Positions 1 through 44,150 of a stretch of DNA of 44,150 bases are shown one piece after another. Within the stretch, counting starts at the first letter, position 1, and each line of letters starts with the position of its first letter. A program made the position numbers and the translations under genes. The notes below the pieces were generated by a model. It had not been told where the DNA came from, searched no databases, and worked only from the letters and a program-made list of their open reading frames with translations. The DNA comes from an uncultured Bacilli bacterium (GTDB lineage Bacteria > Bacillota_I > Bacilli_A > RF39 > UBA660), in the NCBI GenBank assembly GCA_944359885.1, contig CALVTC010000004.1, positions 1 through 44,150 of the forward strand, in the 5' to 3' direction.

Positions 1-69
1 TAATACTTCGCAGATACCGACGTGTATAGTGGACTTTCACCACCTAGCTATATGCCATGCCCGGCACAC
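1..69 (-). mobile_element. 5' end of a group II intron (probably class C)
   Basis: Read on the minus strand from position 69, the sequence starts GTGTGCCGGGCATGG and continues through GCATATAGCTAGGTGGTGAA, AGTCCAC and CGTCGGTA to the window edge. GUGYG is the conserved group II intron 5' end, and GUGUGCC.GGCAUGG closely matches the start of domain I in known group IIC introns such as the Oceanobacillus one. The rest of the ribozyme and any reverse transcriptase lie outside the window. The boundary falls directly after the T-tract of the ftsH terminator, the usual target of class C introns, and the intron is in the same orientation as ftsH. The class assignment is inference from this short stretch and the insertion site. 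Confidence 0.75.
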
Positions 70-100
70 AAGAAAAAGAAGCAAACAATTAATTTGCTTC
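70..100 (-). terminator. Rho-independent terminator of ftsH
   Basis: On the minus strand an 8-bp stem GAAGCAAA/TTTGCTTC (78-85 and 93-100) with a 7-nt loop is followed by TTTTTCTT. The stem overlaps the last codons and the stop of ftsH. The T-tract ends exactly where the group II intron begins. Confidence 0.85.
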
Positions 101-2068
101 ATCTAATTCTTTTAATAACTCTGCTTTACTCATTTTAGAGTAACCTTTAATACCTTTTTCTTTCGCAATTTCTTTCAATTTAGTAACTGACATTTTTTCA
201 TAATTATCTTCATCATCATCTTCTGGCATCTTACCATTTTTTACTAAATAATCGATTTGCTCTTTTGTTAAAGTTTCATACTCTAATAATGCATTTGCAA
301 TTAAATCTAGTAAATCTCTATTTTTTTGAATAATTTCTTTTGCTTTTTTATGACAATTATCTATAATTTTTCTCATTTCGGTATCAATTTCATTTGCTAC
401 TTCATTAGAAAAATGTTGTGGTTTATTATAATCTCTTCCTAAAAATACACTACCACTTTGTTGTTCAAATTGAAGAGGTCCCAAATCACTCATACCATAT
501 TCAGTAACCATGGCACGAGCAATTTTAGTAGCTTTTTCAAAGTCATTATGAGCACCAGTAGTAATTTCACCAAACACAATTTCTTCAGCAGAACGTCCAC
601 CTAAAAGACCAGTAATTTCTTCCAACAAATCTGTCTTAGTAGAACATAACTTTTCTTCACTTGGAACCATCATATTATATCCACCAGCAGATCCTCTTGG
701 AATAATCGTAACTTTTTGGACATCATTAGCATTATCCAATTTTAATCCAATAACTGCATGCCCAGCTTCATGGAAAGCAACCAACTTACGATCATTTTCA
801 CTATATTTATGAGATGTTTTGGCAGGTCCCATTAAAACACGATCTGTTGCTTCATCAATCTCACTCATCGTAATTTTATCTTTATTACGGCGAACCGCAA
901 GTAACGCTGCTTCATTAAGTAAATTTTCAAGATCAGCACCACTAAATCCTGGAGTACGTTTTGCCAAATTACTTAAAGTAACATTATCAGCTAAAACTTT
1001 ATTTTTAGCATGAACAGCTAAAATTTCTTCACGTCCTTTAACATCAGGTAAATTAACAGTTACTTGTCTATCAAAACGCCCTGGACGAAGTAAGGCAGGG
1101 TCCAATACATCTGGACGGTTTGTTGCAGCAATAATAATAATACCTTCATTAGCTCCAAATCCATCCATTTCAGTAAGTAATTGGTTTAAAGTCTGTTCAC
1201 GTTCATCATGACCTCCACCTAAACCAGTTCCACGTTGACGACCAACAGCATCAATTTCATCAATAAATATTAAACATGGCGCATTTCTTTTTGCTTGTTG
1301 AAACATATCACGAACACGACTAGCTCCAACACCAACGAATAACTCAACAAAGTCAGATCCACTTATAAAATAGAACGGAACATTAGCTTCTCCTGCAACA
1401 GCCTTTGCAAGCAATGTTTTACCAGTTCCTGGAGGACCAAATAATAACACACCTTTAGGAATTCTAGCACCAAGTTTTTGGAATTTCTTAGGATTCTTTA
1501 AGAAATCAATTAATTCCTTTACTTCTTCTTTTTCCTCTTTTAATCCAGCAACATCCTTAAATGTTACTTTATTAGCATCAGTATTTAATCTTGCTTTACT
1601 CTTTCCAAAGTCCATCGAACTCTTATTTCCAGCCATTTGACGACTAAAGAAGAAGAAAGCAAAACCAATTAATAATACAAATGGTAATACATTAATAACC
1701 AATAACCAGAATGAAGAAGAATCAGGATCAGCTTCTGCCTCTAACTTAAAATTCTGTGTCTCGCTTGCATTAACAATCTTTTTCATAACTTCATCACTAA
1801 GTGGTAACCGAGCAAAGAATGTTTCGTTATTTTCATAACCTTTTAAACTACCCCTTACTTCATAAGTATAAGCACTACCTCTAGCAGTTACTTCTACTTC
1901 TTTTATGTTACCATCATTTAATTCTGTCATGAATTCATTATACGTTAATACATTAACATTATTATTCATAACATTAACAACATAAAAAACACCAAGCATA
2001 ATTAATGCCAAAAATAAATATGGTAATAGTCCTTTTTTTATTGTCTTTTTATCAATAGTTTTATTCAC
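89..2068 (-). CDS. ftsH: ATP-dependent zinc metalloprotease FtsH
   Basis: Membrane-anchored AAA+ protease that degrades membrane and regulatory proteins (659 aa). Visible features: two membrane segments (about 14-33 and 120-143) around a small extracytoplasmic domain, Walker A GPPGTGKT (211-218), Walker B LIFIDEID (266-273), the second region of homology around [19 protein letters not shown], and the zinc site HEAGH (433-437) with the later acidic ligand in the AHNDFEKAT segment. The start MNKTIDKK follows an AAGGAGG-like site. Oddity: residues 626-659 ([20 protein letters not shown] and onward) form a Rho_N/SAP-like helix-extended-helix tail not normally present in FtsH. It lies 12 nt downstream of tilS, as in Bacillus except that hprT is missing in between. 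Confidence 0.97.
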
Positions 2069-2080
2069 AACTTTTCCTCC

Positions 2081-3391
2081 TTAACTATATCTTAATATTA
2101 TATCATACTTTTCTGATTTTTTCTTATCATATTTAGATTTTTTAAGTCCTGGAAGCCAAACAATAACACCTTTAGCATCCACAACAACTGGCCACAAATC
2201 GCGTTCACTTAACTTTACTTTTTTATCAATAAAAATATCTTTTATCTTCTTTGTTCCATTTCCTTTTACTGCCATACGATCACCAAATCTACGAGTTCTC
2301 ACAGTAAGAGGAAGACTAATATCAGAACTAAGTAAACGACAAGTATCATTTCCAGTACCAACAAGATCTTCTACTTGTTCAATTACATGATGATTAGGAA
2401 GTTCTACATATTTAGAAAGTTCTACTTCATAAGTTGTAATTTCCGTAGTAACTTTTTTCAATTCTAATTCTTGATAAGTTTTTGTCGCAATGACTTCGTT
2501 TGGTAAATTAACGAAGGCATTCGCTCTATTACTATATATTAAATTTAATAAAAGTTCAATATGTTTATCATTAATTAAAATTAAATCATCTTGATAATAC
2601 TCATTCATCATATAATATAATACTTCTTTTTGAATAAATGGATCTAATAATTTAAAAGAGGAAATATCTAAAACATCTTTGTGAATAACTTTTTTTATTG
2701 CTTTATCTCTTTCATGTTCAATAAATTGATTAGCATCATTTAAAACCATACTAAATTTTAAATATTTTAAATGAATATGTGAATCTTCCTCTTTCAAAAA
2801 AGGTAAGATATATTTGCGATATCGATTTCTAGTATATTTATCTTTTGCATTAGAATCATCTATATAATACATAATATGATTCTCTTTATCATAATCTTCT
2901 AATTCTTTTTTCGTATAAACTAGAAGTGGTCTAACAATTTGATAATCACCCATATCTACTACTTTTTTAAATCCACTATATCCGTTCAAATTAGATCCCC
3001 TAGTAATTCTCATCAATATAGTCTCAATTAAATCATCGCCATGATGAGCAGTCATAAGATAATTAGCATTATATTTATGAACTACTTTTCCAAAGAAATC
3101 ATAACGTATATTTCTTGCTTCGTTATGAAAATTATCATCACCATATTCTGTAATTGTCATACATTCAAACATAATTTGATGTCTTTTACAATAATTTTTT
3201 AAATACTCTTCTTCTTGAACACTTTGTGCTCGTAAGTTATGATTGACATGAGCAACGATCAGCTGTAAAGAATATTTTGGCCGAATTCTTTGCAACATAT
3301 CTACAAGTGCCATAGAATCTGGTCCTGAAGAGCACCCAATGACAATCACATCGTTTTTATGAAAAGTAAAATTATCTTCAATTGAAATCAT
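2081..3391 (-). CDS. tilS: tRNA(Ile)-lysidine synthase TilS
   Basis: Converts C34 of the CAU-anticodon isoleucine tRNA to lysidine so that it reads AUA; this is essential in most bacteria. The N-terminal PP-loop ATPase motif is SSGPDS at residues 21-26 (usual form SGGxDS, so the first Gly is Ser here). It is followed by HVNHNLR, the HHGDDLIET segment and the RGSNLNGYSG region typical of TilS. The C-terminal domain ends with the RRFGDRM...KKIKDIFID...WPVV...WLPGL pattern of the TilS C-terminal tRNA-binding domain. The length (436 aa) is normal. It is cotranscribed with ftsH. Confidence 0.95.
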   Translation of the reverse strand: MISIEDNFTFHKNDVIVIGCSSGPDSMALVDMLQRIRPKYSLQLIVAHVNHNLRAQSVQEEEYLKNYCKRHQIMFECMTITEYGDDNFHNEARNIRYDFFGKVVHKYNANYLMTAHHGDDLIETILMRITRGSNLNGYSGFKKVVDMGDYQIVRPLLVYTKKELEDYDKENHIMYYIDDSNAKDKYTRNRYRKYILPFLKEEDSHIHLKYLKFSMVLNDANQFIEHERDKAIKKVIHKDVLDISSFKLLDPFIQKEVLYYMMNEYYQDDLILINDKHIELLLNLIYSNRANAFVNLPNEVIATKTYQELELKKVTTEITTYEVELSKYVELPNHHVIEQVEDLVGTGNDTCRLLSSDISLPLTVRTRRFGDRMAVKGNGTKKIKDIFIDKKVKLSERDLWPVVVDAKGVIVWLPGLKKSKYDKKKSEKYDIILRYS

Positions 3392-3416
3392 AATACACCT
3401 CCCTATACGGATTTCA

Positions 3417-3454
3417 GAAAAAAAGAAAACCCCCTTTACTCCTCAGGAATTTTC
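3417..3454 (-). terminator. Probable terminator after divIC
   Basis: On the minus strand, GAAAATTCC (3446-3454) pairs with GGGGGTTTTC (3425-3434) using two G-T pairs, with an 11-nt loop, and is followed by TTTTTTTC. It overlaps the divIC stop codon. It may attenuate rather than fully block read-through into tilS. Confidence 0.5.
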
Positions 3455-3735
3455 AAAATAAACTCTCCATCTTTAGAATAAAGATACTTCTCTCTTGCAT
3501 ATCTAGCAATATAATCAGGATCTTGTAATTTATTAGCATCCACTTTTAACTGTTTCTCTTTATTTTTTAAAGAGATAAGCTCTTGTTCTAACTGATCTTT
3601 TTCTTGATATTTATCATAAATTTCTATCCAGTATTTACCAATTGTAAAAGTAGTAGCAACAATGACAATAACAGAAGAAAGTCCTAAAAAAAGCATTCTA
3701 CGCCTACGTTTTGTCTTTGATTTTGTCTTTGCCAT
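3436..3735 (-). CDS. divIC: Septum formation initiator DivIC (FtsB/DivIC family)
   Basis: Small bitopic division protein (99 aa) that works with FtsL and DivIB at the septum. It has a very basic cytoplasmic start (MAKTKSKTKRRRR), one membrane segment (about residues 13-35), a short coiled coil (KYQEKDQLEQELISLKNKEK) and the family C-terminal motif DPDYIARYAREKYLYSKDGE. I take the ATG at 3735: it has an AGGTGAT ribosome site, and the in-frame ATG further upstream at 3789 would lie inside the -35 box of the promoter at 3761-3789. Its place between yabQ and tilS matches the Bacillus divIC locus. Confidence 0.93.
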   Translation of the reverse strand: MAKTKSKTKRRRRMLFLGLSSVIVIVATTFTIGKYWIEIYDKYQEKDQLEQELISLKNKEKQLKVDANKLQDPDYIARYAREKYLYSKDGEFILKIPEE

Positions 3736-3760
3736 AATATCACCTACTCTTTCACTATAA

Positions 3761-3789
3761 ATTATAGACCAGTTTAAAGTATAGAGCAA
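3761..3789 (-). promoter_or_regulatory. sigma-A-type promoter of divIC
   Basis: On the minus strand TTGCTC (3784-3789), a 17-bp spacer and TATAAT (3761-3766), about 26 nt before the divIC ATG. Vegetative transcription of the division gene separate from the spore genes yabP-yabQ would make biological sense. Confidence 0.7.
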
Positions 3790-3819
3790 TATTCCAAAAA
3801 AAAAAAGAGAAATTTGACA

Positions 3820-4095
3820 CTATTTTTTACGTATTTTTTTTAATATAGGAAAACTTATATAAAACCCTAAAAAAATCATAAAGTAAAAATAAATATGAAT
3901 TCTTCCATCATTAATAATTCTCAAAATCAAAAAATATAATAGCGCCATATCTAGCAAAAAAATCATTGTAAAAAATATTTGTATCCATTTTCTCTTATCA
4001 AATAAAATTTGATAATGAAAATTAATAAGAAAAGAAAATAGTATTCCGTAAAAAAAAGAAAAAAGTAAAGAAAATATCTGTATTTTTAAATTCAT
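3820..4095 (-). CDS. yabQ: Spore cortex biosynthesis membrane protein YabQ
   Basis: Short integral membrane protein (91 aa) of the YabQ family, needed for spore cortex formation in Bacillus. It is made almost wholly of hydrophobic segments, with the family pattern FYGILFSFLINF near the N-terminus and NDGRIHIYFYFMIFLGFYIS near the C-terminus (the G-x-x-R-x-Y-like stretch has IH in place of R). It is shorter than many YabQ proteins. Its start overlaps the yabP stop by one base (TAATG), so the two are translationally coupled. The call rests on weak sequence similarity plus very typical context (yabP-yabQ-divIC). Confidence 0.85.
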   Translation of the reverse strand: MNLKIQIFSLLFSFFYGILFSFLINFHYQILFDKRKWIQIFFTMIFLLDMALLYFLILRIINDGRIHIYFYFMIFLGFYISFPILKKIRKK

Positions 4096-4382
4096 TATTT
4101 AAACAACCGATTAAATATACTATTTTCTTTATCTTTTTTCATATCTTCTACATAAGTCATACTATGGATAAGTCCTTTAATAGAAACATTGCCTTGCATG
4201 GTATCCAATTTAATCAATTCTAATCCTTCCCCTTTAATCATTAAAAATCCCATGATGGTATCTAAAAGAAATTGTTCACTATCAAAGTTTTCTATTTTTT
4301 TTACACCAGTAATTACTAAGTTCTTTCTTTCTAAAAGACTAATTCCATGATTATAATTATTAATAGTATCTTGTTTATCCAT
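4095..4382 (-). CDS. yabP: Sporulation protein YabP
   Basis: YabP/YqfC-family spore protein (95 aa), required with YabQ for cortex assembly in the mother cell. The family pattern is visible: HGISLLERKNLVITGVKKIENFDSEQF, then an LDTIMGFLMIKGEGLELIKL stretch, then GNVSIKGLIHSMTYV. An AGGAGGATAATT ribosome site precedes the ATG. It is the first gene of yabP-yabQ and is separated from spoVG by a strong terminator, so it likely has its own, probably sporulation-specific, promoter in the short gap at 4383-4427. I could not make out a convincing sigma-E motif there. Confidence 0.93.
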   Translation of the reverse strand: MDKQDTINNYNHGISLLERKNLVITGVKKIENFDSEQFLLDTIMGFLMIKGEGLELIKLDTMQGNVSIKGLIHSMTYVEDMKKDKENSIFNRLFK

Positions 4383-4427
4383 AATTATCCTCCTGATAAA
4401 GATTATGCAAATAAAAAATATTTATGC

Positions 4428-4452
4428 AAAAAAAAGACGCTTACGCATCTTT
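4428..4452 (-). terminator. Terminator of spoVG
   Basis: On the minus strand the 8-bp stem AAAGATGC/GCGTCTTT (4433-4440 and 4445-4452) has a GTAA loop and runs into a T8 tract. It overlaps the spoVG stop codon. Confidence 0.9.
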
Positions 4453-4728
4453 TCCTTCATCCTCAGTTGGATCTTCTGCTTTCTCATAAGCATCTAAAAT
4501 TGCTTCTTCAAACATTGCTCTAACTTCTGGATTGATAGGATGAGCAACATCACGATAACCACCCGTAGCTGTCTTTCGGCTAGGCATTGCTATGAATAGT
4601 CCGTTGTCTCCTTCAATAATTCGAATATCATGTACTGCAAAACTATCATCTAATAATACGGAAGCAATACCCTTCATACGAGACCCTTCCTTATTAATCT
4701 TGCGTACATTTACAGATGTAATTTTCAT
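4441..4728 (-). CDS. spoVG: Septation/sporulation regulator SpoVG
   Basis: SpoVG (95 aa), a small nucleic-acid-binding regulator that affects asymmetric septation and gene expression. It has the highly conserved start [11 protein letters not shown], the [21 protein letters not shown] core, the [10 protein letters not shown] motif and the [15 protein letters not shown] block, followed by the usual acidic tail. The ribosome site GGGAGGAAT is strong. It is a single-gene unit with its own promoter and terminator. Confidence 0.97.
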
Positions 4729-4769
4729 GTAATATTCCTCCCTCTTAAAGTATTACACTTTATACCCTA

Positions 4770-4798
4770 ATTCTATAATAATTATAAGAAAATTGCAA
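4770..4798 (-). promoter_or_regulatory. Promoter of spoVG
   Basis: On the minus strand TTGCAA (4793-4798), 17 bp, TAGAAT (4770-4775), giving a leader of about 35 nt. I see no clear sigma-H motif. Confidence 0.6.
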
Positions 4799-4822
4799 TA
4801 TTTTTTGTATCTTAGAAGGAGT

Positions 4823-5035
4823 TTATCGTAAAATTTCTAAACTTTGCGTCAAAATATCACTATAACTAAAAGTTTTTATCTTCTTATTATCTAATAAAAT
4901 AGTAAAAATAGCTGGATATAAATCAGTAATAACACCTTGGAATTCATCAATTTGATTTCTTGTTCCATGGAACCGGAAAGAACATTCTATTCCTTGGTTT
5001 TCTTTTACTACTTTTTTTATATTCTCAATCATCAT
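4823..5035 (-). CDS. veg: Veg family protein
   Basis: Short protein (70 aa) of the Veg family (DUF1021). In Bacillus, Veg is an abundant vegetative protein that stimulates biofilm gene expression. The pattern GIECSFRFHGTRNQIDEFQGVITDLYPAIFTILL...KTFSYSDILTQSLEI fits, including the YP.iF and YSDiLT motifs, though the basic stretch is less conserved than in Bacillus. Its start overlaps the yabG stop as ATGA, so it is translationally coupled; either of two adjacent ATG codons may be used. The yabG-veg pair matches the Bacillus order. Confidence 0.88.
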   Translation of the reverse strand: MMIENIKKVVKENQGIECSFRFHGTRNQIDEFQGVITDLYPAIFTILLDNKKIKTFSYSDILTQSLEILR

Positions 5036-5796
5036 CTTGGATACCCCACATACATAGTTCCATTTGTAATGATTCCTCCCATACCATCTTTACCATATTT
5101 TGTTTTTTCTAAAATAGTAAGCAAATCAATACTTTTATTACGATCTGATAACGCAAGAGATGTTGCTAGAATTGCCGGATCTAATGCATGAATATTAATT
5201 CTCTTTGGACTAGATGCAAAATTGGCACCAGCTTTAATTAATTCCTCATAATTAGATTGACAAGCACCAGCAATAATAATTAACTTATCTTGACTCTTTT
5301 CATATTTCCTAGCTTCTTTTACAGTTTCAATAAAATTAAGTGAATTTTGATAATCACCACGATTTTTCTTTAAATAAGCATCATGACCTGTAATAACCAC
5401 GATATCTGGTTGAAATTCCTTCAATAAATCATAAATTTTATATGGCATATCTATCTCTGAAATTGTAAGTCCATTTGCTTTAACACTCATTTCTTGATAA
5501 AACTTCATACATCGTTTTAAATAATCACTATCTCCATCAATATGTAATATTTTTCCAGGTAAATAAAAATATTGACTACGATCCATTTGTAACTCTCTTA
5601 AATTTTTCTCTAATATTTGCTGATCAGTATCTACAGGAAGACTCGCTTTTACTAAATCCGATAAATCACTATCAGCATAAAGTCTCAAATCAACCCCTTT
5701 TAAAAGTGCAACCGTTCCCTCTACAGAAACAATTTTAAAAATAATATCATGATTATGAGAAATCCTAGTAACTAAATCACCTTCTCGAAAATTCAT
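5032..5796 (-). CDS. yabG: Sporulation-specific protease YabG
   Basis: YabG (254 aa) is a mother-cell cysteine protease that trims spore coat proteins in Bacillus and spore germination proteins in Clostridia. Recognised by the N-terminal beta-barrel-like stretch (GDLVTRISHNHDIIFKIV), the LPGKILHIDGDSDYLKRC motif, QPDIVVITGHDAYLK, IIIAGACQSNYEELIKAGANFASSPKRINIHALDPA and the C-terminal KYGKDGMGGI. Candidate catalytic residues are in GACQS and in the GHD segment; this is inference. It lies downstream of rsmA as in Bacillus and is coupled to veg. Confidence 0.95.
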   Translation of the reverse strand: MNFREGDLVTRISHNHDIIFKIVSVEGTVALLKGVDLRLYADSDLSDLVKASLPVDTDQQILEKNLRELQMDRSQYFYLPGKILHIDGDSDYLKRCMKFYQEMSVKANGLTISEIDMPYKIYDLLKEFQPDIVVITGHDAYLKKNRGDYQNSLNFIETVKEARKYEKSQDKLIIIAGACQSNYEELIKAGANFASSPKRINIHALDPAILATSLALSDRNKSIDLLTILEKTKYGKDGMGGIITNGTMYVGYPR

Positions 5797-5838
5797 AACA
5801 TTCCTCCCATAAATTTTATGAACAAAAAAAAGAAATAT

Positions 5839-6639
5839 TCACAAAACTAATGCATTCGCAAGTTCTACAAATATTTCAACCGATAATTGTTCGGCACGAA
5901 CAGTCAAATCAAAACCATACTGTCTTAAAACCGAAAGAATGATATCTAAGTCATACTTTTTTAAATTGTTTCGAATATTCTTCCTTTTAAACTGAAAACT
6001 ATCTTTAACTAATTGAAAAAACAATTTTTGATCTTTTAGTGGTAATAACTTCTCTTTTTTCGTAAAAGAAATAACAACACTATCTACATTAGGTTCAGGA
6101 ACAAATTCCTTTCTAGATACTGAAAATTCCTTTTTTACATCATAAAAATAAGATAAAAATACACTAATAGAACCATATTCTCTACTGCCAGGTTTTGCAC
6201 AAAAACGAATACCAACTTCTTTTTGAACCATCATACAGATTTTCTTAAAATTCAATTGACTATCAATAAGCTTCATAATAATAGGTGTCGTTATATAATA
6301 AGGAACATTACTAACAAAATAAAGATTTTGATATGAAAAAGAAGCAACATCCTCAGAAATATTACTATCTAGAAAATCTTGAAACAAAACAACAACATTA
6401 GAAAACCCTTCTAACTTTTGAGCTAATTCTTCTTTCAAATCGAAATCTACCTCGTAAGCCAAAACAACAAGAGCTCGTTTTGCAAGTTCCCGTGTAAGTA
6501 TCGCTCCACCTGGACCAACTTCAATTACCAAATCATTTTTATTAATTGGACAAGTAGAAACAATCCTTTCTACAACAGCACGCCTCTTTAAAAAATTTTG
6601 ACCAAATTTCTTTTTAAACTTTACATTATAATGTTCCAC
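5839..6639 (-). CDS. rsmA: 16S rRNA dimethyladenosine transferase RsmA (KsgA)
   Basis: Dimethylates the two adjacent adenosines in the 3'-terminal hairpin of 16S rRNA. SAM-binding motif VIEVGPGGAILTREL, the KKFGQNFL opening and the catalytic NVPYYITTPII (N-[IV]-P-Y) are present. I choose a GTG start at 6639 (266 aa, MEHYNVKFKKKFGQNFL): GGTGAT lies seven to eight bases upstream and the family similarity begins there. The open frame continues upstream to 6702 but would overlap the preceding gene and encode an unusual hydrophobic extension. It follows the signal peptidase gene and precedes yabG. Confidence 0.95.
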   Translation of the reverse strand: MEHYNVKFKKKFGQNFLKRRAVVERIVSTCPINKNDLVIEVGPGGAILTRELAKRALVVLAYEVDFDLKEELAQKLEGFSNVVVLFQDFLDSNISEDVASFSYQNLYFVSNVPYYITTPIIMKLIDSQLNFKKICMMVQKEVGIRFCAKPGSREYGSISVFLSYFYDVKKEFSVSRKEFVPEPNVDSVVISFTKKEKLLPLKDQKLFFQLVKDSFQFKRKNIRNNLKKYDLDIILSVLRQYGFDLTVRAEQLSVEIFVELANALVL

Positions 6640-6688
6640 AAATATCACCACATAAAATATATCATAAGAACAAAAAGAAGACAATGAA

Positions 6689-7357
6689 CTAAATAATTTC
6701 AAGGTCTTCTTCTAACTTTTCAATTTCCTCATTTTCTTTTTTCTTTTTGGCATTGAAAATCATTTTACGTACTCTTACAACTTCCGTCATTACCAAATAC
6801 AAAATTGGAAGTGCAATACATAAAATCCATCCAAAATAAGTAGATAAAAATTGCCGAACATAACCTAACATAGGAATACGAAATAATACTTTTCCATACA
6901 CATTATCTTCATTAACTAAAACAGCATCACTAACATTATTATTATCACCTTTCGTACGGAATAATAAATCACCATCTTCAGATTTTTCAATACCAACAAT
7001 ACGATGAGTAATTACCTTACCACTATAGTAAGAATCAGTTGCTAAATAACTGATAATATCCCCTTGTTTTAAATCCTCTGGATCACTTCTTGCAATAATA
7101 ATAGCATCTTCTACATTAATTGTTGGAACCATACTAGGACTAACAATAATATAAGCATCAAATAAAGGTGGTTTATCTTCACCAGAGTGGATATTATATA
7201 ATAAATCTACAAAATAAAAAATAAATAAGAAAAAAATAATAACTAACAAAAGAAAGATAACATATAGGACTACCTTAGTAAAAAAATGGAAAAAGAATTG
7301 AATAACTTCCATTACTGAAACAACATCATCATGATTCGTATCAAAATATTGTTTCAT
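6689..7357 (-). CDS. sipW: ER-type signal peptidase I (SipW-like)
   Basis: Type I signal peptidase of the archaeal/eukaryotic (ER) type (222 aa). The nucleophile is Ser75 in VSPSMVPTI. The position that is Lys in ordinary bacterial enzymes is His118 in KVITHRIVGI, which marks the SipW class with a Ser-His dyad; the acidic region is TKGDNNNVSDAVLV. There are membrane segments at about 25-53 and 173-192 and a charged cytoplasmic tail. SipW enzymes process TasA/TapA-type fibre proteins. Three TasA-like paralogues lie immediately upstream, which are the likely substrates. It is transcribed from its own promoter, with rsmA behind it. Confidence 0.92.
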   Translation of the reverse strand: MKQYFDTNHDDVVSVMEVIQFFFHFFTKVVLYVIFLLLVIIFFLFIFYFVDLLYNIHSGEDKPPLFDAYIIVSPSMVPTINVEDAIIIARSDPEDLKQGDIISYLATDSYYSGKVITHRIVGIEKSEDGDLLFRTKGDNNNVSDAVLVNEDNVYGKVLFRIPMLGYVRQFLSTYFGWILCIALPILYLVMTEVVRVRKMIFNAKKKKENEEIEKLEEDLEII

Positions 7358-7377
7358 ATGAGCCCCTCCTATCTATC

Positions 7378-7406
7378 ATCATAAACATGATATCACGAAG
7401 AATCAA
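7378..7406 (-). promoter_or_regulatory. Promoter of sipW-rsmA
   Basis: On the minus strand TTGATT (7401-7406), 17 bp, TATGAT (7378-7383). It lies between the terminator of the upstream TasA-like gene and the sipW ribosome site AGGAGGGG. Confidence 0.7.
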
Positions 7407-7425
7407 AAAAAACTAGGTTTACATC

Positions 7426-7453
7426 GAAAAAAAAGAGGAGTTTACATCCCTCT
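7426..7453 (-). terminator. Terminator of TasA-like gene 3
   Basis: Minus-strand stem AGAGG/CCTCT (7449-7453 and 7434-7438) with a 10-nt loop followed by T7-T8. It separates this gene from sipW. Confidence 0.8.
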
Positions 7454-8078
7454 AAATTACTTTAGCAGTAACATTCAAATGAATTTGAAATTGCCTACTA
7501 ACAGAATCGATAATAGTATTTTCATATACCCAAAACCTTAATCGAAAAGACTCTGTAAATTCTTGACTTTGATTACTAGAATTAGAAAATGATCCAGAAT
7601 ATAAAATCATGCTTCCTTTTTTACTACCTAAAAAGCTAGTACTTTCTAACGGAGTAAATGGTTGTGGATCTTTGGTAATAGGAGTATCTTCATACCCAGA
7701 CTTACCAAACTTTTGTAAATAAATACGAACAGAATCATTATCCAACATTACTTGATTAGTTAAATTTTTTTCTGCAGATATTTCATAATTAATAGTAGTA
7801 TTAGGAGATAAATTTGTTTTGACAGTAAAATCATAAACATTACCTTGACCAGCCAAATTCTTTCCCTCTATATCTGAAATAGGCATAACGTTAGTCATAG
7901 AAATTGAATCATTTCCATTTTCTAAAACCAAAGAAATTGTTCCAGTAGATAATCCATTTGCTTTAGAATCTATAAAATCCATAGTAAGTGCAGCATAAGA
8001 AATACCAACAAAAACAATAATTAAAATTGCAATACTAATAACAGATAAAATTATTTTTTTAGACTCAGATTGAATCAT
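7452..8078 (-). CDS. Secreted TasA/CalY-like protein (third paralogue)
   Basis: Function not established. A 208-aa exported protein with an N-terminal hydrophobic segment (about 8-28) and a plausible signal peptidase site after ISYA (residues 26-29). After the site, the pattern SKANGLSTGTISLVLENGND, then MTNVMPISDIEGKNL, YDFTVKTNLSPNTTINYEI and SFRLRFWVYE, resembles the N-terminal half of TasA (SK.a.fasGtl.l, then L.PGD...dF.f.N). It shares the motifs MP.sD..GK.L, a Y-E-I strand and RLR.W with the two genes upstream at 8254 and 8861. Fibre or surface-matrix component is the likely role, by inference from SipW next door. Confidence 0.75.
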   Translation of the reverse strand: MIQSESKKIILSVISIAILIIVFVGISYAALTMDFIDSKANGLSTGTISLVLENGNDSISMTNVMPISDIEGKNLAGQGNVYDFTVKTNLSPNTTINYEISAEKNLTNQVMLDNDSVRIYLQKFGKSGYEDTPITKDPQPFTPLESTSFLGSKKGSMILYSGSFSNSSNQSQEFTESFRLRFWVYENTIIDSVSRQFQIHLNVTAKVI

Positions 8079-8103
8079 ATAAACCCTCCACTATGATAAA
8101 ATT

Positions 8104-8132
8104 ATCATACCATACAATAAAGAGCGAAGCAA
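8104..8132 (-). promoter_or_regulatory. Promoter of TasA-like gene 3
   Basis: On the minus strand TTGCTT (8127-8132), 17 bp, TATGAT (8104-8109), with a TGG extension before the -10. An inverted repeat TATGATAA-AA-TTATCATA (8092-8109) overlaps the -10 and start region and could be an operator. Confidence 0.6.
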
Positions 8133-8230
8133 ACGCAATATTTCATACTTTACAGTTCATTCTTTTTCATAAATAAGTAATTGAAGCTTTATATACACTC
8201 TCCACATTTTTTCAAATAGATAATTATCCG

Positions 8231-8255
8231 AAAAAAAAGACTTATCTCTAAGTCT
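8231..8255 (-). terminator. Terminator after the first two TasA-like genes
   Basis: Minus-strand stem AGACTTA/TAAGTCT (8249-8255 and 8238-8244), GAGA loop, then T7. It overlaps the stop of the second paralogue. Confidence 0.9.
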
Positions 8256-8850
8256 ATTGTGCTTTACCATATACTTTTACTTCAACTGTATAACTGGCAT
8301 TAGGATCCGCAATAACTGCTCCCTCTCTTATCCATAACCTTAAGCGATAATTATCTACTCTAGAAGAAGATAAAGAAACTTGGCCCAATACCATAGAACC
8401 AGATGGACTTCCTAAATCTGACTTTTTACTAATCGGAGTAAATGCCAAAGGTTCCTCCACTTTAGCATAACTACCACTACTTTGCCTTTCCAAATACACA
8501 ACAATATCATTATCTGAAATGGTAGAACTATCATCTTTAATTAAAGCAATTTCATATTGAATAGCTGTATCATCTTCTACTTCTGAAGAAACAGAAAAAT
8601 CAAAATAACTACCTTCATCTCTTAATTCTTTTCCGCTGTCATTAGACATAGGAGTTAAGTTAGTTAGTGTAAACTGATTTGTTTCTGTTTTATAATTCAT
8701 AGAAACAACACCAGTCTTAACAACTTCTTCTACATTATCACTTTGTCCCCGAAAAAACATCACAAAAGCAAAAGCAACAATTGCAATTAATAAAATGCTA
8801 ATACCTAATACAATAAAAACAAGATTTCTAGTTTTATGACTCTCTTCCAT
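8254..8850 (-). CDS. Membrane-anchored TasA-like protein (second paralogue)
   Basis: Unknown function. A 198-aa protein with one N-terminal membrane segment (about 10-33) and a polar, mostly beta-type extracytoplasmic domain. No clear Ala-x-Ala cleavage site is visible after the segment, so it may stay anchored. Shared family features: TGVVSMNYK near the N-terminus, LTNLTPMSNDSGKELRDEG, FDFSVSSEVEDDTAIQYEIAL, a PLAFTPIS...LGSPSGSMVL block also seen in the third paralogue, and YRLRLWIREGA. It begins 10 nt after the first paralogue and is cotranscribed with it. Confidence 0.7.
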   Translation of the reverse strand: MEESHKTRNLVFIVLGISILLIAIVAFAFVMFFRGQSDNVEEVVKTGVVSMNYKTETNQFTLTNLTPMSNDSGKELRDEGSYFDFSVSSEVEDDTAIQYEIALIKDDSSTISDNDIVVYLERQSSGSYAKVEEPLAFTPISKKSDLGSPSGSMVLGQVSLSSSRVDNYRLRLWIREGAVIADPNASYTVEVKVYGKAQ

Positions 8851-8860
8851 AATATCTCCT

Positions 8861-9445
8861 TTAATCTATCACTTTAACATAAAGTATTCCTTCAAAATTA
8901 CGCGTCTTTGTAGTAATAGGGTAAGTATCTTTTAACCATACACGTAACTTAAAATTTTTTACTTCATCTTTCTTTAATATTCCCGAATAAATCCTTTTGC
9001 TACCTGGATCACTATTCGCAACTTTTAAGCTTTGATAAGTTGGCACACTATTTCCTTGATATCCATCTAATGCTAAGTCTGTTTTTCCATCTGTTAAATA
9101 TACTTTTACATAATCACTAGGAAGATTAGAATTTTCCTCTACTTCTTTTAAATAAATTTCATAGGTAACAGAGTCCACTCTCTCCATGTTAGAAGAAATA
9201 CTAAACTCCATATACCCATATTTTTTTTGATCAGCAGTAAAAGATAACTGTTTACCTACCGCATCAGTAACAGGCATAGAACTATCCACCGTCAAAGAAG
9301 AATTTGGTGAATAAGATACTAATATAGTTGCATTACTGACAGTATCATCACTACGATATAAAAAATAACAAAAAACGAAAAGAAATACTGTCAAAAGAAA
9401 AAAAGCAATAATCATAAATCGTGTATAACTGTATTTTTTCTTCAT
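8861..9445 (-). CDS. Membrane-anchored TasA-like protein (first paralogue)
   Basis: Unknown function. A 194-aa protein with a basic start (MKKKYSYTR), a hydrophobic segment (about 9-30) and an extracytoplasmic domain with the family motifs SSMPVTDAVGKQL, YMEFSISSN, VTYEIYLKEV and FKLRVWLKD. I choose the ATG at 9445, nine bases after AGGGG; a TTG two codons upstream is possible. It is the most diverged of the three copies. It is first in a two-gene unit under its own promoter. Confidence 0.7.
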   Translation of the reverse strand: MKKKYSYTRFMIIAFFLLTVFLFVFCYFLYRSDDTVSNATILVSYSPNSSLTVDSSMPVTDAVGKQLSFTADQKKYGYMEFSISSNMERVDSVTYEIYLKEVEENSNLPSDYVKVYLTDGKTDLALDGYQGNSVPTYQSLKVANSDPGSKRIYSGILKKDEVKNFKLRVWLKDTYPITTKTRNFEGILYVKVID

Positions 9446-9470
9446 AAACAAAAACCCCTATTCTATATTA

Positions 9471-9499
9471 AGAATACACTAATTTTTCTAATTTTTCAA
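9471..9499 (-). promoter_or_regulatory. Promoter of the first two TasA-like genes
   Basis: On the minus strand TTGAAA (9494-9499), 17 bp, TATTCT (9471-9476), about 26 nt before the ATG and just past the tatD stop codon. Confidence 0.65.
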
Positions 9500-9500
9500 C

Positions 9501-10253
9501 CTAATATAGATGAAAAACTGATTTTGCTGTAGTTGTAGTAACCATCTCAACATCCTGTAAAGAAACATTTTTATGCTCTGCAATACTAGAAGCAATTAGT
9601 GGAATATATTTAGAACTATTTTTTTGTCCACGATAAGGAGTAGGTGTTAAATAAGGACTATCCGTTTCTAATACAATTTTTTCTAAAGGAATCTTTTCCA
9701 CAACAGAACCAAGTTTACTATTTTTAAAAGTAACTACTCCACCGATTCCTAAAACAAACCCTAATTGAATGTATTCTCTTGCAGTCTCTAAACTACCACT
9801 AAAACAATGAATTACTCCTGAGGCAGAATATTTCTTTAATAAAGTAATGGTATCTAGTGTTGCATCACGACTATGAATAACAACAGGTAAATGATATTCT
9901 AAAGCGATTTTTAACTGCTTTTCAAATAAAGAAATCTGTCTTTCTCTATTTTTTGTTCCATAATGATAATCAAGACCAATCTCTCCAATACCAACAACAT
10001 GCCTAGATTTTATTTGTTGCCTCAATAATTCTAAATCCTCATCTTTTATAATATCCGCTTCTGATGGATGATAACCAATGGTAACATAAACATCTGAATA
10101 TAATTTCCCATATTCTAAAGACTCCAAAATACTATCTTTTGTACAACCAGAAATAATAATAGGACTAACATTTGCTTTCCTATTTTCTAACAAAACTTCA
10201 TCTATATTTTCATAATCTTCTTTCGATAAATGACAATGTGTATCAATAAACAT
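9501..10253 (-). CDS. tatD: TatD-family metal-dependent DNase
   Basis: TatD/YabD-like amidohydrolase-fold nuclease (250 aa). Metal-binding motifs in order: DTHCHL (residues 4-9), GEIGLDYHY, PVVIHSRDA, VIHCFSGS and LETDSPYL. The ATG at 10253 follows GGAGG by eight bases; a TTG inside the ribosome site would add five residues and is unlikely. It lies behind metG as in Bacillus (metS-yabD), with a small unknown gene in between. The rnmV gene that normally follows is absent, and the TasA-like cluster takes its place before rsmA. Confidence 0.95.
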   Translation of the reverse strand: MFIDTHCHLSKEDYENIDEVLLENRKANVSPIIISGCTKDSILESLEYGKLYSDVYVTIGYHPSEADIIKDEDLELLRQQIKSRHVVGIGEIGLDYHYGTKNRERQISLFEKQLKIALEYHLPVVIHSRDATLDTITLLKKYSASGVIHCFSGSLETAREYIQLGFVLGIGGVVTFKNSKLGSVVEKIPLEKIVLETDSPYLTPTPYRGQKNSSKYIPLIASSIAEHKNVSLQDVEMVTTTTAKSVFHLY

Positions 10254-10283
10254 AACTAATTCCTCCAAAATAAAAATATCACA

Positions 10284-10457
10284 TTAATGATATTTTTTCC
10301 ACCGACAATATTTAATACGAAAATAACAAAGAATCATAAAAACAAAATATCCGATATCTAAAAGATTCTTTGTTACACTGATGTAAATAAGCAAGAAAAA
10401 TACTCCCAAAAGACAAATCAACTCCACTGTAAAGAACTGCATAATATTTTTTGACAT
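10284..10457 (-). CDS. Small hypothetical membrane protein
   Basis: Not recognised. A 57-aa protein (MSKNIMQFFTVELICLLGVF and onward) with two predicted membrane segments (about 8-26 and 33-47) and a basic C-terminus (RIKYCRWKKYH). The ATG at 10457 is preceded by AAAGGGA about eight bases upstream. The open frame extends to 10520, but that start lies in the metG terminator. It sits between the metG terminator and tatD. Confidence 0.55.
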   Translation of the reverse strand: MSKNIMQFFTVELICLLGVFFLLIYISVTKNLLDIGYFVFMILCYFRIKYCRWKKYH

Positions 10458-10503
10458 AATTTTTCCCTTTCTTACAGCAACTACTCTTCCACTATAACAC
10501 AAC

Positions 10504-10538
10504 AAAAAAAAGAAAGACACAAATTGACGCTTTCTTTT
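10504..10538 (-). terminator. Terminator of metG
   Basis: Minus-strand 9-bp stem AAAAGAAAG/CTTTCTTTT (10530-10538 and 10508-10516) with a 13-nt loop, running into further Ts. Confidence 0.8.
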
Positions 10539-10552
10539 AAAAAATTGACATT

Positions 10553-12094
10553 CTATTTTACATGTTCCTTGAAAAATTCTTCTCGATTAATACGCTGAAA
10601 TAATACAGAAGGTGTATTTAAATGATATTGATTTTTAGAATTATAAAGAATACTCTTATCTTCAATATTAAGCTGTCTCATAATCTCTTTACTAGTACCA
10701 GGCATAAATGGTTCTAAATATAAGCTACAAATACGAATGGACTCTAGCAAATGATAGATAACATTCTGTAAACGATCTTTTTTATCTTCTTCTTTTGCCA
10801 ATATCCAAGGTGTTGTCTCGTCAATATATTTATTTGTAAAACGTAAAACATTAAATATCTCTGTAATAGCATCACTAATTTGTAAATGATCCATTTTCTC
10901 ATCAACTAATGTTTCCAACTCTACTAATTTATTTTCAAGTTCCAAATCAATATCTTCTACTTTATCTGTACTAGTTAAATTACCATCAAAATATTTATTT
11001 CCCATAGAAATAGAACGTTGTACTAAGTTTCCTAAAACATTAGCAAGTTCACCATTAATATGATCAATAAGTAAATCATAAGTAATATTACCATCACTAG
11101 AAAAAGGGATTTCATGAAGTAAATAGTAACGAACGGCATCAACACCAAAACTATCGACCAATTCATCTGCATAAATGACATTACCTTTAGACTTACTCAT
11201 CTTATCATTATTCATAAGTAACCATGGATGTCCAAAAATCTTTTTTGGAAGTGGAAGATTAAGTGACCATAAAAAGCAAGGCCAATAAATAGAATGAAAC
11301 CGTACAATATCTTTTCCAATAACTTGTAAATCTGCCGGCCATAATTTCTTAAACTCTCCAGTTACTTCATCTACATCATACCCAATATTAGTAATATAAT
11401 TCGTCAAAGCATCAAGCCATACATAAATAACATGCTTTTCATCGAAATCAACAGGAATTCCCCATTTAAAAGAAGTACGTGATACACATAAATCTTGAAG
11501 TCCAGGTTTAATAAAATTATTTAACATTTCATTCTTTCTAGATACTGGTTGAATAAAATCAGGATGACTATCAATATACTCTTCTAACTGTTTTTGATAT
11601 TTACTTAATCGAAAGAAATATGCTTCTTCTGTTGTTTCCTTAACTTCTCTACCGCAATCAGGACATTTACCATCAACAAGTTGAGATTCTGTCCAAAATG
11701 ACTCACATGGAGTACAATAAAGTCCCGAATACTCTCCTTTATAAATATCTCCTTGATCATACATTTTTTTAAAAATATGTTGAACCACTTTTTTGTGATG
11801 AGGATCAGTAGTTCTAACAAATCTATCATAACTAGTATTCATTAAATCCCAAATTCTCTTTACTTCGCTTGCTTGTTGATCTACAAATTCTTGAGGACTA
11901 ACACCGACAGCAGTCGCTTTCTCCTCTATTTTTTGACCATGCTCATCTGTACCAGTTTGGAAATAAACATCATATCCTTTAAACCTCTTATATCTTGCAA
12001 TAGCATCTGCCAAAACGATTTCATAGGTATTCCCAATATGAGGTTTACCAGATGTATAAGCTATTGCTGTTGTTAAATAAAACTTTCCTTTCAT
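10553..12094 (-). CDS. metG: Methionyl-tRNA synthetase
   Basis: Class I aminoacyl-tRNA synthetase that charges tRNA-Met (513 aa). It has the HIGN signature in TSGKPHIGNTYEI, the KMSKS loop in NNDKMSKSKGNVIY, the zinc-knuckle insertion YCTPCESFW...KCPDCGR and the WLDAL motif. It stops after the anticodon-binding helices and lacks the C-terminal tRNA-binding (Trbp111-like) domain found in many Bacillus enzymes. The ATG at 12094 follows GAGGAGGG. Transcription is controlled by the T-box leader just upstream. MetG-TatD is the Bacillus order. Confidence 0.97.
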   Translation of the reverse strand: MKGKFYLTTAIAYTSGKPHIGNTYEIVLADAIARYKRFKGYDVYFQTGTDEHGQKIEEKATAVGVSPQEFVDQQASEVKRIWDLMNTSYDRFVRTTDPHHKKVVQHIFKKMYDQGDIYKGEYSGLYCTPCESFWTESQLVDGKCPDCGREVKETTEEAYFFRLSKYQKQLEEYIDSHPDFIQPVSRKNEMLNNFIKPGLQDLCVSRTSFKWGIPVDFDEKHVIYVWLDALTNYITNIGYDVDEVTGEFKKLWPADLQVIGKDIVRFHSIYWPCFLWSLNLPLPKKIFGHPWLLMNNDKMSKSKGNVIYADELVDSFGVDAVRYYLLHEIPFSSDGNITYDLLIDHINGELANVLGNLVQRSISMGNKYFDGNLTSTDKVEDIDLELENKLVELETLVDEKMDHLQISDAITEIFNVLRFTNKYIDETTPWILAKEEDKKDRLQNVIYHLLESIRICSLYLEPFMPGTSKEIMRQLNIEDKSILYNSKNQYHLNTPSVLFQRINREEFFKEHVK

Positions 12095-12112
12095 ATTATC
12101 CCTCCTCAATAA

Positions 12113-12338
12113 AAAAACTATTATAAACATAAGGACGAAATTTCGCGGTACCACCTTACTTTATAATAGAAACTACTATACACTCAAATAGTTAACGCCT
12201 ATCTACGACTACACCTACATATCGATGCAATAGTTCAGAAGCCATACCTTATAAAAAGTTTAGTTCCTTTTTCACCAACCGGAATCTCTTCTCTAACCAA
12301 AATTATAAGGCTCTTCCTCATCACAATCAACTGGGTAG
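12113..12338 (-). promoter_or_regulatory. T-box riboswitch (methionine) of metG
   Basis: On the minus strand the leader carries the T-box core AAGGTGGTACCGCG (12144-12157), whose surrounding sequence forms alternative antiterminator and terminator helices. The terminator stem is CTATTATAAAGTAAGG pairing with CCTTATGTTTATAATAG, followed by T7. Stem I is visible: GAAGAGCCTTATAA pairs with TTATAAGG...GCTTC, bounding a specifier loop with ATG (12243-12245), the methionine codon. AGAGA and GGTTGGTG loop motifs lie in the distal part. Uncharged tRNA-Met should stabilise the antiterminator and switch metG on. Confidence 0.93.
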
Positions 12339-12367
12339 AGTATATCATAAAAAAAATTATTCTTCAA
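12339..12367 (-). promoter_or_regulatory. Promoter of the metG T-box leader
   Basis: On the minus strand TTGAAG (12362-12367), 17 bp, TATACT (12339-12344). The -35 box lies inside the last codons of spoVT. Confidence 0.7.
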
Positions 12368-12884
12368 TATGTTTTCCTAAAAATTTAGATACAACATCCG
12401 CCATTTTTTCTTCCACTTGACCAATATTTTGTTCAGAAAGAATTAATACTAGACCAATCGCATCCCCATTCATAATAACAGGAGAAATAACATAAGCATA
12501 TTTTTCTGATACAGAATCAATAAGTTCAATATCATGTAAACCGTGTTCCGTAACATTTTCTCTTTCTTTCATAACTGACTCTAAATATTTAGAAATTGGT
12601 TTATTCATATATTTTTTTCTTAAATTACCACTACCAGCAATAAAATTATCTCTATCTGTAATAAATACATTTTGTCCAGTAACAGTATTGACAATATCCA
12701 CTAACTGTTTAGAAATTTCATCCATATCTGTCATCTTAGAAAACTTTTTTAAAGCAATCATTTCACGATCAACAAAAATTTCCAAGGACTCCCCATCTCT
12801 AATTCTCAGAGTACGGCGAATTTCTTTTGGAATAACAATTCTTCCTAAATCATCTACTCTTCTTACAACACCTGTTGATTTCAT
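12357..12884 (-). CDS. spoVT: Stage V sporulation transition regulator SpoVT
   Basis: AbrB-type swapped-hairpin DNA-binding domain (residues 1-50: MKSTGVVRRVDDLGRIVIPK, then EIRRTLRIRDGESLEIF) followed by a GAF-like domain (about 55-175); this two-domain layout and 175-aa length define SpoVT rather than plain AbrB. SpoVT tunes sigma-G gene expression in the forespore. The ATG at 12884 is nine bases after GAGG; a GTG that overlaps the ribosome site would add five residues. It lies near mfd as in Bacillus. Confidence 0.93.
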   Translation of the reverse strand: MKSTGVVRRVDDLGRIVIPKEIRRTLRIRDGESLEIFVDREMIALKKFSKMTDMDEISKQLVDIVNTVTGQNVFITDRDNFIAGSGNLRKKYMNKPISKYLESVMKERENVTEHGLHDIELIDSVSEKYAYVISPVIMNGDAIGLVLILSEQNIGQVEEKMADVVSKFLGKHIEE

Positions 12885-13013
12885 ATAATTATTCCTCACT
12901 TTCCCATACTACTATTGTTTCTATTTTTTTTAAATTTATACCGCTTTTCATATTTTATTATAAACAATATTCCCAAATTTTCCCTTGGTAAATATTTCCA
13001 TATAACAAAAGGC

Positions 13014-13047
13014 CACAAAAAAAGAAGGCATATAAAATTACCTTCTT
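13014..13047 (-). terminator. Terminator of the unknown gene between mfd and spoVT
   Basis: Minus-strand stem AAGAAGG/CCTTCTT (13041-13047 and 13022-13028) followed by T7; it overlaps the end of the coding region. Confidence 0.85.
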
Positions 13048-13717
13048 AATCAGATTTTTTATTTTCGTTTAATAAATAAGAGTTCATTTTAGTAAATAAA
13101 AACCTTTCACCCTGTTCTCTTATACCATTAATTAATGTTGTATCTTTCACAATTGTTTTAAAATCAACACTCTCCAAAAGCTGTTTAACATACATTGATC
13201 GAACAAATTTAATCATTTCATTAGAAAGTGTGTTCATTAATTTATCATCCATATTACCTGTAAATAATAGATTTACATTTTTGACAATTTTTTTCTCAAT
13301 TGCATCACTAATATCACTCTTCATCGTTTTCTTTAATTTTCTATTTAATGGTATAAAATCTTTCTTATTAAACTTAATAACGTCATTTTCTTTTTTAGGA
13401 GAAAATGCAAGAATAATTTTCTCTAGTTCTTCCATTCTTAATTTTTTCCAGTCAGGAAGTTTTTTGATTACTCTATTACGGTAATCTTCTAACATCTTAT
13501 CTAGCGCTTCCGTTTGAATAACAGTCTTATATCTTTTGGCCAAATCTAAAAACTTACAACGAATAATATCCATGGAATCTAGCGGTGGCTTTTTTAATAA
13601 AGATAAAATATCATCATCAAACAAACCAGTAGTATTATTTTTTAATATTTCTGTTACTGCACTTTTATAATTTTCAAAATGTTTTCTTTTAAAATCTTCA
13701 ATCATCTCTTGATCCAT
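13046..13717 (-). CDS. Hypothetical protein, charged and helical
   Basis: Not recognised. The product is 223 aa, rich in Lys, Asp, Glu and Leu, probably all alpha-helical and soluble, with no signal peptide and no membrane segment. It contains a K-P-P-L-D-S-M-D-I-I motif about one quarter in, and a basic central stretch (IPLNRKLKKTMKSDISDAIE). The ATG at 13717 has TAGGA upstream; a second ATG six codons before it, without a clear ribosome site, would start MLGCGS. It lies between mfd and spoVT, which are usually adjacent, and ends in a good terminator. Confidence 0.75.
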   Translation of the reverse strand: MDQEMIEDFKRKHFENYKSAVTEILKNNTTGLFDDDILSLLKKPPLDSMDIIRCKFLDLAKRYKTVIQTEALDKMLEDYRNRVIKKLPDWKKLRMEELEKIILAFSPKKENDVIKFNKKDFIPLNRKLKKTMKSDISDAIEKKIVKNVNLLFTGNMDDKLMNTLSNEMIKFVRSMYVKQLLESVDFKTIVKDTTLINGIREQGERFLFTKMNSYLLNENKKSD

Positions 13718-13771
13718 ACTACCACATCCTAGCATTGTAAGTGTAACAAAACAAACTTCATCTCGTCAAGG

Positions 13772-16700
13772 TCATGACAAAAATTTATGATAAATTAAAT
13801 CTAACAAAGCTGTTAAATAAAAAATGGGATGCTTTTCTAATTTTATAATATCTAAAATAATAACCAAATTAGACCCACGACTCAAAAAACGAAAAGAAGG
13901 ACTAATATCATAAGAATCTATAAACAATTCATCAACTTTTATCTTAGATACTACATGTTCTGGAAATACAAGTTCAATAGAATTTTTTGTTTGAGAAACA
14001 CGTTTGATGCCAACCATAGAAGCTAATTTTTCAAACCACTCTTCATACATATAAACAAGCATATCCTGAGAAATTTTACCAAATCTATCTTCTAATTCTG
14101 CTTTTACCTCTTCTAATTTTTCTTTTGAATTTATCTCATTAATTTTACGATGAATTTCAATCTTTAAATCATCTTCTACAACATAACTATCATCAATATG
14201 AGTACTAACATTTAATAATGGTTTAGTATCTTCTTCATCATCTTCAACAGGTAAAGTAATATTCTTCTTTCGTGCCACTTCTTCATTCAACAATCGTAAA
14301 TATAAATCTATTCCAACAGAATCTATAAATCCAGCTTGTTCACTTCCTAAAATATCTCCTGCGCCACGAATAGACAAATCACGTGTCGCAATACTAAAAC
14401 CACTTCCAAGCGCTGTAAATTCTTTAATTACATTAAGTCTTTTTACAGCAGACTCGGTTAAAACTTTAGCCGGATGATACATAAGATAAGCATAAGCAAA
14501 CTTATCACTTCGCCCCACACGTCCACGTATTTGATATAACTGACTAAGACCAAAATGATCAGCATTCATAATAATTAAAGTATTAACATTAGGAATATCT
14601 ATACCAGTTTCAATAATTGTAGTACATATCAAAATATCATATTCATGATTTACAAAAGCCAAAATACGACTTTCCAAATCATTTTTATTCATCTGACCAT
14701 GTGCAGTAACAATTCTAGCACTAGGAACTAAATTCTGAACTCTAAACATCTCTTCTTCCATAGATTCAACTTTATTATATAAAATAAATACTTGTCCATC
14801 ACGAGATAACTCCTTATAAATAGCATCTTTTAAGATTTGATTATTCTCTTCAATAACATAAGTCTGTACCGGATAACGATTAATAGGAGGAGTTTCTATA
14901 AGGGACAAACTACGAATACCTACTAAAGACATCTGTAAAGTTCTAGGAATAGGGGTCGCTGTTAATGTTAAAACATCCACATTACTCTTATATCGTTTAA
15001 TCTTTTCTTTATGAGTAACACCAAAACGTTGTTCTTCATCAATAATCAAAAGCCCTAAATTTTTAGGTTTAATATCATCACTTAACAACCGATGAGTTCC
15101 AAAAACCAAATCAATAGTACCATTACGAATACCCTCAACTATTCTTTTAACCTCTTTTGCTGAAGTAAAACGATTAAGTAAAGCAATAGATACAGGATAG
15201 TTTTTAAATCTTGAAATTGCATTTTCATAATGCTGATTAGAAAGTATCGTAGTAGGACATAAGAAAAGCACTTGTTTAGAATCCAATATAGCTTTAAATG
15301 CTGCAACAAAAGCAACTTCTGTCTTACCAAAACCAACATCACCACATAATAATCGATCCATAGGAACTGGTTTTTCCATATCTTCTTTAATCTGAGCAAT
15401 AGCTCTTTTTTGATCTGGTGTCAACTCATAAGGAAACTCAGCTTCAAAATCTCGCATCATATCGCAATCAGGAGAAAAAGCAAATCCTTTTCTAGCTTCA
15501 CGTTCAGCATACAATTGAAGTAAATCATCGGCCATATCTTGTACTTTTTTCTTAACTCTATTCTTTGTTTTTTGCCATTCAGTACCACCAAGTTTATTGA
15601 CTTTAGGAGCGTAACCCTCTTTACCAGTATATTTACTAAGTAAATCAATTTTTTCAACAGGAATATATAATTTATCTTGTCCCTGATATAAAACTTCCAA
15701 ATAATCTTTAACAATTCCAGAAAAGCTAAGCGTTTTAATACCATTATACACACCTATACCATGAACATTATGAACAACATAATCTCCAACTTCTAGCTTA
15801 TTAATATCAGAAATAGTAGCAGAATATTTAAATTTGGTACGATACCTCTTCTGCTTCTCTTTTACAATAAAAAGTTCATTGGCAGTAAGGAAAACATAAT
15901 TCTGATAAATAAAACCACGTCCAATAGGTTGCGCTACTAAATTAACTTCATTTGGTATAATATGATTAAAATCTGTCTCCACCACTTTCATATTTAAAAA
16001 TTTCATAACACTAAAAAATTGGTACTTTTTTAAACATAAAATAACAGTATTTCCATCTTGAATATGTTTACGAATAAACTGATTAATTACATCTGGATTT
16101 TCATTAAAATTATTAATAGTATGAACAGAAAAATCAGAAACATTAGTAGAAAGATAATGATCAATATTCATATAATAAACGGGATAACTTGGAGTAATTT
16201 CATCAAAATCAAACATATATTTACCGGAAAAATCAGTATCTTTCGTACTTTGATAAGTAAAAACATCATCCATAATTTGATGAAAACTAACTTTTAATTG
16301 TTCATAATCTTTAAAAAAAGTAATAGATGGTTCAAGAAAATCATTAATAGAAGAAACTTTCTCATACATAGGTAAATACTTTTGTTTAAATAACTTATCT
16401 TCATCCACTTTCTTAGTAGTCAAAAACTCACAGCAGGGACGAATTAGCACAGAAGATAAATTAGATAATGACTTCTGAGTATCACAATCGAAATAACGAA
16501 TAGATTCTATTTCATCATCAAAAAATTCAATACGAACAGGCATATCACTTTCCACAGGATAAATATCAATAATAAATCCTCTAACAGCAACTTCTCCGGT
16601 TTTATTCACAATAGTATCTCTAACATACCCTGTTTGAATTAATTTTTCCACCAATTCTTGTGGATAAATACTATCACCAACAGACAAATGAATAAATGAT

Positions 16701-17065
16701 TGTTGATAATTTTTCTTTAAAGGTAAAAACCTTAGATATCCCATTAGATTAGCAATTACAATAGATGGTTTTTCTAACACTCTATTCATAGTTTCTAATC
16801 GATTATACTGAAGTTCCGGACTAACTGCCAATGCTTCACTCGTCAAAAAATCATCCATTGGAAACAAATAAACATCATCCGTATAATTTAATAAAGAAGA
16901 ATACAACTGATTTGCTTCATATAAAGTATTAACAACAACCAGAATATTTTTATCCTGATTCTTTAAAGTAGAATATAATAAGACACAAAAAAACTCATCG
17001 GTAATACCAGTAATACCCATGCCTTTTTTTAACTCTATATTTCCTAACTCTTGAAAAATATTCAT
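13772..17065 (-). CDS. mfd: Transcription-repair coupling factor Mfd
   Basis: Large SF2 translocase (1097 aa) that removes stalled RNA polymerase and recruits UvrA. Order of parts: N-terminal UvrB-like module; RNA-polymerase-interacting CarD-like domain near 440-500 (KLEVGDYVVHNVHGIGVYNG); motor with Walker A GDVGFGKT (about residue 575), DEEQRFG (about 675), TATPIPRTLQMSL and the TRG/RecG-like region IIETGIDIPNVNTLI with QIRGRVGRS; and a C-terminal regulatory domain. The first ATG is preceded by AGGTGAT. It begins four bases after pth and is cotranscribed with it. Confidence 0.97.
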   Translation of the reverse strand: MNIFQELGNIELKKGMGITGITDEFFCVLLYSTLKNQDKNILVVVNTLYEANQLYSSLLNYTDDVYLFPMDDFLTSEALAVSPELQYNRLETMNRVLEKPSIVIANLMGYLRFLPLKKNYQQSFIHLSVGDSIYPQELVEKLIQTGYVRDTIVNKTGEVAVRGFIIDIYPVESDMPVRIEFFDDEIESIRYFDCDTQKSLSNLSSVLIRPCCEFLTTKKVDEDKLFKQKYLPMYEKVSSINDFLEPSITFFKDYEQLKVSFHQIMDDVFTYQSTKDTDFSGKYMFDFDEITPSYPVYYMNIDHYLSTNVSDFSVHTINNFNENPDVINQFIRKHIQDGNTVILCLKKYQFFSVMKFLNMKVVETDFNHIIPNEVNLVAQPIGRGFIYQNYVFLTANELFIVKEKQKRYRTKFKYSATISDINKLEVGDYVVHNVHGIGVYNGIKTLSFSGIVKDYLEVLYQGQDKLYIPVEKIDLLSKYTGKEGYAPKVNKLGGTEWQKTKNRVKKKVQDMADDLLQLYAEREARKGFAFSPDCDMMRDFEAEFPYELTPDQKRAIAQIKEDMEKPVPMDRLLCGDVGFGKTEVAFVAAFKAILDSKQVLFLCPTTILSNQHYENAISRFKNYPVSIALLNRFTSAKEVKRIVEGIRNGTIDLVFGTHRLLSDDIKPKNLGLLIIDEEQRFGVTHKEKIKRYKSNVDVLTLTATPIPRTLQMSLVGIRSLSLIETPPINRYPVQTYVIEENNQILKDAIYKELSRDGQVFILYNKVESMEEEMFRVQNLVPSARIVTAHGQMNKNDLESRILAFVNHEYDILICTTIIETGIDIPNVNTLIIMNADHFGLSQLYQIRGRVGRSDKFAYAYLMYHPAKVLTESAVKRLNVIKEFTALGSGFSIATRDLSIRGAGDILGSEQAGFIDSVGIDLYLRLLNEEVARKKNITLPVEDDEEDTKPLLNVSTHIDDSYVVEDDLKIEIHRKINEINSKEKLEEVKAELEDRFGKISQDMLVYMYEEWFEKLASMVGIKRVSQTKNSIELVFPEHVVSKIKVDELFIDSYDISPSFRFLSRGSNLVIILDIIKLEKHPIFYLTALLDLIYHKFLS

Positions 17066-17069
17066 AAAA

Positions 17070-17639
17070 TCACCTATTTTTTCGATTATATTGATTCATT
17101 AAAGATAAAAAATCTAACCGAAAGTAATCATCCATAACAGAGACTAACTGCAAAAACAAAGATTGTAAAGCATCTGTTTCCTCCTTAGAAAATTTTCCAA
17201 GTACATAATCTTTAACATCCTTGGACTTATCTTTAGAAATACCTATTTTTAATCTCTTGTATTCTTGATTATGAAGACAAGCTTCAATATTACGTAATCC
17301 ATTATGTCCACCACAAGAGCCTTTATCTTTTAACTTGAAATTTCCAACATGTAAATCCAAATCGTCAGAAATAATCAAAATATCATTCATACCGATTTTA
17401 AAAAAACGAACAAATTGTTCTACCACTGTTCCAGACAAATTCATATAAGCCTGCGGTTTAAGAAATAGTACTTTTTCACCAGATAAAAAAACTTCACAAT
17501 AAAGTCCTTGAAACTTACTTTTCCACGTAACATTCATATTTTTCTTCTTTAAATAAAAATCTATAAAAGAAAAACCAATATTATGTCTAGTACCTTCATA
17601 CTCCTTACCAGGATTTCCAAGACCTACAACTAACTTCAT
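17070..17639 (-). CDS. pth: Peptidyl-tRNA hydrolase
   Basis: Recycles peptidyl-tRNA dropped by ribosomes (189 aa; spoVC in Bacillus). Conserved blocks: MKLVVGLGNPGKEYEGTRHN (His19 catalytic region, Asn substrate contact), KPQAYMNLSG, IISDDLDL and GSCGGHNGLRN. The usual length. It lies immediately upstream of mfd; the small gene fin found between them in Bacillus is absent. Confidence 0.97.
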   Translation of the reverse strand: MKLVVGLGNPGKEYEGTRHNIGFSFIDFYLKKKNMNVTWKSKFQGLYCEVFLSGEKVLFLKPQAYMNLSGTVVEQFVRFFKIGMNDILIISDDLDLHVGNFKLKDKGSCGGHNGLRNIEACLHNQEYKRLKIGISKDKSKDVKDYVLGKFSKEETDALQSLFLQLVSVMDDYFRLDFLSLMNQYNRKNR

Positions 17640-17655
17640 TATATCACCCCTACTA

Positions 17656-17677
17656 AATTATTTCCCGGGAAATAATT
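17656..17677. promoter_or_regulatory. Noc-type palindrome at the end of rsmI
   Basis: A perfect 22-bp palindrome centred at 17666/17667 with core ATTTCCCGGGAAAT, identical in its central 22 bp to the three copies in the array at 24.4-25.1 kb. It overlaps the rsmI stop codon and the rsmI-pth gap. The core is the published Noc binding site. It is too symmetrical, and has no following T-tract, to be a normal terminator. Confidence 0.85.
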
Positions 17678-18518
17678 ATTGCTTTTGATCATGATATTCC
17701 TTATAAATGATTGATTTCGCAACACCACGTTCTCTAGCAACTAATTTAATAGCTTCCATTTCAGACATACCATCCTCTAGATAAAGCTTAACATGTTCTA
17801 ATACAGATAAATCAGAATAATCAACTTCATCATGACAACCATCAACGATTAAAACAAATTCACCTTTCAAAGAATCAACAATAGCAAGAAGCTCCTGTAT
17901 TGTACCACGACAAATTTCTTCATGCAACTTAGAAATTTCTCGATGAATACTAATATTACGATTACCAAAAATCTCTAACATATACTCCAAAGTATTATGG
18001 ATTCTATGTGGTGCCTCATAAAAAATCAAAGTATAAGGCAACTTTTTTAGACGCATTAATTCTCTTTTTATTTTAGATTCCTTGGTTTGCAAAAAACCAT
18101 AAAATAAAAATGGAGAAGGAGCAATACCAGAAGAAGTTATTGCCGGCACAAACGCAGTAGCACCAGGTAAAGCAATAACATTAAAACAACTATCAATAAC
18201 CGCTTTAGAAACAACATATCCTGGATCACTCACAACAGGAGAACCTTGATCAGTAATCAAGCCAACATTTTTTCCACTTTTCAATTGATCAATCACATAT
18301 TCCTTAATCTTATCTTCATTATATTCATGACAACTAACCAATTTCTTTTTAATATCAAAATGCCTCAAAAGTTTAGTACTTTCTCTAGTATCCTCACACA
18401 AAATGAGATCAACCATTTCTAACGTCTTCAATGCTCTTATGGTAATATCATCTAAATTACCTATTGGTGTAGGTATCAAATATAAACTAGAACTTCCATC
18501 ATAACTACTCTGTCTCAC
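17676..18518 (-). CDS. rsmI: 16S rRNA 2'-O-methyltransferase RsmI
   Basis: Methylates the ribose of C1402 in the 16S decoding centre (280 aa). Tetrapyrrole-methylase fold with LYLIPTPIGNLDDITIRAL near the N-terminus, LILCEDTRESTKLL, GLITDQGSPVVSDPGY (SAM loop) and LIFYEAPHRI. The C-terminal end (EAIKLVARERGVAKSIIYKE) is the usual helix-turn-helix-like tail. The start is a GTG; 18518 has the best spacing to GAGGTG, and 18524 is an alternative. It overlaps the 3' end of the full-length trmN6 frame, as expected for an originally coupled pair. Confidence 0.94.
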   Translation of the reverse strand: MRQSSYDGSSSLYLIPTPIGNLDDITIRALKTLEMVDLILCEDTRESTKLLRHFDIKKKLVSCHEYNEDKIKEYVIDQLKSGKNVGLITDQGSPVVSDPGYVVSKAVIDSCFNVIALPGATAFVPAITSSGIAPSPFLFYGFLQTKESKIKRELMRLKKLPYTLIFYEAPHRIHNTLEYMLEIFGNRNISIHREISKLHEEICRGTIQELLAIVDSLKGEFVLIVDGCHDEVDYSDLSVLEHVKLYLEDGMSEMEAIKLVARERGVAKSIIYKEYHDQKQ

Positions 18519-19248
18519 TCTCACTCACCTCTACTAAAAACTTTTCATATTCCATAGTCGGTAAACCACTCTCTTGATACATAATAAAAGGTTTATCAAC
18601 CTTTAAACCAAGTCGACCATTTCGTGTTCCCTCAATCAAAACTAAGGTAGAAGGTTTATCTAATTTTTCATGAACAAATTGAACCCTTTTCGGTTCTATA
18701 TGATACTTCCGAAAAAGAGTAAATATTTCTAATAATCATTCTGTACGATGAACCATAGCAAAATTCCCATTATTTTTCAATAATTTACTAGCAACCATAA
18801 CAACTTCTTCTAAAGAAATCATGACCTCATGTCTTGCTATCATCTTTTCCTTACTATCGTTAAAAAAATTCTTTTCATTTACTTTGAAATATGGTGGATT
18901 ACAAGTAATAACATCAAAACTTTCTATTGTAGCAGAATCAACATAATCCTTCATATCAGAACAAATAATAGATACTTGAGAATTCAAATGATTATACTGA
19001 ATAGATTTCTGCGCCAAATCTACCAAAGATTTTTGAATTTCTAGACCAACAATATCTTTCTTTGTACGTAAAGATAAAATCAAAGGAATAACGCCATTAC
19101 CAGTTCCTAAATCTAATATTTTTTTATCTCTTAAACGAAGTGTAACAAAATTTGCTAACATAACACTATCCAAAGAAAAAGAAAAAAAATCAGTATTTTG
19201 ATAAATTTTTCTATTTTTATAGCCTAAAATATCATTAAGCACTTCCAT
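18505..19248 (-). pseudogene. trmN6: tRNA1(Val) (adenine-N6)-methyltransferase TrmN6 (YabB), interrupted by in-frame TGA
   Basis: Frame with the SAM motif LDLGTGNGVIPLIL, the N6-methylase motif NPPYF and a C-terminal part (RKYHIEPKRVQFVHEKLDKP and STLVLIEG) typical of YabB. After HRTE a TGA (18736-18738) stops the frame at 170 aa. The same frame then continues without any further stop, encoding about 76 expected C-terminal residues, to a TAG at 18505. At the TGA the family usually has Arg (HRPER), so CGA to TGA explains it with one base change. Total length (about 246 residues) equals the family norm. It may be a fresh nonsense mutation, a read-through site or a sequence error. The 5' end overlaps yaaT by 14 bases. 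Confidence 0.8.
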
Positions 19249-20035
19249 GATAATCTTCCTTCTTTAATTCTACTGTACCCTTTTCCTTCAAATCCACTTG
19301 AAAAACGCCCTTAAAAACATCAATAGAAGTAACTTTACCAATTCCAGAAGGAGTCTCTACCATACTTCCCATCTTAGGAAATCCCTTTTTCAATTGTGTA
19401 TAAAGTTCATTTTCATAGCCAAGACAGCATAATAATCTACCACATATACCATTAATTTTAGAAGGATTTAAGGCCAAGAATTGATTTTTTGCCATATTGA
19501 TTGATACACTATTAAAATCAGTTAAAAATGTATGACAGCATAAAAACAGTCCACAAGGACCAAGTCCGCCTATCTTTTTTGCTTTATCACGGACACCTAT
19601 CTGCCTAAGTTCAATACGAGTTTTATACTTTTGCGCTAACTTCTTTGCTAATTCTCTAAAATCAACTCTATTATCAGCAACAAAAGAAAATATCAACTGA
19701 TTCTTATCTAATGTATAGTAACAATCCACAAAATTCATATTTAACCCTAAGTCCTTGCTATATTTTTTAGCAACTTCCAATGACTTATCAGCATTTTTTT
19801 GATTTTCAGCTAATATTTTTTTATCATCATCAGTTGCTTTTCGTATTACTTTCTTAATAGAATCAGGTAAATTTTCCTCTTTTTCCATATATGGTGCTTT
19901 TTTTACAATTCCCGAATGAATTCCAGACTCTGTTTCAACAACTACAACGTCATCAACAGCCAAATCAATTTCATTAGAATCATAATAATCTAAAATTTTC
20001 GTAACAGGAAACATAACTAACACTATATTTTTCAT
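19235..20035 (-). CDS. yaaT: PSP1 domain protein YaaT (RicT)
   Basis: YaaT/RicT (266 aa), a subunit of the Y-complex with RicA and RicF that carries iron-sulfur clusters and stimulates RNase Y mRNA processing; it also affects sporulation phosphorelay and competence in Bacillus. The PSP1 core is clear: RIELRQIGVRDKAKKIGGLG, then PCGLFLCCHTFLTDF and INGICGRLLCCLGYE, with the conserved cysteines intact. The C-terminal stretch (GSMVETPSGIGKVTSIDVFK) is the usual one. It lies after holB; yabA, which follows it in Bacillus, is absent. Confidence 0.95.
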   Translation of the reverse strand: MKNIVLVMFPVTKILDYYDSNEIDLAVDDVVVVETESGIHSGIVKKAPYMEKEENLPDSIKKVIRKATDDDKKILAENQKNADKSLEVAKKYSKDLGLNMNFVDCYYTLDKNQLIFSFVADNRVDFRELAKKLAQKYKTRIELRQIGVRDKAKKIGGLGPCGLFLCCHTFLTDFNSVSINMAKNQFLALNPSKINGICGRLLCCLGYENELYTQLKKGFPKMGSMVETPSGIGKVTSIDVFKGVFQVDLKEKGTVELKKEDYHGSA

Positions 20036-20038
20036 CTA

Positions 20039-20887
20039 TTACACCTCCACAAAACGAGAGTAAATGGCATCTAACCACAATTTATAATTAATATTATACA
20101 CTAATTTTGGCAATTCTTCTTCTATTATCGTAATATAAGATAATATTTTTTTATTATCTACATTACTTAAAAATTCAAATTGAGTAAGACTATCACCTCT
20201 AGCAGTTAATGACAAATACTGAATAAATATTTTCTCAATTAAAATAAAAGAATTCTTAGCAGTCTCTTTATCTGGTAAAATATGATCATAAATTTCTTTA
20301 TAATAGATAAACAAATCTTCTCCCTTAATTAAATACTTTATAAATTGATTAATGCCATCATCAATCACTCCTATATCAGAAGTATCTAAAAGAGATAAAA
20401 CCTGACATCGCGATAAAATAGTATCAAGTACCTGATAACGATTCTTAGTAATCAATACAGCAACAATATCCTCTTCTGGTTCTTCTAAAAACTTTAAGAT
20501 AGTATTTGCAGAAGAAGGATTAAGCTTTTCAGCATCCTTAATAATATAAACACGTCTCTTACCAATTAATGACTTCTTTTGATATTCATCCTTTAAAGAC
20601 AATAATTGTTTCTTCTTAATTTGAGCACCATCTGCCTCAATAATTTCCAAATCAGGGAAATTACCATCATCAATAAGTTTACAAGTATTACAACGATTAC
20701 AATTTAATTGACTTGTAGATGCGACCTCTAAAGGACATAACATCATTTTAACAAACAACAAAATAAAAGGAAATTCTAATGAAAAATCTCCTATCTCAAT
20801 CAAATATGAATGAGATAACTTATTAGTACCCATAATAGTATTAATATAATCAATAAACTTTTTTTGGACATAAGTTAACCCATTCAT
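20039..20887 (-). CDS. holB: DNA polymerase III delta' subunit
   Basis: Clamp-loader subunit (282 aa). It has the zinc-binding CNRCNTCKLIDDGNFPDL module, the IKDAEKLNPSSANTILKFLE block and EEDIVAVLITKNRYQVLDTI, LSRCQVL (SRC motif). The P-loop region is degenerate, as usual for delta'. The ATG at 20887 is preceded by GGTGAT. It follows bofA and precedes yaaT; tmk and darA, often between recR and holB in Bacillus, are absent here. Confidence 0.93.
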   Translation of the reverse strand: MNGLTYVQKKFIDYINTIMGTNKLSHSYLIEIGDFSLEFPFILLFVKMMLCPLEVASTSQLNCNRCNTCKLIDDGNFPDLEIIEADGAQIKKKQLLSLKDEYQKKSLIGKRRVYIIKDAEKLNPSSANTILKFLEEPEEDIVAVLITKNRYQVLDTILSRCQVLSLLDTSDIGVIDDGINQFIKYLIKGEDLFIYYKEIYDHILPDKETAKNSFILIEKIFIQYLSLTARGDSLTQFEFLSNVDNKKILSYITIIEEELPKLVYNINYKLWLDAIYSRFVEV

Positions 20888-20898
20888 AATATCACCAC

Positions 20899-21084
20899 TC
20901 ACAAAACTAAAATTTTAAATAAAACCAAAGCAAACAATGCCGGTGCACCTAAAAAGGTAATAGATAACAACGTTATAAAATTAATTGGTAAAATCATATT
21001 AAAATTTACAGCAATTAAATTATAACCATATAAAAGAAACCCACTTATAATAATTCTTTTAACAAAAGCTACCATTTTTTTCAT
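20899..21084 (-). CDS. bofA: Pro-sigma-K processing inhibitor BofA family protein
   Basis: Short membrane protein (61 aa) with two hydrophobic segments (about 9-31 and 37-60). The pattern NFITLLSITFLGAPALFALVLFKIL resembles the BofA C-terminal half (N....L.vG.lGiPGv.LL). BofA inhibits SpoIVFB cleavage of pro-sigma-K during sporulation. Position directly after recR matches Bacillus. The sequence is diverged, so the call depends partly on context. Confidence 0.75.
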   Translation of the reverse strand: MKKMVAFVKRIIISGFLLYGYNLIAVNFNMILPINFITLLSITFLGAPALFALVLFKILVL

Positions 21085-21125
21085 ATTCGCATCTCCTTGA
21101 TAAAAAATATGAAAAATTACAGCTT

Positions 21126-21722
21126 TTATTCTATTTCTTTTCTATCATTTAGAGCTCTCTCCAAAGTTAAACTATCAACATATTCCATATCTGCCCCCAT
21201 AGGAACACCACTGGCAAGACGAGTTACGACAACTCCCATGCCATCTAAAACACGCTTAATATACAAAGAAGTAGTTTCTCCCTCAATACTTGGTTTAAAA
21301 GCAAAAATAACTTCCTTAAAGTTTTCTTGTTTAATTCGATCAATTAATTTATCTAAACCGATATCCTCCGGATTAACACCATCCAAAGGAGAAATCAAAC
21401 CATCAAGGACATGATACATTCCATGAAACATCCCAAGTTTTTCAAATAAAAACACATTTTTGGTATCCTCTACAACACATAAAGTAGTCTTATCACGAGC
21501 AATATCCGAACAAATAAAACATAAATTCGTATCAGTATAAGTATTACAAATGGGACAAGGATGAATCTTTTTCTTTACTCCTAATAGGCTATCACAAAAA
21601 AGACTAACCTGTTCATCCTCTAAATCCAAAACAGAAAAAGCCAAACGTTCCGCCGTTTTTTCTCCAATACCAGGCAAATATTTAAAAGATTCAACTAAAT
21701 TTTTTAAACTTTCTGGATACAT
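21126..21722 (-). CDS. recR: Recombination protein RecR
   Basis: Ring-shaped DNA repair protein that acts with RecF and RecO to load RecA (198 aa). Helix-hairpin-helix near the N-terminus (FKYLPGIGEKTAERLAF), zinc finger CPICNTYTDTNLCFIC, Toprim domain (TTLCVVEDTKNVFLFEK) and the C-terminal Walker-like RLASGVPMGADMEYVDSLTL. It sits nine bases after ebfC in the conserved dnaX-ebfC-recR run. Confidence 0.97.
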   Translation of the reverse strand: MYPESLKNLVESFKYLPGIGEKTAERLAFSVLDLEDEQVSLFCDSLLGVKKKIHPCPICNTYTDTNLCFICSDIARDKTTLCVVEDTKNVFLFEKLGMFHGMYHVLDGLISPLDGVNPEDIGLDKLIDRIKQENFKEVIFAFKPSIEGETTSLYIKRVLDGMGVVVTRLASGVPMGADMEYVDSLTLERALNDRKEIE

Positions 21723-21730
21723 AAAATCAA

Positions 21731-22027
21731 CTAAAATAATCCTGGAATATTACCAAATTTTCCCATTTCTTTATCTGTTATATCATCTACTTTTTTATTT
21801 GCTTCATTGACTGCTACCAAAATCATATCTTCTAACATTTCCAAATCATCAGCATCCAAAGAATTTGATTTATCAATTTCAACTTTTACTACTTCTTTAG
21901 TACCTTTAACAGTAACTTTAACAAGAGAGCTCTCTCCTACAAATTCCATAGAATCAATCTTCTCTTTTGCACCCATCATATCCTTTTGTAATTTTTGTGC
22001 TTGCTTCATCATAGCTTGTATATTCAT
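21731..22027 (-). CDS. ebfC: Nucleoid-associated protein YbaB/EbfC family
   Basis: Small DNA-binding protein (98 aa; yaaK in Bacillus). Starts MNIQAMMKQAQKLQKDMMGA, followed by the family's two-stranded region (GEGSLVKVTV-like, here GESSLVKVTVKGTKEVVKVE) and the C-terminal LEDMILVAVNEANKKVDDI helix. It lies between dnaX and recR, as in nearly all bacteria. Confidence 0.96.
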   Translation of the reverse strand: MNIQAMMKQAQKLQKDMMGAKEKIDSMEFVGESSLVKVTVKGTKEVVKVEIDKSNSLDADDLEMLEDMILVAVNEANKKVDDITDKEMGKFGNIPGLF

Positions 22028-22041
22028 ATTTCTATTCTCCT

Positions 22042-23778
22042 TTAATCAATTTCTACGATATCACCAAATATAGAAGCGACATCATTATTTATTATATCAT
22101 TAGTTTCTTCTTTTTGAAACTCCATCTCAGGTTCCGGTAAAACTTGATAATGTTCCCCTTTTCTCAAATGATCAATATATTCCGCCTTTAACTTATTCCA
22201 TTCATCATCCGTAATAATAGCAAACTCCTTAGAAGAATTAGTCAATTTATAATAAACCTCTTCTAACTGCTCCAAATGTTCCAAATTCTGTTGAACAATA
22301 GAATCATACTCATAGCTAATAACAATCACATTATCACTAGCTACTCGAAATTTTGCATTAAGTATCTCACAAACCAAATAACCAATTTGCTGATCAAACG
22401 TATAATCGTTCAAAAGTTTCAAATTATCAATCTCTTTAGTTAATACTTGTTTGTTGGCCAAAGCAAAAGCATTATTAACACGAACTGTTAAAATTTCCTT
22501 CAAATTAAGAATAATACCATTATTAAGACTATTTTTCACATCAGGAATATTATTATCTAAAGAAGAAGTCACTGATTCCAAAGAAGTAGAATCAGAAGAC
22601 ACCTCCTCCAACTTTACTTCAGAATTTGAGGAAGATAAAGTAATTTTCTCAGATAAAGAAACATTTTCTTGTTTTATTTCATGCTTATTTTCAACAGAAG
22701 AACTCGAAACAATATTATGAGGACGTGGACTTTCATTGTTACCTGTGATTTCAGACATAAAATTTAACAATAAAATCTCAATATAAATTTTAGGATTTCC
22801 GCTCTTTTTAATATCGAACGTTTTTTCGTTAATAATAGTAATCAGTTTTTCCACAAGTGATATATTATAGTTGTAATTAGAAGAATTAACATAATAATCC
22901 ACAAGAATATCACGTAAATAATACATAAACTGAGATATTATTTGAACCAAATTTTTCCCACTACTATTAAATAAAGAAACTTTATTCAAGACCTCTTTAA
23001 AATCACCATTGAAAACCAATGTTGTAAACTCTTCCAAATCTTTCTTTGTAATCAATCCATTCAATTCAGTATAAATATCCATCGTAATAAAATCACTCGT
23101 ATAAGAACTCAATTTATCAAGCATTCCAAGTGAATCACGCATACCACCGTCAGCAGAAATAGCAATCTCCTTTAGCACTTCAGAATCAATTTCAATTTTT
23201 TCTTGTTCACATACATAAGCCAATCGCTTCACTAACATATCTGTAGAAATACGTTGAAAAGAAAAGCATTGGCAACGAGAAATAATTGTTTCAGGAACCT
23301 TTTGTGGATCAGTAGTTGCTAAAATAAAAATAGCATGTTCAGGAGGTTCCTCTAAAGTCTTTAATAAAGCATTAAAAGCGCCAATTGATAACATATGAAC
23401 TTCGTCAATAATATAAACTTTATATTTCAATTCTGCCGGAACCAAATTAATTTTATTACGTAATTCACGTATCTCATCCACCCCGTTATTAGAAGCAGCA
23501 TCAATTTCCAAAATATCCACACATTCTTTTTCACTAGCTGCCAAACAATTCTTACATTTTCCACAAGGATTACCATCAATAGGTTCCAAACAATTCACAG
23601 CTTTTGCAAATATTTTAGATAAAGATGTTTTCCCTGTTCCACGAGATCCAAAAAACATATAAGCATGACAAAATTTATGTTGACTAATAGAATTTCTTAA
23701 CACTTTAACAACAGAAGTTTGACCAACAACATCATCAAAATTTTGAGGTCTATATTTTCTATATAAAGCTTGATACAT
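22042..23778 (-). CDS. dnaX: DNA polymerase III gamma/tau subunit
   Basis: Clamp-loader ATPase (578 aa). Starts MYQALYRKYRPQNFDDVVGQ; Walker A GSRGTGKT (44-51); zinc module with NPCGKCKNCLAA; DEVHMLS; SRCQCFSFQRI sensor region. The C-terminal third (from about 370) is Ser/Glu/Asn-rich and then folds into a tau-like DnaE-binding part. I saw no obvious programmed-frameshift slippery site. The ATG at 23778 follows GGGAGG. Promoter with a TATGCTATAAT extended -10 lies just upstream. Confidence 0.97.
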   Translation of the reverse strand: MYQALYRKYRPQNFDDVVGQTSVVKVLRNSISQHKFCHAYMFFGSRGTGKTSLSKIFAKAVNCLEPIDGNPCGKCKNCLAASEKECVDILEIDAASNNGVDEIRELRNKINLVPAELKYKVYIIDEVHMLSIGAFNALLKTLEEPPEHAIFILATTDPQKVPETIISRCQCFSFQRISTDMLVKRLAYVCEQEKIEIDSEVLKEIAISADGGMRDSLGMLDKLSSYTSDFITMDIYTELNGLITKKDLEEFTTLVFNGDFKEVLNKVSLFNSSGKNLVQIISQFMYYLRDILVDYYVNSSNYNYNISLVEKLITIINEKTFDIKKSGNPKIYIEILLLNFMSEITGNNESPRPHNIVSSSSVENKHEIKQENVSLSEKITLSSSNSEVKLEEVSSDSTSLESVTSSLDNNIPDVKNSLNNGIILNLKEILTVRVNNAFALANKQVLTKEIDNLKLLNDYTFDQQIGYLVCEILNAKFRVASDNVIVISYEYDSIVQQNLEHLEQLEEVYYKLTNSSKEFAIITDDEWNKLKAEYIDHLRKGEHYQVLPEPEMEFQKEETNDIINNDVASIFGDIVEID

Positions 23779-23804
23779 AAAAACAACCTCCCACAAACAC
23801 AAAT

Positions 23805-23813
23805 ATTATAGCA
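23805..23813 (-). promoter_or_regulatory. Extended -10 promoter of the dnaX operon
   Basis: Minus strand TGCTATAAT (TATAAT at 23805-23810), about 27 nt before the dnaX start. The same TATGCTATAATAT sequence precedes recF (31328) and mnmE (38583). No clear -35. Confidence 0.6.
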
Positions 23814-23847
23814 TAAAAAAAGAAGAAAACTTCTAACTATTTCTTCT
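23814..23847 (-). terminator. Terminator of tadA
   Basis: Minus-strand 8-bp stem AGAAGAAA/TTTTCTTCT-type (23840-23847 and 23821-23828) followed by a run of Ts; overlaps the end of tadA. Confidence 0.7.
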
Positions 23848-24282
23848 ATTTTGAAAAAACTTTTTCATAAGAAAATCAACTTTTTCCACAGCTAAATCAT
23901 TTGTAATAAGGACTTCCTTATTATTCTTATCTTGTTTTAAAATTTCGGAAACAATTTTAAAATTATTTAAATCCGAATTAGACAATCCACAATAAATGTG
24001 ACTAACTCTTGCTTGTTTTAAAGCGCTAGCACACATAGGACACGGTTCAAGAGTAACGTAAACATCACAACCATCCAATCGCCAATTATGTATTCTATCA
24101 GAAGCTTTTTCCACAGCTAAGATTTCTGCATGTTTGGTAACACAATTTTTACTTTCTTTTTGATTATAAGTAACAGCTAACACTTCACCATCACGAACAA
24201 TAACACATCCAACGGGAACTTCATTCTTCAAAAAAGCTTTTTTGGCAGCTTCGATTGCCATATCCATATATTTCAAATTCAT
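23833..24282 (-). CDS. tadA: tRNA-specific adenosine deaminase TadA
   Basis: Converts A34 to inosine in tRNA-Arg(ACG) (149 aa). Zinc/catalytic motifs HAE (51-53) and PCPMC (80-84), with Glu53 as proton shuttle and Cys81/Cys84 as zinc ligands; the RIHNWRL and YVTLEPC contexts are typical. The start is the ATG at 24282 after GAGGTG. The open frame runs further upstream, but that part is the SRP RNA gene, so the longer reading is spurious. Confidence 0.96.
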   Translation of the reverse strand: MNLKYMDMAIEAAKKAFLKNEVPVGCVIVRDGEVLAVTYNQKESKNCVTKHAEILAVEKASDRIHNWRLDGCDVYVTLEPCPMCASALKQARVSHIYCGLSNSDLNNFKIVSEILKQDKNNKEVLITNDLAVEKVDFLMKKFFQNRRNS

Positions 24283-24295
24283 ATAACACCTCAAA

Positions 24296-24374
24296 ATAAA
24301 AGGTGCACATAAAAGGTGACTATTAAGGCTGCTACTTCCCAGTCCTGACCTGTTTCTAGTACTTTTATTGCACC
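24296..24374 (-). ncRNA. ffs: Signal recognition particle RNA (small bacterial type)
   Basis: On the minus strand, GGTGCA (5' end at 24374) pairs with TGCACC near 24302 and the helix continues ATAAAAG/CTTTTAT. The hairpin holds the conserved domain IV: GGTCAGGACTGGGAAGTAGC and AGCC, i.e. the GUCAGG / GGAA tetraloop / AGCAGCC signature bound by Ffh. A TTTTATTTT tract ends it. Size is about 75-80 nt, the Alu-less small type, unlike the 270-nt Bacillus scRNA. It ends only about 12 nt before the tadA ribosome site. Confidence 0.9.
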
Positions 24375-24380
24375 AAAAAT

Positions 24381-24409
24381 ATTGTAGTATAAAAAACTTC
24401 TTTTGTAAA
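24381..24409 (-). promoter_or_regulatory. Promoter of SRP RNA (and tadA)
   Basis: Minus-strand TTTACA (24404-24409), 17 bp, TACAAT (24381-24386); the predicted start, seven bases on, coincides with the first G of the SRP RNA. Confidence 0.8.
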
Positions 24410-24455
24410 CAGAATTCAAACAACAATTAATTATATGTAAATCAAATTATGTACA

Positions 24456-24479
24456 AAATTATTTCCCGGGAAATAATTT
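24456..24479. promoter_or_regulatory. Noc-type binding palindrome 1
   Basis: Perfect 24-bp palindrome centred at 24467/24468, core ATTTCCCGGGAAAT, flanked by AAATT/AATTT. Confidence 0.88.
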
Positions 24480-24523
24480 AATTAATAAAAGTTATTGAAC
24501 AAAACTGCACAGCTAAAATCATA

Positions 24524-24539
24524 TGTTTCACGTGGAACA
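24524..24539. promoter_or_regulatory. parS site 1
   Basis: TGTTTCACGTGGAACA: one mismatch from perfect symmetry; matches the bacterial ParB/Spo0J site TGTTNCACGTGAAACA closely. Confidence 0.92.
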
Positions 24540-24640
24540 TTAGCAAAACAATTAATTAAACTAAACTAAGTCATACACATCAATACTAAAACAGCATTCA
24601 ACAGCAAACCTATATAATCAAATTTTACCAATAAAATACA

Positions 24641-24664
24641 AAATTATTTCCCGGGAAATAATTT
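24641..24664. promoter_or_regulatory. Noc-type binding palindrome 2
   Basis: Identical 24-bp palindrome to copy 1, centred at 24652/24653, 185 bp from it. Confidence 0.88.
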
Positions 24665-24712
24665 AATTAATAAAAAAGCTATTAAACAAAGCTATATACA
24701 GTTAAAACCATT

Positions 24713-24728
24713 TGTTCCACGTGGAACA
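24713..24728. promoter_or_regulatory. parS site 2
   Basis: TGTTCCACGTGGAACA, a perfect 16-bp palindrome. Confidence 0.92.
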
Positions 24729-24899
24729 TTGTAGAATAATTTATCTAACATAGCATCAAAGTATAAAGGCAGCATCTAACATAAGACATTAATTAACAAC
24801 TCATATCTAATATTTAAAATAGAAAATACAACTAATATATAACATATATATAGTAAAAATTATGTTGTTACTTACACCAACTTATTAAAAAAATAGCAA

Positions 24900-24915
24900 T
24901 GTTCCACGTGAAACA
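24900..24915. promoter_or_regulatory. parS site 3
   Basis: TGTTCCACGTGAAACA, identical to a common Bacillus parS form. Confidence 0.93.
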
Positions 24916-25019
24916 TTAGCAAAACAATTAATTAAAACCTAAATAAAGCCATACAAATCAATGCTGAAAACGTTATTCAATATCAAACTTATAGAATCAA
25001 TTATTATCAATAAAGTGTC

Positions 25020-25043
25020 AAATTATTTCCCGGGAAATAATTT
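25020..25043. promoter_or_regulatory. Noc-type binding palindrome 3
   Basis: Identical 24-bp palindrome centred at 25031/25032. A degenerate form with one base missing, ATTTCTGGGAAAT, lies at 25339-25351. Confidence 0.88.
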
Positions 25044-25088
25044 AAATAGCAAGAACAAGCTATCAAGTACTATACCATAAAAAGCGCA

Positions 25089-25104
25089 TGTTCCACGTGG
25101 AACG
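25089..25104. promoter_or_regulatory. parS site 4
   Basis: TGTTCCACGTGGAACG, one mismatch at the last base. A decayed copy (TTTCCCACGAAACAT) follows near 25282-25296, about one unit on. Confidence 0.88.
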
Positions 25105-25354
25105 TTGTGTAATAAATTAATTATTGTCAAATTAAAACTTGTATAAAATATTATCTCAACAATATACATATTTAATAATATATAAAGCAAACATAAATTA
25201 TAAAATCTTAAGTTATATAACCTCTATTTATTTAATCATTTAGATTTTTCTCATTAAAAATTATAATATTCTATTCTTATATTTCCCACGAAACATCAGC
25301 ATCCGACTAATAAAAATTAACATTTCTAACTATAAAATATTTCTGGGAAATATT

Positions 25355-25624
25355 TTTTCCACAGACTGACAAAAAAACTACGCAACTCAAAAAAATCACC
25401 GATAAAAATCTGTTGATATATATAGATTTTAGAACGCAATAAACAAAAACACACAATAAAAAAAGGCAACTTTTCGAACAAAAAATGACACAATAATCAA
25501 ATCATTAAATACTCCTTAATATATTAAAAGAAAAAATATTTTCCACAGAAAACAAAACTAAAAAACGCATCTTAGCATTTTTGACTTAATAAATTTGTTG
25601 ATATATAAGGATTTTTAAACGCAA
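25355..25624. repeat. Two further repeat units with DnaA-box-like sites
   Basis: TTTTCCACAG occurs at 25355 and 25539 (184 bp apart), and a 29-bp segment TGTTGATATATA.(A/G)GATTTT..AACGCAA occurs at 25411-25439 and 25596-25624 (185 bp apart) with a few mismatches. So two units of the same period as the parS array, but with a different content. TTTTCCACA fits the relaxed DnaA box TTWTNCACA. The unit may add DnaA-binding capacity near gyrA. Confidence 0.7.
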
Positions 25625-25625
25625 A

Positions 25626-25655
25626 CAAAAAAGAGAATAAATAATTTTACTCTCT
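25626..25655 (-). terminator. Terminator of gyrA
   Basis: Minus-strand stem AGAGA.TAAA/TTTA.TCTCT (25646-25655 and 25632-25641) with one mismatch, followed by T6, about 27 nt past the gyrA stop. Confidence 0.8.
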
Positions 25656-25682
25656 TCACACATCAAAATTTAAAACAAAAAT

Positions 25683-28196
25683 CTACTCACTGAATTCACT
25701 TCCAAGTTCATCACTCTGCGTATCTACACTTCTTGAATTTATGTTTTCCACAGCTATAGAAGCAACATTTTCGTTTCCACTTTCTTCTTTTTCTACTATT
25801 GCCACCGTAGAAACTTTCTGATCACCCTTCAAGTTAATCAATCTAACACCTTGTGTTGCACGTTTTAACGTAGAAACCTGTTCAAGCGGTAATTTAATAA
25901 TGATTCCACTATCTGTAATAATCATCAAATCACAAGATTCTTCTGGATTTACACATTTCAACGCAACCATCATACCATTTTTGTCAGTAATATTAAGTGC
26001 TTTTACACCCTTACTACCACGGTGAGTTAATCGATATTCATCTATTTCAGACTTTTTACCATATCCGTTTTCTGTAACAATAAGAATTAATTGACCGGAT
26101 TTAATAACCTCTGCTCCGATAACCATACTATCTTCTAATTCAATTCCCTTAACACCAGAAGCACTACGTCCCATAACACGAACTTCTTCCTCATTAAAGC
26201 GAACCATACGACCATTATTAGCTCCAATTGCAATCTCATCATGACCAGTCGTTGCACCAACATAAATTAATTCATCATCATCTTTTAATCCAATAGCAAT
26301 TTTTCCACTCTTACGAATATTATCAAACTCAGACAAATCTGTACGTTTAACCAATCCCTGTTTTGTAACAAAAACTAGATATTTATAATTATTCTCAACA
26401 TTTGAATAAGAAACTATCGAACTAATGTTTTCATCTTTTTCCAATGGTAATAAATTAATAATTGGTAACCCTTTAGATTGTCTACTAAATTCAGGAACCT
26501 CATATCCCTTCATTCTATAAATTCTACCCTTATTAGAGAAGAATAAGATATAATCATGTGTTTTCATAGAAACTAACTGTTCTACAAAATCTTCTTCGTT
26601 AGTAGACATGCCCTTAATACCTACTCCGCCACGATTTTGTGTCTTGTAAGTATCCGCTTTTAATCTCTTAATATACCCCTTATTGGTCAAAGTAACAATG
26701 ATATCCTCAACAGGAATTAATGACTCATCCTCAATATATTCAATAGCTGTCATATCAATATTGGTACGGCGCTCATCTCCATATTTATTTTTAATCTCCG
26801 TCATTTCATCCTTAATAATTTGTAATATCTTAGCTTCACTCGCCAAAATAGATTTTAATTCTTCAATTTCAGCAAGTAATTCCTGTAATTCATTCTCAAT
26901 TTTATCTCTTTCTAAACCAGTTAAACGTCTTAGCTTCATCTCTAAAATTGCCTGTGCTTGTGCTTCAGACAACTTATAATTATTTCTAAGACCAGTCATT
27001 GCTTCCTCATCATTTTTAGCTGACTTAATTAATTGAATAATATCATCAATATGATCAAGAGCAATTTTTAATCCTTCCAAAATATGAGCTCTTGCTTCAT
27101 CTTTAGCTAAATCAAACTTAGTACGGCGAATAATAATTTCTTTTTGATAATCAATATATTTAGAAATAATATCCTTTAATCCAAGGGTTTTTGGAACACC
27201 CTGATCAAGCATTAAGAAAATAATTCCATAATTCGTCTGAAATGCTGTATGTTTATATAAATTATTAAGTACTACTTGAGGATTAGCATCTTTCTTCAAA
27301 GTAATTGTAATCTTAATACCATCTTTTAAATCCGTATGATAATCAGTAATTCCATCAATTACTTTATTATGAACAAGTTCTGCAACTTTATTCTTTAACT
27401 CCAACGTATTAATACCATAAGGAACTTCATCTACAATAATATAATGTCTACCATTTTTCTCTTCAATTCTTGCCTTACTACGAATAGTAATACTTCCTCT
27501 ACCCGTTTCATACGCCTTTTTAATACCACTATTACCTAAAATAGTTGCTCCTGTTGGGAAATCAGGACCTTTAATATATTGCATCAATCCATCAACATCA
27601 ATATCAGGATTATCAATATAAGCAATACATCCATCAATAACCTCTTTTAAGTTATGTGGAGGAATGTTAGTAGCCATACCAACAGCAATACCCATAGTAC
27701 CATTTACCAAAATATTTGGAAATCTAGAAGGTAAAATTTCTGGTTCTTTCTCAGATTCATCAAAATTTGGAATAAAATTAACAGTATCTTTATTAATATT
27801 TCTTAATAATTCCAACGAAATCTTAGATAAACGAGACTCCGTATAACGCATTGCTGCTGCACCATATCCTTCAATATTACCAAAATTTCCATGACCATCC
27901 ACTAACATATAACGATATGAGAAATCTTGCGCCATACGAACCATTGCTTCATAAATACTAGAATCTCCATGTGGATGATATTTACCCATAACATCACCGA
28001 CAATTCTAGCACTTTTTTTATGAGGTTTATCAGGCGTATAACCAGATTCATACATTGAATACAAAATACGTCTATGAACAGGCTTTAAACCATCTCTTAA
28101 GTCTGGGAGTGCACGTGAAACTATAACACTCATGGAATATTCAAGAAAAGAATCCCTTACCTCATTAACAATATTATTTTTTTCTAACTTATCCAT
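25683..28196 (-). CDS. gyrA: DNA gyrase subunit A
   Basis: DNA-cleaving subunit of gyrase (837 aa). Active-site Tyr118 in [11 protein letters not shown]; quinolone-resistance region [11 protein letters not shown] (Ser79, Glu83) is of the susceptible type; the GyrA box is QNRGGVG in the C-terminal pinwheel (with Asn and Val where QRRGGKG is standard); and a Glu/Ser-rich acidic tail ends the protein. Starts 14 nt after gyrB. Order recF-gyrB-gyrA is that of Bacillus. Confidence 0.98.
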
Positions 28197-28210
28197 TCTC
28201 TCCTACCTCC

Positions 28211-30139
28211 CTAAATATCCAAATTCTGTACATAAACAGCATTTTCTTCAATAAATTCACGTCTAGGGCCAACTTCCTCACCCATTAATTTTGAAAAAGT
28301 ATCATCTGCAGCCATAGCATCTTCTACAGTAATCTGACGCAGCACACGCTTTTCAATATCCATAGTAGTCTCATTTAACTCCTCAGCATCCATCTCTCCC
28401 AAACCTTTCATACGCATAATATCATATTTAGTATTAGGAGAAAGCGTTGCTAGATACTCATCTCTTTCTTGTTCATTAAGTACATATTTAATATTTTTAC
28501 CATGTTTAATAACAAACAGCGGAGGTTGAGCAGCATATACATGACCTGCTTCAACAATTGGTCTAAAGAAACGATAAAACAAAGTAAGTAACAATACACG
28601 AATATGACTACCATCAACATCAGCATCCGTCATAATAATAATCTTATCATATCGCAATTTACTTAGATCAAAATCGTCTCCAATTCCAGTACCAAAGGCA
28701 GTAATAATCGTACGAATCTCTTCATTAGCAAGTGCCCTATCAAGTCTCGCTTTTTCAACATTTAAAATCTTACCGCGCAAAGGCAAAATTGCTTGCCTCA
28801 TACTATCTCTACCTTTAATAGCAGAACCACCTGCACTATCTCCCTCGACTAAGAAAATTTCACATTCTGAAGGATCTTTACTCTTACAATCAGAAAGTTT
28901 TCCATAAAAATTAGTAATATCTAAATCTCCTTTTCTACGAGTCAACTCTCTTGCTCTTTTAGCTGCAACTCTAGCACGAGATGCTGTCATACTTTTTTCA
29001 ATAATAATACGTGCTTGATCAGGATTTTCCATTAAAAATCTTTCAAAAGCCGCTGAAAAGATTCTATCAGCAATCCCACGACATTCACTATTACCAAGTT
29101 TTGTCTTAGTTTGACCTTCAAATTGAGGATTTGGGTGCTTAATAGAAACAATCATAGTAAGGCCTTCTTTAACATCATCTCCAGTTAAAGAATCATCATT
29201 ATTCTTCAAAATTCCATTACTAGTCGCATATTTATTCAAGATACGTGTTAAAGCACGCCTTACACCATCTTCATGAGTTCCACCCTCAGGAGTATTAATA
29301 TTATTAACAAACGAATAAATACTAGAATTATAAGTTTCATTATACTGTAAGGCCACCTCTAAAGAAATATCCTTTTCAACTCCCATACAATCAATAATAG
29401 TCTCATGAATTGGTTTCTTATCCTTGTTTAACATTGCAACATATTCACTGATTCCACCTTCATAACAAAACGAATCAGAAACATTATCTTCCCTAAAATC
29501 ATAAAGAGAGATTCTAAGTCCTCTATTTAAAAAGGCAAGCTCACGAAGTCTAGTTTTTAACACTTCATAATCAAAAATAGTAGTTTCTTCAAAAATATCA
29601 GGATCTGGTTTAAAAGTAACAGTAGTACCCGTACGATCATCATCACAGGTTCCAATAACTTTCAAATCTTCTTCAGGATGACCACCATTAACATAACGCT
29701 GATAATAAACATTTCCATGCTTATAAACTCTTACTTCCATCCATTCAGATAAAGCATTAACAACACTAGCTCCAACACCATGAAGTCCACCAGATACTTT
29801 ATATCCTCCTCCTCCAAACTTACCACCAGCATGTAAAACAGTATAAACAGTCTCAACAGTACTTTTACCAGTTTTAGGATGAATCTCTACGGGAACACCA
29901 CGCCCATTATCTTTTACAGTAATTGTATTTTCTTTTCCAATTTCTACCTCAATATGAGTACAAAATCCTGCCAAAGCTTCATCTATAGAATTATCAACAA
30001 TTTCCCAGACCAAATGATGAAGTCCTCTAGCACTAGTAGTACCAATATACATACCAGGTCTCTTACGAACAGCTTCCAAGCCCTCTAAAACTTGAATAGC
30101 AGAAGAATCATACTCTTTTTCTACTTTTTCCTCATTCAT
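28211..30139 (-). CDS. gyrB: DNA gyrase subunit B
   Basis: ATPase subunit of gyrase (642 aa). GHKL ATP-binding motifs [24 protein letters not shown] and [14 protein letters not shown]; the transducer Lys in [10 protein letters not shown]; the Toprim domain with [19 protein letters not shown] and DADVDGSHI. It follows recF by nine bases. Confidence 0.98.
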
Positions 30140-30148
30140 ATATAATAC

Positions 30149-31258
30149 CTACTTTCTTTCAACTTTACCATTTTTAACATTGTATATATAAGCATCCATC
30201 AAATATTTTTTATTTATATTTTTCAAATCTGTAGTTGTAATAATACTTTGAATACCAGTATGAATTAACTTTAAAAGTCGATTTCTTTTTTTTAAATCTA
30301 ATTCACTAAATATATCATCTAAAAGAAGAACTGGTTCTGTATTCAAAAGACTTCTAAATATAGGTATTTCAGATAATTTATAAGCTAAAACAGCTGTCTT
30401 TTGTTGACCTTGAGAACCAAAAAATTTTAAATCATTCCCATTATAAATAAAAGAAAAGTCATCACGATGTGGTCCAACTAACGTCATACCATAATTCAAT
30501 TCCTTTTTATAATTCTTCTTATAATAATGCTTCAAAGCTTTCCGTAGCTCTTCACCATCATAAGATGAAAAATCAATATTTGGTTGATATTTTATAAACA
30601 AACCACACTCACCATTAATCTGTTTATAATAACTATCAATATTTTCATTCACCAACTGAATATATTCCATTCTTTTTTGATAAATATAAACAGCCTTTTC
30701 AATCAATTTATCAGTAATAATATCCAAATAACTGATGTCTGCAATTGAATTTTGAAACAAAACCTTTAAATATTCATTCCTTGTACGTAATAACTTATTA
30801 TATTCATTATAAACATTTAAATAAACTTTAGAAACTTGTGAAAGCTGTATGTTTAATAGGTTTCTTCGAACACTAGGAGACCCTTTAATAATCTCCAAAT
30901 CATCAGGTGAAAACACAATAATATTTAAATTAGAAATATAGTCAGCAACCTTCCTAATTTCTGTTTTATTGATAAATAACTTCTTTTCATTATCCATCAT
31001 ATCAATTTCTAATTTAGATATAATTTTATCTTTTTGTACAACTCCCTTAATAGTTGCTTTCTTTTTATTGAACATAATAACATTGGGATGAACACCTAAG
31101 CGATGAGATTTAGTTAACGCTAAAAAAGTAATGGCCTCCAAAATATTAGTCTTACCTTGCGCATTATCCCCGACAAAAATATTCATATTTTCTCCAAATT
31201 TAATTGCCAATGTAGAATAATTTCTAAAATTTACTAAGTTTAATTTAGTGATTTTCAA
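30149..31258 (-). CDS. recF: DNA replication and repair protein RecF
   Basis: SMC-like ABC ATPase for gap repair (369 aa). Starts MKITKLNLVNFRNY; Walker A GDNAQGKT (30-37); signature FGSQGQQKTAVLA; Walker B VLLLDDIFSELD. It heads recF-gyrB-gyrA, with a TATGCTATAAT promoter upstream (31328-31333). Confidence 0.97.
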   Translation of the reverse strand: MKITKLNLVNFRNYSTLAIKFGENMNIFVGDNAQGKTNILEAITFLALTKSHRLGVHPNVIMFNKKKATIKGVVQKDKIISKLEIDMMDNEKKLFINKTEIRKVADYISNLNIIVFSPDDLEIIKGSPSVRRNLLNIQLSQVSKVYLNVYNEYNKLLRTRNEYLKVLFQNSIADISYLDIITDKLIEKAVYIYQKRMEYIQLVNENIDSYYKQINGECGLFIKYQPNIDFSSYDGEELRKALKHYYKKNYKKELNYGMTLVGPHRDDFSFIYNGNDLKFFGSQGQQKTAVLAYKLSEIPIFRSLLNTEPVLLLDDIFSELDLKKRNRLLKLIHTGIQSIITTTDLKNINKKYLMDAYIYNVKNGKVERK

Positions 31259-31327
31259 TCAGACTTAAAAAAAAGACCCATATAATCACCTATCCCCTAT
31301 TTCAGTATTCCTATACATACACTTAAT

Positions 31328-31336
31328 ATTATAGCA
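31328..31336 (-). promoter_or_regulatory. Extended -10 promoter of recF-gyrB-gyrA
   Basis: Minus strand TGCTATAAT with TATAAT at 31328-31333, about 70 nt before recF; -35 region weak (TATCTT). Confidence 0.6.
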
Positions 31337-31358
31337 TAAAAAGGCCTAATAAGATAGG

Positions 31359-31384
31359 AAAAAGTGATTTTATGGATACTTTTT
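31359..31384 (-). terminator. Possible terminator of comK
   Basis: Minus-strand 7-bp stem AAAAAGT/ACTTTTT (31378-31384 and 31359-31365); only the stem Ts serve as T-tract, so it is weak. Confidence 0.35.
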
Positions 31385-31832
31385 ATAAATTAGATTTTCT
31401 TTTGCGCATCATGAAGTCCAAGCGAGAAGCTCTAGATATTTGATTTTCCAAAGTCCGATAAGAAACCGGAACAATAATTTCCCTATTATTATCAAAAATA
31501 ACTTTAGTATTAATAGCGTCTATTCTTTCAAAAGACTTAACTCTTTTTAAAGAAATCCATATACAATCTTCAGATTTTGGTGAAGTTGTAGGAAAAACTA
31601 TTAAATTATCAGTATCTTCAACAATAACAGGAACTTTATATTCAGCTCCCAAAATAGCTTTTGCACTATCCTTTCTTCCTTCATAAGTACTACCAAAATA
31701 TTTACAACTTTCCTCCATAATTTCAAATGGACTTTGATGAATCAAAAAACGGTCTTCATCTTCATAAACTAAACTGTTAGAAACATCATTAGGCATAATA
31801 GCCAAAGTTCCTTTATTAATTTCATATTCCAT
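31383..31832 (-). CDS. comK: ComK family competence transcription factor
   Basis: ComK homologue (149 aa). The conserved core is visible: SCKYFGSTYEGRKDSAKAIL (Bacillus SCRFFGSSYAGRK), the PVIVEDTDNLIVFPTTSP segment (PPIMVDPSNQIFLFPTLSS), CIWISLKRVKSFE, and ISYN-like VPVSYRTLENQISRAS (LPISYNSFENQVYRTA). It is shorter than B. subtilis ComK (about 192 aa), ending just after the ENQ...R block, so it lacks the C-terminal tail that there mediates MecA-directed degradation. ComK activates DNA-uptake genes. It sits alone between the dnaN terminator and recF, where S4-domain yaaA is usually found. I could not identify clear ComK AT-boxes upstream. Confidence 0.88.
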   Translation of the reverse strand: MEYEINKGTLAIMPNDVSNSLVYEDEDRFLIHQSPFEIMEESCKYFGSTYEGRKDSAKAILGAEYKVPVIVEDTDNLIVFPTTSPKSEDCIWISLKRVKSFERIDAINTKVIFDNNREIIVPVSYRTLENQISRASRLDFMMRKRKSNL

Positions 31833-31955
31833 AATTATTTTCCCCCTTCAAACATGAAATTACGACTAGATTAACAAATTTTTTTGTTTATTTTTGTCTA
31901 ATCCTGTTGAAAAAAAATTTATCATATATATTATTAGAAAAATAACGAAAAAAAT

Positions 31956-31986
31956 ATAAAAAAAAACTTCAAATTGAAGCTTTTTT
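31956..31986 (-). terminator. Terminator of dnaN
   Basis: Minus-strand AAAAAAGCTTC/GAAGTTTTTTT hairpin around AATTT (CTTC at 31976-31979, GAAG at 31967-31970) with a long T-tract. Confidence 0.75.
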
Positions 31987-31987
31987 A

Positions 31988-33115
31988 CTAATAAGTACGA
32001 ATTGGTAATACTAATTGCGTTAATGTCTCATCTTCACTAGATTTAATTAAAATTGGTTTAATTTCTCCAACAAAATGAATATCAACAGTTTCTGTGGAAA
32101 AGCTTTTTAATGCTTCCATCATATATTTAGCACTAAAAGAAATTTTAATATCTTCATTATTATTTTTTGTAATAGGCATTTTCTCTTCTACTCTACCAAT
32201 TTCAACAGAAGAACTCTTAAGTACCAACATATCCCCATTAGTTTCCAATGTAACGATGTTTTTTTCCTTATCACTAGTTAATATACTAACACGATCAATT
32301 ACGTCGTAGAAGGCATTTAAATTAGTACTAACGACCAAATAAGAATCATCTGGTAATAAATTAGAAGTATTAGGATAAGTACCATTAATTAAACGAGATT
32401 CAAACTTCAAATTTCCACTCTTAAATAAAATCTTATTATTAAATATATGTAACTCTATATCACTATCTTCATCATCAATAATTCTAGAAAACTCTAAAAT
32501 ATTATGACTAGGAATAACGATATTATAACTTTCTTCACTAGCACTACTCAATTTAACAACTTTTCTTGCCAAGCGATAAGAATCTGTAGAATTACATTCC
32601 AACATATCCCCCACTATATTAAAATTAATTCCTGTAAGTACCGGTTTACTCTCTTCATTAGAAGCTGCAAATGCAGTTTGATTAACAATATCTTTAAATA
32701 CAGACGCATTAACATGAACTTTCTTCTTACTTTCTTCTAAACCGATATTAGGATATTCACTTTCACTAATTCCATTTAAATTAAATTCACTATTTTCTGT
32801 ATAAATTAGTATTTTTAATTCATCAATAACCTCTATATTAATATATTTATCTGGTAATTTTCTAACAATATCTAATATATATTTACCTTGTATAATAATA
32901 CTACCTTCTTCTTCTACTTTAAAATCTTCATCATTTACAGATTCAATCATAGTTTGAATAGTAATATCATTATCACTAGCAGTTAAAACTAATTTTTTCT
33001 TTTTTAATTCAAACTTTATACCAGCAAGTACTGGAATTAAATTTTTAGTAGATATTGCCTTAGACACCTTATTTAATGCATTTAATAATAATTCTTTTTT
33101 TATCGTTAATTTCAT
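31988..33115 (-). CDS. dnaN: DNA polymerase III beta sliding clamp
   Basis: Processivity clamp (375 aa) with three repeated folds. Typical segments: MKLTIKKELLLNALNKVSKAI, IIIQGKYILDIVRKLP, TDSYRLARK, the RLINGTYPN loop and the C-terminal QLVLPIRTY, which matches the conserved Q-LV-PxR end. It lies directly downstream of dnaA. Confidence 0.97.
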   Translation of the reverse strand: MKLTIKKELLLNALNKVSKAISTKNLIPVLAGIKFELKKKKLVLTASDNDITIQTMIESVNDEDFKVEEEGSIIIQGKYILDIVRKLPDKYINIEVIDELKILIYTENSEFNLNGISESEYPNIGLEESKKKVHVNASVFKDIVNQTAFAASNEESKPVLTGINFNIVGDMLECNSTDSYRLARKVVKLSSASEESYNIVIPSHNILEFSRIIDDEDSDIELHIFNNKILFKSGNLKFESRLINGTYPNTSNLLPDDSYLVVSTNLNAFYDVIDRVSILTSDKEKNIVTLETNGDMLVLKSSSVEIGRVEEKMPITKNNNEDIKISFSAKYMMEALKSFSTETVDIHFVGEIKPILIKSSEDETLTQLVLPIRTY

Positions 33116-33247
33116 TTATATTCCTTCTTTCTATTTATTTTATTTTTATTATTACTGTGGAAAAAGTGAAAAACTCAAATTCCAATAAGTTCCGTAATGA
33201 TTTTATCATATTTTTAATTGTGGAAAAAGAAAAGTTTTTCATCTTTT
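33116..33247. other. dnaA-dnaN spacer with DnaA boxes (second half of oriC)
   Basis: Two TGTGGAAAA boxes (33156-33164 and 33219-33227; reverse TTTTCCACA) in a very AT-rich spacer. In Bacillus the unwinding region lies in the same spacer (incC), so this may be the melting side of a bipartite origin. No gene. Confidence 0.65.
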
Positions 33248-34636
33248 TTACACAACCCCGATATCTTTTTTCAATTTTTCAATAATATTAGCTAAATCTT
33301 TATTTACTTTTATTTCTTTTTCAATTTTTTCAACAGAATGCATAACTGTCGTATGGTCTTTTCCACCGAACTCTGTTCCAATTTTAGGAAATGATTCATT
33401 AGTCATAGTTCTACAGAGATACATTGCTATCTGTCTTGGAAAAGAGATATTAGAGCTTCTCTTTTTACTTCGTATATCTTCAACGGATATTTGAAAATAT
33501 TCAGATACAATTTTTTGAATTCTATGGATATCGTTTTTCTCCCCCATTCCTTTACTAATAAAGTCTTTTAGTGCTTCAATTGCTAAGTCTAAAGTTATTT
33601 CTGCTCCACCCATAATAGTAGAATAAGCAATCAATCTTGTAATAGATCCCTCTAGTTGTCTAACATCTGTTCCAATATTAGAAGCAATATACTCCACTAC
33701 ATCATCTGGTATTTCTTTCTCAAAATTCCCTGCAATGATTTTTTTCTTTAAAATTTCTGTACGAAGAGCAAAATCAGGAGGAAAAATATTAACTGTTAAT
33801 CCCCAACAAAATCTTGTTCTTAATCTGTCTTCTAATAATTTTAAATCATCAGGTGATCTATCAGAAGAAATAATAATTTGTTTACTATCATTATATAAAG
33901 TATTAAAAGTATGGAAAAATTCTTGTTGTGTCTGTGTTGCGCCACCTAAAAATTGAATATCATCAATAATTAAAACATCAATATTTCTATACTTATTTTT
34001 AAAGAAATCAACATAATTAAAATTAGTTCCCCTATCATCTTTTTTATTAATACCAATAAAATCCTGAATAAATTGATCAGATGTAACATACAGCACTCTT
34101 CTATTACTATTTTCTGTAATATAATTACCAATTGCATGCATTAAATGTGTTTTTCCCAGACCACTATTTCCATAAATAAATAATGGATTATACATATTAC
34201 CAGGATTTTCAGCAACAGATAACGCAGCTGCATGTGCAAATTTATTACTATTTCCAACAATAAAGTTATCAAAGGTATATTTACTTTTTAAATTAGATTG
34301 TATTTGATTATGAGGAACACCAATGGTTTCTGTAGTGTTTTGAATTAATTCATTTTCTAATGGTGTATCATCCTCTACTTCTTCTTCAATCTCTTCTTTT
34401 AACAAAAAGACAAGTTCAAAATTAGTTCCAGTTATATGATTTAAATGATTTAAAATTAAGTCAGAATAATTATCTGCTAAGTGTTTTTTATGAATTGGCA
34501 TCGGCACAATAATATAAGCTTTCCCATTATCTAACTTATATAACTCAGTATCTTTAAACCAAGTATCAAAAGAAAGAGAAGTCAAATCATTTTTTACTTC
34601 CGCTAAGAATTTAGACCATAAAATCTCAACATTCAA
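33248..34636 (-). CDS. dnaA: Replication initiator DnaA
   Basis: Initiator ATPase (462 aa). N-terminal domain (ILWSKFLAEVKNDLTSLSFD TW pattern), acidic linker, AAA+ domain with Walker A GNSGLGKT (about 156-163) and Walker B VLIIDDIQFL, and C-terminal DNA-binding domain with the signature DHTTVMHSVEKIEKE. No ATG start is near: a TTG at 34636 is nine bases after GGGGAG and gives a start aligned with Bacillus DnaA; a TTG at 34645 touches the ribosome site and would add three residues. Confidence 0.96.
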   Translation of the reverse strand: MNVEILWSKFLAEVKNDLTSLSFDTWFKDTELYKLDNGKAYIIVPMPIHKKHLADNYSDLILNHLNHITGTNFELVFLLKEEIEEEVEDDTPLENELIQNTTETIGVPHNQIQSNLKSKYTFDNFIVGNSNKFAHAAALSVAENPGNMYNPLFIYGNSGLGKTHLMHAIGNYITENSNRRVLYVTSDQFIQDFIGINKKDDRGTNFNYVDFFKNKYRNIDVLIIDDIQFLGGATQTQQEFFHTFNTLYNDSKQIIISSDRSPDDLKLLEDRLRTRFCWGLTVNIFPPDFALRTEILKKKIIAGNFEKEIPDDVVEYIASNIGTDVRQLEGSITRLIAYSTIMGGAEITLDLAIEALKDFISKGMGEKNDIHRIQKIVSEYFQISVEDIRSKKRSSNISFPRQIAMYLCRTMTNESFPKIGTEFGGKDHTTVMHSVEKIEKEIKVNKDLANIIEKLKKDIGVV

Positions 34637-34645
34637 TTCGACCAA

Positions 34646-34892
34646 CTCCCCACAAGTAAAAATTATACCAATAGTTTAGCTCAAAATGTGTAAAAAAGAA
34701 ATAGAAAACATGAAAAAAAAATAATTCACAGTTTTTCCACAAAATAATCAACAACTAAATATAAAGAGTTTCAATAGTAAAAATCATTTTCCACATTTTC
34801 CACAATTTTCTGTTAACAAGAGTGCAAAAAGAAATCAACAGGTTTGTGGAAATTGTGGAAACATAAAATTCCCCAAAAAAAGGAAGTAATGA
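34646..34892. other. Replication origin oriC, dnaA-rpmH spacer
   Basis: Gene-free spacer with five DnaA-box-like nonamers: TTTTCCACA at 34733-34741, 34787-34795 and 34796-34804 (the last two abut), and on the other strand TGTGGAAAT at 34845-34853 abutting TGTGGAAAC at 34854-34862. So two head-to-tail pairs face each other about 40 bp apart. All coding strands point away from this spot. The pattern equals the incA/incB side of a Bacillus-type bipartite origin. Confidence 0.88.
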
Positions 34893-34922
34893 TTGACAAA
34901 TGATGAAGATTATTATTATAAT
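34893..34922 (+). promoter_or_regulatory. Promoter of rpmH
   Basis: Consensus TTGACA (34893-34898), 18 bp, TATAAT (34917-34922), immediately right of the DnaA boxes; strong, as expected for a ribosomal protein. Confidence 0.85.
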
Positions 34923-34954
34923 AATGTAGATTTATGTCTGGAGGTGGAGAGAAG

Positions 34955-35077
34955 ATGAAAAGAACATATCAACCAAACAATCGTAAAAAGTCAAAAAAAT
35001 TAGGATTTTTCGCACGTAAGAAAACTAATATTTTAAATCGTCGTCGCCGTAAAGGCCGTAAAAGTCTTTGCAAATAA
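34955..35077 (+). CDS. rpmH: 50S ribosomal protein L34
   Basis: Basic 40-residue protein, MKRTYQPNNRKKSKKLGFFA followed by RKKTNILNRRRRKGRKSLCK. The MKRTYQP start and the RRR.KGRK end are the L34 hallmarks. It is a few residues shorter than usual (44) through a gap in the middle and ends in SLCK instead of the common L(S/T)V/A. GGAGGTGGAG precedes the ATG. Unlike many species it is closed by its own terminator before rnpA. Confidence 0.96.
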   Translation: MKRTYQPNNRKKSKKLGFFARKKTNILNRRRRKGRKSLCK

Positions 35078-35080
35078 GTT

Positions 35081-35106
35081 ACCGCTGCTAAAACAGTGGT
35101 TTTTTA
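35081..35106 (+). terminator. Terminator of rpmH
   Basis: ACCGCTG/CAGTGGT 7-bp stem (one G-T) with a CTAAAA loop, then T6. Confidence 0.88.
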
Positions 35107-35237
35107 TATGAAAAATAAAAAAATTAACAAGATTAATATATATAAATAAGGAAAAAATCAAAAAAATATGATAAAATAATATAAAACCAGAAATACAAAT
35201 ATATTTATTTAGTGTTTATGCAAGAAGAGGTGATATC

Positions 35238-35573
35238 ATGAAGAAAATGTATATAGTAAAGCATCAATATGATTTTGATAGAATTATAAAAACTGGAAAA
35301 CGAAAACAAAATGATAGTTATATCATCTATTCTGAAAAAAACAATCTCCCATATGCAAGATATGGAATTTCTGTAGGTAAAAAGCTAGGGAATGCGGTCT
35401 ATAGAAATCATAAAAAACGTCAAATACGATTTATAATTGATAATTTAGAAAAAAACTATGTAAAAAATAAAGACTATATTATAATATTAAGAGAAAAGGG
35501 AAAATATTTAGATTATCAAACACTAAATCAAAAACTAAGCACCCTTATGATGGAAGGAAAGGATAGAAAATGA
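35238..35573 (+). CDS. rnpA: Ribonuclease P protein component
   Basis: Protein subunit of RNase P for tRNA 5' maturation (111 aa). The signature YGISVGKKLGNAVYRNHKKRQIR matches the family RNR-type motif (N-A-V-x-R-N-x-x-K-R-x-x-R); DYIIILREK follows. AAGAGGTGAT precedes the ATG. Its TGA stop overlaps the yidC ATG (ATGA). Confidence 0.96.
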   Translation: MKKMYIVKHQYDFDRIIKTGKRKQNDSYIIYSEKNNLPYARYGISVGKKLGNAVYRNHKKRQIRFIIDNLEKNYVKNKDYIIILREKGKYLDYQTLNQKLSTLMMEGKDRK

Positions 35574-36502
35574 AGAAAAAAAATAAAATAAAAATAATCA
35601 TTGTATTATTGTTATTATTAATAACAACAGGTTGTACAACAACACTAGTAGATAACGATAAAAAACCTGTAACAAATGAAGAAACTGGTCAAAATTTAAC
35701 AGAAAATATTATTTGTCAACCAACTAATAAAGAAAATATTAAATTATATGAAGAAAATGGAGTAGATATAGATAAACTTCCAACCTGTGATGAATTTAAA
35801 ATAACATCAGGAAAATATGAAGGATTATGGACTAGTATCTTTATTAAACCATTAGCATTTATCCTTCTATGGGTAGGAAGAATGGTAGGAAATTATGCTG
35901 CCTCATTAATACTAATTAGTATTATTATTAGACTAATAACATTCCCTTTAACGAAAAAAACAGCACTACAATCTGAAAATATGAAAAAAGCTCAACCAGA
36001 GATTGATAGAATTACGAAAAAGTATAAAGACAAACAAGATCAAGAATCTATGATGAAACAAAGTCAAGAAATGATGATGGTTTATAAAAAATATAATATA
36101 AGTCCAATGTCAGGTTGTTTATTTGCTATGTTGCAGTTCCCATTATTCATTGCTTTCTTTGAAGCGGTACAAAGAACTCCTGCAATTTTCGAAGGTAAAT
36201 TCTTAGGACTACATTTAGGAACAACTCCAGTAGTTGGTATCACGTCTTCAACTTTTATAGCATATATAATTTTAATGCTTTTCATCGCTGGTACAACATT
36301 CTATTCTTTTAAAATGAATTTATCTGGTTCTAATATGGATCCAAGTATGAAAATGATGCCAATTATGATGAGTGGAATCATCATTGTAACAGCATTATTC
36401 ATGCCATCTGCTCTAGGTATCTACTGGGTAACTTCCAACCTATTAACCATTATCCAAAATATTGTAGTAAAAAGGAGTAAAGAAGCACATGGAAAAGCAT
36501 AA
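35570..36502 (+). CDS. yidC: Membrane protein insertase YidC/SpoIIIJ
   Basis: Oxa1-type insertase (310 aa). N-terminal lipoprotein signal with lipobox ending at Cys22 (LLITTGC), a short extracytoplasmic part, then five membrane segments starting at about residue 87. Core motifs include LIIRLITFPLTKKTALQSENMKK-type segments (Arg in the hydrophilic groove), MSGCLFAMLQFPLFIAFFEAV, and ALGIYWVTSNLLTIIQN. Coupled with rnpA and overlapping jag by 14 bp; rnpA-yidC-jag is the standard order. SpoIIIJ-type YidC is needed for sigma-G activation in spore formers. Confidence 0.96.
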   Translation: MKKKNKIKIIIVLLLLLITTGCTTTLVDNDKKPVTNEETGQNLTENIICQPTNKENIKLYEENGVDIDKLPTCDEFKITSGKYEGLWTSIFIKPLAFILLWVGRMVGNYAASLILISIIIRLITFPLTKKTALQSENMKKAQPEIDRITKKYKDKQDQESMMKQSQEMMMVYKKYNISPMSGCLFAMLQFPLFIAFFEAVQRTPAIFEGKFLGLHLGTTPVVGITSSTFIAYIILMLFIAGTTFYSFKMNLSGSNMDPSMKMMPIMMSGIIIVTALFMPSALGIYWVTSNLLTIIQNIVVKRSKEAHGKA

Positions 36503-37106
36503 ATTTATTGGAAAAACAAGAGAAGAAGCAATCGAAAACGCTAAAATAGGATTGCAAGAAATAGAAGAGAACTTAATCATTAAAGAACAAGAAATTCAAA
36601 AGGGTGGACTATTTAAAAGCAAAAAAATTGAAGTAGAAGTAATAGAAAAAAGAGAAGTAGTAAAAGAGATAAAAAACTATCTAGCAAAACTTTTAAAGGA
36701 CTTAGGTTTTACTGCAAATATAGAAGTAAAAGTAAAAGACAATGTACCGACTTATACAATTTATTCTGATAATGACTCTTTATTAATCGGGAGAAATGGT
36801 AAAAATCTTCATGCCTTATCTATTGTTGTAGGACAATATATAAAAAAAGAAATAGGAGAGTCTTATAAGTTTTTAATAGATATTAATGACTACAAAGAAA
36901 AAAGAGAAAAATCTCTAGAAAGATTAGCTAAAAAGGTTGCAAGAGAAGTAGCAGAAACAAAAATAGAAGTAAAAATGGACTCCATGAATTCTTACGAAAG
37001 AAGAATTATCCACAATGCCCTAGCAAATAATAAAAAAGTATATACAAAAAGCGAAGGAGAAGAACCAAATCGCTGTGTAGTAGTAAAACCAAAGGAAGAC
37101 GAATGA
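36489..37106 (+). CDS. jag: RNA-binding protein Jag/KhpB
   Basis: KhpB (205 aa): N-terminal Jag_N domain (KFIGKTREEAIENAKIGLQ), KH domain with GRNGKNLHALS as the GxxG-type loop, and C-terminal R3H domain (MNSYERRIIHNALANNKKVY and SEGEEPNRCVVVKP). It binds RNA with KhpA and controls cell elongation and division. Overlaps yidC. Confidence 0.95.
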   Translation: MEKHKFIGKTREEAIENAKIGLQEIEENLIIKEQEIQKGGLFKSKKIEVEVIEKREVVKEIKNYLAKLLKDLGFTANIEVKVKDNVPTYTIYSDNDSLLIGRNGKNLHALSIVVGQYIKKEIGESYKFLIDINDYKEKREKSLERLAKKVAREVAETKIEVKMDSMNSYERRIIHNALANNKKVYTKSEGEEPNRCVVVKPKEDE

Positions 37107-37118
37107 GTCTTCTTTTTT
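37095..37118 (+). terminator. Terminator of the rnpA-yidC-jag unit
   Basis: GAAGAC/GTCTTC stem (37095-37100, 37107-37112) with a GAATGA loop, T6 following; the loop contains the jag stop codon. Confidence 0.85.
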
Positions 37119-37128
37119 AATAAAACTC

Positions 37129-37157
37129 TTTTCACCAAAATAAAAAAGTGATATAAT
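37129..37157 (+). promoter_or_regulatory. Promoter of the HExxH gene
   Basis: TTTTCA (37129-37134), 17 bp, TATAAT (37152-37157), and then AGAGGGGG as ribosome site before the ATG at 37183. Confidence 0.65.
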
Positions 37158-37182
37158 ATACGACAATTAGAGGGGGATTACT

Positions 37183-38529
37183 ATGCATATTGGCATAATT
37201 CAAATAAAAAACAAAAAAATATATATAGATAAAAAAGAAAATGAAATTATCTCTTATTATTATAAAGAAAGAAAAAAACAGAATCTATCGATTCAAACAC
37301 TCGCCATTCTTTTAAAAAAATATTTCTTTAATCGAAAAAATGAAGTTTATTTGTACAATCAAGACGGATATAAAGTTTATAAGGATAAAGAAACTGGTCA
37401 TAAACACTTTTATAAAAATAATCGCCAAGACTATAAAAAGTTCTTTAAAGAAAATGGAATCAGCGCTATTATGTATGCCTCATCTAGTAAAAAAGATATC
37501 TATATAGCTTGTGCTCTTATAGTAGCTGGTCAAGCTATCATGTACATATCAGACTTTATACCAGATAAACTAAATGAACAGCTAGAAAATAATTCTCAAG
37601 ATCAAGATTCAGAAAAAGAGATAGACTTTATAGAAGAAAACAATACACTTGTTGCGATAGATACAGATTACATAATAAACTCTATAAGAAACTCCCCATA
37701 TTTAACAACTACAGCCAAAAAGAGACTAATTAACACTGAATTTTTTCAAAAACTTAGTAATATTCCTGTAACAGAAGATCGTATGATGTCACTATCAGAA
37801 AAGCTTACAGATATAGAAATAAAGGAATTTGAAGAAGACCAAGAACAAGAAAATTCCCGAAGAGAAAAAAAAGACCTTGCTAGAATTATTGGTTATTATA
37901 ATGCACTAACACCTAATATTATTTATGTTGATACTTTGGATAATTGGGATACCATCAACCATGAATTTATACACCTACTTCAAGATGATAATCAATACTA
38001 CTATATCAGAGAAGCTTTTGCCGAATTATTATGTGAAGAATATTATGGGTATCCAGTAGATTCTTATCAACCACAAGTAACAAGAATAAAAGTATTAAGA
38101 GAGATAATTGGTGAACAACCTATCTGGGAATTAAACTTCAGTGGATCAACAAAATCCTTTGAAAATATCCTAAAAGATTATTTATCTACGGAAGAGGCGA
38201 CAGAATTATTAGAATTATTTCAAACACCACCATCTTCTTATACTAATTCTCAACAAGAACAAATAAATAGTCAAATTGATGAATTACTATCTCAACTATA
38301 TTATAATATGTATAATCGACCAATAGAAAGTAATACAACTATAAATCAGATATATGACGAATATTCTTTTGGAATGTGGATTCCGATTGAACCAGATGTG
38401 GAAGATTATAATACGATAGATAGTAGTAAAGAAGTGATAGGAACAAATAAATATATTAAACGTTTAAATAATACGGAAAATGAAATGATGATATCAGATT
38501 CAATAAAGCAAAAAGTATACAAAAAATAA
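37183..38529 (+). CDS. Putative HExxH zinc metallopeptidase, membrane-anchored, unknown family
   Basis: Not recognised as any named gene. A 448-aa protein: basic, Tyr/Lys-rich N-terminal region (1-105) with DGYKVYKDKETGHKHFYK; one hydrophobic segment (about 106-126, IYIACALIVAGQAIMYISDF); acidic linker; then a domain with H260-E261-F-I-H264 (TINHEFIHLLQ) followed by IREAFAELLCEEYY, where Glu277 or Glu281 could be the third zinc ligand as in gluzincins with a HExxH...EGxAE layout. The C-terminal 150 residues are polar. It has its own promoter and terminator, between jag and mnmE, which are normally adjacent. Cleavage activity is inference only. Confidence 0.7.
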   Translation: MHIGIIQIKNKKIYIDKKENEIISYYYKERKKQNLSIQTLAILLKKYFFNRKNEVYLYNQDGYKVYKDKETGHKHFYKNNRQDYKKFFKENGISAIMYASSSKKDIYIACALIVAGQAIMYISDFIPDKLNEQLENNSQDQDSEKEIDFIEENNTLVAIDTDYIINSIRNSPYLTTTAKKRLINTEFFQKLSNIPVTEDRMMSLSEKLTDIEIKEFEEDQEQENSRREKKDLARIIGYYNALTPNIIYVDTLDNWDTINHEFIHLLQDDNQYYYIREAFAELLCEEYYGYPVDSYQPQVTRIKVLREIIGEQPIWELNFSGSTKSFENILKDYLSTEEATELLELFQTPPSSYTNSQQEQINSQIDELLSQLYYNMYNRPIESNTTINQIYDEYSFGMWIPIEPDVEDYNTIDSSKEVIGTNKYIKRLNNTENEMMISDSIKQKVYKK

Positions 38530-38536
38530 ATAGAGA

Positions 38537-38558
38537 AAAGACGAAAACGTCTTTTTTT
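38537..38558 (+). terminator. Terminator of the HExxH gene
   Basis: AAAGACG/CGTCTTT stem (38537-38543, 38548-38554) with AAAA loop and T7. Confidence 0.9.
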
Positions 38559-38579
38559 CTTAAATAAAAGTAAATAGTA

Positions 38580-38588
38580 TGCTATAAT
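38580..38588 (+). promoter_or_regulatory. Extended -10 promoter of mnmE-mnmG-rsmG
   Basis: TGCTATAAT (TATAAT at 38583-38588) within TATGCTATAATAT, the same motif as before dnaX and recF; no clear -35. Confidence 0.65.
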
Positions 38589-38615
38589 ATACGAAGAAAA
38601 AGGGAAGTGAATACC

Positions 38616-39971
38616 ATGAATGATACAATTGTAGCAATATCAACAGCTTTAGGTGTAGGTGCAATATCCATTGTTAGATTAAGTGGCCCAGAGGCAATAG
38701 AAATTGTTAATAACTGTTTTAAAGGAAAAGACTTAACAAAAGTAAAAACTCATACCATCAATTATGGTCATATAATAGATCAAGAAGAGATAATAGATGA
38801 AGTATTAGTATCTATTATGAAAGCACCTAAAACATATACTACAGAAGATGTTGTAGAGATAAACTGCCATGGAGGAATCATTTCAACAAAACGTATCTTA
38901 GAGACAATGTTAATACACGGCGCAAGACTTGCAGAACCAGGAGAATTTACGAAAAGAGCATTCTTAAATGGTAGAATTGATTTGGTAAAAAGTGAAGCAG
39001 TCATGGATATTATCGATAGTAAAAGTGAAGAAGCAAATAAATTAGCATTATCTCAACTAACTGGAACAACATCAAATATGATAAAAACATTTCGGGAAAA
39101 ATTAAAACAACTTTTAGCAAGTATAGAAGTAAATATTGATTATCCAGAGTATTATGATATTGAGATAATAACAAAAGATAAAATAAAAAAAGAATTAACA
39201 ACTATGAAACAAGAATTACAAAAAGTAATCCAAGAATCAAAAAACTCAACCATCATAAAAGAAGGAATAAAGACAGTAATTATTGGACGTCCTAATGTCG
39301 GAAAAAGTAGTATTTTAAATAAATTATTAGAACAAGAAAAGGCAATTGTAACTGACATAGCTGGTACAACACGTGATATTGTAGAAGGAGAAATCTACTT
39401 AGATGGTATTCTATTAAATATTATAGATACCGCAGGTATAAGAACAACCGATGATATAGTAGAAAAAATTGGAGTAGAGAAAAGTTTATCGATGATAGAC
39501 GAAGCTGATTTAGTAATTGTAGTATTAAATAACAATGAACCTTTAACTAAGGAAGACGAAGAAATTTTAGAAAAAACAAAAGATAAGAACAGAATTGTTG
39601 TAATAAACAAAAATGACCTAGAACAAAAACTAGACTTAACCAAGAAAAGTTTAGAAAATATTGTAAAAACAAATGCTAATACAGTAACTGGTATTCAAGA
39701 ATTAAAAGATAAAATAATCGAATTATTTCACTTAGAGACAATAAAAGTCAAAGACTATACTTATTTAACTAACGCAAGACAAATTTCCTTAGCAAAACAA
39801 GCTTATCAAAGCCTAGAAGAGGCAGAAAAGTCCCTTCAGGAAAACTTACCAATTGACATGATTGAAATTGATTTAAAAAATTCTTTTGATCTACTAGGCG
39901 AAATTATAGGAGAATCCTATAGTGAAGAAATTCTAGATCACTTATTTGCTAATTTTTGTGTCGGAAAATAA
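38616..39971 (+). CDS. mnmE: tRNA modification GTPase MnmE
   Basis: With MnmG installs the (carboxymethyl)aminomethyl group at U34 of several tRNAs (451 aa). N-terminal folate-binding domain (STALGVGAISIVRLSGPEA), then a G domain: GRPNVGKSS (G1), DIAGTTRD (K-loop/G2), DTAGIR (G3), NKND (G4), and the terminal CVGK (family C-[IL]-G-K motif; Cys conserved). Start at the ATG 38616; an upstream in-frame GTG overlaps the ribosome site. Confidence 0.97.
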   Translation: MNDTIVAISTALGVGAISIVRLSGPEAIEIVNNCFKGKDLTKVKTHTINYGHIIDQEEIIDEVLVSIMKAPKTYTTEDVVEINCHGGIISTKRILETMLIHGARLAEPGEFTKRAFLNGRIDLVKSEAVMDIIDSKSEEANKLALSQLTGTTSNMIKTFREKLKQLLASIEVNIDYPEYYDIEIITKDKIKKELTTMKQELQKVIQESKNSTIIKEGIKTVIIGRPNVGKSSILNKLLEQEKAIVTDIAGTTRDIVEGEIYLDGILLNIIDTAGIRTTDDIVEKIGVEKSLSMIDEADLVIVVLNNNEPLTKEDEEILEKTKDKNRIVVINKNDLEQKLDLTKKSLENIVKTNANTVTGIQELKDKIIELFHLETIKVKDYTYLTNARQISLAKQAYQSLEEAEKSLQENLPIDMIEIDLKNSFDLLGEIIGESYSEEILDHLFANFCVGK

Positions 39972-39986
39972 AGAGGTGGATATTTT

Positions 39987-41840
39987 ATGAAATATGAAAT
40001 TATTGTAGTAGGGGGTGGGCACGCTGGATGTGAAGCTGCCTTAGCTTCTGCAAGAAAAAATCATAAGACTTTATTAATAACATCAAATATCAAAAATATA
40101 GCAGACATGCCATGTAATCCATCCATTGGAGGACCAGCAAAAGGAATTGTTGTAAGAGAAATTGATGCCTTAGGTGGAGCTATGGGAAAAACTGCCGATA
40201 AAGCTGCTCTTCAGACGAAAATGCTAAATACCAAAAAGGGGCCTGCTGTCCAAGCTCTACGCTTTCAAGCTGATAAAATAACATATCCAAAAGAAATGTT
40301 AAAAACCTTAAATTCTACAGAGAACCTTGAAATAAAAGAAGCTATGGTTGAAAAATTATTAGTAAAAGATAAAAAAATAGAGGGTGTAGAATTAGAAAAT
40401 GGTGAAAAAATATTAGCAAGTGCAGTAATTCTTACAACAGGAACTTATTTAAAAGCAGTAATTTTAACAGGATCAACTCGTAAATCAAGTGGACCCCATG
40501 GAGAAAAAGAATCTAAATTTTTAAGTGATAATTTGAAAGAACTAGGATTTACAATAAAACGACTAAAAACAGGTACGCCACAAAGAATAGATAAAAACAC
40601 AATAGACTATAGTAAAACCAAGGAAGAAAAAGGGGATAATATTCCCCATACATTTTCCTTTGATAATATCGTATATCGCCAACCAGAAGACCAAATATCA
40701 TGCCATTTAATTTATACAACACAAAAAACACATGATATTATAAAAAAGCATTTAAAAGAATCCAGCATGTATGGTGGCTACGTAGAAGGAATAGGTCCAA
40801 GATACTGTCCTTCTATAGAAGACAAAGTAGTAAGATTTAGTGATAAAGAACGTCACCAACTATTCTTAGAACCAGAAAGTCTTTATTACGATGATATTTA
40901 TATTCAAGGTTTTTCAACGAGTATGCCAAATGACATACAAGATTTAATGGTTCATAGTTTACCAGGATTAGAACATGCTAAAATATTAAAATACGGTTAT
41001 GCAATTGAATATGATGCTATCGATTCCATGCAGTTAAAAAGATCACTAGAAACAAAACTAATAGAAAATTTATATACAGCTGGTCAAATAAATGGAACAA
41101 GTGGGTATGAAGAAGCAGCAGGGCAAGGTCTGATTGCCGGAATTAATGCAGCATTAAAACTAGAAGGAAAAGAACCTTTAATACTAAAAAGAAATGAAGC
41201 ATACATTGGAGTATTAATTGATGACCTAGTGACTAAAGGTGTAAAAGATCCTTATCGCCTATTAACATCAAGAGCAGAATACCGACTTCTATTAAGAAAT
41301 GATAATGCTGATTTACGATTAAGAGATTATGGATATCAAGTAGGTTTAATTAGTGAAGAAAAATATAAGAGATTCTGTCAAAAGAAAGAAAATATAAAGT
41401 CATTTGAGGAATTATTAAAATCTACAAGAATAACACCGAAAAAAGAAATTAATGACTACATAGAAACAATCCCATCCACACCTTTAAAAGACGGAATATC
41501 TTTATATGACTTGTTAAAAAGGCCAGAAGTATCTCTTGATAACATAGCACACTTTATACACCTAGACTATACACAAGAAGAACAAGAACAAGTAGAAATA
41601 AACGCTAAATATGAAGGTTATATAAAAAAAGCAAAAAAAGAAGCAGAAAAAATGTTATCTTTAGAAGAAAAAAAGATACCAGAAAATATAGATTATGAAA
41701 AGGTTCCTAATTTAGCAAGTGAAGCTCGTCAAAAATTATCAGAAGTAAAACCAACAACAATCGGTCAAGCATCAAGAATAAGTGGAGTAAATCCTGCAGA
41801 TATTTCTATATTAATGGTATATATAAAAAGGAATGGTTGA
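39987..41840 (+). CDS. mnmG: tRNA uridine modification enzyme MnmG (GidA)
   Basis: FAD-dependent partner of MnmE (617 aa). FAD motif VVGGGHAGCEAALASARK; the CNPSIGG loop with the catalytic Cys; QINGTSGYEEAAGQGLIAGINAAL; C-terminal GIDA-associated helical domain ending GVNPADISILMVYIKR. AAGAGGTGG precedes the ATG. Confidence 0.98.
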   Translation: MKYEIIVVGGGHAGCEAALASARKNHKTLLITSNIKNIADMPCNPSIGGPAKGIVVREIDALGGAMGKTADKAALQTKMLNTKKGPAVQALRFQADKITYPKEMLKTLNSTENLEIKEAMVEKLLVKDKKIEGVELENGEKILASAVILTTGTYLKAVILTGSTRKSSGPHGEKESKFLSDNLKELGFTIKRLKTGTPQRIDKNTIDYSKTKEEKGDNIPHTFSFDNIVYRQPEDQISCHLIYTTQKTHDIIKKHLKESSMYGGYVEGIGPRYCPSIEDKVVRFSDKERHQLFLEPESLYYDDIYIQGFSTSMPNDIQDLMVHSLPGLEHAKILKYGYAIEYDAIDSMQLKRSLETKLIENLYTAGQINGTSGYEEAAGQGLIAGINAALKLEGKEPLILKRNEAYIGVLIDDLVTKGVKDPYRLLTSRAEYRLLLRNDNADLRLRDYGYQVGLISEEKYKRFCQKKENIKSFEELLKSTRITPKKEINDYIETIPSTPLKDGISLYDLLKRPEVSLDNIAHFIHLDYTQEEQEQVEINAKYEGYIKKAKKEAEKMLSLEEKKIPENIDYEKVPNLASEARQKLSEVKPTTIGQASRISGVNPADISILMVYIKRNG

Positions 41841-41841
41841 T

Positions 41842-42480
41842 ATGACAGAACAGGAATTTATAGAAGAGATAAAAAAATTAGGAATAATGCCAACTCAAAC
41901 ACAGTTAGACAAACTACAACAATTTTATAATCTATTAATAGAATGGAATAAAAAAATAAACTTGACAAGAATTGTAAATAAAGAAGAAGTCTACTTAAAA
42001 CATTTTTATGATAGTTTAACCATAACCAAAGAAATAGATTTAAATAAGGTAGATACACTTTGTGATGTAGGAACTGGTGCCGGATTTCCAGGAATTGTAC
42101 TAAAAATATTTTATCCTAATTTAAAAATTACATTAATAGATTCTTTATTAAAAAGAGTAAATTACCTAAATGAAATTATAAAAACACTTCATCTAGATAA
42201 TATCAAAGCAATTCATACAAGAGGCGAAGACTATTATGAACAATTTGATATTGTAACAGCTCGTGCGGTTGCTAATATCGAAAAATTACTAAAATATACA
42301 ATGCATCTTGTAAAACCGAGTGGAGAGTTTATAGCAATGAAAGGAAATATAGATGAAGAATTATCAGATGCTATAAAAGAGAAGATAAATAAAATATATA
42401 AAATTATCAAAATAACCAAATTCCAATTACCAAAAGAAAATAGTAATCGTAGTTTAATTATAATTAAAAATAAGAAATAA
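41842..42480 (+). CDS. rsmG: 16S rRNA (guanine527-N7)-methyltransferase RsmG (GidB)
   Basis: Methylates G527 of 16S rRNA (212 aa). SAM motif CDVGTGAGFPGIVLKIF, with the LYLKHFYDSL-type segment (VYLKHFYDSLTI) upstream and the TARAVANIEKLLKYT block. I take the ATG at 41842, nine bases after AAGGA; an ATG at 41833 overlaps the ribosome site. It begins one base after the mnmG stop. Confidence 0.96.
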   Translation: MTEQEFIEEIKKLGIMPTQTQLDKLQQFYNLLIEWNKKINLTRIVNKEEVYLKHFYDSLTITKEIDLNKVDTLCDVGTGAGFPGIVLKIFYPNLKITLIDSLLKRVNYLNEIIKTLHLDNIKAIHTRGEDYYEQFDIVTARAVANIEKLLKYTMHLVKPSGEFIAMKGNIDEELSDAIKEKINKIYKIIKITKFQLPKENSNRSLIIIKNKK

Positions 42481-42507
42481 GGGACAAAGGTTCCTTATTT
42501 TCTTTTA
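42476..42507 (+). terminator. Terminator of mnmE-mnmG-rsmG
   Basis: 10-bp stem AATAAGGGAC/GTTCCTTATT with an AAAG loop (42476-42499), then TTTCTTTT; it uses the rsmG stop region. Confidence 0.85.
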
Positions 42508-42515
42508 AGATATTC

Positions 42516-42544
42516 TTGAAACGATATAGAAAATAGTCTATAAT
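42516..42544 (+). promoter_or_regulatory. Promoter of the noc-like gene
   Basis: TTGAAA (42516-42521), 17 bp, TATAAT (42539-42544); the leader to the ATG is about 37 nt with GAGAGGGA as ribosome site. Confidence 0.8.
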
Positions 42545-42587
42545 GATAACATAGGATTACTATAAAGAGAATAAAGAGAGGGATAAT

Positions 42588-44057
42588 ATGCAAGAGCAAA
42601 ACAAAGACGAAATTGTTTATCTATATTTAGATGACATTATACCTAATAGATTTCAACCGCGTGAAATATTTGATGAAAAAGCATTAAAAGAACTTGCAAT
42701 ATCTATTAAAGAACATGGTGTGATACAGCCAATTATAGTTCGAAATGTAAATGGAAAATATGAAATCATTGCTGGAGAAAGAAGATATAAAGCATCTGCT
42801 ATGGCCGGATTAACAAAAATACCAGCAATTATTAGAAACCTAGATGATAAAGAAAGTTCTAAAGTTGCATTATTAGAAAATCTACAAAGAAGAAATTTAA
42901 ATCCAATAGAAGAAGCAAGAACGTATCAAAAAATATTAGAATTAGATCAGATGACGCAAGAAGAATTAGCAAAAACAATGGGAAAAAGTCAATCTGCTGT
43001 TGCAAACAAAATAAGATTATTAGGATTATGCGATGAAGTACAAGATGCCCTACTAAAAGAGCAAATTTCTGAACGTCATGCCAGAACATTATTAAATATC
43101 CCTGATAAGAAAAAACAAAAAGAAATGTTGAAAAAAGTAATAAATGAAAGAATGACAGTTCGTCAATTAGAAGAAGAAATACGAAAATTGTATCCAAAAG
43201 AAGAGAAAGGAGAGCCTATGAATAACGCTGCAATGACTACATCATCAACACCAATTACTGCAACAGCCTTTGTAAATAATAATCCGTTAATGCCAACTGC
43301 AGAATTACCAGAAGATAATTCAAATTATGGAAAAATAACAATAGCTCCTCCTACAGACTCTAATGAAGATCATCAGCCAAGATTTATTAACTACGGAGAA
43401 ATCAAAGATGAGGATGATGATGAAGATCCAGTAGTAGGAGGAGTAAACCCAACTAGTACTCAAACATCTTTAAATATTTCTGATATCAAAAAAAATGCAG
43501 TAGATATTAATTCACCCCAAGCAAAACCTACAGCTGACTTAGACTCCCTTCTAAATATAACATCAGCACCAATTCCAACTGATGCTTCATCATCAGAAGA
43601 GCATTATAGATTCATAACGCCAGCAGAAGAAATAGTAAAAACAGATGCCAGCAAAGCTTCGAAAGATAAAACGGAAGATTATTTTAAAACACCAGACTTA
43701 ATTCCAGTAGAATTACCAAACATCGTACAAACAAAAAATACGAACTCTGTACCATTAGAAGAAATAGAAGCAAAAACGAAACCAGCAATGAATCATAATC
43801 AAGAAAGACAATCAAGTATCAAAACAGAACAGCCTATAATAAATCATACAAATATAAATGCTAATTTATTTGGAGAAGCTCAAGAACCAAAAGTAAATCA
43901 AAAGAAAAACGAAACATTCACAGTTCAAAAATCTATCGATATGATTAGAAACTTAGTAGCAGAATTAAATCGTCATGGAGTAAAAGCAGACTTAGATGAA
44001 ATGAACTTCTCAAAATCTTACCAGATTATAATAAAATTAGATAAAACCGCAGAGTAG
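42588..44057 (+). CDS. noc: Noc-like ParB-family nucleoid occlusion/partition protein with long linker
   Basis: ParB/Noc CTPase family. Core in residues 1-205: NRFQPREIF, CTP-binding GERRYKAS (64-70 region) and ENLQRRNLNPIEEA (97-110), and a helix-turn-helix (GKSQSAVANKIRLLGL...SERHARTLL). Gln135, Lys141 and Arg163 equal the Noc-specific Gln173, Lys179 and Arg201 of B. subtilis; the fourth (Lys184) is Gly146. So it should read ATTTCCCGGGAAAT rather than parS. Position behind rsmG is that of noc. Oddities: 489 aa against about 283; no N-terminal amphipathic membrane helix; residues about 205-435 are low-complexity, acidic, Pro/Thr/Ser/Asn-rich; and the last 50 residues form a separate folded-looking domain (SIDMIRNLVAELNRHGVKAD). 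Confidence 0.88.
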   Translation: MQEQNKDEIVYLYLDDIIPNRFQPREIFDEKALKELAISIKEHGVIQPIIVRNVNGKYEIIAGERRYKASAMAGLTKIPAIIRNLDDKESSKVALLENLQRRNLNPIEEARTYQKILELDQMTQEELAKTMGKSQSAVANKIRLLGLCDEVQDALLKEQISERHARTLLNIPDKKKQKEMLKKVINERMTVRQLEEEIRKLYPKEEKGEPMNNAAMTTSSTPITATAFVNNNPLMPTAELPEDNSNYGKITIAPPTDSNEDHQPRFINYGEIKDEDDDEDPVVGGVNPTSTQTSLNISDIKKNAVDINSPQAKPTADLDSLLNITSAPIPTDASSSEEHYRFITPAEEIVKTDASKASKDKTEDYFKTPDLIPVELPNIVQTKNTNSVPLEEIEAKTKPAMNHNQERQSSIKTEQPIINHTNINANLFGEAQEPKVNQKKNETFTVQKSIDMIRNLVAELNRHGVKADLDEMNFSKSYQIIIKLDKTAE

Positions 44058-44074
44058 ATAAAAATCTACTTTTA
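44053..44074 (+). terminator. Terminator of the noc-like gene
   Basis: AGTAGAT/ATCTACT stem (44053-44059, 44064-44070) with AAAA loop; short T-tract TTTA. The remaining 76 bases to the window end hold no gene that I can see. Confidence 0.65.
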
Positions 44075-44150
44075 GTGAAATGAAAAGTTAAATTTCAGAT
44101 TCTGTTCTAAAAGCATATTTGTAAGAGTAAATGGCAGTTTTTTTTAAAAA

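Follow-up and report, generated by a model that had tools for sequence, protein, structure and literature searches.

Noc has been described elsewhere as a CTP-dependent clamp that loads at Noc-binding sites (NBS), spreads along the DNA and binds the membrane through a helix (PMC8429893). In Bacillus subtilis Noc this N-terminal amphipathic helix is needed for function, and Adams et al. predicted such a helix in every Noc homologue that they examined (PMC4331003). B. subtilis NBS are spread widely over the chromosome except near ter (PMC7383237). For Staphylococcus aureus Noc, 41 loci were obtained by ChIP, and only one of them is more than 700 kb from the origin (PMC5540599). Chromosomal ParB (Spo0J) has a CTPase domain, an HTH fold and a palindrome near the origin for loading, as is also the case for the protein described here; the linker of chromosomal ParB is described as invariably about 20 residues long, with lysines over-represented (PMC8367383). 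Here we analyse a Noc-type gene at the end of a 44,150-nucleotide contig from an uncultured Bacilli bacterium (this whole stretch of DNA is referred to as the window) and compare it with its relatives.

The noc gene and the folded domains of its product

The open reading frame at 42588-44057 of the plus strand, on which all features of the protein given below are also encoded, starts with an ATG preceded by AGAGAGG and codes for 489 residues beginning with MQEQNKDEIVYL. A first-pass annotation had placed a Noc-like protein here, and both the coordinates and the assignment to the Noc clade of the ParB/Noc family are confirmed by profile matches and by a phylogenetic tree. The gene is preceded by mnmE, mnmG and rsmG and the contig stops after it, and parA, parB and an MscS-like gene open another contig of the same genome; in better-assembled relatives noc, parA and parB are consecutive. 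B. subtilis noc likewise adjoins rsmG and parAB. Only two TIGR00180 matches, noc and parB, were found in the host genome, which is 73% complete. Together with the parA/parB contig, this points to a single noc beside a separate ParABS system; a second complete noc gene, which the first-pass annotation had seen as speaking against its reading, was not found in this genome, only a canonical ParB.

Among the relatives of this protein that carry a name are Candidatus Faecimonas and Candidatus Onthousia, both uncultured Bacilli. We take these to belong to the GTDB order RF39, family UBA660, and RF39, whose members are uncultured gut bacteria, is probably the order of our organism; the 146 genomes drawn from this order are all of one family. 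In the collection of papers searched, none joined RF39 with nucleoid occlusion. Other features of the window include a 448-aa protein with a HEFIH motif, metallopeptidase-like, between jag and mnmE (37183-38529), a SipW-like signal peptidase adjoining three small exported TasA/camelysin-like proteins, identified by eye (6689-9451), and a T-box leader ahead of metG (12128-12330, Rfam).

Pfam recognises ParB_N at residues 10-100, the N-terminal CTP-binding domain (42615-42887), and HTH_ParB at residues 103-201, the DNA-binding domain (42894-43190). The AlphaFold2 model, built with 70 sequences, is well folded over residues 4-205 and in the C-terminal domain, and its top Foldseek match is Geobacillus Noc (7nfu, 52% identity); the nearest solved proteins are this one and B. 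subtilis Noc. The NCBIfam Noc profile (TIGR04285) gives 285 bits over residues 9-216, under the curated cut-off of 315, and the match stops at residue 216, where a long linker starts; this cut-off is reached in none of the 146 genomes of the order. In a tree of the N-terminal and DNA-binding domains, which leaves the branching order among Noc lineages unsettled, all ParBs lie beyond a branch with 100/99 support and the Nocs of the order form one group (99/98). The GERR box and residues E97, N98, Q100 and R101 of the ENLQR box are invariant among 70 relatives. Since these are CTP-box residues, the protein likely clamps DNA in a CTP-dependent manner.

Positions 173, 179, 184 and 201 (Caulobacter numbering) correspond to Q135, K141, G146 and R163, so that three of the four residues are of the Noc type, as the first-pass annotation had noted. 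Q135 (42990-42992) and R163 (43074-43076) are specificity positions and K141 (43008-43010) is permissive (PMC7383237). The missing fourth residue is no objection, since according to Jalal et al. a single lysine, at either 179 or 184, suffices when combined with Q173 and R201 (PMC7383237). In Nocs of other families position 184 varies among N, Q, K and G, and the host genome's own ParB has R, M, N and G at the four positions, with R and G at the two that read parS. The canonical ParB features R173, G201 and the N-terminal ParA-binding motif LG[KR]G are all absent from this Noc.

The C-terminal domain (43911-44045) consists of a helix at residues 446-462 and strands at 467-473 and 478-484. It aligns with canonical Noc with an hhalign probability of 93.8 and an E-value of 1.6e-7 (one comparison), as compared to a probability of 0.9 against ParB (two ParB sequences only). 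These last 45 or so residues had been read at first as a distinct domain; they are in fact an ordinary Noc C-terminal domain. Mis-assignment of a ParB was considered and is ruled out by the tree and by the separate canonical ParB in the genome. In specificity residues, C-terminal domain and tree position the protein is of the Noc type, unlike Spo0J, and as far as sequence comparison goes it is a true Noc-clade protein standing beside a separate ParA/ParB pair. It shares with B. subtilis Noc the clade, the CTP boxes, the specificity residues, the NBS sequence and the type of C-terminal domain.

The N-terminus and the acidic linker

What B. subtilis Noc has and this protein lacks is the N-terminal amphipathic helix, whose absence the first-pass annotation had already pointed out. 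The noc frame is open for just 11 codons upstream of the ATG and contains no earlier start; this leaves no room for a helix, and a wrongly chosen start hiding one is thereby ruled out. Throughout the order the N-terminus is similar: the QPR motif lies 20-28 residues after the start in all 80 proteins (79 relatives and this Noc), and the first 11 residues are net negative in 75 of the 80. Relocation of the helix into the linker was also considered and rejected, as no basic amphipathic stretch stands out there and the best moments fall on the helix of the C-terminal domain. We infer that direct membrane binding may have been lost by this Noc.

The Nocs of three other Bacilli families (f9, f13 and f19; L017, L019, L020, L021 and L146-L150) also lack the helix and, as here, start directly at the CTPase domain, but their linkers are ordinary and short. 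It follows that the N-terminal helix does not define the Noc clade, that its loss is not in itself the novelty, and that a long linker is not a necessary substitute for it; the tie between helix loss and linker gain implied by the first-pass annotation is weakened. In a further family, f17, the Noc L145 of genome G194 starts with MALFNRKDK and has a long C-terminal extension (open frame of 681 aa) ending in GFWNLFK, possibly a C-terminal membrane anchor.

About 235 residues lie between the DNA-binding and C-terminal domains of our Noc, in agreement with the disordered linker of 230 residues proposed at first: AlphaFold2 pLDDT is mostly 40-60 over residues 206-441, and the disordered acidic linker itself spans residues 209-441 (43212-43910). 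No Pfam match was obtained in it. By a measure applied alike to all proteins, every one of the 86 proteins of the order has a linker of 148-346 aa with a net charge of -11 to -62; ten Nocs from elsewhere in the Bacilli gave 4-18 aa and a charge of +1 to +4. With respect to B. subtilis Noc, the linker here is many times longer and acidic. Noc-type open frames ranged from 335 to 764 aa among the matches listed for the order.

Within this linker, whose length and sequence otherwise vary among relatives, seven short motifs recur in fixed order. They are FVNxxPLxPT (motif 1, 43269-43298), NYGxIxIAPP (motif 2, 43323-43352), RFINYGEI (motif 3, 43380-43403), NIxxIKxNAxDI (motif 4, 43473-43508), ADLDSLLN (motif 5, 43533-43556), FITPAEEIVK (motif 6, 43611-43640) and DYFxTPDLxxVxxP (motif 7, 43677-43718); motifs 4 and 6 are predicted to form short helices, the former with a bump in pLDDT. 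Conserved columns include L322 (67 of 70) and F366 (66 of 70). Of 85 linkers, 64 contain DYF, 61 LDxLL and 48 YGx[IL], for shuffled means of 0.8, 0.3 and 1.4, respectively; these counts are inflated by shared ancestry, since the relatives are 37-81% identical overall and the shuffles ignore kinship. The single-chain AlphaFold2 model docks none of the motifs with confidence. Motifs kept in order along a charged and disordered arm resemble docking sites, and the earlier suggestion that the linker makes contacts gains support from them.

NBS among the parS sites of the origin region

Four exact copies of the NBS ATTTCCCGGGAAAT are present in the window, and all four contain the 16-bp consensus TATTTCCCGGGAAATA of Jalal et al.; they are the sole exact copies in the host genome (73% complete). 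When up to 3 mismatches were allowed, 8 matches were found; 2.1 were expected, and a count of 8 was not attained in any of 100 shuffles. This confirms the palindromes that the first-pass annotation had matched to the Noc-type specificity. One NBS lies between rsmI and pth (17660-17673), in the same place as in three relatives (G010, G004 and G009). The other three (24461-24474, 24646-24659 and 25025-25038) are interleaved with four parS sites as a tandem array between tadA and gyrA: TGTTTCACGTGGAACA at 24524-24539, TGTTCCACGTGGAACA at 24713-24728, TGTTCCACGTGAAACA at 24900-24915 and TGTTCCACGTGGAACG at 25089-25104, with a parS spacing of 187-189 bp. dnaA has the array on one side and noc on the other, each within about 10 kb. 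Beside the array, two pairs of repeats about 185 bp apart were observed (25333-25365/25517-25549 and 25406-25459/25591-25644), one of which holds the DnaA-box-like TTTTCCACA, and a small SRP RNA sits beside tadA (24294-24379, Rfam).

This arrangement, which the first-pass annotation had overlooked, recurs in the order. In 23 genomes we counted by hand from the search listings 43 exact NBS, namely the four of the window and 39 from 22 further genomes; 39 of the 43 are within 10 kb of a parS, and in many relatives the distance between NBS and parS is only about 2-54 bp. As for the remaining four, one is 17 kb from a parS on the same contig, one is 53 kb away, and two are on contigs without parS, in the same origin gene block (the parB neighbourhood and rsmI-pth). 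In G160, which is assembled as a single 1.3-Mb contig, a stretch of 6.4 kb contains four NBS, three of them exact and one near-exact, mixed with parS and 17-23 kb from noc; the rest of this genome contains only one 2-mismatch NBS, as compared to two for the reversed control. Degenerate NBS (up to 2 mismatches) outside the origin region showed no clear excess over reversed-pattern controls in the best-assembled genomes. Considering that the Bacillus site is a degenerate consensus, weaker Noc sites may exist elsewhere. Some relatives also have a single NBS near noc or parB (L125 at 7285, L132 at 3958, L136 at 15495 and G166 contig C2 at 217946), placed in rsmG or just upstream of noc, which might serve for autoregulation or as an extra loading site.

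NBS-like sites are dispersed in the complete genomes of other families, in keeping with the descriptions of B. subtilis and, with a narrower spread, of S. aureus (PMC7383237, PMC5540599). B. subtilis NBS are widespread, whereas those here are confined to the origin region. S. aureus Noc resembles ours in NBS core, in origin-biased sites and in a possible link with replication control, but the sites here, which are sequence matches, amount to a handful within tens of kb and are interleaved with parS. Confinement of NBS may not be unique to the order, since in f17 (G194) NBS are also found within about 40 kb of noc. On present sequences, two features are unusual here, the long, acidic, motif-bearing linker and the origin-confined NBS, and each of them is found throughout the order.

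Possible roles of a Noc with origin-confined sites

The explanation that we favour, and consider somewhat probable, is that this protein is an origin-specialised Noc clamp without membrane binding of its own, whose linker motifs recruit partners. It builds on the clade, domain layout, specificity residues, missing helix, linker conservation and site confinement, as read from the sequences, and adds to them CTP clamping, DNA sharing with ParB, loss of membrane binding and a recruiting role. The clamp would load at the few NBS lying among the parS sites; with the two kinds of site so mixed, loading of both Noc and ParB clamps would take place within the same few kilobases, and the two may share one centromere patch. 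With direct membrane binding presumably lost, the seven linker motifs would be presented in many copies by a dense array of clamps and could recruit partner proteins at the origin; the control of division or of replication would in this way be coupled to where the origin lies. A parallel for a Noc-ParB pair acting locally at the origin exists in B. subtilis, where Spo0J and Noc jointly keep Z rings from forming too soon at midcell if early replication is blocked (PMC6852036).

A Noc without the helix has no known way of touching the membrane. If a partner provided the contact, ordinary nucleoid occlusion would be maintained, and this counts against our proposal. Such occlusion, with a membrane partner binding the linker motifs and only the origin region protected, is in our judgement unlikely, although the Noc clade, specificity and C-terminal domain are retained, a membrane or divisome protein could find its binding site in the conserved motifs, and a foreign amphipathic helix restores B. 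subtilis Noc function, which indicates that the mode of tethering can change (PMC4331003). NBS within tens of kb of the origin would leave most of the nucleoid unmarked, and the linker has no conspicuous basic amphipathic stretch. The proximity of the array and of noc to dnaA could rather suggest an action of the clamp at the origin, and of its linker, on DnaA or on the complex that initiates replication, and S. aureus Noc restrains replication initiation (PMC5540599). We regard this as quite improbable, since the array, in the tadA-gyrA interval, is some 8-10 kb away from dnaA and outside the dnaA intergenic regions.

The linker might also have a purely geometric function. ParB holds DNA between its DNA-binding and C-terminal domains, in a space set by the linker of about 20 aa (PMC8367383), and a long linker might widen the clamp to let it slide past ParB or other obstacles, the motifs folding back on the clamp. 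The short distances between NBS and parS in many relatives would fit this, but a passive spacer has no need of seven ordered motifs and the single-chain model shows no confident docking of them, so that we give this explanation very little credit. Least of all do we expect a local transcription regulator acting from promoter-near NBS, like KorB or VirB: the site between rsmI and pth (17660) and those about 0.1-0.4 kb upstream of noc in some relatives would suit it, but many NBS sit with parS in the tadA-gyrA array, not at obvious promoters, and several lie inside genes (mfd, dnaX and rsmG).

If recruitment by an origin-specialised clamp is the right explanation, its wider meaning, which we put forward tentatively, may be that Noc, which elsewhere binds the membrane and blocks division from sites all over the chromosome, has been remade throughout this order as a second protein of the centromere. 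NBS and parS would together form a composite centromere on which Noc clamps sit next to ParB clamps, and the disordered arm with its motifs would turn the origin into a platform to which proteins of division or replication are recruited. Three general rules are broken together in this one order: the membrane helix, the widespread NBS and the short, lysine-rich linker, the last of which (about 20 residues) was stated for chromosomal ParB. The physical model of occlusion requires DNA binding and membrane binding only, whereas Pang et al. argued that an extra divisome partner is also needed (PMC5540599). A helixless Noc carrying conserved motifs that look like docking sites would be a natural place to seek such a partner.
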